From Coniochaeta sp. PMI_546 (lineage: Eukaryota; Ascomycota; Sordariomycetes; Coniochaetales; Coniochaetaceae): a stretch of DNA of 64,000 nucleotides. Positions 1-64,000 of the stretch are shown here, piece after piece. Each line of letters begins with the position of its first letter. The first letter of the stretch is position 1. Under the pieces are notes generated by a model. That model worked only from the letters and a program-made list of their open reading frames with translations. It made no database searches and had not been told where the DNA came from. The stretch covers positions 1,497,277 to 1,561,276 of the forward strand of contig MU271143.1 in NCBI GenBank assembly GCA_021432605.1, in the 5' to 3' direction. A program made the translations under genes and the position numbers.

Positions 1-1004
1 AGAAAACGCATGCCGTCCTGGCCTGTACTTCAAGCAACCGCCCCAAGGTTTTATCTCAATATCTATAAGACCTTCGTTGTATGTATTAGGCCTAGTACGA
101 GGACCCTATGCCTACTCACGATCTTGACTTGTCATCTTGTAGAAAGCTGAAGCTTGCATGTGGTCGAATACACACGATCACATCTTGCCCATGGAGATAA
201 TCAAGCAATCTCATAAAGACGGGTGACGGAGGAGTACGATTGATGTAATTGGAGTGAATGGAAGTATTAATGTGTCTGGCCTGTGGCTTGCGCGACCAGA
301 GTGCCAGCAGGAGAGGCATGTTGTGGAAGTGATGTCACGGGAGAGAGTGAAGTTTCGGTTGTTAAGAACGGGCGGAAGAGCAGACGGCCAACCCAGTGGA
401 CACGGTCGACTGCACGGCGCTTCATCTTGTCTGAGCAGATATGGAGACTCGCAAGGTCGGGAGAGGAACATAAAGTTGAGGTAGAAACCTACGCAGCGAA
501 TTCTTCTGGTTGCGGACCCAATGCCCGTGAAGTTCAGCAGTACTTCAGGACTAGCGCTCCCGACTTTCTGGGAAATTATCCAGCACCAACTCACCACAGT
601 TCTTTGAAGCTATTTCTTGACCACTGCTACCAGCTGCTAGTAACAGGATTCAAGCTGCTCAGCCATCCATTCAGCCATCCATTCACTACCAAGGGGCTAG
701 TCATCATCATTCCAGCACTTCCATTACCAAGAAATAGACGATCTTATCACTTTACCATCAGAGAGTCATTACGACCAACGCCATTTGGCAAAACAGGTGG
801 CAGCATCATCACCTCGGCGTGCCAAAGAGCCATCCAACGAGCAACCTCGTTGTACTGTACCATCTCGTACACATTACCACCCAGCCACGATAACCACTTG
901 CAACTTGCACCATCTACTAGGGAAACAGACAAACTGTGATCATATCCATCACTCTCTGCTCAAACATCTGCACCACATATCTCAATCCTCTCACCTTCTT
1001 CACC
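1..1004. other. gene-free upstream region
   Basis: No gene is supported here. The stretch becomes rich in CA/CT towards the start codon at 1005, as expected of a fungal promoter and 5' leader. A 12-bp unit (cagccatccatt) occurs twice in tandem at 660-683. A 218-codon open frame on the plus strand (283-939) has no recognisable motif and is probably chance. Confidence 0.5.
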
Positions 1005-2651
1005 ATGTCTTCACCGAACGCGAACAACACTCGACCCACCCATCCCGAGAACCCTAACCCATATCTCGGTGAGCACAAAACCCCACAAGTGGCAGACCCA
1101 CCATCATCCACCAATCACACCATCAAAGAGCGGATATCCGATGAACCCCAACCCCCACGCTCGAGCACAGAGCAGCATAACGGCACCACTCCAGCTACCA
1201 CGACCAAGAAGAGAAAGAGGACCTCTACCTTGAAGGAACAATTTCAGGAGGGACATAAGAGAAAACGTCTTGCAGATGAGGCCCCCAAGATCACCAAGAA
1301 GACTTGTCTGAAAAATCAGGCCAATGGTGCACATGCCGCTGATGTCCCCAACGAGGAGCCAGCCTCAAGCAAGCCCCCACGTCACAGCACGAACCACACC
1401 ACGGGATCCAAGCCTGCAAGCACCACGATATCGCGAGTCGCGAAAACTACACTCTCATTGACGGAACAACCCCCCGGGGGAGCTGAGGAGCAGACTATTG
1501 CCCGAAAAGCTAGCAAGTCCGTCGCTGAGCCCTCCCTGACCAACAAAATCAAAGTCACACCTGCACGCAACCTCACAAAAGGGAAGAGGAGTTTACCTGC
1601 GTCGGATGATGAACAGCTTCAGCGCGCGGTGAAGAAGAGACGTCTGACACCTAAATCCGCTAAGCTGCCTGAGACCAACCAAGTCAAGGACAAGCATGCC
1701 ACTGCCTATTTGGGGGCACAGTTGACCAAGCCGTTGCGCCGCCCAAGCACGGGCAATAACGTTGGACAAATCACAGCTCCAAAAGCCCTTCCAGTCGAAG
1801 AGCCGTTACAGTTTGCGACGGCGAGGGAACAGCGGCGTATAGCGCGAGAACAACTATTCGCGTTCGAGGCCCTCAAAGCCGCCAGCAAGGCCCAGGAGCA
1901 TGAACAGGTGAAGCCCACGCCAAGTGCCAACCAAAACAAGCGGGAAAATCATCATCCCAGGAGCGCCGATACGAAGCATCGAATCTGCTACAACACCAAA
2001 TCGGCAAACAGTCAAGTGGTGAAGAAGGAGCGGCAAAGCTCAAAGAAACAGCTCACCAACGGGGAAAAGAAGCATCGCCTTGACACCGAAGTCGATAAAC
2101 CAGCCAGAAAGCTTTCTGGAGGTTCTAATCAGGTCAAGGTCAGAACTGCAGATGCACCTTCCAAGACGAAGCAGAAACCAGCCCCACCAACGACACGCAC
2201 TAACCACGACCGCGGAAAATCTCCGGCAATTGATTCTGATCCCAATTGCAAGACCGATTTTGATTCTGATTCCGAAGTCGAGGACGAGTTGAGTCTGAGA
2301 GAAAAGAAACAACAGTTATTGGCAGCAAATAAGGAGAAACGGCTTGCAATCCAGGCTGCCAGGGCAGCAAAATCTCGGACTCCCCCATCTCCGCCACCTG
2401 CTTCTTCGGTCGCATCTTCGTCACGATCGACGTCTTCCGAATCACTCGAGCCATCACCGGCCACGACCGTCCGCGAGAGCATCACTGTGTCCCCATCGAC
2501 ACCTCCTGTCTCGACCGGACCTGATTTGCGGGCTCGCTCTAGCTCAAGCGAGACATTACAACATAGCAGTCGCGATCTTAAGAGCAGCTCTATCCACACA
2601 AGGAGACCTGAGTGCACAAAGGCAGCAATTCGAAGATTTATCAAAGACTGA
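1005..2651 (+). CDS. disordered basic protein of unknown function, probably nuclear
   Basis: Single-exon frame of 548 codons. The frame is open 23 codons further upstream, but the ATG at 1005 sits in a good context (CACCATGT) and begins a coherent low-complexity protein, so I chose it. The product is almost wholly disordered and rich in Ser, Thr, Pro, Lys, Arg and Gln. Several basic clusters resemble nuclear localisation signals (KKRKR near residue 68, HKRKR near 83, KKRR near 210). An acidic patch with DSDSEVEDE lies near residue 425, followed by a charged segment (LREKKQQLLAANKEKR) likely to form a helix. Serine-rich tracts close the C-terminus. I recognise no domain. Nuclear or chromatin association is inferred from composition only. 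It lies 109 bp upstream of the mL40 gene on the same strand, so the two probably have separate but tightly packed transcripts. Confidence 0.7.
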   Translation: MSSPNANNTRPTHPENPNPYLGEHKTPQVADPPSSTNHTIKERISDEPQPPRSSTEQHNGTTPATTTKKRKRTSTLKEQFQEGHKRKRLADEAPKITKKTCLKNQANGAHAADVPNEEPASSKPPRHSTNHTTGSKPASTTISRVAKTTLSLTEQPPGGAEEQTIARKASKSVAEPSLTNKIKVTPARNLTKGKRSLPASDDEQLQRAVKKRRLTPKSAKLPETNQVKDKHATAYLGAQLTKPLRRPSTGNNVGQITAPKALPVEEPLQFATAREQRRIAREQLFAFEALKAASKAQEHEQVKPTPSANQNKRENHHPRSADTKHRICYNTKSANSQVVKKERQSSKKQLTNGEKKHRLDTEVDKPARKLSGGSNQVKVRTADAPSKTKQKPAPPTTRTNHDRGKSPAIDSDPNCKTDFDSDSEVEDELSLREKKQQLLAANKEKRLAIQAARAAKSRTPPSPPPASSVASSSRSTSSESLEPSPATTVRESITVSPSTPPVSTGPDLRARSSSSETLQHSSRDLKSSSIHTRRPECTKAAIRRFIKD

Positions 2652-2760
2652 ACAACCAGTCTCTTACCACACCGTGTCGACGTCGGCACATACACCCTTC
2701 CACCTACCTCGATCAGCTACTCGACTTCTTCTCAAAGCGTTTTAACATCACCAAACCAAA

Positions 2761-3369
2761 ATGGCGTCTATCTTCAGCCTGCGCGCGCCGCTGCAGCGTT
2801 TCTCCCAGGCCTCGGCTTCCATCCGCTCCCTCTTCACACCACCATCACCATTCGCGACAAGCATACCATCTCCAGCTACCCGGACAACAGCAGCAGCAGC
2901 AGCAGCAGCATTCTCGACCACGACCCCGGTCTCTGCCCGCGCCCCTCCCAGACGCGACGGCAAGAACAAGTCCAAACAGCCACAACAAGACCCCAAGATC
3001 GTCAGCATGAAGAAGCACCTCTCCCTGCTCTCGCCGCGGCACATCCCGCCCCCGCTCCGCATGGCCCGCAACCGCCACCTGCGCCACTGGACCATCCACC
3101 GCGCCTGGCTGCTCTTCCGCCGCAAGCAGCGCGAGGCCCACGAGCGCGAGCTGATGCGCATGCACCAGGGCATGTCGCTCGCCTGCGAGGAGCTGAGGCT
3201 GACCGAGGGGCCCGGCACGAGGGAGGAAGGGTACCTGTACCGGGTCGCCATGGAGAAGAAGGGCGTATACGGGCACAATGGCGTCCCCATCGAGTATGCT
3301 AGGATGCAGACCGAGACGCCCGCCAGGGAGGCGTGGAATCACGGGTGGAAGAGGGCTACTACCCCTTGA
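2761..3369 (+). CDS. mrpl28: mitochondrial large-subunit ribosomal protein mL40 (MRPL28 family)
   Basis: A 202-aa single-exon protein starting at an ATG in good context (AAAATGG). The first ~60 residues are rich in Arg, Ser and Ala with almost no acidic residue, as expected of a mitochondrial targeting sequence. They include a run of seven alanines encoded by a pure GCA repeat. The rest fits the mL40 family: a basic core (PPPLRMARNRHLRHWTIHR), a charged helix (LFRRKQREAHERELMRMHQ), and a C-terminal segment YRVAMEKKGVYGHNGVP followed by TPAREAWNHGWKR, resembling fungal MRPL28. The product would be a structural component of the mitochondrial 54S subunit. Family assignment comes from remembered motifs, not an alignment. 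Confidence 0.8.
   Translation: MASIFSLRAPLQRFSQASASIRSLFTPPSPFATSIPSPATRTTAAAAAAAFSTTTPVSARAPPRRDGKNKSKQPQQDPKIVSMKKHLSLLSPRHIPPPLRMARNRHLRHWTIHRAWLLFRRKQREAHERELMRMHQGMSLACEELRLTEGPGTREEGYLYRVAMEKKGVYGHNGVPIEYARMQTETPAREAWNHGWKRATTP
2890..2910 (+). repeat. (GCA)7 trinucleotide repeat in the mL40 presequence
   Basis: Seven perfect GCA codons give a poly-alanine run inside the predicted targeting peptide. Length changes here would alter only the presequence. Confidence 0.95.
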
Positions 3370-4258
3370 AATTGTTTAAAATGTGCTTGTGTCTGTGTTT
3401 TCTCCATTGTGGAAAAAGGTCGCTCACGGAGATATTGTGGAGGACAGGCTCGAGATGTGGGATGGTCGTGTAAGACCAGGAGTCTGAGAGTGTCTTTGGA
3501 GTCGCCATTGAAGATGGTCCTCTAACTTGGGATTCACGGAGAAAGGATTCTGTGGAGGAGTAGTGTCAAAGAGGGTTGGTTTGTGGGAATTGCATGGCAT
3601 GCCAGGGAATCAACTCGGTCATCACGCTGATGTGTATAAAAAGTGTACATTATCTTAGAATCGGCCGACATCGAGGTCCGATAATCCAATGCACCTGCGA
3701 CCGACCATTGACCCAAGGAACTGCCTAGTATCAGTGCTTTTATTTCTTCTGATATGTGCCACCGTCAGTCAGTCTGCTCTCGCATGCTAGCTATGTCATT
3801 CTCACTGCCCATGGTTCCGACTGCAGATGGGCTCAATACTTCAAGAAACCGCTTCATTGGCATGAGCCTGGTCGCTCATATGTTTTGTACCCCAAAATTC
3901 CCTGAGAAAAAAGTCTATATCATATTAATACACTCATTTGTGTCGCTGTGTTGACCGAAGTCTGATATAAAGCCGGTATATAGCGGAGATACCTGACCAA
4001 GACTTGGGGCGATATCGTCAGTCTGTTGGCCTCGCGCTGGATGCCATTAGGCCGGAGGACGGTGACGGACAGAGAATGCCGCAATGATAGAGTGCTGGCC
4101 ATGTTCTCGAATCCAAGAATTCCATCCGTGCCGGCCATGCAAGCCCACTGCCTCCTGACCAGCGTAGCAGCCCTTTCCGGCCTGTTATGGGGAATTGCTC
4201 GCCTGTTTATCCAGGTTACCGAGTATCTTGCGTTCCGTCCTTCTTGCAGGCAGACGGT
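3370..4258. other. convergent intergenic region between mL40 and rho2
   Basis: The 3' ends of two converging genes face each other across 889 bp. I see only short open frames without recognisable motifs and no structured RNA or repeat. Confidence 0.5.
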
Positions 4259-5313
4259 TTAGAGAATGACGCAGCAGCCACCGTGCTCCCTCCTTTCAAA
4301 CGTCAATAGCGCAGCCCGCGTGGCGGCCTCAAAGACGTCGTCTACTCCCTCGCCGCTGAGACTGGAGCACTCGAGGTACTTGCGGGCGCCGATCTCGCGG
4401 GCTACGGCCTCGCCGTCGTGTTCCGTGACGAAGCGGAGCGACTTCTTGCGCATCTCGTCGATGGCCACAGGATCGCTGCGCAGGTCCTTCTTCAGCCCGA
4501 CCAGGATGATGGGCACGCCGGGGCACTTCTCCGTTGCTTCCTCGATCCACTAAGCACGGCAAAAGGCGGGTCAGAGTTGAGTCCATGTTTCTTGTGATAC
4601 ACAGTGGGTGGCTGCTGCTGCTATGAATGGGGAGGAATCCGGGCAGAGTGAGATTGCGTGGTGTCACAGCTGCGCACGAGGCCAAGACTTCGGCCGAATG
4701 GAGGGAAGCGGAGAGATGGCCAGGTCCCTGGAAAGGAAATGACGACGAACCTTGTGTTTCACGTTATCCAATGAATCCGGCGTGTCGACCGAGAACCCTA
4801 TTAATATGACGTGCGCTTTGGAGTATGCTAGCGGCCGTAACCGCTCGTAGTCTTCTTGCCCGGCTGTGTCCCATAGTGCGAGCTGCACTGATTTGCCGTC
4901 TACTCGGCAGTCTGTCACGTAGTTCTCGAAGACAGTCGGTATCTGAGCGTAGGGACGGAGTTAGAGACGAAAGTGGTTGGCAGAAGAAAAGGAAAAGGAA
5001 GGTCTAGTCCGTTGTTTGGTCTGGTCGACTTACATAGTGCTGTTAAGTAAGAAGTTAGCGACACAATCTTTAGGAGATGGCCAACAACGGAGCTGAACTT
5101 ACTGTCGGAAAGTAGCCAAGCGTGAAGACGCTCAGTAGACTGGTCTTTCCACACGCACCATCTCCAATTATAACGAGTTTTCTGGAGAGAGGGAAGTGTC
5201 AGCGGGACATTCCTACAGAACAGCAGGAAACGGGAGGGCGAGCACGGAGGCAGCTCGTACCTGCGAATGACATTTTCATTCTGTTGAGTAGATCTAGCAG
5301 CTTCCTCTGCCAT
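4259..5313 (-). CDS. rho2: Rho2-type small GTPase with a 6-nt micro-exon
   Basis: Five exons on the minus strand: 5261-5313, 5181-5103, 5039-5034, 4942-4751 and 4549-4259, giving 206 aa with every phase consistent. All introns are GT-AG. Motifs are the P-loop GDGACGKT (residues 24-31), switch [13 protein letters not shown] with Thr49, DTAGQ (71-75) and LKKD in place of the usual NKxD. The C-terminal CCVIL is a CaaX box ending in Leu, predicting geranylgeranylation next to a possible palmitoylation cysteine. The N-terminus [18 protein letters not shown] and the stretch [18 protein letters not shown] match fungal Rho2 rather than Rho1, Rho3 or Rho4. In fungi Rho2 is a plasma-membrane switch acting on wall-integrity signalling and alpha-glucan synthesis. 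The third exon is only CACTAT (His45-Tyr46) and supplies the switch I tyrosine. Confidence 0.93.
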
Positions 5314-7469
5314 GGCTCACAGATAGGCCGGCGCACGCCTGGCTCTAGCCTTGTCGTTGTGTGGCTCTCTCTCCGAGGTAATAGAATATGCCCAGCCAGT
5401 CAGGAGAAGGAGGTTGTCAGATCGCGGTCGGTTACCGTCCGTCAGGGCCTCTGCTAGGCAACAGTATATCAGGGAAGGCGATGAGGATAGGTGTAAATGC
5501 CAATTCAAAGGGTATTCTGTTGGAAGTATATCTAGCAGAGGATACACCGGCAGAAAAGCTGTGCCGCAGATTATACGAGGGGGAAAAGAAATAGTCGATT
5601 GTTTGGTGGACATTCACAAGGAGCTGAGTGAGGTACATGTACCTTGCGGTGCTTGTGCAATGACGGTGGAAGCGCTTACCTAACGCCGATCTTCCTGATG
5701 CCCAAAAGCAGACGATGCCCCACCGTTTGACGAAGGGTTCCTCACAACCTGGAAGCTGATTGACACTTTGGCGGGCTTATGACACGATATGCCAAGCTGG
5801 TATGGAGACAAAAGGAGACAGAAAAGGAGTTTTTGCTGTCATTTTGACAACTAAACGAGGCATTACTACTGTGTCGCGACGACCCGAGGAAGTACACCAC
5901 ACTTCCCTTCGATCCGGCCGCCATGCACGTCGTGTCGAGTCGTGACTGGCAGTGCTGCACAGGCCCTCTGAGGCTATGCTGTGCCGTAAAGCTGCTTCAG
6001 ACTCGTGGAGACGCCGCACGAAAAGCCCGAGGAAGACCGGGAGCTAGAACTCAGCAGAGATGACTGGCAAAGCCGTGGCTGAAGATTCAAGTTGGATCAC
6101 TGCAAGATAAAAGACCTATGACGGATCGTGTGGTCCAAGGATTTGATATCGCTCACTACTGCCACGCGCGCGACCTGGAGCACGATGCGAGGCAATATAA
6201 GGTACAGCACGCCCGTCTCAACAAGTACCTGTGCAGCTCTAAATCAGCAAGATTGCAGCTACCTGATCGTACCACGGTAGCTAGCAATTCATGCCACGTG
6301 CTTACCTCCTGGTATGTACTGTAGCAGTCCGGTGTATAGTATCTGATTCTACCTAAGGTATGTGGTGTGCATGGAGACCGCGCCAAACGTATGATCACAT
6401 AAAATGTTGGGGAGCAAATCATGAATAAGAACTACATACCTTACGTATTGAGCTCGGTTGTAACCGCCCCCGCGTCCACTGGCGCTTGTGGAAGTCTCTG
6501 TCGAGAAAAGAAGCATTGGATTCTGTAATTGAAGCATTGAATCGACTCCTCAAGGACGCGAGTAAGGCGTACGGCAATCAGCCATGGCCAAGTTAAGGTA
6601 AGGTAGCTGAAACATGCCAGTGCAAGTTTACAGACGAGTTTTGAGTGACTTGAAGTCGATGTTTCAGCTGCATCATCTTATCTACCTAGAATGGAAGGGA
6701 CCACCAGCACCAGCACCAGAGTCTCCACATTAGGTGAGGCTGAGCCACGTGACTGCGAGAAGGTAGCTCCGCTGTTGGGACTCAACTTCACTGGAGTGCG
6801 CCACCGCTTCTTCCGCCAATCGCGTTGCTCGTTCAGCCACAGTTGCGGTACGAAATACATGTCCAACGACGAAACTTCCGCTGCCCACCTGGATCGGAAC
6901 ACTGACTAGATTGGAGACACGCTCCAGAAACCACCAAGTTGCTTCTCGCCGCGAAGCAATCTTGATGCACATTGCTATATCAAATTACGACCATTCGTTT
7001 CCAAATTATTAACCGATCGTCTTGCTACCCCCCATCTAGGTCTGGACGACGCCACCGTCATACATCTGGTCACAATCAGCGACCGGCCTCATCCACGGCG
7101 GCTTCACCCCTCGTTTCGTCTTCTCGCAGCTCCCATCCCAGTGAGTCCGGCCCCCATATTTAAACCCTCTTCTCGACTCCTGCTGTTATAACGAGAGTCT
7201 TCAACACAGAGGTCCCCTCTATGGTATTACTCTTGTCGCCATTCTGTCTGCGTCGGAGCCCTCGCACTGCAGCTTCACCTTCCCGTCCCCTTGTCATCCC
7301 CGCTCATTACCCTGGTACTTCACTTTCGGTCACTTATCTTGCCTTTTCAAACTTCTAACACGACTTCCACCCCAATTTAGGACGCGCTTCCTCGGCTTGA
7401 GACTCAGGCCTACGTCGTTCCTACATGAGCTCACACCTGCCATAATAAGCAGGCCATACATCACTAGAA
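5314..7469. other. divergent promoter region rho2 / NST1
   Basis: This 2.2-kb gap separates two divergent genes. CACGTG E-box palindromes lie at 6295-6300 and 6746-6751. An aaggtaaggta motif, part of a dispersed family in this window, occurs near 6595-6605. The last 300 bp before NST1 are pyrimidine-rich, as in a long 5' leader. I find no supported gene. Confidence 0.5.
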
Positions 7470-10400
7470 ATGGGCAACCACCGACAGCAGCCGCCGGCAG
7501 GAGCAGCGCATCCACCTCCTGCTTCGCCCACGGCCAAGGCAACGTCCAAGTACACCAATAAGGATGGTTCAAAGTTCATCACCGTACCGAAAGCCAATAG
7601 CTCGACCACAGACTCCGCCCAGCCCTCTCCCTCGCTGGATCCGCCCGACAGCAAGACTGCCGCACAGTCCGAACAGGCCGGTCCAGGTTCTCCTGCTTCA
7701 GTACAACCGGTGAACCAGAAGAAGCAAAAGCGCCGCGAGAAGGAGAGAGCCAAGGCCCTAGCTAAGCAAGGACTCAATAAGCCCGATCCTCCGAGCCCGA
7801 CCGATTCCGCGGCTCCGAGCCATGACCGACGGTCCTTGGATGTCGAGCACGATTTCAGCGAGGCCGAAGACGAGCACGACCACCACCCTCCACAAGAGAA
7901 CGGAACCGGGACGGAGGAGCCCACGAAGTCTAAGAAGGCCAAGAAAAATAAGAAGAAGAAGGCTGCTGCCGCCAGTGTCGATGATACTCATAGCCATAAT
8001 GATTATCACGACCACCATGACCATCACGACCACATGCTCCATCACGAACGTAGCCATAACCACGCTCCACACCCTCCCCCCGCACATCGCGGGTCAGGCA
8101 TATCCAAGGAGAAGATCTGGAATACCAGCTCGCAAGAGGAACGCCAGCGGATCAAGGACTTCTGGCTTGGTCTGGGCGAGGACGAGCGAAAGTCACTCGT
8201 CAAGGTGGAGAAGGATGCCGTGCTGAAGAAGATGAAGGAGCAACAGAAGCATACCTGCAGTTGCACCGTCTGCGGTAGGAAGCGAACCGCCATCGAGGAA
8301 GAGCTGGAAGGTCTTTATGATGCATATTATGAGGAACTAGAGCAGTACGCACACCACCCAAATCAAAACGGCGAGGGACCTCCCATGATGGGATCTCCGA
8401 AGCGCTTTGGGAACAGGGTGGGGAGCTCGAGAGGGCCACCGTCCAACTACCCACATCAACCATCACATGGGCGAATAGTGGAACACGTTAGTGACGACGA
8501 GGATGACGAGGGCGAAGAGTACGAGAGCGAAGAGGAACCCGACGAGGACGACGGCTATGATGAAGACGAGCCTCCCGAGGTGAACAACCGCAACGACTAC
8601 GCCTCTGATTTCTTCGCCTTTGGCAACAGCCTGACCGTGCAGGGTAGGGATAGCCTTCCTATTCTTCCATCTTTTCTGCAGAGTTACCCTGCAAATGTTC
8701 ATGGCTCATCGTCTTTAGGCGGAATCCTGACTGTTGCCGACGACCTGCTGAAGAACGACGGCAGAAAGTTCATCGAAATGATGGAACAACTGGCCGAGCG
8801 ACGTATGGCACGCGAAGAGGACGCCAAAGAGGCATATTCACGCAACTATGGGCACACCAATGGCGGCGGCTACGGGCACAGCCATCTCCCACCAGAGGAA
8901 GAAGAGTATGAAGAGGATGACGAAGAGTTCGAGGAAGACGACGAAGAAGAATATGATTCTCAGGAAGAAGAGGTACCAGATCTCGCAAAACGAAATATTG
9001 TGGATGAGTCCTCGACTAACATTGCCCACCAGCAGGATGCGATGACTGAAGAGCAACGGATGGAAGAAGGGCGCAGGATGTTCCAGATCTTCGCAGCCAG
9101 GATGTTTGAGCAGAGGGTCCTAACGGCCTACCGCGAAAAGGTTGCCAAGGAGCGCCAGCAAAAGCTTATCGAAGAGCTTGAAGTCGAGGAAAGGACCAAG
9201 GATCAACGCAAAGCGAAAAAGGCCAAGGAAGCGCAGAAGCGCAAAGACAAGGCTGCGAAGAAGAAGGAAGCTCTTGCAGAGGAAAAGGCACGCAAGGAGG
9301 CTGAGAAAGCGGCCGAAGAAGAGGCTCGTCGGGCGGAAGAGGCGCGGAAGGCCGAAGAACAACGGCAGAAGGCCGAAGAGAAGCGGAAGAAGAAGGAGGC
9401 CCAGAGGAAGGCGGAGGAGGAAGAACGGTTGCGCAAGGAAGCAGAACGCCAACGGCAGAAGGAGAAGCAGGCCGAGCAGGAACGCAAAGCGCGCGAGGCC
9501 AAGGAGAAGGAGAAGAAGGCCAAGGAAGAGGCCGCACGGCAAAAAGAGAAGGAGGCCAAGGAACGAAAGGAGCTTGAGATGCGGGAGCGCAAGGAACAGC
9601 AGGAGCGCGAGAAGAAGGAACGGGAAGCCAAGAACCAAGCGGACCGTGAGGCAAAGGAGAAGCTGGCCCAGGCACAGCAGAAGGCGCTCCAAAATGCCCC
9701 AAAGCAGGCTGACCCTGCTGTCCACAAGCCGAATGCTGCTCTGCCAACAGCCACGCCGATCACGTTGGTGAAGCGTCCAGCGCAGCATACGATACCCACC
9801 GCAGTACCAGCATTACCACAGCAGCCGGCTACCTCGACTCCAGCAGTGGCATCCCCTCAAATCGCCATTGCGACTCCAGCTATACCTAAGGCGCCGCTCA
9901 ATATGCGCAATCGACAGCCGTCTCAGCAAGAGAGCACTTCTGGTAGTTCTCAGGCTGCATCGCAGTCCGAGTCCAACCTCAGCCAGGCTCCTTCACCTCA
10001 TCCACTGACTCCTTCACATACGAGCCCTGGTCCCCTCGGTCCTGCCAGCAAGATGGGAGCGCAGCACCCATCACAAGGGGCGTCGCCTATGAATATTCCG
10101 ACCAAGACGACCACGGCTCCGCATTTTGGCGGCTTCAGCTCGTCGCCCATGATGTCCTTTGGCCAAGCACCTCCAGGTATGCATCCGATACCGCCTCCTG
10201 GATTCGGGTCACCTATGCATCAGAATCCTGCTTTCGCACCTAACCCGTTCGCGCCGTTTGGCAGCCCTGGCATGGTCGGACTGCCTGGCGGCATCAGTCG
10301 CCCGATTGCTGGACGACCTTTTGCACATCCCACTCCCCCCCCAGGCTTCAACAATCAGGCACTTGATTCGCAGTTCTCCGGGATGGGCCAAGGATTTCAG

Positions 10401-11273
10401 GCCGGGCCTCCGAGAGATAGCATGCCATTGCACAACCGGCAAGGATCTATAGGTGTTGATCATCAAAGTCCATCTATGTCGTCTACCCAACCAATAGGCA
10501 AGCCAATGCCGATAGGACGGCCTCCGAGCGTGGCTCCCGGTCAACGCCCGGCTGCCTCGCTGCCGAATGCTGGTTGGGGCGGCAACGTCATCGAGAGTCA
10601 GCATCTGGGAAGCAGCGCGCTGCTAGCGGACTCTGTGGAAGCCGCGGAGGAGATGCCCCCTTCAGCCCGTCGTAACACCTCTGTACATGTCCCCGGCATG
10701 CAATTTCCCAACATGTTCAACATGGACCCCATGTTCAATAATCCTTGGGGACCGCAACCGGTCGGACAGCAGGGGTTTTACGGTAGTCCGCCTCCCCCTG
10801 GTTTCGCAGGTCAACACCAGTCTGCCCCATGGGGTACACCCGGCCAAACGTCGTCAGCTTTCGGGTTACAGAACGGGCTGGCCCGACAGGGCCTGCCACG
10901 GTCAGTCACAATCAGGCAGCTACTCTGCCGAGCGTGTAAAGAGCTCGTGGAATCGCCAAACACGCCTTCCCAAGACCAGCTGGATAATGGCTATGTCTCC
11001 CTGAAAGCAGTCAAGAGCCGTGTGGACCAGCTTGAACCGACGACGGACAAGGAGCTGTTGGAGATCTGCGACACATTGGGCAACTCGGCCAACGGAGGCG
11101 GCAGCTTCGAAACGCGGACGGCGTCGAACCAGATCTTCGTCCGATGGATGCCGGAGCCGACGGGCGTGGATGGTCATCCACTGCAGCGGGCCATAGGTGC
11201 GCCCGGAGAGATTCGCAGTCCCGCCGTCGGGTCGCGCGTCCTTTCCTCTGGCAACGGGCTGGGAGGGAACTAG
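7470..11273 (+). CDS. NST1: stress response protein NST1
   Basis: Uninterrupted 1,267-aa frame. The N-terminus (YTNKDGSKFITVPK) and the overall layout match the filamentous-fungal NST1 family. In order: a disordered Ser/Pro/Gln region; a lysine cluster KKAKKNKKKK near 155; a His/Asp-rich run at about 171-195; a cysteine cluster CSCTVCGRKR at about 262-271; acidic tracts at about 340-372 and 476-502; a long Lys/Glu/Arg/Ala helix or coiled coil at about 552-740; a Pro/Gln/Met-rich region to about 1137; and a short folded C-terminal segment (LCRACKELV, about 1140-1237). In yeast, Nst1 is a negative regulator of salt tolerance that interacts with the splicing factor Msl1. Those functions are taken from yeast. 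The His run and the CxC-xxC cluster could bind metal, which is inference. Family members are of similar length (about 1,200 aa). Confidence 0.93.
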   Translation: MGNHRQQPPAGAAHPPPASPTAKATSKYTNKDGSKFITVPKANSSTTDSAQPSPSLDPPDSKTAAQSEQAGPGSPASVQPVNQKKQKRREKERAKALAKQGLNKPDPPSPTDSAAPSHDRRSLDVEHDFSEAEDEHDHHPPQENGTGTEEPTKSKKAKKNKKKKAAAASVDDTHSHNDYHDHHDHHDHMLHHERSHNHAPHPPPAHRGSGISKEKIWNTSSQEERQRIKDFWLGLGEDERKSLVKVEKDAVLKKMKEQQKHTCSCTVCGRKRTAIEEELEGLYDAYYEELEQYAHHPNQNGEGPPMMGSPKRFGNRVGSSRGPPSNYPHQPSHGRIVEHVSDDEDDEGEEYESEEEPDEDDGYDEDEPPEVNNRNDYASDFFAFGNSLTVQGRDSLPILPSFLQSYPANVHGSSSLGGILTVADDLLKNDGRKFIEMMEQLAERRMAREEDAKEAYSRNYGHTNGGGYGHSHLPPEEEEYEEDDEEFEEDDEEEYDSQEEEVPDLAKRNIVDESSTNIAHQQDAMTEEQRMEEGRRMFQIFAARMFEQRVLTAYREKVAKERQQKLIEELEVEERTKDQRKAKKAKEAQKRKDKAAKKKEALAEEKARKEAEKAAEEEARRAEEARKAEEQRQKAEEKRKKKEAQRKAEEEERLRKEAERQRQKEKQAEQERKAREAKEKEKKAKEEAARQKEKEAKERKELEMRERKEQQEREKKEREAKNQADREAKEKLAQAQQKALQNAPKQADPAVHKPNAALPTATPITLVKRPAQHTIPTAVPALPQQPATSTPAVASPQIAIATPAIPKAPLNMRNRQPSQQESTSGSSQAASQSESNLSQAPSPHPLTPSHTSPGPLGPASKMGAQHPSQGASPMNIPTKTTTAPHFGGFSSSPMMSFGQAPPGMHPIPPPGFGSPMHQNPAFAPNPFAPFGSPGMVGLPGGISRPIAGRPFAHPTPPPGFNNQALDSQFSGMGQGFQAGPPRDSMPLHNRQGSIGVDHQSPSMSSTQPIGKPMPIGRPPSVAPGQRPAASLPNAGWGGNVIESQHLGSSALLADSVEAAEEMPPSARRNTSVHVPGMQFPNMFNMDPMFNNPWGPQPVGQQGFYGSPPPPGFAGQHQSAPWGTPGQTSSAFGLQNGLARQGLPRSVTIRQLLCRACKELVESPNTPSQDQLDNGYVSLKAVKSRVDQLEPTTDKELLEICDTLGNSANGGGSFETRTASNQIFVRWMPEPTGVDGHPLQRAIGAPGEIRSPAVGSRVLSSGNGLGGN

Positions 11274-11848
11274 GAGGGCCGTCCTTCCGGCTCTGCTGGC
11301 AATGAACGGGGCCCACCCCCAAAACCTGAACCAGGCACGTTCGAGGACATCCTCGCCTTTCTTGACGAGTTCAGCAAGTAGCTTTGGCCCTGGCATGGGC
11401 TCTCGATCGGGGTTCATTCGAGTTGCGGCGCGGTGTTGGCATGGAATTGTACTGTAGCATTACTTGGAGCTGATCTGAACCAGCGACCGATCATCAATTA
11501 CATTGAACGAAGCGTCAAGCTGATATTCCACCTATATTCTAGTTGTGGTATATCTTGCTCTCATCCATGTGCACGTGAGAATGAAACAACAATGACGAGT
11601 GCAGCGTTTCGCTGACCGTAAGATTCCCCCATTTGGGCAAGCTTGCAATGCATGTGGTGCTGATAGATTAGAACCAAACATAACGTACAACCATTTCCTA
11701 TGGCTTCCGTCAACTCCTTGCACGCCGCCCCTGAAGTAAAAGCACATCCGAACGAGATTCCTCCACTCAAATCTAACGACAACCACCTCCTCATTACCAA
11801 CTTCTCCTTTCCCTCTCGCCCCGGATCATTAACCCCCAAAACACAAAA
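11274..11848. other. convergent 3' region between NST1 and a surface-protein gene
   Basis: Presumed 3' UTRs of the two converging genes. No supported gene or repeat. Confidence 0.5.
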
Positions 11849-12964
11849 TCACCTCATCCGGTGCTGGTCTCCAAACGGACCAGCATCCTGCCGCAACCCG
11901 CCAGCATGGCCTCCATACCCACCACCATAACCCATATCCTCATTCATCAGCGGCCTCCTGTCCTCGCCGGGGCTAGGATCCCTCACCTCCGCGACACTGA
12001 CACCCATCCTCGCCTTGGCGGAGAGCAGCTGGGCCTCCTTTGCAATGGCGGCGGCCTCGGCCCTCTTCTGCTGCCTCTTCTCGCGGCAGCAGAGGGTGGC
12101 GATCAGGGCCACGGCGGCGGTGACGGCGACGGCGAAGAAGATGGCGATGACGACGCCGGCGGCGTCGAAGTTGGTGTAGGCGTACATGCACGAGGGGTTG
12201 CCGTTGCCGTCGAGGTCGCAGATGAGGCCCTCGGCGCAGACGGAGGTGGGCACCGTGGTCGGGAAGCAGGACATGGCGTGGCCCGACCGCGAGCCCGTGG
12301 ACTGGATCGGGCACGAGGTCACGGGCACGAGGGAGGTGGTGAAGCACTGTAGGGGCCGGCCGGAGTGGGCTAGGCCGGCTGCGGCGGCGGTGGCGGTTGC
12401 GGTGGTTGGGGAGGAGGTGTCCTGGGTCGTTGCTGAAGTTGTCTCAGCTTCGGTGGAGGAGGTGGTGGCTTGCGTTGTTGTGGTGGCGGCTTGCTCGGTG
12501 GTTGCGGCTTTCTCAGTCGTGGGTGCGGGCTCGGTGGTTGCTGCGACGAGAGTAGTCTTTGGGCCGGCTTTGGCTGTGGTCGCTGGCTTGTTTGGGGCCG
12601 CGGTTTCGGTGTCGGAGGCCTTGGCGGCCTGGCGTTTGCGGAGGTCGGCACCTCGTTCTTTGGCGGGATCGCATTGTGACAGCGTCCAGAGGGTCTCGAC
12701 CCCAGCCTCGGCTTCGTTGCAGCCTGCGTTCACGTAGCAGGTTTCGACTTGCTTGACGAGCGCATCCCAGGCTGTGGGTTGCAAGTTGCCGAGGCAGTAG
12801 GCGATCGAGCCCTCGTCACCGCAGGCAGTCTGCTCGATGATATGGTGGTTGTCGCTGCGGAGGCATTGGAGCCGATATTCGAGCGTGCGCGCCGAGACAC
12901 CGGAGGTAAGGACGAGGAGGGCTATCAGTGAAGATGCCGGCGATGTGGTCAAAAGTGAGAACAT
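11849..12964 (-). CDS. type I membrane protein with Cys-rich ectodomain and Ser/Thr stalk
   Basis: The frame is open 53 codons upstream, but Met54 of that longer frame starts a clear signal peptide (MFSLLTTSPASSLIALLVL...SARA-like end), so I place the start at 12964, giving 371 aa. A six-cysteine region follows (about 30-105), then a Thr/Ala/Ser-rich stalk (about 120-205) suited to O-mannosylation. A second Cys-containing region (about 205-262) precedes one membrane helix (AGVVIAIFFAVAVTAAVALIA, about 268-291, then two Cys). The cytoplasmic tail is basic, then Gly/Tyr-rich with DRRPLMNEDMGYGGG. The architecture resembles fungal cell-surface sensors of the Wsc/Mid2 type, but I do not recognise a WSC or CFEM domain. 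A wall-sensing role is therefore only a possibility. The gene converges on NST1. Confidence 0.75.
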   Translation of the reverse strand: MFSLLTTSPASSLIALLVLTSGVSARTLEYRLQCLRSDNHHIIEQTACGDEGSIAYCLGNLQPTAWDALVKQVETCYVNAGCNEAEAGVETLWTLSQCDPAKERGADLRKRQAAKASDTETAAPNKPATTAKAGPKTTLVAATTEPAPTTEKAATTEQAATTTTQATTSSTEAETTSATTQDTSSPTTATATAAAAGLAHSGRPLQCFTTSLVPVTSCPIQSTGSRSGHAMSCFPTTVPTSVCAEGLICDLDGNGNPSCMYAYTNFDAAGVVIAIFFAVAVTAAVALIATLCCREKRQQKRAEAAAIAKEAQLLSAKARMGVSVAEVRDPSPGEDRRPLMNEDMGYGGGYGGHAGGLRQDAGPFGDQHRMR

Positions 12965-14279
12965 CTTGCCTGTGATAGAACGTCTGGCTGTGATTTCTTC
13001 AAGGGGGCACCCCTCCAACACCAGATCGGCGCCGCTCGATCTGCGGAGTATGATAGATAGGGGTCCAGCAAGGGAGTGAAGAGGAGAAGTGGCCTGGTTC
13101 TTGGCGTCCGACCAAGCGAACACCTAAGCTAAAAAGCTTGTTTCGATTAAGGAAAGATTACTGACGAAGCGTAAAAAAAGAAGGGCCAGGAGAAGACGAA
13201 GACGGAAATCGAAGAGTGGCATAAGAAGAAAGATTGAAATGGCATCCAGGGCTGTCTCTCATGTTTCAGGGATCCCCGTCCCGCCGGCTGCACAGACATC
13301 AATCTAGACTAAGTCTAATGCCTACCACAGTAAGGGGGGCGGAGGGCAGGAGAGACATGCGCGCTCTGGCGCGCCTTTAGGCCAATCTCGGTAAGTGCGA
13401 ATTTTCAGCCTCTCGTGGCCGTTCAGAGGTAAAAGCTGAGGCACAGCATCCACTGGCTGACTGGCTAGCACTTGCTAGATGCTGTCGTTGGGGGTCCAGA
13501 CCTGCAAGGGGAGCAGACAGCAGGTCGTCAAAGCCTCCACCGAAATGAAGCTGTGCAGGAAGCTGCAATCCAGCAGCGAATAGAAGTACAGCTTCCAAAG
13601 AGAATGTGATCCTTTAGCGGCATTTGCTTCGGCGCTGAAGGTGACTTGTCCTTCCCTCAAGCGATCTCAATCTGGAGACGCCGTCTGACCGGCTGAATGC
13701 AGACTTGTGAAGATGATAGACCGTTTTTGCTTTGTAGCACCAGATGACGGAGACGAGATTCGAGATGGCCAAGACAGATTCTGGATTCTTTTAAAAATAC
13801 TTTACTGTGTGGTAAAGACGTGGAAGATGAACAATCTAGAGCTGGTCAAGTAACTGGAGCACACCTATGGTGGGGATATGCATCTTAGCACAGTGACCCC
13901 TCTCTAAGATACCTAGGTGTAGAGGTTGCCGTAGCCGAGTAACTGTCTAGTCATGGAATCATCTGATTATCACGGAATTATTCATTTTCTGGTCTTGATC
14001 GACTTTTACTTCGTAAATGTGTGCCACAGAGCTCGTGGTGGAGAGCCCGGGATTATTCATTGTGTCAACAGTAGCGTGCATGTACTGCTTAGACCCTACC
14101 TTACCTCTAGACCTAACTCTGACAAAAAGTGAAAGAGCCCGCTTAGCTGCATAATATGACGGCCTTTGACCCTCTTCTGATTGAAAACAACTTCGACAGC
14201 AAGAAACAAGACATAAGAATTTCAACATCATCACTGACCTGACAAACCAGACTCTGAATTACCATTGTCTTCACCAGCC
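12965..14279. other. intergenic region upstream of the surface-protein gene
   Basis: No gene recognised. A G-run at 13333-13338 contains AGGGG, the core of the yeast stress response element; with one visible copy this is weak. The remainder holds only short, motif-free frames. Confidence 0.4.
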
Positions 14280-15041
14280 TTATTTCTTTCTGGCGCCGAT
14301 CAACAGGAACATAGGCCTGATGATCTCAGTTTCCCACCCCGGATGAGCCTCCAAGTCTTCAGCAGTCGGATACCACTCATCAAAGTTCGACAGCTCGAAC
14401 CCATTTTGAAGCAGCAGATTGATATATGCCGTCATGGTCCGATGCTGCTTCTCAACACCGTCAACAAACCAGGGTCTATGTCTCAGACCCTGCTTCTGAT
14501 AATCTTCCAGCTTCCAGTATTTGCGGCCCGTTTCCGGATCAACCTTCAGCGCCGGCGCGGGCGGAGCCGTGAAGATGGGATGCTCGACGTTGAACACCAG
14601 CTTCCCCCCCGGTTTTAGCACTCTGTGGATCAGCTGTAACAGCCGCGGCAGGTTCTCCAGGTAGTGAAACGCGAGCGAGCTGAAGACGAGGTCGTAACTT
14701 TCCGTGGCCGACTCTGGCAACTCGAGCGAGTCTAGGTCGGCGCGAGTGTAGGTTATACCGGCATACGTGCTCCCGCTTCCCTCTGTCATGACGCGAGCTC
14801 TCTCGAGCATATTATTCGAGATGTCAATCCCGTGCACCGTCGCAGCGCCGTGGTCCACTGCCCAGCGGCAGAACCAGCCGAAGCCGCAACCGAGATCGAG
14901 CACTTTTAGGTCTTTGAGGTCCGGCAGGAAGCTCTGCAGACGCGGCCATTCCGGTGCGCCGTCTAGGCCGTGGACTGAGCGGGGAAGAGTCGAGTAGTTC
15001 TCGAAGAATGTCGCGTTGTCGTATACGTTTTGCGGCGCCAT
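14280..15041 (-). CDS. class I SAM-dependent methyltransferase
   Basis: Single-exon 253-aa protein. Motif I is VLDLGCGFG (about 48-56), binding S-adenosylmethionine. Next come HGIDISNNMLERA (motif II), the ADLDSLELP region, FSSLAFHYLENL (motif IV-like) and RVLKPGGKLVFNVEHP (motif post-I/VI). This is the Methyltransf_11/25 pattern of small-molecule methyltransferases. The substrate cannot be read from sequence. The acceptor could be a small metabolite, as bacterial homologues with the same N-terminal FENYSTLPRSVHGLDGAPEWP-type region are uncharacterised. The dioxygenase gene follows it on the same strand across a 450-bp gap. A shared pathway is possible but not shown. Confidence 0.88.
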   Translation of the reverse strand: MAPQNVYDNATFFENYSTLPRSVHGLDGAPEWPRLQSFLPDLKDLKVLDLGCGFGWFCRWAVDHGAATVHGIDISNNMLERARVMTEGSGSTYAGITYTRADLDSLELPESATESYDLVFSSLAFHYLENLPRLLQLIHRVLKPGGKLVFNVEHPIFTAPPAPALKVDPETGRKYWKLEDYQKQGLRHRPWFVDGVEKQHRTMTAYINLLLQNGFELSNFDEWYPTAEDLEAHPGWETEIIRPMFLLIGARKK

Positions 15042-15493
15042 GCTTGGTTTCTCTACTGAACTTTGACACCAACTTTGACACTTGTTATGTGAAATGAAGA
15101 GAGTGGGTGATATTGCGACAGAGGGTCATCGGTCCTCTCCGCTTCCTTTAACGATTCCGCGCCGGAGCTGTAAATACTTCGGCGTGACTCAACCCGGTCT
15201 GCATGTCGCAATTCTGCGCCCAGCCTCGCCAATGGGCGGGCAGGAGCGTTGCACGGAGAACAAAGTATGATGCTGCGTCTTGTATCTCGCATTTTCTGGC
15301 ATGATACTTTGCTCTAAAGAGGTTTGCTCTGGTTTCTCGCTTCTTCCGTTTGAAAAAAGCTATCGCTCTGTAACTGGTTTATAGATACCGCTCGGAACAG
15401 ACCTGAACCACCAAGTCATGGAGCCATGCAGCGCCAACAGATGATTTGTCTCAATTCTGTTCTTACAGTACCGGCATCGAGTAGATAAAACGC
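15042..15493. other. promoter region of the methyltransferase
   Basis: 452 bp between two minus-strand genes. No recognisable element. Confidence 0.4.
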
Positions 15494-16517
15494 TCATAAC
15501 TTGACTTTGGACACGTCGATATACTTGCTCAGTTCCCGTGTCTCCTTTTCGCCCTCCTCGGAGGCAAAGCCTGGCGGGAAGTAATCGATAGGCTCCTGCA
15601 ACCGCCTCAACATCCTCTTCACAGCCTTCCTCGGGTTGATGCCATCAGCTATCAAACCGTTAGTCTCCAAGATCACTCTTAACACCTGCTATCAGCTAAG
15701 GGGCGAACTTACAATACCCAATAAATGGAAACGCGCTCCGATACCCCATCATGTCCGCAATCTCTCTTGGGATTTCACCGTTCAACACTCTCCGTGGGTC
15801 AACCGATAGCATCAGATTATCCAGAGGCCGAATATACGGCTGGCAGAACTGCACTGTCAGCGCATACCGCGGCTTGTCGCTCCTGTTCTGCCCGCCGGAA
15901 TGCCACGTCGTGCCCAAGAAGTAGATGACGCTGCCCCGCGGACAGACCGCCGTCTTGGCCTCCTCGTCCTCTCCGATCCTGTCGGAGCCCCACAGGTGGC
16001 TGCCGGGTATCAGCCTCGTCGCGCCGTTGGTCTTGGTGTAGTCGTCCAGGCAGATCATGGTCGCGGCCGTCACCGCCGGCCGGGGCCGGGGCAGGCGCGT
16101 GGGCGCGTCGTCGTGGTGGAGCACCTGCGCCTTCTCGCCCGGCTGGATGACGATGGACTCCATGATGTACAGGAGGCATTCCTCGTCTAGGAAGAAGTCG
16201 TTCAGGGCCCGCACGGTCGGTATCAGGCAGAACTTGTCGAAGACGCGGGACTTGGCGATGAGGGAGAAGACTCTGTTTGTCTTGTGTCCGTCGAAGGTGT
16301 CGCGTCCTGTTTTGGGGGCGGGACCGTGCAGCCGGTCGATTTCGGATTTGGCCTCTAGGGCGTCCGCCTCGGAGAAGGCGTTTGGAATGATTGCGAAGCC
16401 ATCACGGAGGATGTTTTCGACATGGCGGCGGAGGGCTGGGTCGGTTGGGAGCGGCTTGTGCTTGCGTTTGTAGAAGGAGTGAATGGACTCATTCGTGTAT
16501 TCTGGAGTATTTGCCAT
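15494..16517 (-). CDS. phytanoyl-CoA dioxygenase (PhyH) family protein
   Basis: Two exons, 16517-15713 and 15648-15494, with a GTAAGT donor and a branch site (ACTAAC) just before the GATAG acceptor; 319 aa. The Fe(II)/2-oxoglutarate fold is evident. HHDD (134-137) supplies the HxD pair, TTWHSGGQ (His206) the distal histidine, and Arg217 in KPRYALTVQF the likely 2-oxoglutarate-binding arginine. RLIPGSHLWG and AVCPRGSVIYFLG are typical of the PhyH core. In fungi this family hydroxylates varied metabolites; the substrate is unknown here. The C-terminus DVSKVKL is not a canonical peroxisomal SKL/AKL signal, although it ends in VKL. The intron falls at residue 269, inside the last beta region. Confidence 0.9.
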
Positions 16518-18149
16518 GGCTGCTCGTGTTGATGGTTCAATGAATTCAATGACAGCTGGTTCTTCCGTGCCTTCTACTGAGAGCGTACTCGAAGTGGTTC
16601 ATGGGCTTCACCTTATATGTGCTCCAAGAAAAAGGTCGAGCCGAGGTTCGCAAGCTGACTGTCAGATATGGGCCGTAACGCTGTGCTGACATGCTGACGC
16701 CAGGGGCTCAAAAGGGCGCCGCTGACCTTTGGAGTAATAACAGAAAATCGGTCAAATCATAGAAGACTACTTTGAAGGGGTAGCATTCTGCAATACGAGA
16801 GGTTGTTGGTTTAGCTTGAGGACAGTCGAAATGCCTCTCGGAGCACGTCTACTGTGGTACAACAACAGACGGGAATATCGATTGCAGATCGTCTAACGGC
16901 CTCTGCGGTAAACCCAAGAAGCGGGGAACCTATCTTCATTAGCTTATGCCCCAGGTTGTGACCATCAAGGCCCAATCGAGGTATGATCCTCGAGTTCCGT
17001 AGAACGTCGAATAATTTCTAGCAATTCGTTACGAGAGTATGTTGGGCTGATGTCAGATTTCGGGAAGGGTTCGGCATTGGTAAAAACACATGGCGAGCGC
17101 CCTCAAGTCCGGGCGGATTATGCAGTAGGAGGTGTATATATACGTGTGTACCAGGTCGGCCCAGCTTCCTTCGATGTTATCTTGTCAGCTAGCCTTGGCA
17201 TAGCAAACAACTCGCGGCTTGTTACTGCGTTACATGGGGAAGGATCAAGCATACGAAAGTATGTCTGGAAATCCAGGGTCAAGACACATCAATGCTGAGC
17301 TCGTAAACATCCTCCAGGGTGAGGTATCGAGGATACCAAGTACACTATGACGTTGTTGAATGTCCGGTTCAGCTTTGTGGTTTCCATCCGTTTATGTGCC
17401 AACTAGCTCTTTCACAACGAGTCGTGTTTCGTGAACAATGGCCGTGCCTGGCGGAACGTGGAGGAGCAGAGGTATTGAAATATCGTTCAGTTCGGGACAT
17501 ATCCAGCATTCGTGTGTTACTGTCTTGACCTGTTGCCGATGCGATTCCCTTGGCTCGCCTTCTAAACCTATCCAGAGACTCTAGTGAGTATGTTGAGATC
17601 TACAGTCTCCATTATTGTCTTCTGGCTGTTCAAGCGTGTACCAATTTCGTGACCGCATTTAGGACGGCTTGATTCGAGGGCTAATGTTCCTCAGATTTAT
17701 CAAGTCCACATCCTGGAGTCCCGAAGCCTCACCGGCAAAACCAGCGATAGCTCCTTCCATACCCATCTCAACGGGTGCTCTGGCGGAGATGTGAGACGCT
17801 GACGACAACGAACGTCCATATGGCTTATCGATCGAGGTCGAGCAAATTCAGCATACTCGTGACACGATCCAGTGGCCAAGCTCTTTTGTAAATGAAGAGA
17901 GAAGGTGAACAAAATAACACTAGACTCTGGCGGAACAAGGAGTGCCAAGGCATGTTTAAATCCTCAACATCATCCAGCACTCCTCAGCTTTCCTTTCATT
18001 TCAATCGCCTGAGATGCTACAAAGTTGATCGTGACAAAGATAAAGATCGCAACCTTTTGAGGAAACTCGTCGAGTGCACTGCTTTCCGTTGGGGCCTGGT
18101 TTGATCGCCCTCAGAGGAGAGGCGCATACATCTGGATTGGAGGCACCAG
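16518..18149. other. intergenic region upstream of the PhyH gene
   Basis: 1.6 kb without a supported gene. I looked on both strands for spliceable coding-like segments and tRNA-type boxes and found none. The sequence has mixed codon-like composition but frequent stops in all frames. Confidence 0.4.
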
Positions 18150-18639
18150 TTACAGCTCTAGGGTGGCAGAATCATCATCCGGACTCAGAATGTTGCAGTC
18201 CTTGTCACAAGATATCTGTCTTGGAACCCACTAACACTGTGGTCAGTCTAGTAAAGGATGTCGTGCTCCCAAACTGTTTGGTACCTCTGGTATGCCGGGT
18301 ATCGTCTCTGGCTCAATAGCACAGCAACACATTGGCCGTGGATCATATTCGAGGCATTGCTCGAAGTAATCAACCAGGCCGGGCCCTAGACAGTGCAAGA
18401 GTTGCTTCAGTCTTGCCGCCTGTCCAAAACGATACAGACAACTTACCAACACACTCGACTTGTAACCCGGAATAGTCCAGAGAGTCGCAGCAATAGGCCC
18501 TTAACCTCGCCTGGGGACACCTGGTCTTGCCTGGTTCTGTATAAGACAAGCTTATCTTTTGGTCCTCGGCAGGCACGAAGAGGGTGTCAATGCCGGGACT
18601 CAGATAGATGGAGGCGATGAGAATAGAGATACCCTGCAT
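18150..18639 (-). CDS. candidate small cysteine-rich secreted protein, hydrophobin-like
   Basis: A three-exon model: 18639-18447, 18385-18285 and 18215-18150, 119 aa, with introns of 61 and 69 nt (GTAAGT...TAG and GTACCA...CAG) and consistent phases. The spliced protein starts with a hydrophobic segment (ISILIASIYL) that could be a weak signal peptide. It then shows the cysteine order C-x8-CC-x11-C-x11-C-x8-CC. Class II hydrophobins follow C-CC-C-C-CC-C with similar gaps, and the segment VDYFEQCLEYDPRPMCC resembles their DFxxxC-x8-CC part. Two introns are also usual for that family. Deviations are a short third loop, a third cysteine directly after the last pair, and an atypical tail. It could instead be another small secreted protein or a chance model. 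RNA evidence would decide. Confidence 0.4.
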
Positions 18640-19360
18640 CGTGTATTTTCTGTACCAGCCTGTAGTGTCAAGTGTAAATCTAAGATGAAATGGATATGTA
18701 GAGAGTCGGATATAGGTAGATATGTATTGGGAGACCAGATATGGGAAGCAACGCAGTCGAGCTACGATGCATCAGAGGTGAGGTCCAAGAGCTGCCTAGA
18801 CCAGTAAGTTTAAGTCCGACCGACCTTGCGCAGAATCAGTGAACTCCGACGGTGTCTATTTCGTGTACTTCGATATCTCACGGTAACAAGGTGTCATTCT
18901 CACAGTGATCTATCACAGTATTACACAAGGAGACGAACGCATAATGCTCTTATGCCTGATCCACACAACAATACACAACGGAACAACGTCGATGTTAAAT
19001 TAGCAGGCACATCGTGAACATGGTTAGGTAAGCCTAATGGTCATACACACAGACCACAGCAGCCCCACCAACGATCCAAGGGAGCTTGGGCCACCGTGGG
19101 GCCGATGGAACATCAAGTGGTTCTCGGCATGGTGACGTCGATCCATCTGATCTGGAACCACGACTTACCCTTGGCACGCTTTGAGAGCTTCCTTGGATCG
19201 TGGACCCCAAGGCGTCATTGTGGCTGCTAGCTGCAGACCAACTACATATTCTTAATCCTTGCTGAATCCTGTAACTTTCTGAACGATTCTCTACGTTAGC
19301 ATTCTTATCTTCTTTCTGTTTGCCAGGACAGCATCGCTGCCGTTTAGCAAGACCAACAAC
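18640..19360. other. divergent region with an imperfect inverted repeat
   Basis: Promoter space between the hydrophobin-like candidate and the anoctamin gene. A 16-bp inverted repeat (14 matches) pairs 19072-19087 with 19185-19200, spacing 97 bp. No flanking direct repeat is visible. Confidence 0.5.
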
Positions 19361-21915
19361 ATGGCCGGGCTAAAGGACATGTACGACAGCACAGACCCCA
19401 AGAAAGACCCGGGGCTGAGCTCTAATTTTGACGTTGACTATGTGATCAACTACAAGGTTCCCGCAAATGGTTAGCAATTCAAACCATTAGTCTAGGTCAT
19501 TGCAGTTCCAGGCGATGTAGCTGACTCTTTCTCAGAACAGGCGGAGGCTGAAGCCGCGTTCGTACAACTAATTCAAGCTCTCGCCGATGTGGGCTTCGCT
19601 ACCGAAGTACGCAACGGCGACTCTGACTCCCTTCTTGTCTTCACCAAGATCGTTTCGGAAAAGCTCCTCCACAACCAAGTCTATCGCTACCGCCTCCAAG
19701 ACTGGCTGTATGGCGTCCGGACCTCAGCACCAAACAAGGACATTGCGAAACACCTCGAGGAAGAGCCCGTGACGGAAGCCGAGCGGCTGAGGCTTGCATA
19801 CCTCCTCATCACCAAGTCGAAGAACGAAGGCGGAGCTGGTATCGCGGCCAAGACGGGCCGGTGGAAATATGTCGACTCAATCTTCCCTCTCCACGACCAT
19901 GTCTTCAACAAGACTTGGATCAAGGAGTGGAGCACCAAGTACAAGCTGGAGGACTCGGATCTTGACCAGATCCGGTACAAGTTCGGCGAGCAGGTCGCCT
20001 TCTACTTCGCCTTCCTTCAGTCGTACTCTACCTTCCTCCTGTTCCCAGCCGCGTTCGGCTTCGGTGCCTGGATCCTGTTGGGCCAGTTCTCTTGGTTCTA
20101 TGCTATAGTGAATTCGCTCTGGTCCGTCGTGTTCTTTGAGTACTGGAAGGTCAAGGAGGTCGATCTGGCCATCCAGTGGGGAGTAAGGGGAGTGTCCAAG
20201 ATCCAGCAACCGCGAGCACAGTTCCAGTTTGAGAGCGAAGCCCAGGACCCGGTCACCGGAGAGGTTGTGAAGATCTACTCCCCCTGGAAGCGGCTACAGA
20301 ACCAGTTGCTGCAGGTTCCGTTCGCCCTTGCTTGCATTGCTATCCTCGGAAGCCTGATCGCGGTGTGCTTCGCTATTGAGATCTTCATCACTGAGGTCTA
20401 TAATGGCCCGTTCAAGCAGTACTTGGTCAGCAACACCTGGCTCCGTATCACTCCAGGCATCGAAAAGCTAACAGTGATCTACAGACTTTCGTGCCCACTA
20501 TCATCTTGACGGCTCTGATCCCTACTCTGTCAACCATCCTCACCAGTTTTGCTGAGAAGCTCACACATCTTGAGAATTATGAGACTGAAGATGGTATGTG
20601 TGCATCTTTATACCAAGTTATGTCGCGTTACTGACGGCATCGAAGCCCACAAAGCTGCCTTCGTACAAAAGATCTTCGTCCTCAACTTCATCACTTCCTA
20701 CCTTGGCATTTTCCTGACCGCATTTGTCTACGTTCCGTTCGGTAGGGTCCTTGCCCCATACCTGGACGTTTTCCAGATTACCGCACAGCGGTTCACCACT
20801 GCTGGAAAACCGCTCCCGACGAAGAAGTTCGACATCAACCCCGATCGCCTGACGAAGCAGGTGATTTACTTCACGGTCACGGCCCAGATCGTTAACCTCG
20901 CTCTCGAGGTCCTGGTTCCATATGTTAAGCGGGAGGTGTTCAAGACTGTCAAGGACGTCCATACAGATCTCACGTCCAACAAGAAGCACGAGTCCCGGTA
21001 CAAGGATCCCGAGGAGGAGAAAGAGTTCCTGGCTCGTGTTAGGAGTGAGGCCGCGCTTGATGAGTATGACGTCACCATCGACTACAGAGAGATGATTGTC
21101 CAGTTTGGTATGTGGGCATGTCAGCAAGTGGAGCATGAATGATCACTGACCAGGAGCAGGCTATCTATCACTCTTCTCCGTCGTGTGGCCCCTCACCGGC
21201 TGTTCTTTCCTCGCCAACAACTGGATCGAAGCTCGCTCAGACGCCTTGAAGATCGCCGTCGGTAGTCGACGACCGATTCCTTGGAGAGCCGATAGTATCG
21301 GACCCTGGCTTAACTCACTGGCTTTCCTGTCCTGGCTCGGCAGTCTGACGAGCTCGGCATTGGTCTATCTGTTTCACAACGGCAGGGTGGGTCCGGACGG
21401 GTCGCCGTCTGCTATCACGGCCTGGGCTCTGCTGTTGTCGATTCTCCTCGGTGAGCATGTCTACCTGGTCGTCCAGCGTGTTGTGCGCCATGTGATCGGC
21501 AAGATGGACCGTCCCGGCCTGCAGAAGGAGCGCGCCGAGCGCTTCGCGATGAGGAAGAATCTGCTGCAGGAGACGCTGGGCCAGGACCTCACTGAGGAAG
21601 CGTCGGGGCCTGGGTTCAGCGGTGGGGAAAAGATCACTCGTCAGGCGCTTGAGGAGGAGGCAAGACGCGAGTCCCTTCGTGGGCACGGGTCGCGAGAGGA
21701 GATGTGAGTACACCTTTGCTATGAGTGAACTGGAATTGACGAGGCTGACCAGAGACAGCTTCTGGCAGAGACAGCGGGGGGCCGCGGAAACTATTCAGAT
21801 TGGTAGGAGCATCATTGCCGATGTCAGTTCAAGCTAAATCGTTTGTCTTGTGGAATATGGTGACTGACGTGTCCAGCAGGTGGCGGCCAACCAGACGAAG
21901 ACTACGAAGAAATGA
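19361..21915 (+). CDS. IST2: anoctamin-family membrane protein (Ist2 homologue)
   Basis: Seven exons: 19361-19469, 19536-20425, 20485-20593, 20646-21107, 21160-21703, 21753-21822 and 21880-21915, all GT-AG and in phase; 739 aa. The N-terminal cytosolic region precedes the marker FPLHDHVFNKTWIKEW and the anoctamin core: YFAFLQSYSTFLLFPAAFGFGAW, FFEYWKVKEVDLAIQWGVRG, EKLTHLENYETEDAHKAAFVQKIFVLN and FGYLSLFSVVWPLTG...NNWIEARSDALKI. These match the fungal TMEM16/Ist2 family, whose members are lipid scramblases or ER-plasma-membrane tethers. I count about eight hydrophobic segments. The last exon gives a short basic end (ANQTKTTKK). If the final intron is retained, translation stops earlier at 21837 with DVSSS. 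The last acceptor is a tandem CAGCAG, so one Gln may be gained or lost. Yeast Ist2 has a much longer basic tail. Confidence 0.9.
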
Positions 21916-22193
21916 TGTGACAAGGCTATTAGTGTCAGGAAGGAGGGCGAAGGTGCCTGGGGCGTTCGGAGGAGCAATGGAGTCGAAAATGATTCTGGTT
22001 GTCGTTCCTTTGGTTTACTTGGTTGACTGTACCTGAAAGCTATGTGTTGCTGTCGAGCGACATAGAAAAAGCATTTCAAACGTCGAATTTCTCAATTAGA
22101 GCTTGACTTCCCCTCGTTGAGGTCAGCTTCAGTTCACACCAGCCGCAACCGCGTCTCAGCCTGCTACTCACCACACAGAAACAAATCACCAAC

Positions 22194-23082
22194 ATGGATA
22201 CCGTGCATGTGACCGACGGCGAGATCATGGAGAACGCTATCTGGTCGACCAAGAGGCTCTATCTCCGTGTCCTGGAAACCTTTCCCAGATATGTCGAGGA
22301 CTTCCAAGCCAAATGGAACGACTGGCAGCAGGCTATCTCAGCCCAAGAGTTTGGACCCCCACCCCGCACCTCACTGGCACTCATACCATCAGTCCATTCC
22401 ATCCACTAACCTCAGCTTCGACAAACAGCCCATCAACCTGGTCCTCGGTCCCCTCCTACACGGCCCTGACAGCCCTCGGCCCTAAAATCATCCCTCTCGT
22501 CGTCTACCAGTTGAAGCTCAATGAGAACGACGATACGGCCGTGCATCTCTGTACTTCTTTCTCCCTCCTCATTTTCTTTCCCACCCTTCTATCACTCTTC
22601 CTGGATACTAACCCGCCATACCCACGCTCTCAGACACGACACTAGAAACCGACACCTCATACCTCCCCGACGACCCTGAAGAAGTCGGCTCCTCCCGCGC
22701 GTTGCAAATCCTGAACCTGTCCTTCGACCGCAACCGCGCAGTGCGCAACGCCCTCGCCGACTGGACCGAGCGCTGCGAGCGCGTCTCGGTCCACAGCACG
22801 TCGGACATGTACACCGAGTGCGCCGAGTACGACACCCTGCTAGGCTTCGGGCCGAGCATCGTCCCGCACGTGATGCTGCAGTATGCTCACGACACCAGGG
22901 TCGATCGTGCGGTAGTGGCTCAGGGCGCGCACGGAATCGGCTGCGGCGTCTTGTTCTGGTATGAGCTGCTGCATGAGCTGGTGTTTGGCCGCAAGACGGG
23001 GAGGATGACGGTCGTGTTCCCCGACGTGTATAAGTGGTGGGAGACGTGGTTTCAGGGGCGGCCGGACACGCAGGCCGCTTGA
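22194..23082 (+). CDS. conserved-looking fungal protein with an internal duplication
   Basis: Three exons: 22194-22348, 22429-22550 and 22634-23082; 241 aa. Splicing at these sites joins frames into the phrase TAVHLYTTLE, which I remember as common in an uncharacterised fungal family. Two similar segments occur: residues 52-85 (STWSSVPSYTALTALGPKI, then IPLVVYQL) and 146-176 (STSDMYTECAEYDTLLGFG, then PSIVPHVMLQY). They share the pattern S-T/S-x-Y-T-(x)-L-x-x-(L/F)-G-P-x-I-(I/V)-P. The C-terminal part is WYELLHELVFGRKTGRMT and DVYKWWETWF. The repeats suggest a HEAT-like or tandem helical fold; I know no function. No signal peptide or membrane helix is visible. Confidence 0.75.
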
Positions 23083-24904
23083 CATTTCTTCGGCCAAGAG
23101 CCTCCACCGCTGTCACAATGCCGTATCAATGGCATTGTTGTTGAACGATGTTGTTATGCAACGAGGAAACAAGAAGAGAAAGGGGTATATATATACATAT
23201 ATATATCGAACTGGTGGTGATGTTTACTTGGTATAGTAAGGCCGCTAGTCTATGCTGGTCCTAGTGTTGTAAACCGTACTTATCATTACTTAATACCACT
23301 GATACCGTACTGAGCGGGCATTTATTGCGCATGCGGTGGTGGGAAAAGAACATGGAAGCATGGGGTCGATGTCAAACCCATGAATCCTGGTACCTAGGTG
23401 GGTTTAGCAGGGATCCTCAAGGTGTAGAATGTTACCGTACTCAAGGGCCAGGGGGGAAGAGCTTCTAGAAGGAAAAGTGGCGTCGGAGGTCGCCACGCGG
23501 ATGGAGGAATGCCTTATGTGGCTGGTCTCGGTGACAACTCTTGGAAAGGTGGGCATGGAATCAAGGCTGCAGTTTTTACCATCGTAAGTTTGAACGGACA
23601 CCTCGTTGCTTTTTGCATGTCTGCATGTACACGTGTAGGGCAAGTAAGGTATGTGTCCCGGTGACGGATTGAGTCCCTGTCCAATAAACCTGATTGAAAC
23701 CATCAAGCTCCTTTAAGGGTGCGCTTGGCCGACGAGGCACACTCTGGGGAAGGCTGCCGCTGTCGAGGGATGCAACCCTGTGAAGTGCATGTCTTTGACT
23801 TGATCTTCGAACGTGCACATGCATGTCTTAGACAGGGGACTAATTGCAGATGTGTGCACTCATCTTATTTCCCTCTCCCACTGGCAACTCAAGAGCTCAA
23901 CTGAGAGTTCTCGCTCTCAATTGAAATGTGAATTGCTGCGGTGGGAATCCCCTCGTCCTCGTCCACGTCCACACCGAAGAGCTGCACAAGGGAGCGAAAG
24001 CACCAGAATCTTGTGCGGTGCGCGGTGCGCGTTATCTCTCAGCCACACATGCAATTCGAATGCGCAACCGACTAAGTTAGTCCCCCTCATCAGAGGTGCT
24101 TCACTCAGAAAGGGGGATGCATGTTGCACGTCCCACCTTTCTGGCTGGCTGAATTCAACACCCTCGACACCTCGTCGACCGAAGAATCTCGCATTGGTCA
24201 AAGCCGTAACCGGCGTGGAGAGCCAGCTGCGTCATTCTTTGCGAGGTCTCCCACGTGCGTCACTCAACGTGCCAGTATGGATTATTTGGCGATGATTTGG
24301 ATGAAATAAGTGCTCTGCACAGCCTCCATGTTCCGATTTAAGCGGTGCAAGACGGCCTAGCAACTCCGATGCCCGCCTACTGCGACGGCATCATCTGCAG
24401 CTGAGGACGCTACTATGCACTACGGTGGGCAGCTAGACCTGATTTGCCCTCCCCGTGCCTGCTAAGCTTCAGCCTCATGCAGGATAACAACCCCTCGCAC
24501 CCTCGCACCCTCTTCCCGACCTGGGCCTAGAGATATGCAACTTTGCACTTCCACTTTCCTCTACAGGAGCTCATGTCACAAGCCTCGCTGTTCCTGAGCC
24601 CTTTTTTTTTTGGGTCTTTGTCCTCGGCTGTTGTCCTTCGATCTTTCACCTTGAGCCTGTCTAGGAAGCTGGAAAAGTGATGTCCCTGTATCATTCGCCG
24701 CCAGATTGAAGCTTCCATAGCTTACCCCAATAAGTTGCGCAGAAGAGCCCTTGAAGTACCTTATCGCTTCGACATGCGCTTAACGTTACACTTGTCCTAG
24801 CCTGACTGCCACATTCGCAATACGTGTACCAAGACAGGCTGCGACCTTTGCGACTTGATCCTTACTCTTTACTTTTCTTTCGTTCTGCTTGCGACGTGCC
24901 CAGG
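23083..24904. other. intergenic region with a TA microsatellite
   Basis: No supported gene. Holds a (TA)n tract (23183-23207) just downstream of the 241-aa gene and a T10 run near 24602. A minus-strand frame (23404-23706, about 100 codons) lacks motifs and is not called. Confidence 0.4.
23183..23207. repeat. TA dinucleotide repeat
   Basis: Imperfect TA repeat interrupted once by C, about 100-125 bp after a stop codon, so probably in or near a 3' UTR. Confidence 0.85.
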
Positions 24905-27900
24905 ATGGACGACGACGTCCAAAACCTCGTTCTCGCTCCTTTTCAGGAGATAGTCGAGAAGGGAAAGATAGCGCTCGAGAATGCGACAGACGCCGGCCTC
25001 ACAAAGTCGGACGACATGTTCAAGGCTGCCCAGAGTCTGGCCAGAGACGGAGATCGAGCTCTGAAGAAGCTAGAGCCCCTTTGCAAGAAGCTATGGGATG
25101 AATATAGCACCAACTTTGTCGTTGCGCTCAAGGAGAATGGTATGCTAGATCCACATCCGCCATGTCGCTGGTAGCTGGTCGCTGGCGGGCACGCAAAGCA
25201 ACTGACACTCGACAGATGAGATAGCCGACTTCAGGACCGAGCTAAACGACCTGCTATGGGACTTTGACTCCTTCATCGAGGTCGATGACTTCGATGCCGG
25301 CGAGTATTTTAAGCTGCAGACGCTCTCGTCCAAGGCTGCCAAGAGGACATACGAGATACTGATGCGGATGAAGCTTGAACCTCCTCCAATCACGTTCAGC
25401 AGTTTTGGTTCCGCGGGAATCTCGAGGACGACATCACTTGCGAGTCGCAGTGTTGTCTCGGATACACCCTTGCCGCTGACAGAAACACCACAGACGATCG
25501 AGGAAGAAGCTTCAGATGCGCAACTGACGGAAGGCATCCCTAACGGGGCTTCCAATACGGCATCTCTGATGGCCGCGCAGGCAGGGCCGGACCTGGGTTA
25601 CGAGGCCACACGTCCAGAATCTGTATCTGACCGTCGAACATCTTATCCGCGGGACGTCGACAGTCGGCAGAAGCAGGGACCTCCTCCAGAACCCGAATCA
25701 CCAGTCATACCGCACCAACTATACGCTGCATCGGTGCGGGTTGAGGACATACCCGCCGAGCCTCTTGCAAATCCCTGGCAACCCACCGCTCAGCCTGTAG
25801 TCGCCATCAATGCAAACGCGACGGACTCAAGACCGCCCCCAGACCGAAGACGCAGAGTGTCATCCGAATCCTCGGGCCGGCCCTACACACCGCCCTTTGT
25901 CGTCTCTAATGCTTTTGGTGAGCCGAACGGGCCGCAGTCGAGACCACGGCGGCTCGACGAGGGCGTGGCAGCGCTCTTGCGCGAAGAGATGGCGAGAGAG
26001 TCAAACATTTCTGAACGACACACTGCAGATCCCAGGTCTGAATCTTTGAGCAATGGCGATTCAAGACCAACCGCTAGGGATACATCGCCTTTACCAAGCC
26101 AACTGAGAGCACTACCGACACCCCCTACCCCGTCACCGGGGACATCAGAAGATATGAGAATAACTTTACCCACAACACAAGTCGTGCGGAGTGGAGGCTC
26201 TATAGCGGCGGCAGCGCAGCCAATCAGGCGCGTTCTCTCGTCCGACAGACACTCCCAAGCCAGCTCAACAAACTCTGGTCGATCTTCCGTGTTCGATCTA
26301 GGGGCAAGAGACAGCATGGTCAGCCCGGTCACAGATCATCGAGTGTCTATACACGACGATTGCAACCTCAGCCCCGTGAGGGCAGATTCGTACGCCTCTA
26401 TACCAGAGGACCGACCAGTCATGAGCGCCGGATGGTCATCGACCACGAGGAAACCTGTCGCTGTTCGGCCGGGACCGTCACCGCAACTGCCACAAGCTAG
26501 TGTCCATCCGCTTTCAAGAACACAGACGGACACCCAGCCGGCTTCACAAGAACATCCTGGGGACCAGCCAGGCCTCATCGTCGCGCAGAACGCCGAAGAG
26601 CAGCCAGGCCTGGAACCAGTCTTGAGTGGCGACGGATCTCCTCCTGGAGTGGGCGGCGGGCCTCCGTCAATTGTCCTCCGAGAGCCCTGCTGTAGTATCA
26701 CGGTGGATAGCTCTTTCTATCAGCTGAAAGGGTTCTGTGACGGAGCGAAGGATATCATCCGCGGCGGCGTGGGCGTCAAGAAGGTCAGGAAAGGGGTATG
26801 TCTTCGTTCCCTACGTCAAACACGAAAAGTCAACCGCTAACTCTGCGACAGGGCATCGGAGCTGCCAACACTTTGGTCGCCAAGTGCACAAACAGGTCCT
26901 GCATGTTTGAGCTAGAATGGAAGTCTGTTGAAGCCGATGTCAACATGACAGGTAGATCCCGCCCTCCTCCTCAGCTCCTCATCCACACCGCTTTTCCATG
27001 TAGAGGCAATTCCTGACAGGACTCTAGAACAAGCAAACTACCGCAACAGCGGCATCGGCTTCCGACTCCGCTTCATCTCCAAGTCTCACCTTACAGCGAG
27101 CCACATAGACGACCACAAGTACGGGTGCCTCTTCTGCATCCAGCTCGGCCGGACGCCAGAAGAATCCGACGCAACGGTCTTCCCCAATCAGAAAGCATTA
27201 TTCGCGCATCTCGCTCGGCACCCGCGCCCCTTACCGCCCGTCCCGGGCCTCACGGTCATCGAAAGCGCCGAGATACCGCAGCAATACCGCAACAACTACG
27301 ATCTCCACTTACCCAATCCCCCGGCCAGGAGCCTGATGACGGGGCTCGCCCGGGAGCTGTCCAGCATGCCCACCGCCATCGCCACAGACACGTTCAGGCG
27401 CACGCAGATCAGCTCCCTGCGGACGCTGCCGGACCCTAGCCTCGGCGCGCTGCAGTTCTTTGCCGGGCAGCGGGTAGTGGGCATCGAGTTCCCGGCCAGG
27501 TTCAACGGCGAGTGGGCCCTCGGCTGGGCGGACAACGTGCGCGGCGCCTTCCCGGCCGACTGCGTGAAGCTCGAGCCGCCTCCCGAGCGCGAGGTGCGCA
27601 AGACGCCCGGCTCGGGGCTGAGGGCCGTCGCGAGGTGGAAGAGGCACCCGAGGGACAAGGAGGTGAAGGAGGGCGGGTGGCTGAGGTTCGAGAAGGGGGA
27701 GGTCATTACGAATATCAGCTGTGAGTTACCAAATTGCCTTACCAAGAAATTGTTGGTTCGTGATGACAGATGCTGACGGGGGGGTTGGATGTACAGTCCC
27801 TTATGCGGAGCACTGGTGCTGGTACGGGAGTAACTCGAAGGGGAGATACGGCATCTTCCCGCAGTCGCACATGGAGCCGAACACGCTGTCCGAGGCGCCT

Positions 27901-28074
27901 GCGGGGGACAAGGCGAGCGTGATCAGCCACGAGAACAAATCTGGGGCTTCTAGGATGCTGGCCCAGTTCTCGTCGATACGGCGGCGGGACACGAGGCCGG
28001 TCAGCTCGGCGGGCTCGCATAGCAGTGGGGATACGGCGACGCAGCTCTCGCCGCGGCCGTCGGTGTATAGTTAG
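24905..28074 (+). CDS. multidomain protein with zinc-finger-like region and two C-terminal SH3 domains
   Basis: Five exons: 24905-25139, 25216-26795, 26852-26951, 27028-27720 and 27797-28074; 961 aa. Residues 1-150 form an alpha-helical domain (MDDDVQNLVLAPFQEIVEKG... LNDLLWDFDSFIEVDDF). About 150-560 are Pro/Ser-rich and disordered. Then come cysteine-containing elements (CCSITV near 570, AKCTNRSCMFELEW near 615-630) and a C2H2-like finger, CLFC near 672 with AHLARH near 698-703. Two SH3-like domains follow: about 777-823 (ALQFFAGQRVVGIEFPARF, ending GAFPADCVKL) and 836-895 (AVARWKRHPRDKEVKEGGW to WCWYGSNSKGRYGIFPQSH). SH3 domains bind proline-rich ligands, which the protein itself contains. 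An alternative in-frame acceptor at 27769 would insert nine residues into the second SH3 domain. I recall similar uncharacterised Sordariomycete proteins; a scaffold role is inference. Confidence 0.85.
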
Positions 28075-28826
28075 GGAGAGTGAGTCGCGATGGCGCTGGG
28101 GAGAGTCTTGCACTGATGTTATGATTCTTGTTTCGGAACTGTTAATCAAGGTCTTGAGTTTTGAATCGGAGTTTGGGTGTATAGGGGTTAGTTTGTTTGG
28201 AGATGAATAGATACCTTGGATAGACTCGGTGTTGGCGATCAGGACAGCGACATTTGGCTTCTTATTGATTTGATTCAGAGTCTGCTGGTTATCACCAGCA
28301 CGAGTAAAAAATAATCATTCTACGTGTCAGACACCCGGCGTTCTTCAACGACCCCAATTGCTGTTCGCAATCCTGTTGTATCCCGACATCAATCGCTGTT
28401 CCTGGCATCAAAATGTCCCTCCACATGAGCTCAGGTACCTCCCGGATTGTCCCCTAACCCTGGCGTACCTGAGACATGCCAGTTAACATGATGCCCAGCC
28501 ACTGAAATCATCGCTGAATTCAATGACGAACTCTCCACGAGAACCCCGCACCAAGCTCTCCCGAGTGCCGATCTAGCGTGGGGACTACTCGGGGAAGCCG
28601 CTGTTCTCCCCGTCGGCATCTGTTCTGGCCTACGAGATCGGTGACATCGATCTTCGCCGAGTGTTTTTTCCCTTCCCTCTCCCTTTCTCCTTATATCCGA
28701 CTCAATTTTGTACATCCTCACCTCAGTTTGGTATATACTCGCCTCTGGTTGCAATTGTTTTGGGCAATTTTGTCTGTAACTGTCAATCGTCAAGCTCTTG
28801 TGTGGACAAGAACACAACCAGACAAG
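28075..28826. other. promoter and leader of the flavocytochrome b2 gene
   Basis: Holds a pyrimidine tract (about 28666-28693) near the expected transcription start. The frame of the downstream gene is open from 28578 but without an ATG until 28827. Confidence 0.5.
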
Positions 28827-30398
28827 ATGACCGCCGACGATAAGACGCAATTGACCGGCGTAGAGGTAGCCAAGCACAACTCCTCCACCGACTGCTGGGT
28901 CATCGTCCACGGCCGCGCCTACGATGTGACAGAGTTCCTGCCCGAGCACCCGGGCGGGCAGAAGATCATCCTCAAGTACGCGGGCAAAGATGCCACGGAG
29001 GAATTCGACCCGATCCACCCGCCAGACACGCTGGAGAAGTACCTCGACAAGTCCAAGCATCTCGGGCCCGTGGACATGACCACCGTCGTGAAGGAGGCTT
29101 CGGAGGAAGACCCGGAGGAGCTGGAGAGACAGCAGAGGATCAAGGAGATGCCGTTGCTGGAGCAGTGCTACAACCTCATGGACTTTGAGGCCGTGGCCAA
29201 GAGGGTGATGAAGAAGACGGCTTGGGGTTACTACTCCAGTGCCGCCGACGATGAGATCGTGAGTGCCTACTTCCTGTGCTCAGATCTCCCTGACGTGTTA
29301 AGACAATGACTGACACGGTATGTGCACCAGACAATGCGCGAAAACCACGGCGCCTTCCACCGCATCTGGTTCCGGCCGCAGATCCTCGTCGACGTCGAGA
29401 AGGTGGACCTCTCCACCACCATGCTGGGCACAAAGGTCGACATCCCCTTCTACGTCACCGCCACGGCGCTGGGGAAGCTGGGCCATGTCGAGGGCGAGGT
29501 CGTCCTCACGAGGGCGGCACACAAGCACAACGTCATCCAGATGATTCCCACACTTGCCTCGTGCGCGTTCGACGAGATCGTCGACGCCGCTCAGGACGGA
29601 CAGGTCCAGTGGCTGCAGCTCTACGTGAACAAGGACCGCGAGATCACGAAGCGGATCGTGGAGCACGCCGAGAAGAGGGGCTGCAAGGGCCTGTTCATCA
29701 CGGTCGACGCGCCGCAGCTGGGGAGGAGGGAGAAGGACATGCGCAGCAAGTTTACGGATCCCGGGTCCAACGTGCAGAGCGGGCAGGCGGTGGATACGAA
29801 CCAGGGTGCGGCGCGGGCCATCAGCAGCTTTATCGACCCCGGGCTCAGCTGGAAGGATGTGCCGTGGTTCAGGAGCATCACCAAGATGCCGATCTTGTTG
29901 AAGGGCGTGCAGAGGGTCGAGGACGTGGTCAAGGCCATCGAGGCGGGCGTGCAGGGTGTTGTGCTGAGTAACCACGGCGGACGACAGTTGGACTTTGCGA
30001 GGTCCGGGATTGAGATCTTGGCGGAGACGATGCCGGTGCTTAGGCAGCTGGGGCTGGAGAACAAGATCGAGATCTACATCGATGGCGGCATCAGGAGGTC
30101 GACGGACATCATCAAGGCGCTGTGTCTGGGTGCCAAGGGCGTGGGTATTGGGCGGCCGTTCCTGTATGCCATGTCGGCGTATGGGTTGAACGGTGTTGAC
30201 CGGGCGATGCAGCTGCTGAAGGACGAGATGGAGATGAACATGCGGCTGATTGGCGCTCAGAACGTCGAACAGCTAAATCCGTCAATGGTGGACGTGAAGA
30301 GCCTGTTTAACCATGGGTATGGGCCGGCGGACAATCTGGCGCTGTCGGTGTATGATCCGCTGGTGAATCCGCCGTCGAGGCCGAAGTCGAAGCTGTGA
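28827..30398 (+). CDS. CYB2: flavocytochrome b2-type FMN-dependent 2-hydroxyacid (L-lactate) dehydrogenase
   Basis: Two exons, 28827-29258 and 29331-30398; 499 aa. Residues 1-75 are a cytochrome b5 domain with heme ligands His41 (EHPGGQ) and His64 (PIHPPDT). The rest is an FMN alpha/beta barrel. YYSSAADDE carries the first substrate tyrosine, WLQLYVNKDREI the second, SNHGGRQLD (near 358-366) the catalytic His/Arg pair, and YIDGGIRRSTDIIKAL the phosphate-binding loop. Yeast Cyb2 oxidises L-lactate to pyruvate and passes electrons to cytochrome c in the intermembrane space. This protein begins directly with the b5 domain and shows no targeting presequence after the ATG, so it may be cytosolic. 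A non-AUG upstream extension is discussed in the findings. The exact hydroxyacid substrate is not proven. Confidence 0.93.
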
Positions 30399-31356
30399 GC
30401 AGATACAGGATATGCATGGTTGAGGATTTACGATGGGGCATTTCAGTGATCTCGGCGTACATAGCGGATACCTACAGCACACGATGCGCTTGGTGTATAA
30501 CAGTGATCTTTGCTATTCATCAATTAGAACGAGGTTTTATAGTATTGCCTCCCTCTTTACTGCTGGCTTGCGAATAGTAGCTTACCATAGCACACTTGGT
30601 CGTAGGAAGACTTTAAAGATGGTGGAGCAGTACAGGGGTTTAGTGGAGGGATGCCGACTGGACTGATGAGCCCACAGCACTTTGGGTCAGCCTGCAACTT
30701 CCTGCATGGTGCATTCGGTTCCAGAAGATGAATGCATGACGGGGATCTTCTGGCGCAAACTTGCACTTCCAAATGGGAGCAGCGTCAGAAAGGAATGGTG
30801 GTTTGCTCCGCCTGCTGTCGCGCTCGCACGTGGGCTACCAACTTGCGGCAATAAGACACGATGATCGGTCACGCATCGATTGATTCTCTGTTAGTGATGT
30901 GATATGGTGACGCACCATGTCGCCGCAATAAATTGGAACCTTCTTACACGATACACAGTAACCACTCCGCCTTCCCCGCACAATGGACGTGAGTAACAGG
31001 GCGATAAGATATTACTACTATAGTGCCTTATGTGTAGCCTTTACTGGGCGTGGCTGAACCAACAGGTAAATAATAACACGAACAAAAACAAGCCTTGTGC
31101 TATTCTTCGACAACCTCGACTTCTGCCTGTGCCACATGCTACCTACAAACCTATTGACCTGAGATTTGCGCATTTATCACCATTGTCCTTGGATTTTTAC
31201 CCTCACCTGTCGTGGCTACGTTTCACCAAGCTGGGACTAAATGAGCATGTAACACCGACTTTGACTCGAGCAGGACGCTTCCTCCCGTTTCCCTTCCCTC
31301 TCTCCACCTCTCCTCTCCCTCCTCCTCCTCGTAAAGTCTATTCTTTGAACCGTACC
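30399..31356. other. intergenic region upstream of the Rab gene
   Basis: No gene recognised. CT-rich tract at about 31273-31330 immediately before the start codon, typical of a fungal core promoter/leader. Confidence 0.45.
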
Positions 31357-32476
31357 ATGTCGTCCCTCGAGGCAAAGATAGTCGTGCTCGGCTCCCAGGG
31401 TGTCGGCAAGACGTCGCTGGTGCAGCGATACTGCAAGGGATCCTTCAACCCGTCGCAGATCACGTCGACCGTCGGCGCCAGCTTCATGGCCAAGCGCGTT
31501 GTCGACAGCGACACAGACACCGTCGTTCGACTTCAAATATGGGACACAGGCACGTTACCTCTACTCTACCTCCCTGGTTCATCACCGACATAGTATATGC
31601 TGACAAGCGCGTACCAAAACAGCCGGTCAAGAACGCTTCCGCTCGATATCACGCCTCTACTACCGCGGCGCCAACGCCTGTATCCTCTGCTACAGCATAA
31701 CCGACGCCCAGTCCTTCGCCGAGATGGGCATGTGGCTGACTGAGCTCCGCCGCAATCTTCCCTCGGACATCGTCCTCCACGTCGTCGGTACGAAAGCCGA
31801 CATCGTCGCGCGCGAGCCTTCCAAGCGCGAAGTCCCCTTCGAGCGCTGCATCGCCTACGTCGCCGAGAACCTGGCACCCGGGATGGGATCTACACCGCCG
31901 CCTACCGCCGCCACGCCGATGGGCATGCCGGGATACCATGGCGGTGACCCGCACCACCACAACGTCCGAGGCGGTGTCGGTATGAGCGGAGGGTCTGCCG
32001 GGTCCGCGGGAATAGACCCGCAGAGCACCGAGCCAAAGAGTCCGAGCAGTAAGCGCAGCTCGGGCTTCTGGGGCCAGGAGGTCGGTTGGGACGCGTGCCA
32101 CGAGATATCGGCCGAGAGCGGCGAGGGTGTCGAGGAGGTGTTCAGGGTGGTGACGAGGAAGCTGGTCGAGCAGAACCGGAAGATGCAGCAGGCTCTGCTG
32201 GCTGCCACGGCCACCCCGGGTGTGACGCCTTTCCCCTATGCGGAGCTGGGAGGGGCCACGCCCGGCGGAGCTGGCGAGGCCCAGGGGTATTTTGACGGGG
32301 CGCACTATCGCCCTGGCGGCAGTTTTAGGGTCGGACGAGATAGGAGGAGTTGGCTCTTCTCACCCGGCTTCAGCATTCCGACGCCTGGGAACCCCGGTGT
32401 TGCGGTCGACGCCCCCACTGGCGAGCGGGTGGATGAGAGGACTGGGCCTCGGAGGGATAGGAGGAGCTGTTGCTAG
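31357..32476 (+). CDS. Rab-family small GTPase with long insertion and C-terminal extension
   Basis: Two exons, 31357-31549 and 31623-32476; 348 aa. The intron has a GC donor (ACAG|GCACGT), fixed by the conserved WDT-AGQERF junction. Motifs: P-loop GSQGVGKTS, switch I TSTVGASF, WDTAGQERFRS, GTKAD (G4) and EISAESG (G5). The C-terminus ends RRDRRSCC, a double-cysteine signal for geranylgeranylation. The YYRGANACILCYSITD stretch places it near Rab5/Rab21/22-like proteins. A low-complexity insert of roughly 65 residues (Gly, His, Pro, Ser) lies between G4 and G5. A disordered tail of about 75 residues precedes the CC. Typical Rabs are 200-220 aa. I believe this is a fungal-specific Rab group in endomembrane traffic but cannot name the subgroup. 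Confidence 0.88.
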
Positions 32477-34398
32477 GTCTTTGGCTTCTTGGCTTTGGGA
32501 GGGATGATACCCCGTGTGTGACAGATGATGGTTCTCCTAATGTCTTTTTTTGTTTCATTTTTCACATCGTTACGGTCAAGCATACATCGGGATCTGAGGC
32601 ATGGGCATGGCATTGGCATTGCATGTGCTTCGACACAGGATTGGTCTTTCGGTACCGTGGGGAGCTGCTCTTGGATTCACAGTTCCTGCAGCTTGGCGTC
32701 TTTGGGTTTCTAAGTATCATCAAGCATGTGTCAAGCTTCGACGGGCAATAGGTGTTCTCACGAGATTGGGTATGGCATGGCAAAAGGTGGTTATCGCTAT
32801 GATTGGTTTACGTGAGTGAACCGCGGACTAAGGTACACTACAGGTTGCGCCTCGTTAGTCTGTATACGTATCATTTGCACCAATGTAGTTCTTTTCGTGT
32901 GATGCAATGTTGCAGAGCCGGCTTCATCACCCTCAGTATAGAGGTAAGGTACCTTAGTTCTGTGCAAATTGATATACCTACCTTACCTTACTTGGGTACA
33001 TTCCACAGCTGTATGTACAGTACGTACTTTGACCGTCAGAACCTCAGGAAGGTACATCACGATACGTACCTTACTCTTATTGCCCGATTCTCGTGGAGTG
33101 GAATTTGGTCTCCACAATTTGGTTCTGTCAGATAAGGTAAGGTAACCTACCTTATGGAAGCAGGAAGGTACCTAGGTATCTTATTACGATGCTTGGACAC
33201 CAAAGATTGGGAGTGTTGGAACAGGTGGATTAAAGCGGAGTCGCCAATGGCTCGTGCACGACAAAGCAAGCCATGGGAAAACTCGCTCCTCCCCGATTTT
33301 CTGGACTTCCCACGTCAACTGATCAATCTGCTGGCAAGAAAAGACAAGCGCGACAAAAGCGAGTGAGATAGAGCCCGGAGGCTCATCATTCGGCCACACA
33401 CCCACCCTCCATCTCTTGTTCGGCCCTCCACTTGGCCAGCCCTTTTTATTGTCCGTCTCGTCCTTTTTTGCATGTCCCTGTTCGGTCGGTGTTACATGCC
33501 GGCAGTCGCCTAGTTTGCCGTTGCCGTTAACCCTTTCTTCCCTCTTTTCCTCCAGCCTGCCTGGACATTCGTCACATTTCGCTTTCCCCTGCCGTTGTTC
33601 GGATCTACACTACCAGACAGTCCACAGACCACAGACCCGCGCCCTGTGTGCCACCTTGTCTGTGCCAAGATCCAGTCCATATCATCCCTACCATCTTCAG
33701 ATAGCTGAAAGGACCGAGACAGCTTTGCTCTTGAGATCCGTGTGGATAGCGTCCCACTCTTCCTGCCGGAGCCTGCCTTTCTGTGGAAGAGTCTGATGAC
33801 TGCTCGCCCGAAGCGAAGCACCACGCACCCTCCAGCCCAAGATAGCGTGGCCCGACTTGCGTAACTGGCATCTGCTGCCATCCAGATCCGTCAAAAGCCT
33901 TGTCCCGGCGGGTCGCATACGCTCACTGCCCTGCCGTCTATCGACGCAAGACCACCTACCTTAAGCATACCTTTAGACGAGTGAAAGCGAGTTATCACAC
34001 GCAGATTGGCTCGGTCACCGCCAGACCCCTGGACTGTTTGTACATCGCCAACCCACGCGAACCGTTCTTGTTGGATACACACAGCGACACACGTCGTATC
34101 CCGGTCCAATTCATCCCCGGCTTTCGATAGGGCAGAGTTTGGACGCTCTCACTCCATCCGACCCTTATTTGTTTCCTCCATTTGACGGGAGTTACATACC
34201 CCCTTCCCCACTTCGGCAAGCCCCATCGTCCTGCACACAAGTTACCTTGTCTGATTCAACCACCACTGGTCTGGCGGGCTGCGTCACCGCTGCCCTTGCC
34301 GTCGTGCTCATCCCCCATCCCGTCTCGTCTGCGTGGTGGTTCAGGTTTCTTTGTCATCCAAACCCTAACCTGGGCTTGACAGCCCTGGAACTACGGCC
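32477..34398. other. intergenic region with TAAGGTA/TACCTTA cluster and pyrimidine-rich leader
   Basis: The first half contains the motif cluster listed separately. From about 33400 to 34390 the sequence is C/T-rich with no supported open frame, consistent with a long 5' leader of the downstream SSXT-like gene. Confidence 0.5.
32941..33185. repeat. cluster of AAGGTA/TACCTT motifs and palindromes
   Basis: About ten AAGGTA or TACCTT hexamers in 245 bp, including a perfect 12-bp palindrome TAAGGTACCTTA (32945-32956) and an imperfect hairpin at 33132-33155. Single or paired copies recur near 6595, 14097, 37182, 37390 and 62168. Confidence 0.85.
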
Positions 34399-36189
34399 AT
34401 GTACTCGGCCCCTTATGGCTTCCCCAATGCCGTTCCTGGAAGCGGAGGCCCTGGGCCAACTTTCAACGGCGGTGCCCCGCCGCCGCAGAACCCTCACATG
34501 CAGCCAGGTCCATCCCCCAACCAGCCTCAGATGATGTATAGCAACCAGCAGTTCCCCATGACTGCTCAAGGTCCCTTTTCTGGTGCTAATAACCCTGCTG
34601 CGATGATGGCTGCTGCTGGTCCTGCAGCCATGATGCAGAATCCCGGCATGCCACACATGGCACCTAATGGCCAGAGTAAGCTGCTTCTTTCCTGTCCTTC
34701 CCTACTAGCCCTACTACTTTGCTCTCCTCCCCCACCCCTTGCATGTCCTTCCATCATCTGTCTCCATATTCTCTCATTTGGCTTTGTTTGTGCCTGTTTT
34801 GCCTGCCGTGTCTCAGATGGCACCACCCGATCGGCGTGACATAGTGCTCGACTCGGGGTGGTCCTGAGACGACCGTACCAGGCGCTACCGACCTCGACGT
34901 CTTGCTACCATTGGTGCTAATGTGTACCTCTGGAGCAGTATCAAGACTTTAAGGCTAGGAACTAATCCGAGTGTTACACAGTGGCATACCAAACCCCATT
35001 CACAAGCTCACCGTATGGAGGCGGAGTGCCAGCTACTGCCGCTCCCCAACCACAGTTCCCTCCGAACTATACAATGGCCGGCACGATGCCTCAGCAATTT
35101 CAACCCAATGCCGCCGGCATGTCCCAGCAGCAGATGCAGCAACAGATGATGCAGCGCATGTACCCGGCGCAGCAGAACGGACCAGTCATGGGCGTTTCCA
35201 CGCCACAGCGTCAATTCAATCCTCGGCAGGGCACTCCAGGGCAATCGACGCCTTCCTCCCAACAGGGACAGTTTGTCGCACCACCTAACCAACAAGGCAC
35301 GCCCCAAGGTCAAATACCGAATAGTGCCCAACAACCGCCCATGTCTGTCACCACCCCGCAGACTCCTACCTTTCCGTCCAACGGCCAAGGCGCCAACGCG
35401 AATGGGAGCACCAAAGAGTCGACGCCTCTCAGTCCAGGCACCGAGTCTCGCGAGAGAGAGACTTTTTCTCTTTTGCTCAACATCAACCAGGAACTTCTGT
35501 ACGAGTCAATACAACTCCAAAACACTAGAGCCGAGCTGAAGAAAGAACTCAAGAGAGAACCGTCGGCGGGTGCGGATGGCGGTCCAAACGCCACCGGGGA
35601 CGGCTTGGATCTGTTGAAACAAGAGAAACTAATCCAGCTGGACTATGCACAGTGAGCATTCAGGTCCCTCAATGGTCTACATAATGATAGTGTGCTAACG
35701 ACATGATTCAGCTGTATGCGGAGACTTCAGGGAAACCTCACATACCTCGCGGCACTGGCGGACAGGAAAGTCGGCCAAGTACCACCATGTCCAGCCCACC
35801 TCATGCCGCCACCACTGAACCTTAGTATCAAGATGAGGTCACCTACGGCACCAGGAGCAGACCCTAATGAGAATCCGTCCGCGCCGGACCCTGAAAGAGA
35901 AGAGAAGGATAGGCTTCTGACTGCTGATAGAGAAGAGAGGGATAAGCTCTTGAAGGAGCTGTACAAGAAACTCCAAGCGCAGTTTCCCGGAATCGACCCC
36001 AGGAGAGAGCCGGCGTTCGCAATGCCCAACCCCGGGGCGCAGCAGCCACACAACGGTCAGCGGCAAGCTGGACCCGGTGCAGGCCCGTCGTCGAACCAAG
36101 GAAGTCCCGCGCCGAATCCTCAGGGCCACAGATCGGGCCAGACGCCGACTCAAGCCGCTCCTATGCAGCAGCCTGTGGGAGGCCTATAA
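34399..36189 (+). CDS. Gln/Pro-rich protein with SSXT (SS18)-like domain
   Basis: Three exons: 34399-34675, 34982-35651 and 35712-36189; 474 aa. The first intron is long for this genome (306 nt), and the second exon begins inside an ATG codon. The N-terminal half is low-complexity Gly/Pro/Met/Gln, with runs such as SQQQMQQQMMQRM. Residues about 255-337 contain LLLNINQELLYESIQLQN and, after a spacer, YAHCMRRLQGNLTYLAALAD. This fits the SSXT pattern of metazoan SS18 (LDENNHLIQCIM ... QMLHTNLVYLATIAD), which docks on SWI/SNF remodellers. A charged helix (EREEKDRLLTADREERDKL) follows, then another Gln/Pro tail. A coactivator role in a SWI/SNF-type complex is inferred from the domain. The match is by eye. 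Confidence 0.8.
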
Positions 36190-37850
36190 GCCAGCATTAA
36201 AAAGACGTTGGACGCGAGGAACCGGAGTTGAAGCAGATGTGCTGGCTCATGTTTTCCTTACATATATACCCCTCTATGTGCCTCGAGCACTGTTTCGGGA
36301 AGCTCACATTTTTGTGCGGTCGGGCGTTTATCTCATCTTTTCAGCGCCTAGGTAGAGCAGCGATCGGGACCGTACTGGTGTTCAGGAAAAATGGAAATAT
36401 CTTTAGGCGTTTCGATGTAAGACTATCCAGCAGCTGTCGTGGTGGAGGATGGGTTGAGGTTGTCACGTGCTGAGATCGTCTACTTGATTAGGTAGCTTCA
36501 TGCATTCCGATGGATCTTGCAACTGAGGAAGCCTCAAGCTATGAAGGGAGAGATATCGTGGACACCAGACTCTCGACGATGCCATCACAGGATGTCATGT
36601 AATGAGTGATGGTCGAAGACCTCAAGTGCGGTAAGCAACTGTGGTACGGTACCTATCGCTGTCTTGAAAAGGGTCAAGCTATGTAGACCCACCATCCCCA
36701 CATTCGGTACGGGAAGAGCTTGAACTTGGGGGCTTTCCGTCCTCGGCAATTTAGACAGCTTCTTCAATGCCATTGTAGCCCTTGAAAGCTGGTGTACACA
36801 AATTTCATGCACCGTCACGCGCGGACAATCGTCGAAACTCCCCTCGACCAAGACAACTCTGTCGAGCCAGGCTTGATGTCTCTTTGCTCTCTAGTTACAA
36901 CTTCCTCTCGATTTGGTGTCGCTCTCTCAATTGGTAAAGGAGGGTACATTCAACAACGCGTGTCTGGATTGGGCGGCAGGGCGCGGAACGAAACTAGACT
37001 CCAGCCCACCATCCTGGACTCCAGCCAGTTGGGCGCATGCAGCATGCAGGACTAGCGCGCCAGCTTTATTTTCTCTGGTGGGGGACCCCTGTCTTCGTCA
37101 TCCCCCTTCATCCTTTTCATTAACGGCTCCAATTTGAAGGAGACCGCGTGAGAGGTCGAGGATGAGGAATACTTATCACAGTAAGGTAACCATAGCTTCC
37201 TGTGAGAACGATTGCTTGAAAAATAGATGAAGCCGTGGCAATTGTCTCTACCGTATCTCTTTATGAATTCTGCTTGACTCTTTCCCTTGTGCCTCCTTCT
37301 TATCGCGTTTGCTCTTAGCGAGCTGACTGTGGTTCGCCGTGTCAAGACCACTGTTGAGATTGCGTTGGAAGCTGTGACCTCAACTAAAGTACCTTAGGTT
37401 CTCAACTTGTCGAGAAACCTGCCCCGACACAACATCCGTTTCCTGATCAAGGGAAACAGCGCCTACATCGAATTTGCTCTTGCCTAGACGGCTTGTTCGA
37501 CGCTGCCAGTTTACGGAGTTTCAGTCTTCTCGGCCCCTCGGTGAAACAACTCCAGAGAGGAAGCCGCTAAGAGAGCCAATCCCCAAGCAAAACCTCGAAT
37601 TATCCCTTGTTGCCGACCTATCCCTACCCCCCCTGCTGTTCCGCTCCAAAGCTTCCACAATTCACAACTTCTCTTGACACGAGCGGGGACTGCTCTTGCT
37701 CGGGACTGTTGACGACCTCTCTCCGTTCTCGTTCTTGGGGTGTCAACAACCGTCACCTGTCATCAGTCGCGGTTCGCTGTGTGAGACCAGGGCCGCAACC
37801 TCAGTCACTACAGCACGCTTCGTTCGCTTTCTGAGGCCTGGGCTTCGCAA
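36190..37850. other. intergenic region upstream of the TBC gene
   Basis: No supported gene. Single taaggta/taccttagg motifs occur near 37182 and 37390. The last 250 bp are CT-rich. Confidence 0.45.
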
Positions 37851-40800
37851 ATGGAGCTCGACCACAACGGAGCAGATAATACTCGCCATGTATCTCAGCA
37901 ACTACAAGGATCCGCGACCATGGAAGAGAGCCCTCGCCAGAGCTCGCGAGCTCGCTCAGATACCGCGCCGATAGTCGACGAGCATAGTCAACGTCTGGTA
38001 GACCACGACTCGCTCGTTACAGTCCGATTGTCCGAACCTCCTTACCTTCACGTAAATACGAACATCGCGCCCAATATTTTACCCTCGAGGAAGAGCTTGC
38101 ATGAGAATGATTATACCCGAAGCGACGCAATGGCGGATGCCGTGAACCGAGACCAGGACGGAGACGAAAGTTTGCGGAAGCAGGAGGGACCCGGAGTCAT
38201 TCTACGATCCCCCACAACGATCGTCGGGGATCATTCGCGGACTCTGCAAGATGAGCTTGGTGAGGATGATGAGTCCCCAGACGATACAGAAAGTATACAC
38301 AGCATATTGGACGACGCGGACATTACACAGCAGGATTCGAATGATACGTCAGTAATTAGCCACCCACGGACTTCGGAAGAAACAAACTGGGATCAACTTC
38401 AAGAGATCGAGAACCAAGAATCTAAGCACCAGGTTTCGGAGAACGTGAGTTTTTCCCTTTCTGTTTTTCTGGATGATCAGAAGTAAAAGCGGCGATTTGT
38501 GCCAGGCGGGTAACTGACCAGTAAACACACAGTCTACGGCTGCACTGCTTGCCAGATTGGATCAGGAAAACAATCTACTTGCAACGAATCCAAAGACTGT
38601 CAAAGTGCAAGTTGTGGAAGCCCAAAACTCGTCTCGGCGGGCAGCCCGGCCGCCTTCAATGGCGCAGATCCGACAGATGGTTAATGGTCCTCAACCTCCA
38701 GCCCTTCGTTACTCCGTACTGCCACCACCGCCCATGACGGACCTTCAATTTTACGCGGCTCTCGTCAAGGACTACCGTCAGACGGCTGCGCGACTACCTA
38801 CGCTGCTTACGAACAAGATCCGCAAGGGTGTGCCTCCGCCGCTCAGAGGCATAGTATGGCAGAGCATGACACTCGCCCAAGACAGGAGTCTTCATGAAGT
38901 GTACGAGCGACTGTCAGGTGAATCTAGCCCATATGAGGGTATCATCGGCAAGGACCTCGGAAGAAGCTTCCCTGGCGTGGATATGTTTAGGGATCCCGAA
39001 GGTGAGGGCCAGCGGAACCTCGGTCGCGTTCTGAAGTGCTTCAGTCTGTACGATCAGAAGATCGGTTACTGCCAGGGTCTTGCTTTCCTGGTTGGGCCTC
39101 TCCTCATGCACATGAGCGACAAGGAGGCATTCTGTGTCCTGGTCAGGTAAGAAATTGGAACTGGATCTCTGGAACCGTCGGAGGTCCAGCTCTGGGTCGG
39201 CAATGGGCCCATTCTATCTGATGTTTTTTGCTAATGTCCGTGTCCGAACTGCAGACTCATGGAGAACTACGATCTTCGAGACTGTTTTCTGCCAGACCTT
39301 GCAGGGCTGCATGTCCGGATTTACCAGTTTCGAGAACTTTTACGGCAGCATTTGCCCATCTTGTCGGCCCACCTGGAAGATTTGCAGGTCGATCCCGCGT
39401 ACGTTTCACAATGGTTCCTGTCTTTCTTCGCCGTAACATGCCCCCTACCCATGCTGTTTCGCATCTACGATGTCATCTTTGCCGAAGGAGCTTCGGAGAC
39501 TATCATGCGGGTGGCGCTGTCACTCATGCACAAGAACCAAGATCGGATTCTGGCATGCACAGAGCTCGAAAATGTAGTGCAGCTTCTTCTTTCTCGAAGT
39601 CTGTGGGGTTGCTACAACTACAACGCAGACGAGCTCGTCGAGCACTTTGTCAGTCTTTCCGACGTTATCACTCGAGAGCGATTGGCAGCGCTCGAGCAGG
39701 GGTACCGCGAATCTCAATTATCCAATAGCGCCGCCAATATTGCCGGGCCTGGCGCCAATCTCAAAGGAGCAGATGCACGGCGGGCGCTCGATATTACCAC
39801 CGCAGCATCTCGATTTTTGGGTCGCATCTGGGCTTCGACCTCTTCATCCCCAAAATTAGGGTCAACCGCGTCGGGCGCAGCATCACCATCCACCGCGAGC
39901 AGCAGCACCCTCACTCCTGGCCTCACTGCCGCGGCTTCACGTCCTCTGAGCATGCTCAGGCGGACCGTTTCCAAACAAAGTCTGGCCTCGACATTTAATT
40001 CTATGGAGGCGAGCTCCAACTCGACATCGTCGTCAGCCGCTAGCGTTTTGAGCTCAGCATCTACTGAATTGACTTCAATTTCGCGAGACAGCTCGGCCGC
40101 CGACGATATCTCCAGCCGTCAATCGGCGCCGTCGATCAACGGACCCGGATCTAAACCTACGACAACTCGCAGCAATGCCAACAAAGAAGACGAAAGGAAC
40201 TTGCACAATCAAATCGAAGACCTGCTCACTGCGCTTAGCGAGTTGCAGCGAAACCACGCTCTCCTAGCTGATCAATTGCAGAAAGAAAGGGAAGAACGCA
40301 GTGAAGATAAGAAAGCCGTGAGGTCGCTTCTAGACGGCCTTCGAAACAAGGCAGGATCTGAGACATCAGCGGCGTCCTACGGCGGGGCCAGCAATGGCGA
40401 CATAATTACACTAGTCGACAGTCGACGCGCTACCGAGCAGCCTTCTGAAGAGCAATTATCGAACCTGTTGGACGTGGTCGAGCTACGATTCGGCGGTGAA
40501 GACGACAATCGAAGATCTTCCATAACACAGACGAAATACCAACTCCGTGATGAACTCGCGCGCGCAAAAGAGCAGTTGTCGAACGAGCTGTCGAAATCAC
40601 AGCAATACAACCAAAGAATATACCAGTTAGAACAAGAGGTGTCGAGCGTCTCAGACCAGCTGAGGGAAAGCCGGAACCATGTACGCAGCTTGCACCAGGA
40701 GAAGCAAAGGCTGGAGAAGCAGATCCACGGCATGCGGGTACGTGCTTCTGACAGCACTCCCACAACAGGCGCCGAGAATGGCGGCTGGTTCTCACAAGCC

Positions 40801-41367
40801 ACTGGCATCGGGGCCACGGGTGCATCGCCGGCAGCTCCAGGAGGACTGCGAGAACTGAAGTTGGGCCGTAGCAAGTCCACGCCTTCACAATCCACGTCAC
40901 CGCCGAGCAAACGCGCATCCTCCCTGATGCTTCACAAAGCCGCCAACGGCAGCCGCGAATCCCTAGTGCCGGCACCACTGACGGCCCCTGTTAGCGAACA
41001 TGACGCCCTCCTTCTCGAACTCGTCCAAGCCAAGACGTCCGAAGCGATAGCGCGGCAGGAAGCCGAAGAGATGAAGCAGAAGCTCGAGAGCCTGCGGAAG
41101 GCGTTCGGTCTCGCTCCGGGCGAGGTCTCGTCCTTCCTTACGCACAATAAGAATACCTCGGTGTCGTCGACCACGGCGGCAGGTCAAGCCACGGCGGCGG
41201 CGTCGGCTGCTATCGGCGGCATGTTTGGTCGTCTTACCGGGTCAGGCAATGCTGACAGACCTGCTGCTGGTGCTCCTGCCGCGCCGAGTAGGCCGGCCTT
41301 GGTGTCGGCTGCCACGACACCGGCTCCTGCCGCTGCTACAGGAGGCTTCTGGGGGTGGAAACGGTGA
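37851..41367 (+). CDS. GYP5: TBC-domain Rab GTPase-activating protein (Gyp5 type)
   Basis: Three exons: 37851-38444, 38533-39146 and 39255-41367; 1,106 aa. A disordered acidic N-terminus leads to a TBC domain (about 290-520). It shows IRKGVPPPLRGIVWQSM with the catalytic arginine finger, QKIGYCQGLAFLVGPLLMH with the glutamine finger, and LFRIYDVIFAEGAS with the conserved D. Serine-rich linkers and three coiled-coil stretches follow (about 714-760, 824-897, 987-1022). The C-terminus is GGFWGWKR. Yeast Gyp5 and Gyl1 share TBC plus coiled coil and act on Ypt1/Sec4 at sites of growth. That role and the symbol rest on architecture. A sister TBC family cannot be excluded without a tree. Confidence 0.88.
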
Positions 41368-42782
41368 TTGTTTATCACCGGGACCATCTGTGTGCTGTAC
41401 CTTTGGAAGAAGTCGCAATCCCGCTGCTGTCGCGATCACGCGACACCTGTCCTGCGTGGAAACCTTTGCAAACGGCGCAGAGGTACACATTTTTGAGTGT
41501 GTTCCTGCGTCTTGGTGTGTTGAAATCATTGTCATATTTCGATACCACTACCGCCTTTGGCAACTTTGTCTGAGCAGTCAGGCAATAGAGTCTATTACTT
41601 CTTAAGAAAGTGCTTCGACGGAAGCAATAGGCGGGGAACATGTTTTACGTGGGCACAGGATTACGGAGTACAAGCCAACCAAGAATGGTTGATGTTGTAG
41701 ATAGGTGCATTAGTAGCTACACTAGACTCAACTACTTTTTACTCTGTGTTCTTTTCCCCCAACCCAAAGTAATGTTTTACCCTCGTGGTGCTATTTTCGA
41801 TTCGTCAACGACGAAAATCAGGGCCCTCAGGTGTGGTTGTATTACGTGCCCTTGTGCCTATTTTCTTGGTAGGATGGTAACACGTACACTAGCGCCGAAT
41901 CACATGCAGAGGATTCTGGAATTGCCAAGTGTTTGTCCCAGCTCGAAGCTGCGGCAGAGAATGAGACCATTCCGGCACGAAAGTCTCTGGGTAGAATGTC
42001 GACATCGCTTGTTCAAGAGAATAGATAGGTACCTAGCCTTGACTCTTTTGAGTCATAGTGACTTGCATTGTAGGCAGAAGCTTGAATCAAGCTGAGGACA
42101 CATTGTGATATCTCATGTCTCTTGCCTCCACAGCACACGTAGTGAAAAAGAACCAACTGTGGATGCCGTGTTTGGTGGAAGGGAATCCCATCAGGGCAAA
42201 ACTAGCAACGATGATGCAGTTTGTGGCTGAATTCAAGGCTCGAGGCTGGGATGGCATGATGAGATCATTCGTGTGGGCACTGGAGGACAAGTAGCGTTTC
42301 AGTGGTCACTGAGGTCAGAGCCTGCCTGCCTGCCTTGACCACAAATAATACCTTGGTGGGAGCCACAGTAACCAGCTGGGAGCACTGACCATGCATGGGA
42401 GGGGGCGCCACAAGTTGGTTCCGTCATTTACGTAGCACCTGCTGCTTTCACTCCTTTCCACCACCAAAATAATTATCAAAGCACCACCTTCACTCCTCTC
42501 CATCTCCTGCAATTTTCTCAAAACCATCCCACTTCCTCGCACCTGAGCTGTTTCTCCCCTTTACCTTGCACTTTTCCCGGCAATCATCAACTGCACTGCC
42601 CTACCTACTGAAGCTATCTTCATCGCACAAGGTTGGTCTCCGGCGTTCCCGTCATCTCGGAGCTGAGCTCCAAACCAACTAGCTTCTGACAGTGACATCA
42701 GCAGCTACTGAGGAAATCATCCTAATTTCTACTCACATCCTCCCTCAATCACCAACAGTCTTCAATCTACAACACCATCACA
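41368..42782. other. intergenic region upstream of the reticulon gene
   Basis: No gene recognised. Contains a short (cctg)n tract at about 42321-42336. The final 250 bp are CT/CA-rich promoter-like sequence. Confidence 0.45.
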
Positions 42783-44209
42783 ATGTCAGACGGACCGGCA
42801 TCTGTCCCTAACGGGAGCAGCAACATCGACGTTCTCAAGAACAGTAAGGTTCGTTTATCCACCTGTTGAGCTCTGCCATGACGTGGCCTTCTTGCATCAT
42901 TCGGAAGACCGCACGATAGCACAGCAGCCGGCTAACCTGGAATAGTGTTTCAGAACTCCACAATCACGTACATCATCAACGAAACAATATACTGATAGCC
43001 ACCTGTAGACGCTGCTAATGCGGCCAACCAAGCCTACAATACTGTGGCCAACGGTATGTCAAAGCCCGAAACAATCAACATGTCGCTGAACAGTTCACTG
43101 ACGCTCGTGTGACCTCAGGCCCAGTAGCTGAGAACATCAAGGACCAGAGCGCAAAGACCTCTGCCGAGTTCTCCAACCTCGCAGCTGCTCGCCAGACCCC
43201 TTCGACTCCCGCTGCCACCGGCCAGCCGTTGACACACTATCACTCCTTCTTCTCGGAGCTCCTGTCGTGGAACAATCCTCGTACGTGCACCTCTGCCGTG
43301 TCACATGCTTCTCACATCCGGACTCCATACTGATAAGGCCGTTAGGTGCTTCTGCCATTGCCTATGCCACTATCGTCACTCTTATCTTCTCGATTAGGTA
43401 TCTGGATATTTTCCGATGGGCTTTCAAGCTTACCTGGATGGTTCTCGGCATCACCGTTGCCGCCGAGGTTGCTGGCAAGACGATCCTGAACAGCGGTTTG
43501 GCTTCCCAGATCCGCCCCCGCAAGTACTACACTGTCCCCCGCGAGACTCTCGACGCCATGATCGGTGACGTGAACGAGCTCGTCAATTTCTTTGTCATTG
43601 AGGCTCAACGAATCCTCTTCGCTGAGAATGTCTACGCCTCAGCTGCCGTACGTTCCTTACCCAGGGAGCTCTTCGCCCCAAAGATTGTCCTGTTTGTCCA
43701 GAAAAGCTAATGCTCCCCAGGCCGCACTCACCGCCTTCATCTCCTACTACCTTGTCAAGATCGTTCCCTACTGGGGGCTTTCTCTGATCGCTACTACTGT
43801 CCTCTTCTTCGCCCCGCTCATCTACAAGTCCAACAAGGAGTTCATCGACGAGCACCTGCGCCAGGCCACCCACGTTGTCAGCGCTCAGACCGCCCAGCTC
43901 CGTGAAGCTACGCAGAAGACCACGGCACAGTATACTGAGGTCACTAAGCAGTACATGGGAGACTACACCGCCAAGGCTCAGGAGCTGATCCGTGGCCGGT
44001 CTGCTTCGCCCGAGGCTCGCACGAAGCCCGCCCCTACTCCCGTCAAGAAGGAGTACAAGGCCGATGACTTCCCTGCTGCTCCTCAGGATTCCCTCAAGGC
44101 GTCCAAGCTCCCCGAGACCCACACCGATGACCCGGTTATCAAGCCCAACGACCCTGCCTTGAACACGGCTGAGCCGACCTTCAAGACCGCTGACCCTCTC
44201 CTGTCCTAG
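42783..44209 (+). CDS. RTN1: reticulon-domain ER-shaping protein
   Basis: Five exons: 42783-42843, 43009-43053, 43119-43280, 43346-43647 and 43721-44209; 352 aa, with all junction phases agreeing. The second exon is only 45 nt. The reticulon domain starts near residue 75 (LTHYHSFFSELLSWNNPRA). It contains one long hydrophobic hairpin (AIAYATIVTLIFSIRYLDI to WMVLGITVAAEVAGK), a cytosolic loop with RPRKYYTVPRETLD, and a second hairpin (AALTAFISYYLVKIVPYWG to FAPLIYKS). The C-terminal third is helical then Pro/Lys-rich. Reticulons insert as wedges into the ER membrane and shape tubules. Most introns lie in the first third, as is usual for fungal reticulons. Confidence 0.9.
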
Positions 44210-46629
44210 ATGGGAGAAGTAGGTCAAGACACGTCAACGACCATATCTCTTGTCGTTGACCTTTTTTCCCTCCGGACGCTGGCAAGTCCTTTCCATCTGG
44301 GACCTGACTCGTTACGGCAACAAATTATGACTGGGACGGCGGTTATGGCTGGTCAAGATGAACGAAACTGTACGAAATGAAACATACCATACCATACAAA
44401 CACATGATCTCTCGGAACGTCACGTTGGTTGCTTTTGGCGTACGGCTATGGCTGGTACGGGACGAGATTGACAACCGACCGGCAACAGGGGCTTGTTTCT
44501 CTTTACGATCAAGGTCTGTCTCTTGAGTCGCTCGGAGCAAGCGTGGGTAGTGGAGAAGACAGGGCGAGTAACTAACACGGTTAGTCTGGTGGACGTGGTA
44601 TGGGTGAAGTGTGCGCTGTACTAAAGAAGTGGCTGTTTTTCTTTTACTGGGTTTTGACGTACAAACCAAAGGAGTCATGATCGGGAGTGCGTTATTCTCT
44701 TTTCTAGGCAAGGGAAAGGCTCAGTTCTGACGGTGTAATGCACATTACGTTAATCAACTCTTTTACACTATCTGCTTCTCTATATGACATCGGTGCTATT
44801 GGGTCCTTGATGTTGTCTGGTTAAGACTTGTGATCCCTGTTCTGGTTGAGTTTTGAGCATCTAGGTGGCACTTCTGACGTCTGGTCAGGGTGAACTAGAG
44901 GTAACGTAGACACATAACTGGTGCCATGCGTGACCGGCTACGAGAACTCTTCGAACAGAATATTGGCATGCGATCACCTTACCTGGAGGAGAAGTATGTA
45001 GGTGATTCTCCGAGTCGTTAAGGATCGCCAGTCTACTTTACATAGTAACTGACTTTATCCAGTAGAGGCTGACCAGGCAATTCAGGTCACTTACACCCAT
45101 TGCGTTCGATGATAAGGAAAGAATGCTATTCAGGATGGAGCATGAATCCGGAGAGGAATGGAGAGTGATACCTGGTGGTAAGAATATAGAGAGAGTCAGA
45201 GACCACCTTAGGGGTCGGAAGTGTCATGAGCAAAGACGTGCACTACCCTTGGTCCTGTACCGTGCTCACTAACAACGACACTTCAACGTCCCTCGTGATT
45301 ATAGATATATACTACGATTTTTTGTCTTGTAGTGTATGTTAGAAGTGCACCTTTCATCAGCCTCACGAGCTGCCAGCGACCCAGTCCACGTCGAATCTTC
45401 AATCGCTGGCCCGTCACGGGCTGCTCGTGGTGTCAACATAATAAGGGGTGGTTATATGTGTACAGTCAGGATAAGTCACATGCTACAATAGAGATCTCAT
45501 AGAAGAGACTTATAAGAATGCCTACAGATAGGGTTTACGGGTCCAGTTGTTTTACTAATTGGAGGCCATGCTGTCCCCCCCTTCGATGGCTGATGACCTT
45601 ATCTCAGAGCTCGATACCCATGTGCCATGTCTCGCAAGGGACATCAAGCTGTATTCCTGGCCTTGAGAGAAGAGATAAAGCAGTACATATTGTAGAAACT
45701 GCCGGAGTTGCACTTACAAGGAGTAACCTTGCAGTCCGTCTCGGTCGTGTGTCAGGGAAAGACACTGACTACACTTAGGTCCCAGATACGAAAGAGCTCA
45801 GTGACCGGTAGCTTATGCACTATGATAGATCATGACCCGTTCAACGAAGGGCTAGCAGCCAGGTACATAGGTCTGAAGGTAACAACGAGTATGACATTAT
45901 AGTTCTGCAGTAGACTTAAGATCCTCATGGTTTCCTCTTTAGCTCATCTCATACTGGAACTATCGTATCGCTTGTGAAAAAAGACACGTTACTATGAATT
46001 ATTGCCAGTCATTCGCCCTTTACTGCAAAGTAGCAGGACACCGAAGGTTTATACCCTCATGCCATGGTTACAGGACTATACCACCTATATTTGGAGATGC
46101 CCGCTCAAAGGGGTTGATCCGCGCCAAGATGTATGTATGATGGTCAAGATATTATCTCAACTTGGTGTGACCTGCGAGATTCCAGAACAAGATTGTTGAC
46201 AGATCTTTCCGCCATTTTCCAGATCTTAATTATGCCACAGTTCATCCGCACGATTAGATGCGCGTTAAGTCTAGCTCAAAGGATAGATAACTGTGCTGAA
46301 ACAACTAAGAACACTGTGAGCCGAGTGAGGATGTCTATCATCATGCTCTAACTCATCAATGAGAGCTGCTTGATATGGATTTACTGTTGGTGCTTAGGCA
46401 TGTTGCCGTACTTTATAATGTCAGTGTGAACAAGTAGTGAACGAGCCCATGTACGCTTAATTTTCTGTCACGCGCGTCGATAATTAGCTGGCGTTATGAA
46501 TGAGAACTAAATGTGATTCACGCTCCAAGGCAATATGCGTACCCTGCGAAGCATAGAGCCAGAATGGTCTCCGGGGATCATAGTGATATGACACCAGGAC
46601 CGCAGAATGAACGAGGTCACTACCATCCA
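44210..46629. other. 2.4-kb gene-free region between converging genes
   Basis: Relatively AT-rich stretch with stops in all frames and no recognisable domain fragment. No obvious terminal repeat. It may be decayed sequence but I cannot assign it. Confidence 0.4.
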
Positions 46630-47289
46630 TCACATCTTTCCTTTTGGCAAGGACATCCACATCCCATCACATTTTGCAAACGCTGCATGGTGCTTGTCTT
46701 CGACCGTCACATCTAAACTCATCTTTCGCCCCTCTATCTTATTGAGAGATGCTGTCACGACGACAGTCTGTGGGGTGGGCAGGGGCTTCAGAAACCGCAC
46801 CGCCATGCTCGCAGTAAAGAACCGAATATTGTTCAGATCCATGACGTCTGGGGGCAAACGCCGCCCCTTGGCCTCCTCTTGTGTCTGTACTTGGTGGTTG
46901 ATGAAGATGAGACTCCCCATTGCCTCGTCTATCAAGGAGGTGATAAGCCCACCGTGGGCTGTCCCGTTGTAGCCGTTTACTCCTGGATGGAGGTCGAAGA
47001 TCACGGAGCATGACTTGACCAGCAGCTTCGGGCCAGGTTGCGATGCTTGGGCCGATGAGGTGGGAGAGAACGGATCTTGGTAGAAGCCGATACAGTATGG
47101 TATGGAGTCATTCTTATTGAGCGTCTTGCGGAACAGTTGATCTTGCGTCGGAGAGTGACCGGCGGCGTCGTCCAGCAATCGTGATGTAGGGATAAATGGT
47201 ATCACATGTGGCCTCCCAAGAAGAGCGGCACACCATGGGATTGAATTGTAATGCTGCGCCACATGGGCCAGGAAAGATTCGTAGTCCAT
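46630..47289 (-). CDS. hotdog-fold thioesterase (PaaI/THEM4-like)
   Basis: Single exon. I use the ATG at 47289 (MDYESFLAHVAQHYN), 20 codons inside a longer open frame, because the upstream part is basic and unlike the family; 219 aa. The hotdog signature NGYNGTAHGGLITSLIDEAMG (His-Gly-Gly, then Asp/Glu) lies near residue 110. It is followed by TASMAVRFLKPLPTPQTVVV and a last strand, EDKHHAAFAKCDGMWM. This matches small fungal acyl-CoA thioesterases of the 4HBT superfamily. The substrate acyl group is unknown. A second hotdog-type gene lies about 600 bp upstream on the same strand. Confidence 0.87.
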   Translation of the reverse strand: MDYESFLAHVAQHYNSIPWCAALLGRPHVIPFIPTSRLLDDAAGHSPTQDQLFRKTLNKNDSIPYCIGFYQDPFSPTSSAQASQPGPKLLVKSCSVIFDLHPGVNGYNGTAHGGLITSLIDEAMGSLIFINHQVQTQEEAKGRRLPPDVMDLNNIRFFTASMAVRFLKPLPTPQTVVVTASLNKIEGRKMSLDVTVEDKHHAAFAKCDGMWMSLPKGKM

Positions 47290-47887
47290 TTTACGGCTTT
47301 GGTGATGATTTCTGAAGAGTAACTGTTTTCTTGGGGTAAGAAATATCACGATGGGGGCTCAATGTCGTATAATGAACGAGGTTGGATGACCCAACAAGAG
47401 TTTGGCTCCAGCATGGTACAACATTAATAGAAGAGGTGCTGAGGCCCAAGCCGTGGGTCCCAACCTCGGCTGTTGAGCTCCCAACCCCAGCCTCAGCACT
47501 CAGACGCAGGAGTCCTTGAGTAGCGGAGTTCGAGGATAAGACACGGAGTTGAAGTGTATGTGACTGGGTTTCTTGCTACAACCGCGTGTAGGTTGCCGGA
47601 ATACCGAACGCTAATGACACAAGACAGACGGACCGGTCGTATCTGGGACGGATGTTACCTTTGCGCCTTCGCGTGATGTTCACTATCTAATTGCTTTCGC
47701 TATCTACGAAATTTTGAGTATGAATGCACAAGTCTTGAGGGCTCACCAAAACAAGTCTCATCACTGCTTGTTGACATTCCTCGATCATGCCTTGGCTCAT
47801 TCACCGTGAAGGTAACGATCCAGGAACAGGGCTTCTCGGAGCGCATTCACTTTCACGGGATATATCATAAATATCCTAATCCACTGC
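47290..47887. other. intergenic region between the two thioesterase-type genes
   Basis: 598 bp with no supported gene; presumably the 3' end of one gene and the promoter of the other. Confidence 0.4.
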
Positions 47888-48775
47888 TCACCATACACTA
47901 CTGTACCGACCCAAGGCACTTGGTCCCGGCTCAAAACAGCCGTGGACCGCGTCCCATCCTGACTCCAGTCGCCCAAGGGGCAACGCCTTGGCTCTCACTC
48001 TCTCTGCCTCTACCAAACCTGCCTCATCCTCCGGCAACAATCCGCATTCCCTCAGAACCTGCTCCGGGGGCACAGTGCGTCTGTTACTTTTAAAAACATA
48101 TCTGGCAACAGACGAGGCAAACACGGCCTTCGTAGAATCGACATCATCTTTCTCCTTACCAGTAGCCTTGGTTTTCCTATATGTAGGCTTCATGACATAC
48201 TCTTCTGGGTGGAATACATCCGCCTTGACAAAGTGCGTCACGACATACACCCACTTCTCATCCCATGAGAGCAGTCTTGTCCACAGCTCGTAAGGCTGGT
48301 ACGGCTTGATCTCTTTGCGCCAGGTGCAAGCCGTGCCGCTCAGAATCATGGTGAAATGGCTTGGTCCGGGAAAGGGATTGAACAGCTTGCTGAAGAGGAC
48401 CAGGCTGAAGTTGCCGCGTGACATATCCATGTCGGTGAAGTACGTAGAGTTTGACTTGTGCAGGTTGTAGTCGCACTCCAAGGCACCCGAGCGCGTAGCA
48501 CTGATGGCCGGAAGAAAGAGGCATCGTGGGGATAGGTGCTTGTTCGGTGCCGAGTCAGTGAGACGACGGGTGAAGGCGTGGAGAAAGCGGACCTGCGCCG
48601 GAGCGTTGCATCAGTTGTCTGTCCGCATGGGAAAGGGTTAGGGTTAACTTACAGACCACATGAAGTGCAGGCTCTTCATGTTCGCGATAGCAAAAACTAA
48701 CACCAGGTTCCTCAAGCTCAGAATTGATAGGACCGCAGGCCCGCACGAGACCAGAGTGCTCCGGATCGAGTCCAT
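47888..48775 (-). CDS. THEM6-like membrane-anchored thioesterase-fold protein
   Basis: Two exons, 48775-48653 and 48592-47888; 275 aa. The first exon encodes an N-terminal hydrophobic anchor (VLSILSLRNLVLVFAIAN). The second carries a 4HBT_2-type hotdog domain: LECDYNLHKSNSTYFTDMDMS (aligning with human THEM6 LDLLLHMNNARYLREADF), then PYQPYELWTRLLSWDEKWVYV (THEM6 EPFEVRTRLLGWDDRAFYL). The C-terminal ~100 residues continue with PPEQVLRECGLLPED. THEM6-like proteins are membrane-anchored, but their substrate is unsettled. The 60-nt intron contains two TTAGGG units by chance. It is next to another hotdog gene of a different subfamily. Confidence 0.82.
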
Positions 48776-50446
48776 CTTGCCAATAATCCCAGGTTTCTCG
48801 ACAGGAAGGGCTGCGTGATGTGCGCTGAACGCCGGAAACTGAGCACCATCGAAGGTGAGCTGGGAGTACTATATGAGGTCAACTTGAGGCGTATCTATAG
48901 GTGATTCGTTACATCTTTTACAGTATCTACCCTGTACGTATCACCTTTTTGTTGGGCCCCCCTTCCGCAGGCAGCTTGGTGACAGACGTTAGATACACCC
49001 ACCTTGGCAGGCTTGGAATCAGCTAGGAGCCTCGGCTGGCTGTCAAGAGTCCCACTTTGGTTACACGTACCGGCTCCGTACTCTACCTACAACCCTTATC
49101 ACACAGATAATGCTGCCTCTATATCTATGTTGACGAGAAGAATATTGCGTGACATGACAGGCACCCAAGTCTTATTTTCTTGGCTCTCTTTAGCTTGTAT
49201 CAGTGTGGCTTTCACATGACGGCTCGGACCTCGGCACTCCCGCTGTTGGGTTGCCATAAGGAGTCCGGAATGCCATCTTTCCCGGACTCCGGGCATCATC
49301 ACAGCTTATCAGGTGCATAGCTAGGCTATTCCAAGGCTTTGAAACGGCGGTCTATCAGAAAGAAACAAACATACCTGGTACCTCGTTTATATCTCGACCT
49401 TCTGACTTCATACATATCCACCGGGCTGCATGATGTGATCACTAAACTCCCGTTGTATATAGGCGACCTTGACCCGTTTCAGCAGCTCTGCAGCAAGTCT
49501 TGACTTGATCCCAAGTGCCATATTAAGCTGAAACGCTTTCGGTATGTCCATGGTACTCTTGGATCTGTGGTGTAGTAGTATGCAAGGCCGTAATATACGG
49601 ACTCGTCTCAGTTATCCTAACTTTGAATCAAAATCTGTTTATGGATGCATATATACCCTAAATCTAGACTTTCTACTGTCGGACACGGAGGACAAGGCCA
49701 AGGAGTACGACGAGATCGCGTTCAAGTACATGTACTGTAGTATCATTATGGCACGAGCACGACGTAGTTACTTTCAACTATCTCACAGTAGCAAGGCCAC
49801 GAAAAATGCAAACAGGGCCGAGGAGGTGTCACAAGGCACAGGTAGGTCACTTCAGTCTTAAGTTCCATTTCTGGCATGTCTGCCATCGGTTCGTGAGCTG
49901 GGCTGGACTGAGCCTGCTGATTGTGTAGCCACTTCTGACTTGTCTTCATGTTATTTTTTTTTTTCCGTTTTTTTTTTCCCTCCGCCTTTGGTATACAAAT
50001 ACTGCGTGCTCAAAACCTATCCATCACAAAAATTAACCATGTATTCGTACACTCCTGGTAACGATACTCGGTTTCACCTCGGGCTCAGGCTGGCCACGGA
50101 AGAGATCAGCCTGGGATGCTGTCTTCGCTGAGCTGTTTGCATGTATATAGATCAGAGATGCAACGCGGTCACGAGCTGAAAGTGCAGACGTGGTCTCGAT
50201 CCACCAAGATCAATACACACCACGTCACCCACGAAAACTCTCCCAACGCGATCGTGTCATTGGCTGGCTTGACTGCAATGCGCTGAGGTATTGTACGCCA
50301 ATGCCAGCGGCACTATCGCCAAGCCTTCATGCATCTCGCCCGAAGCCCTATAAGGTTGAGTTGACGATGCGACCAGGCTCTTCATGTCGATCCACGGTTT
50401 TCAGGGCTACTTATCTAGCCGTAAGACTAGCTACGGCGCCATAGCC
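48776..50446. other. gene-poor stretch with a perfect inverted repeat
   Basis: No supported gene. A 9-bp perfect inverted repeat (ggagtccgg / ccggactcc) spans 49261-49291 around a 13-nt loop. A short coding-like patch lies near 49680-49735. Poly-T runs at about 49952-49978. Confidence 0.45.
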
Positions 50447-51067
50447 TCAATCTATAACCTCTGATGAGTGATGGCAGCACGATGAAGCCAAGGAGAAATG
50501 ATGGGATCGCAGTCGTAAACGACGAGTCAACTCCAGCGATGGCAAGTCGACCACCTCCAAGACGGATGTCTGGAGAGCCTTCGGGTTCATCGGAACGGCT
50601 ACCATAGTACTCGGAACCGCCGCAATAATGGCCGCTATTAGGTTCCTGATATCTTTCCGGATAGCATTCCAAGATGCGATACAGGCGATACAGGGACGGC
50701 CCATGACCCGTCTCTGGCATATGACAGTTGAGTCGTATTGGACGGCGCGGGCGGTCACGCTATCATCGGTGGTGCTGCGGTTGGTAATCTCTCTGCTGGT
50801 CGGACTGGCCGCGGCTATGATGGCAGCTCTCATCCTCGAGACGCGTGGCGTTCGCCTCGCTCGGTTCCCACAGATGAGCATCTTATGTGCCGTCAACTCG
50901 GGGCTGTGACAAGTTACATGGGTAAACATGACAGATTGGCAGAATCTGTCGTCGCGGCCGCATGTCTTGTAGATCTTGCTCATCCTCGCCACAACACTGG
51001 CGTCGCAATTTTCCTCAACGCTCCTGCTTCTGGACTTCGCCAACTAGAGTTCCGGGTAGCTTTCTAA
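50447..51067 (+). pseudogene. decayed fragment of a multi-pass fungal membrane protein
   Basis: One frame (about 50491-50909) reads continuously into two hydrophobic segments, FGFIGTATIVLGTAAIMAA and VTLSSVVLRLVISLLVGLA. The linker FRIAFQDAIQAIQGRPMTR and the tail RLARFPQMSILCAVNSG are typical of large uncharacterised fungal transmembrane proteins. The continuation of that family (ILATTLASQFSSTLLLLDF) appears downstream only in another frame. The upstream side meets an in-frame stop after KEK. No start codon with a plausible N-terminus is visible. I read it as a host gene remnant rather than a gene with introns, because no suitable splice pairs restore the frame. Confidence 0.6.
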
Positions 51068-51558
51068 ACACTTTCTAAGTAGAGTCTGGGCAATGATGAG
51101 AAAATGGCTATGGTGGTTCGGTTATTTGGGTGCCATCAAAGCCGACTCGAACGACGGACAACATGGACAACAGTATGTATAGCAACAGGCGAATAAGTAC
51201 CAATGATGTTTAACCTGGAATTCTGTACCAGAGCAGCAAGTTCAAGCTGGGGAACAACAGGACAGTCAGAAGCCCGGTTGCGTATGGAGATGTCTTTGTA
51301 ACCCTTTTCATATACGGTTCAGCCAAGTTCACCGCCAACTGTAAGCCATGCGGGTAGATACTATATGTCTGTGTGTCTTGCAATCGATTACTGGGTTCGG
51401 GAAGCAGTACCAATTGTACGCCTTGCTCCGAGTCACATTCGTTGCGGTCTATAAATACATGAGAGCTCTAATGCCTACAATCTTGCCCTATTTTGTTTAG
51501 CAGCATCAAGACATACCGAACACTCCCAGGATAACACCAAAATAAAGTGAACGTCATC

Positions 51559-52594
51559 ATGGCACAATGCTCGTCTTCTTCGGGGTATTGGCCTGCGGCT
51601 AGACCGTCACCCGTCGCCGTTCGGGACATATTTCCAGATCCAGATGCTATCTCGCCCGTCAACATCGCCACCTATCTGGAACCTACCTGTGAACTGTCCC
51701 AGTGTCACAGAGAAGAGATTATTAGACAGTTTGAAGCTTATCACTATGGTCAGCTGGGGTCAGTGATCGTTCCGATATGTACTCTAGCATTTTTGCAGCA
51801 CAACGATCAGCTTTTCAAGGCTTCTGTTTTGAGCACGGATCACGATACATCTCAGGGAGTGCTCATGAGCCGCATCGAGCTTCTGAACAAACGAGGATTG
51901 CTCGAGGTCTTCAGATCGGCCAACGATAGCAAGGGTGAACTTTACGTCAGGATCCCGGACCAGATGCTGAAACAAGTACTTGTCGCATGGACGTTCAGTT
52001 CCAAGTCCTATCCTCGGGCTGATCTCGCGAACGCCATATTCAGCACAGCAGTTGCTATGCTGGAGGAAGTCGGGCCTATTGGAAACGGCTATTACCTTCC
52101 AACATATGAAGCCCTGCAACGTTTGATGTATGTCTACAAAACTCTCGCAACATTGGCAAGTCAACACCACGGGAGCGCTCACGTTCCTCCTTGCCTTATT
52201 TCGGCTGAAGTCATTGTCAGCTTTGGGAATATGATTCTGAAAAAGGCCACGTAAGCACCATTTTCTTCCCATGCAGCCATGCTGTGGACTCTGTGGAACA
52301 GGCACCCACTAACAACTCATGTGTAGCGACTTGTTGGCAGGGAGACACTCACCTAAGGAAGTGCGACCAAGCCTGGTAGTGGAGCGTTTCCTCCGGCTGG
52401 TAGAGCTTAAACTGCTGCTGTGGATGCGACAAGCCGCGGAGGATGCGAGGATCAAAGCGCGCAGGAGCTGGTGCCACAAGTATCAGCAAACATACACGAA
52501 GGCAGCAAAAGCCTTTGATGCAGGACGATCTGAGCTTACACAATCGATAACGACCTTGAAAGGCATAATGTCAGAAAGCGGACTGTTTAGTTGA
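51559..52594 (+). CDS. orphan predicted protein, alpha-helical
   Basis: Two exons, 51559-52250 and 52327-52594 (GTAAGC donor, TAG acceptor); 319 aa. The start is the first ATG in the frame (MAQCSSSSGYWPAARPSPVA). Codon use is less GC-biased than in neighbouring housekeeping genes. The protein looks mainly helical: PTCELSQCHREEIIRQFEAYH, LMSRIELLNKRGLLEVFRS and a charged C-terminal helix, RFLRLVELKLLLWMRQAAEDA. No signal peptide, membrane helix or known motif is visible. It sits between two gene relics, which suggests an accessory, lineage-restricted gene. I do not recognise a family. Confidence 0.6.
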
Positions 52595-53209
52595 GATTGT
52601 ATCTCACGACCTTAGTTTCAATGCCTATAAATTGGGAGGCTGAGTGGCGGACAACAGAGGCTCTTATATATTCATTAATTAGCTAGCTTGCCATTTATAT
52701 CTCACACCTTTGGGACTAAGATACCTCTCTTCGACGTCGTTGCCTGGATTTTCAAACTCGCAGATCCCCGGTGATTAGAGATACCAGGCACTAGACCTAG
52801 GTCCAGAACCACGTGAACCCAACAGGTACATGGCGTATGGCGGCTGAGGAATAGAGTTTTCAGCGATCGAAGTTTTTCAGGGCGCAAATAACTATGCCTT
52901 GATAAGAACTCGAATGGCGGATTTCATACATGTATCTCTCAACAGCTGCCCCCTAGTCTACTCTCGACCAGACTGGTGTGGTCAAAATAGTCGTCGTAGT
53001 CGACAACATGCTGTTGCACCCGCCGGGTTTAGCGGCACTCCCGATCAGGTATAGCGCCTGGCCAGAGCTACCCCGGTCGCACGGCCCCAGTACTCCAGCA
53101 GTATAAATACAATTGAGGAGCGCTACACGTGCACGCAAACCCGCCTTCCCAGTACAAGCCCTGCCAACGAAACACGCATAACCATCCATTTGGGACGGGG
53201 GATACTACA
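52595..53209. other. intergenic region
   Basis: 615 bp between converging genes. No supported feature. Confidence 0.4.
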
Positions 53210-53878
53210 TCAGATGTCGACAACTCCATCCTCGACGAGGATGTTGTACCACGAGTTGGTGTTGAGGACAAAAGCATAAAAAGGAACAAGCTTGTCGAGC
53301 TTGACCCTCTTTCTCACGTCCAACAGCTCTTCCTCCTCGTCTTCCGAGCTCTGCTCCTCGGCTTGCTCGCCCCCATCCTCCTGCCGTTCCTGTTCCGCTG
53401 CCAGGGCCATACTAGCTCTCACGACCTTGCAGAAATAGCCCCCATCCTCCCTCGCCTTCGCATCGTCTACAACACTCTCTAGGCTCTCCTCGTCGGCATG
53501 CAAGAAAAAGGTGTATCGCGGCCCATAAACCGGAATAGCATCGTCAGTATCAAACAAACTGCCCTCCCTGTCTTGCCGCCCCTCGGGCCCCTCCACCCAC
53601 TCGATGAACTTCTGAGCTGTCGTCGCAAGACTAGCGCCCTCTAACGTCTCGGCGTCCTCGATAATCGTCCAAGCCATACTCGCGTAGAGGTCTTCCATAT
53701 CTCGCCACTCAAAGTAATCGCTCGCATGCTCCTTCATCAGACTGATAAACTGGTCCCACTTCTCTTGCGACTTATAAGTGCAGCGGAAGATGACGAAGCC
53801 CCATTGCTTGAGCTTGTATTTGTCGACGGAATTGCGGATGGCGGTGGCCTCTCTGGTTGAGAGTTCGGGAAGACGCAT
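53210..53878 (-). CDS. conserved-looking fungal hypothetical protein
   Basis: Single exon, 222 aa. Sequence marks include KLKQWGFVIFRCTYKSQEKWD, the aromatic/acidic YFEWRDMEDLYASMAWTIIED, LEGASLATTAQKFIEWV, and PRYTFFLHADEESLESVVDDA. I recall this order (G-F-V-I-x-R-C-T-Y ... W-x-I-x-E/D ... L-x-G-A-S ... RY-x-x-F-x-H-x-D) from a large family of uncharacterised ascomycete proteins, often in accessory regions. An acidic tract (EEQSSEDEEEELLD) and a final segment VPFYAFVLNTNSWYNIL close the protein. No function is known to me. Confidence 0.75.
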   Translation of the reverse strand: MRLPELSTREATAIRNSVDKYKLKQWGFVIFRCTYKSQEKWDQFISLMKEHASDYFEWRDMEDLYASMAWTIIEDAETLEGASLATTAQKFIEWVEGPEGRQDREGSLFDTDDAIPVYGPRYTFFLHADEESLESVVDDAKAREDGGYFCKVVRASMALAAEQERQEDGGEQAEEQSSEDEEEELLDVRKRVKLDKLVPFYAFVLNTNSWYNILVEDGVVDI

Positions 53879-54479
53879 GTTTTGCTTGGCTGTCGCCGTC
53901 GTCGTCGTCTCCTTCCTTTATTCTTTTTGGGCCCTTTCTCTTTACTCGTTTCTGTTGATAGTGGGGTTGGGAATGGGGGTGGAGGAGAAAGAAAGAACCG
54001 GATCGTACCAGGTATTGAACGCTAACACCTCCTTTACCCCTCTTTCATAGTCTCAGTGGCTCAGCCCAGTTGAGGCGTTGGATCTAATAAGCTTAAGGGT
54101 ATGTACGGAAAGGTAACCACTCCACGCGGCATACATTTGTCTCCAGGGCGATCAGCTCGTCTCTGATTGGCTGAAATGGGTCAATGTGAGGCTAGAAACG
54201 CTGATTTGGTTGGCTCTCGTTGATCGGCTATCAGCGACACCTTTCAGCTCTCATTGTGTCCAACTATCTCTAGACGAGAGTGTCTGTCTTGCTCTCAATT
54301 TCTGGTGACGGTTTGTTCACATCATATCTTCTCTAGTATACGACACTGATTAGTCCTACCTTTTCTACTGATGTCCTCTGCTTAGTTACGTGCTATTCCT
54401 TCGTTCCTCCTCCCTATAGAACCGTCCGCTACTCCTTTCGGCTCCGGCTCATCTCAACTATGTGCCAACTGCTGCAGCC
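53879..54479. other. intergenic region
   Basis: Promoter side of the 222-aa gene; nothing further recognised. Confidence 0.35.
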
Positions 54480-55000
54480 TCCAGCTCAATGACAAATTGA
54501 TAGCTGAGAAGATGACGCCATCCTTCGCGATGCTGTCCAAGCTGCCAGATCCTTGTCCATCTCATACCTATGGATTGAGTCACTATGTATCGTCCATAAT
54601 GATACTATCGATTGAGAGGGAGAGAGTCTACCATCACGGATAAAGTGTTTGGTAACGCATACGTCACTCTCCGTCCGCTCTCCTCCCGGTCCTGCCTGCG
54701 AGGATTTCTGGACATTTCAAGAGGCTACATTGTCAACGAGGATAATATTCTTCGGCGCAACGGCAATACACCTACGTTGCCCTTATTCGAAGCACTCAGA
54801 AAGCTACGAAGAGTCGCGAAATTCCCTTTCGCATCTTCAGCATCAAAATCCATTCAGCCAAGGGGCCGGCTACGGGCTATTTCAACTCCTTTCTCTTATA
54901 CAGGCGCGGCTGTCGCCGTCCAACATCGACGAGGCTTGGACGACCATTGGGTCCCTGTAATCGCAGCGCTTGTTCGTGTGAACTGTATCTACCTGTTCGC
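54480..55000 (+). pseudogene. broken HET-domain (heterokaryon incompatibility) gene relic
   Basis: Two hallmark HET motifs survive in order on the plus strand: AVQAARSLSISYLWIESLC (family: a-R-x-L-G-x-x-Y-L-W-I-D-S-L-C-I-x-Q) and, about 140 bp on, WTFQEATLSTRIIFFG (family: R-G-W-T-x-Q-E-x-x-L-S-x-R). KVFGNAYVTL between them matches the M-x-x-V-Y-x-x-A-x-x-T region. The element is broken, with at least two breaks, and lacks recognisable sequence beyond the HET core. Intact members mediate allorecognition-linked cell death in fungi. Boundaries are approximate. Confidence 0.7.
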
Positions 55001-55932
55001 CCATTTTCGCCGTTGTAAGCTGAGTATTCAAGAGCGGCCTGATCCCAGGTTTACCTGCAGTAGCTACTTTCTCGGCCATCACCAGGCTCATCTACATCAT
55101 AAAAACTCATCACACTGTGTCAAAGCCGCTGAAAATGGCGACACGCGCCAGCCCAATTCGGCGGCTACAACAGCGTTTTCTCGACTTAACGTGCAAATAG
55201 TTGTAACCTTTCAGCTGGATCTTTTAACATAACTGTAAATACTAATCGTTGGACTATAGATGCCCAACCAACTCTAATCTAATTCAGGCAACTTTTCACT
55301 CTCGATAAGGGACCTGTGAACAAGCTAAGCGTCATTTGTCCTCCAGCGCATGCCAAGTCGTCATGCCTAGACACATGCTACGTGGTTTTCCCTTCTGTAG
55401 AACTCATCACGACGCGACGTTTATCACTCGAGCCGATCGAGAACTGAGACGCCGTTAGCATGTCATCTTCAACATTGTCTCACAAGTCCGAACCGTTGGG
55501 TCTTTGCAGACAAACTAGAGAGCGGCAGGGTAGAGCAAGAAGGCATATCACTAGTTAGCCACACTGGTATTCGCGCGCCTTGCCAGGAGTGGCACTTGGT
55601 GGTTATCAGCGAAAGGCATGAATGCCACAGGAGATCAAGACATATCTCTGGATTATTGACCTCCACCCTTTAATTACCAGATATGCAAAGTTTTGTAGTC
55701 CTGTCCCAAATATCACCTAAAGGAAAGATGTGCCTAGTATGACAGTAAATAAAAAAAGCAATAAAATCAACGCCACCGAAACAAGGTCTTCTGTAAATGA
55801 CGGAACAAGACAACCCTGTCGTCACACATGAACCCTCCAAACGTGTATCCCACACGCTTGGAGTTATTAGTTATATATGAACCACCTCTTCATCCTCTAC
55901 TCATATATCCTCACTTTATCGCCATCGACATC
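55001..55932. other. intergenic region downstream of the chitin synthase
   Basis: No supported gene; AT-rich 3' flank of the chitin synthase gene. Confidence 0.4.
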
Positions 55933-58900
55933 TCACATATTCGCCAGCTCGTTATCGATCTGCCGATCCATAAACGTCCTCCTCTCCCCCACAAGCTCAG
56001 TCTGCAACCTCTGCTCCACCAGAGCCCTCACCTGCTTCTTAGTGACGGTGTCGAGGTCCACCTCCCGAAGCACAGACTGGATCGCCTCCGTGATAACCAT
56101 GTCGTCAGGACCAGCATTACCGCGCTGGAAATCAAACGACACGGTCGACATGTGGCCACTTTCGATGTGCGTCCCCAGCGGCGGCCTGTTACCGCCAGCG
56201 TACCCAAACGCAGCCGACGCCCTAGGCGTAGTTGCGCCCAGAGCCGGGCCGGGCGACTGGTTCATCGACATGCGCAGGTTGGTCATGCTCCGCCCCGCGG
56301 GAGCGTCCTGGTAGGGGGACTGCATACGCTGCACGTCGTTGCCGTAGGTGGCGGCGCCCATGGATGCCATGGATTGGCGGTGGGCGAGTCCGTGAGGGTC
56401 ATTGAAGGGAGAGTTGAGATTGTAGGTCGAGTTGCGGGTCAGGCTGCCTCCGGCGGGGAATGGAGCAGGTGACTGGGGTGGCATGAAGGCGCTGGCACGG
56501 CCAGGGAGGCCGGTCAGGATGGATGGCTGGCGGACGGAGGAGTAGACGGACTTCATGTCGTCGAGCTCATATGTCTCCTCGTAAACGCCGTTGTCGACCT
56601 TTTCGTTGTTGGTGCCGCGGCGGCCGGGCAGGTTGTTGATGAGGGCATAGTCGTCCCATCGCTGTAGCGGGATGCTGCGTGGATCGAAGCCCTCATCGTC
56701 CACGGCGAGGTACTGCTTCTTGCCTGTCTCTCCGACGACGATGCGTGTGTTACCCCATGCGAAATTGTCCTGGTTCCAGAACGAATAGATGGGTAGGATG
56801 AACGAGTACACTGGGAAGGCGATAATGTAGATAATCATCCAGCCGATGTGCTGCCACTGTCGCTTGAGGATGAAGATCAGAGCCTGCAGGCCGTACACCG
56901 CAGCCAGGAGGATAATCGAAATAAGCGGGAATTGTCCTTGATGCGTGGCAGCAACGTAGATGAGGTATCCGAGGTAGAAGCAAGTAGCAGGGAGAATGAG
57001 GGTGCCGAGTAGGTCGAGGAACACGATGAAGCGCATCGAGAAGAAACAGAAGCCGCACATGTCCTTTAGAAACATCAACTCAGCCAGGTTGTGGATCGTG
57101 GAGTTGATCCAGCGGCGGCGCTGAGACAACAGAACGCTCCACGTCTCGGGTGCGGCAGTCTGGCAGTAGGCGTCGGGGATGAACTTGTACGACATGTAGG
57201 GGAAGTGTTTCGTCATGAGCGTGGTGAGATAGCGATCCTCGCCGAGAGAGAGGAGGTTCTTCTTGTGAAGCGTGTCCACATGGCAATCGCTGTACTCTCT
57301 GATAACATCATCGGAGATGATGAGCGGCTTGCCCTTGTCAACCGTCCTCAGGCGATACATGGAGAAACTGGAGTTGTGTCAGCATCGTCAATAGTCTAGA
57401 CACGAAGGCGGGAAACTTACCAGCCAGGCAAACAGGTGACACTGCCAAAGAGCGACTCGAAAGCTTTAGCCAAGTGATGCGAGATGTAGTATTCGTAAAC
57501 TTGGATCATTGTCCACCACGAGCGCTCTTCGTTCTGCAGACTCGTTTCGCCACAGATACCGGCAATCTTCGCATCGTTGGCACAAGCGGCGACGAGTCGG
57601 TTGAGGGAGTCCTCCCGCACGCAAGTATCGGCATCTACCATAAGGAGGTATTCGTACAGCTCGGGGTCCACGCCGATGATGTTGTTGATCTGGTGGAACA
57701 TCTCGAGCTCGAGGGGGTTCATCGGCGCGCGGTGGTGAACACGATTGAGGAAGCTCATGAGCAGGATCTGAGAATCACGCTTGCCGCGATTACCGGGCTT
57801 GCTCTTCTTCTGCTCCGATTCCTTGCCGACCTTGACAACGACAAGGTACGGAACAACGTTGCCTTCGTACTCGTAGAGGCCAGAATAGACCTTGCCGTAA
57901 TTGAGCTGTTCGCTCCCCTCGCCGACCGATTTGAAGGGCAGCGCCGGAGGATCAACCTTGGGGTCTACGCCAAGAATATCAAGAACAATCTTTGGTGTAG
58001 GGCGGTCGTTACCGGCACCGATGGCCACACCATCACAAATGACGCAGATGAGCTTCCTCTTGTTGTCATATTGCAGCGCGGTGAGCGAGTCCAGTGCCTT
58101 TCTCAGAGAGTCTTCGCCTTCTGTATATGCGGGCACCTGGCAGATGACGAACTTGTCCTGTGGAGCCGGTCTCCGCTTAGAACCGAACTGCAGCGCCGAG
58201 ACGAACTTGAGCACGATGGCAGAAGCCACAACGACCGTAAAGGCCAAGAGGATATAGTTGTTGGCCTGGCAGCGAGGCGTATACCTGAAGTCGGGGATGC
58301 CGATATAGAAGGTATTTTTGATGCAGTTGATGCTGTTCAGTACGTTGGCCCTTGTGGTGTCGTTTCCGTTTGCGTTCCTGATGATCGTATGCCACGTCTC
58401 GGTGATGTCTTGGCCAGGGTTGGCCTGAACGGCGTCCGTCAGGTCGGTGTTCAAGAATTCGTATGATTTCAGATTATTCATGATCCCCAGCGTGTAGAAG
58501 TAATCTGTGAGATCGTAGAGTTTATCTTCGTAAATGAACCATTCGTGATTGTTGTCCTTTCCATCAGATGCGACATATTTTGTGTCCCACACCAAGTCAC
58601 CATGGTAATATTCCTTGATGGTCGGTAGGAAGTGATCCGAGTACCAGGTATCCGATCGCAGCGCGCTGGTCGTGTCGCCCTGGAAATACCCAGATGTATG
58701 CAAAGCTTCGGGATGCTCGACCGAGGTATTGGCGGTTAGCTGGATAGATTCGGCAATACCAAGTCCAGGACAGACCAGCGGAAGCGGAGGCATGAAGTAC
58801 TCATCCATGGCCAAGCCGGCCAAAGGCAACATAACCTCCGAGGTTGTCTGGATGTTGCTGTCGCTGTGCTGTAGCCTCCAAAACTTGGTGATATCGTATA

Positions 58901-61487
58901 CACCTCCACGAATACTGACCCAAAAGTCATCCTGACCTTGATGCGTGTTGACCTCTTGGACTGACCAGGCCTTGTCAAAGTTGGGGCACAAGAGACGGCC
59001 GAACCAGATGATCCAGAAGACCATAGCTGCGTTGATTAGAAGGATCAACAAGCAAAGAACAACTTTCTCCCGCCAAGCGAATCGCACATCTGGTCGCTTC
59101 ATGCGACCAACGAAACGCAGCAGCGGGGAGGGGATCCAGAATGTCACGGCCCAGACGAAGAAGACCCAGATCCGCCGTTTGGCACTGATCGGCCGCTCCT
59201 CCAAGGATTTTTGATTCGCGAGCTCCGGATCGAGATTGCCAACGAATTCTCCTTCGCTGTTGTAGTATGTCTCGCCCTTGTAGTTATCGCCCTTGTTGCC
59301 AAGTCCGTAGTCACCGGTCCTCACATTCCGCATCGCCGTAGGTGCAATGGACGGAGCTGTCATGGCACCATGCCCTAGTGTGGGTTGGCTCATGTTCCTC
59401 TGGTGCATACCTTGGGGAAACAACGCCTCATTGCTGCCGGTTGGCGTGACATCCGCCATGGCATTGTTGAAGTAGCCGCTGCCATTGGCAGAATAGCCGG
59501 ACTCGAGGCCACCGGTTGCCATATAATTGCCCATGGGCATGTTGTTGTCCAACCCTCCCGCAAGGCCGCCCATGGGTTTTAGGTCAAGCATGCTCTCGGC
59601 CTCCCACCAGGCACTTTCACGCATCCACACGCGGTCGTTTCCTACGACGACTTCACCGTTGCTCCATCCTCGTTCCAGGATCCAGCTCTCGATGCCATCT
59701 CGACCCTCTCTACAGCCCAGCGATTGGTACCGCTGCACAAACTCGTCAAGATCGAAATCTGCTGTGAAATCCAGGTGCTTATTCCTCCTATTCGCCCATT
59801 CAGGAAGCCTCCAAGCACGGAGCTGGCGGGAGACAGTCCCAGCGGACCACGCAGAAGTGACTGAAGGCAGAGCCGCAAGACTGGCTGGTGATTCGTCGGT
59901 AGGGTGGATTGACAAGTGGTACCAGACCCTGCTGCTGCTGAGGAGGGCAGGGAGGTCGAACCTGGCATTACGGCCAAGGTTGATACCCTGGCCAAAGATG
60001 GGGAAGAGTAGCTTTTTCAGGAAGCCATCATCATCTGCTGCGTAGCCGATCTTTTCGAGGATTTCCTCCCGCTTTTCGAGTATATGCTGGCGCTCTCGCC
60101 CAGCGGGGCCAGTCATGATACCAAGATCCGGTCCGCACTCCGCCACGGCACTCTGCATCTCCCGCAGCACGGAACTTCCGGCTGCAGTGACTTCGACTCC
60201 GTCCTGTTTCATTTCCGAGTTGATCCCCATGCTGTCGTCAAAGATGCCACGCATGGCAACAGCCTTGCCCAGAGTCGGATCCGGAATCTCGACCACCGTG
60301 ATGCAGACCGTATCTCCCGTGTCTTCGTTCGACCTCGGAGTCCTGTCACCTCTCGAGCCATCGGGGGATTCGTCCCCGTCCCGAATGCGGGTCATCTGGG
60401 CTGCGATGGCTTCATTGGCTTTCGTAATGACCCAGTCGACCAAGGCTTCATAAAGCCCGCCAATAAAGGTTGCTCGGTCTTCCCTCGAGCATTGTCTAGC
60501 CAATACCTCTGGTTCCATCCCGAGCAAGCCACTCACATCTTCGAATATTTCATCCAGCACCTCCTCATCTACCGTATAGTCTAGAGTGTTGCCGAGCTTT
60601 AGGAGACCGGCGAGAATGGAGATGAAATTCCGATGGGCAGAGCCCTTGATCCCAATCTCTTTCAGCGCAGAGCGAAAATCATCGGCAGCGGCCGCATCAT
60701 CTGCGGTAGGGAGGTACGATGGTGGGTCGTAGGTGCCGGACTTCGATAGAAGTGTATAGCTGGAGGCGGCCTTGAGACCCAGAAACTCTCGTTCTGCAGG
60801 TGTAGAAGCAGAGGTCAGGAGGTAGTAGAAGACATCGAAGGCTCGGTAGCCTGCCTCAGCAGGTATGTCAAGCAGTCCTTTCGACGTATCGATTCCACCC
60901 GAAGAAAGAGCGAGAGTGGCTGCAGTGAGGTTTCCGGCAAGATTCAACGTCAAAGTGACACCGAGAGCTGTTTGCCGGGGAGTAGAGGGGTTGTATGGCG
61001 TGACACAATTCAGCATCGGTGCGAGAGCTTCGAGACCTCTAAAGAGCGACGTCGGTATGGACAGAGGAAGGGATGATAGGAAAGGAGTCAACAACGAAGG
61101 TGTCGAGGTATGGAGGGAGCTAGTGGTTTGTTAGCAACTGTTCCATGAGGGGTAGTAGCTGCATCGATCGCGGTGTTTAGCATACCCAAGTATAATGCAG
61201 CCATCTTCAGCACGTCGGCGAGCATGCTCCCAGGCCCGAGCCGCCAACGCGGCATCCACCGTGCCTCCTACTCGTCCATCTGGACCAGCCTGAGCGGCAG
61301 TCAACCAGGTATTGACCACTACACTCGAACCAGCATCCAATCGGTAGGGCTGAGAAGAGAGGTATATGTTATGGATGGCGTTCAACAATGTTGTGGTTGA
61401 TACCTGGGAAGCCTGGTGGCCAGCAGCACGAGGTGCACCGAAGCCTTCCGAAGCCACGGAATACATGGACATCCGTGGATTCGTCAT
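55933..61487 (-). CDS. csmB: chitin synthase with degenerate myosin-motor-like N-terminus (class VI/VII, CsmB type)
   Basis: Three exons: 61487-61186, 61119-57421 and 57367-55933; 1,811 aa. Residues 1 to about 560 match the reduced motor-like region of CsmB-type enzymes. I find no P-loop GESGSGKT, so ATP-driven motility is unlikely. Membrane segments start near 744 ([35 protein letters not shown]). A cytochrome b5-like domain follows (about 820-865, [18 protein letters not shown]). The catalytic domain has [11 protein letters not shown] (near 1091), LMVDADTC (near 1259), [13 protein letters not shown] (near 1289), CLPGCFSMYR across the second intron, EDRYLTTLM and SQRRRW (near 1415). More membrane helices and a C-terminal DEK-like domain (about 1760-1808) follow. 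It makes chitin at the plasma membrane. Nomenclature varies: class VI in Aspergillus, class VII elsewhere. Confidence 0.94.
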
Positions 61488-64000
61488 TGTGGCCGTCGGA
61501 TGGGGTGGTCAAGCCCCTCGGCACGGTAGAAGTGCTGTAATGTGGGAGTTGTATAGGAGCTACGTAGCCGCGGATCGAGAAAGTGACGATGGGATTTCGA
61601 AACAACGACGAGACAGAGGGTTTGAGAGCGTCTCCTCTTAGGAGAGCCCCTTTCAGACAAATGCAAGCTGATAATCCGCTCGTAGTGTAATAGCTACGAA
61701 ACAGATAGAACGAGTGTAGATATATCGAGGGGGTGAGCCAAGAGAGGTGAGAATAGGTCGTGCACAACGGGAATCAAGTGCGTCCGCTGTTCGGTCGCTG
61801 AGCAACGCGATGGCGCTGTTGCTGACCTCCTTTTCCCAGTTACAAAGTCGTCGTCTTCTTCCCCTGAAGAAAAGAAGCAGAATAAACGACCGAATGAAGA
61901 AGCAAACAACCAAAGCGAGTGAAATTGGTTGGAAAGCAGATCTCGAGAAACAGATGGGAATGGCAAAACGAAGGTCACGACGAGACAATGTTCCGCAAAA
62001 TCGAATTGGCAAGAAAGGAACCACTCTCGATATGGACCAGGGGAGGAAGCACTTCGCGGTGGAACTGTGTACCCAAGCGCCTGAACTACAGTAATACGGC
62101 GGGGCAAAACTACACGAAATGCGATACGGTAGTTCTATGATGAGCCCGCGGGGGCGGATGCATGAATTACCTTAGGTAAGGTAGTGTACCGTGAGTGAAT
62201 CAGGTTCTTCCCGGTTCGTTGGACGATCTTCCAATCTGTTTGTGTAGAGGTAGTACTGTATAGTATGTATTACACTTAAGATTCCCCAGAGCCAGATTCT
62301 GTTGCACAACACGTGTACGTGTACGATAACTCATCTCGAGTTTCGTTAAACTGCTGCTGACTTTTGAGCTGTTGTTGTGCCAAAAACTCCACTGCAGAGT
62401 TCCCGATCGTCACTTCAGTTTGATCCTCGAGTAACATGGCAGGTTTGGTCCAACAAGCTTTAGCATCACCTATGTCAGTCAGAACGTCAGACGGAATTTG
62501 GGTCATGAGTGGCGACGCTCGAAATGGATACGAGAAACACTTTGTTCGAAGCTGCAAGAGACGATGTTGCCCCACCTTAGGAGCTTTGTACCGTGCGGCA
62601 ATGGACTGCTAGTTGGTGGCCTTGACTTTCCTGACTTTCCATGCTTGTGGAAAAACAGACGGGTTGTCAGGAAAATTCTGGACGGACTCGACGTGATTAC
62701 ACTCAGCTCACCAATGCTGCGGTCCGATACGAACGGCTTTCTTGAAATCTGACGATTCTTCAACGTAGATCGGAAAGCCTTTACACGTGTCCGTGTACAC
62801 GTAGTGTAGCCCTCGCGAACGCACCATTTGTACGGCATGTGAAAGATGCGGATAAAAAAGACTGCTAGCAGTGCCACAGTCCGGAGCAAAAACGGCAAAC
62901 GACGAACCATTCTTTCTTTTAATAGCCAAACACTCCACAGCTTTCGGCACTAACTCGATGGCCCCTTTTCCTAGTGTCATCTGGTTTAGAATCGATCGAT
63001 GTCGAATCACTCGCTGTAGCATCCTGAAGTCTTTTAAGCTTTTCAGCAGGTTTCAGGGGCTCTGAATTCCTGACTGAGCACCCACGCGCCAACACATATC
63101 ATCTGTTGTTGATTGTTGTGTCCAAGCATAAGGTACGTTGTACCGTATTGTGAACACTAGGTTGTCTACCGTTCGCGGCGTGTGTCTATCAATATGAGAA
63201 GTGGACGCTAGCATCTGTGGCTTCCGTTTCCCCAACATCTTGCTCCACAAAGTGCCGGTTGCTCGTCACACACGGTTCGCCCGGATGCTGTCGTTCTGTT
63301 AGATGGCACCGATGGAATTGAATGTTCTCCAGCGAGCATACACGTTGTAAACACGGTCAACTGAAAGGAGGAATGTTTCATTATACGCGTCGACACAGAC
63401 ATTGACACAGGATATCAGTGAACTCGGCCCCAATAGAGAGGTCCTCATGCCGAGTTTCGTAGATCGTTAACAGACAATTGGCACCCCTTTTAATGCCGGA
63501 CATTCCATTTCCCATGCAGTGCCCGATGTTGTCATCGCCCGTCTTCCTTACACTATTATTATTTTGGACAGGGGTATAGGAGCGCGCCTGCATAACATGG
63601 CAGGAATGAAAATCTCTTGATCTCACGCGTGGCATGATGCATGCACCATTGGGTTCAGACAGCGATGAGATAGGCACCCAGGCAGGCATTCAGAAAATAT
63701 GCTACTCGTAAAGTAAAAAGAGCAGAGACGAGATCAAATGGTGAGAACGGAGGAAAGTAGCCAAGGTACCCGACCTTATGCAGATAGACGATCCCTGAGA
63801 TGGAACCGTCCGGATTCTGTCATAGGAAACGGGGCGGAGCTAAGACCCGTTTTTTTCTGACGGCCCGGTACCTCGGGTGGAGCGGCAAGCTAGGAGCGAC
63901 CATTGAGCCAGTCAGAAGTCTCGTAAGTGAAAGAGATTTGCACTGTTGGGCTCGTGTCGCTCTCCGTACCGGATTGAAAGGTCAACACACTAAACTCTCA
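61488..64000. other. long upstream region of the chitin synthase
   Basis: 2.5 kb with no recognised gene. A TACCTTAGGTAAGGTA motif sits at 62168-62183. Two minus-strand frames of 135 and 104 codons (62503-63022) overlap each other and show no domain. This region probably includes a shared promoter if a divergent class V chitin synthase lies beyond the window. Confidence 0.45.

Follow-up and report, generated by a model that had tools for sequence, protein, structure and literature searches.

The Rho2-type GTPase gene of Coniochaeta sp. PMI_546 most likely contains a six-nucleotide coding exon, CACTAT, which would be included constitutively and thereby provide the His-Tyr dipeptide of switch I. 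We put the probability that CACTAT is a real, constitutively included coding micro-exon at roughly 0.83. The gene lies on the minus strand of the window, that is, of the whole 64,000-nt stretch of DNA analysed here, and extends from an ATG at 5313 to a stop codon ending at 4259. A five-exon model that includes CACTAT yields a 206-aa Rho protein, free of stops and with the C-terminus CCVIL. Its exons and introns, in window coordinates, are as follows:

5261-5313, minus strand: Rho2 exon 1, 53 nt, start codon at 5313
5182-5260, minus strand: Rho2 intron 1, 79 nt, phase 2, GTACGA donor, CTGAC branch motif
5103-5181, minus strand: Rho2 exon 2, 79 nt, from the P-loop GDGACGKT to ...GYFPT
5040-5102, minus strand: Rho2 intron 2, 63 nt, phase 0, GTAAGT donor, CTAAC branch motif
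5034-5039, minus strand: Rho2 micro-exon CACTAT, 6 nt, coding for His-Tyr of switch I
4943-5033, minus strand: Rho2 intron 3, 91 nt, phase 0, GTAAGT donor, CTAAC branch motif
4751-4942, minus strand: Rho2 exon 4, 192 nt, IPTVFENY ... DTAGQE ... NVKHK
4550-4750, minus strand: Rho2 intron 4, 201 nt, phase 0, GTTCGT donor, position K|W
4259-4549, minus strand: Rho2 exon 5, 291 nt including the stop codon, WIEEATEK ... CCVIL

To judge from its matches, the gene at 5313-4259 is a Rho-family GTPase, as the first-pass annotation of this DNA had proposed. The predicted protein scores 158.9 bits against Pfam Ras (PF00071), far above the curated cut-off of 21.6, which places it within the Ras fold, and the best 60 of the 811 solved sequences that it matches are Rho1, RhoA/B/C or Rac, some of them in fusion chains. 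Rho1 chain 6jik_A aligns without a gap with Rho2 residues 16-204. The name Rho2 is a putative assignment, given by elimination, because genes resembling Rho1, Rho3, Rho4, Cdc42 and Rac exist separately in the genome, and by the CCVIL end. A single locus in the genome matches this Rho2 at 88% or more and the runner-up reaches 68%, so that there is no second gene copy that could supply an intact version.

The window also holds a second Ras-superfamily gene at 31357-32100 on the plus strand, which, read by eye, is Rab-like (GSQGVGKTSLV, DTAGQERFRSISRLYYRG); what looks like a GC-AG intron interrupts its DTAG codons, and a stretch rich in Gly and His follows its GTKAD region. Adjoining Rho2 is a long open frame on the plus strand (7449-11273, 1274 aa) with many charged repeats, presumably resembling fungal NST1-type proteins.

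The case for the micro-exon begins with a gap in the protein. Exon 2 ends with ...GYFPT and exon 4 starts with IPTVFENY, while Rho1 chains read FPEVYVPTVFENY in this region and align gap-free with the His-Tyr form, indicating that the protein is two residues short at the junction of exons 2 and 4. We enumerated the splicings within the stretch from the start of exon 2 to the end of exon 4, allowing GT or GC donors, AG acceptors, introns of at least 35 nt and an internal exon of at most 60 nt. A single one among the 6,844 combinations (462 with one intron, 6,382 with two) restores switch I, and it is the one proposed: donor at 5102, exon 5039-5034, donor at 5033 and exon 4 from 4942. No other junction in this enumeration supplies the residues, which bears out the earlier statement that only this splicing restores switch I, and the micro-exon is thus needed for rebuilding the conserved protein. 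Four one-intron splicings remain open into VFENYV, none of them with the tyrosine in place.

Micro-exons are taken here as coding exons of at most 30 nt, and CACTAT has a full set of splice signals on either side. On the minus strand, ...CTAACTTCTTACTTAACAG stands directly upstream of 5039-5034 and GTAAGT directly downstream. Introns 2 and 3 each have a CTAAC motif, a CAG acceptor and a GTAAGT donor, with 15 nt of intron following the branch adenine of CTAAC in intron 2 and 18 nt in intron 3. The exon, its frame, its neighbours, the intron lengths of 63 and 91 nt and the presence of CTAAC in both introns all agree with what the first-pass annotation had described. Its description of the donor as a "perfect GTAAGT" holds for the intronic half, and the two donors flanking the micro-exon are the only GTAAGT donors among 24 Ras-superfamily introns of the genome. 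It does not hold for the donor as a whole: the micro-exon ends in TAT rather than CAG, and because the exon ends at the two flanking donors lack CAG, these donors come out in the middle of the ranking by predicted U1 pairing (13th and 16th of the 24). We therefore rejected the idea that these donors are unusually strong in whole-donor U1 pairing energy. The set of 24 was obtained from 29 introns (25 from paralogs and four from Rho2) by dropping five alignment artefacts, namely two in RhoX, two in L005 and one GC-donor call in Rho3.

Such an arrangement is hardly expected by chance. When the 160-nt interval was shuffled 50,000 times with dinucleotides preserved, 10 shuffles gave a 6-nt exon coding for His-Tyr and 242 gave any 6-nt exon with tyrosine as its second residue; when GTAAGT was demanded in addition to the latter, one shuffle was left, and none when the branch motif was demanded as well. 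The pattern AG-N6-GTAAGT occurs a single time over the two strands of the 64-kb window, at the micro-exon, and CTAAC-N8-20-AGCACTATGTAAGT occurs once in the 33.5-Mb genome. On the strength of enumeration and shuffles we rejected a chance artefact as the source of the CACTAT exon.

Splice-aware alignment, an independent though less powerful test, gave an answer that depended on its penalties. With Rho1, Rho4, Cdc42 and Rac of the same genome as queries, the micro-exon was picked in 12 of 12 runs (intron penalty 5, 10 or 15, gap cost 10). A further 18 runs used Rho1 and Rho3 as queries, with intron penalties of 15-30 and gap costs of 4-10; in 16 of the 18 settings the intron penalty was higher or the gap cheaper than before. 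Two of these runs picked the micro-exon, 12 skipped it and four used a GC donor that adds Val-Ser-Ser. Given this dependence (12/12 versus 2/18), we did not accept splice-aware alignment as sole proof of the exon. The loss of the micro-exon in 16 of the 18 settings indicates how easily annotation programs could lose CACTAT, and agrees with the earlier remark that gene callers commonly miss such exons, as is published for plants (PMC8831610) and fungi (PMC12940212). CACTAT illustrates well how, even in a conserved signalling gene, an exon is likely to escape automatic annotation. Missing it results in a plausible-looking model, 204 aa long with an open frame, that lacks the switch I tyrosine, and such a model would mislead structure predictions, the design of mutants and evolutionary comparisons of Rho2.

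The micro-exon supplies the switch I tyrosine, as the first reading had claimed, and we take this residue to be the equivalent of RhoA Tyr34. In simulations, RhoA Tyr34 hydrogen-bonds the γ-phosphate of GTP (PMC5379185). A tyrosine aligns at the His-Tyr site without a gap in five paralogs of the genome (Rho1, Rho3, Rho4, Cdc42 and Rac) and in four bacterial Rho-like proteins. The exception is a divergent Rho1-like paralog with Trp for Tyr at the equivalent place; RhoX was left out of this comparison, since its switch I could not be reconstructed. For these two reasons the switch I tyrosine is not absolute in this genome. Deleting His-Tyr lowers the score against Pfam Ras from 158.9 to 148.3 bits (-10.6), against TIGR00231 from 105.2 to 96.5 bits (-8.7) and against Rho1 chain 6jik_A from 263.5 to 255.7 bits (-7.8), drops that are supporting only, as part of each is the cost of any two-residue gap. 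The micro-exon is a multiple of three in length, and the computed form lacking it stays in frame over 204 aa with no premature stop and loses His-Tyr, as foreseen. If intron 2 or intron 3 is kept in the transcript, the protein breaks off at 54 or 55 aa.

The Rho1-like paralog (G000:C17:284142-284535, minus strand, and upstream, L014:1000-2050) departs from the family at further sites. Its P-loop, GDCVGKT as compared to GDGACGKT, is one residue shorter, Trp occupies the place of Tyr34 (EVWFPTTF), and SGMDDYD stands for AGQEDYD, the glutamine of the motif being gone. It may be a GTPase that has lost GTP hydrolysis, or else a gene copy in decay.

One scan of viral contigs gave no relative, and one of genome contigs gave four homologs only, all bacterial. 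These Rho/Rac-like GTPases (L029:1106-1621, L030:3001-3519, L031:3001-3498 and L032:2135-2647) lie on MAG contigs assigned to Zetaproteobacteria (two), Maricaulis (one) and Robiginitomaculum (one), are intronless over the matched stretch and 43-49% identical to Rho2, and have switch I as FPGEYIPTVFDNY in three cases and FPTEYVPTVFDN in one. They are either bacterial Rho homologs or binning contamination.

Comparison of intron positions among the paralogs suggests how the micro-exon came about. Intron 2 lies after FPT in phase 0, and a phase-0 intron at this site is found in Rho1 (FPE|VY), Rho1-like (FPE|VW) and Rho4 (FPE|KY), that is, in three of six reconstructed paralogs; it is absent from Rho3, Cdc42 and Rac. 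The position of intron 4 (K|W) is also common to Rho1, Rho1-like and Rho4. Intron 3 (HY|IPT) occurs in none of the six; RhoX, a seventh candidate, aligned too poorly and was excluded from the intron comparison. With intron 2 in three of the six and intron 3 in none, the pattern is most simply explained if intron 2 is old and intron 3 came later: the micro-exon probably arose by the gain of intron 3, 6 nt downstream of the older intron that Rho2 has in common with Rho1 and Rho4. Loss of intron 3 from the paralogs is also possible and would need more events. Either intron matches only itself in a genome search at E <= 1, a limited first look, and with no near-identical copies found in that search, an introner-like origin of intron 2 or 3 was rejected. 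Aorho2 of Arthrobotrys oligospora is listed with 6 introns in a table that does not give their positions (PMC8754127). The paralog comparison points to a simple route to such exons, the insertion of a new intron near an old one where the coding sequence is not free to vary. Once formed, the micro-exon would have been kept because a Rho2 lacking His-Tyr would be deprived of the switch I tyrosine, the residue in contact with the γ-phosphate of GTP.

How could an exon of six nucleotides be spliced? Introns 2 and 3 are short, and each would be recognised by pairing of its own sites across the intron, i.e. by intron definition. The small size of ascomycete introns has been argued to imply this mode (PMC6616335), and a review puts forward Prp40 as a factor that may secure intron definition when an exon is too short to be defined as such (PMC8624252). 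The two introns would probably be removed one after the other, because the factors for the acceptor and the donor could not sit together on 6 nt; whichever intron is removed, the other would be left with an ordinary site.

The first-pass annotation had further suggested that inclusion of the exon could tune GTPase activity. This found no support, because the switch I tyrosine is lost on skipping and the splice sites are in keeping with intron definition of the ordinary kind; all that the sequence offers in its favour is a length that is a multiple of three and a weak 9-bp complementarity between the introns. We consider it unlikely that CACTAT is a regulated cassette exon, skipped under certain conditions to produce a 204-aa Rho2 that lacks the tyrosine and would be inactive or interfering. 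Skipping would keep the frame, and the 160-nt intron it would remove, from the GTAAGT donor of intron 2 to the acceptor of intron 3, falls inside the 53-308 nt spanned by the 24 introns; the complementarity could bring these sites together. Precedents among fungi are Xlr2 of Trichoderma virens (PMC11121469) and rtnA (PMC6616335), whose exon II measures 15 nt in Aspergillus niger and 33 nt in Neurospora crassa, is skipped in some transcripts of both species and is missing from 3 of 13 ESTs of N. crassa. The published background is mixed: skipped exons are the most abundant class in A. oligospora, with ~37% of events (PMC8754127), but amount to only four cases in Fusarium graminearum, compared to 231 alternatively spliced genes (PMC3577648), and exon skipping was comparatively low in fungi in a wide survey (PMC6142364).

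The complementarity itself maps to one feature:

4996-5103, minus strand: possible intron 2 : intron 3 helix, TCCGTTGTT with AACAACGGA as core; a weak lead

Its arms, 5083-5103 and 4996-5016, are 76% complementary, with a perfect core of 9 bp, and would hold the micro-exon in the loop. Inter-intron complementarity of 9 bp was matched by 54 of 4,000 shuffles with Watson-Crick pairs and by 390 of 4,000 when G-U pairs were allowed, a borderline result that is no longer significant in the latter case, and RNA folding of the micro-exon region was no better than that of shuffles (z -0.06). We regard it as very improbable that this helix loops out CACTAT and so determines how much Rho2 is made without the His-Tyr of switch I, in which case the fungus would control a GTPase by using splicing to delete its γ-phosphate-contacting tyrosine. 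If skipping were regulated after all, Rho2 would be a GTPase switched by splicing.

Skipping might also be mere noise, with a small share of transcripts lacking the exon and giving rise to defective or unstable protein without function. The average U1 pairing of the donors would fit this, as would the statement, from work on plant micro-exons, that splicing complexes are unable to form on the two sites of a micro-exon simultaneously (PMC8831610). At low levels, however, such skipping is compatible with constitutive inclusion, and as an explanation in its own right it seems a slender prospect. That there is no exon at all, the mRNA joining exon 2 to exon 4 or using a GC donor at 5093 (+Val-Ser-Ser) with an altered switch I, is scarcely credible: both junctions are among the four one-intron splicings open into VFENYV, and one or the other was preferred in 16 of 18 aligner settings, but both forms lack the tyrosine of five paralogs and of the Rho1 chains in the alignments listed, GCTCCG is a poor donor, and the occurrence of AG-CACTAT-GTAAGT with a branch motif, giving exactly the missing residues, would have to be a coincidence.

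Among known systems, work on micro-exons and intron definition in fission yeast (Romfo 2000, as cited in PMC11121469 and PMC6616335) reportedly has short introns recognised across the intron, as we propose for Rho2, in which case the size of the exon should matter little. No micro-exon in Rho2 was found among the literature matches listed. A close parallel is found in the CYP621A P450 genes of Fusarium, which have a 1-nt exon with ortholog and transcript support (PMC12940212). As in Rho2, an ultra-short ascomycete exon lies inside a strictly conserved motif, was inferred from the protein and had been missed by annotation; it differs in being 1 nt rather than 6 nt long and in that its omission breaks the frame, and the Rho2 exon is predicted from genomic sequence. 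In that paper, exons coding for 2-10 residues are described as occurring in fungi, and ultra-short exons are suggested to preserve motifs interrupted by introns. Xlr2 of T. virens is likewise a regulator gene of a filamentous ascomycete with a micro-exon, but a switch-like one, whose inclusion or skipping is reported to follow glucose (PMC11121469), whereas the Rho2 exon is more likely constitutive. Exon II of rtnA in A. niger, at 15 nt, shares with CACTAT a short in-frame design and short introns; its skipping proceeds via a stwintron, while the Rho2 region is explained by two simple introns (PMC6616335). In plants, 2,398 micro-exons of at most 15 nt were identified with RNA-seq, and these resemble the Rho2 exon in lying within coding sequence and in often being unannotated, and are evolutionarily conserved in plants (PMC8831610). 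With fungal micro-exons down to 1 nt already published, CACTAT of Rho2 would add another case to the list.
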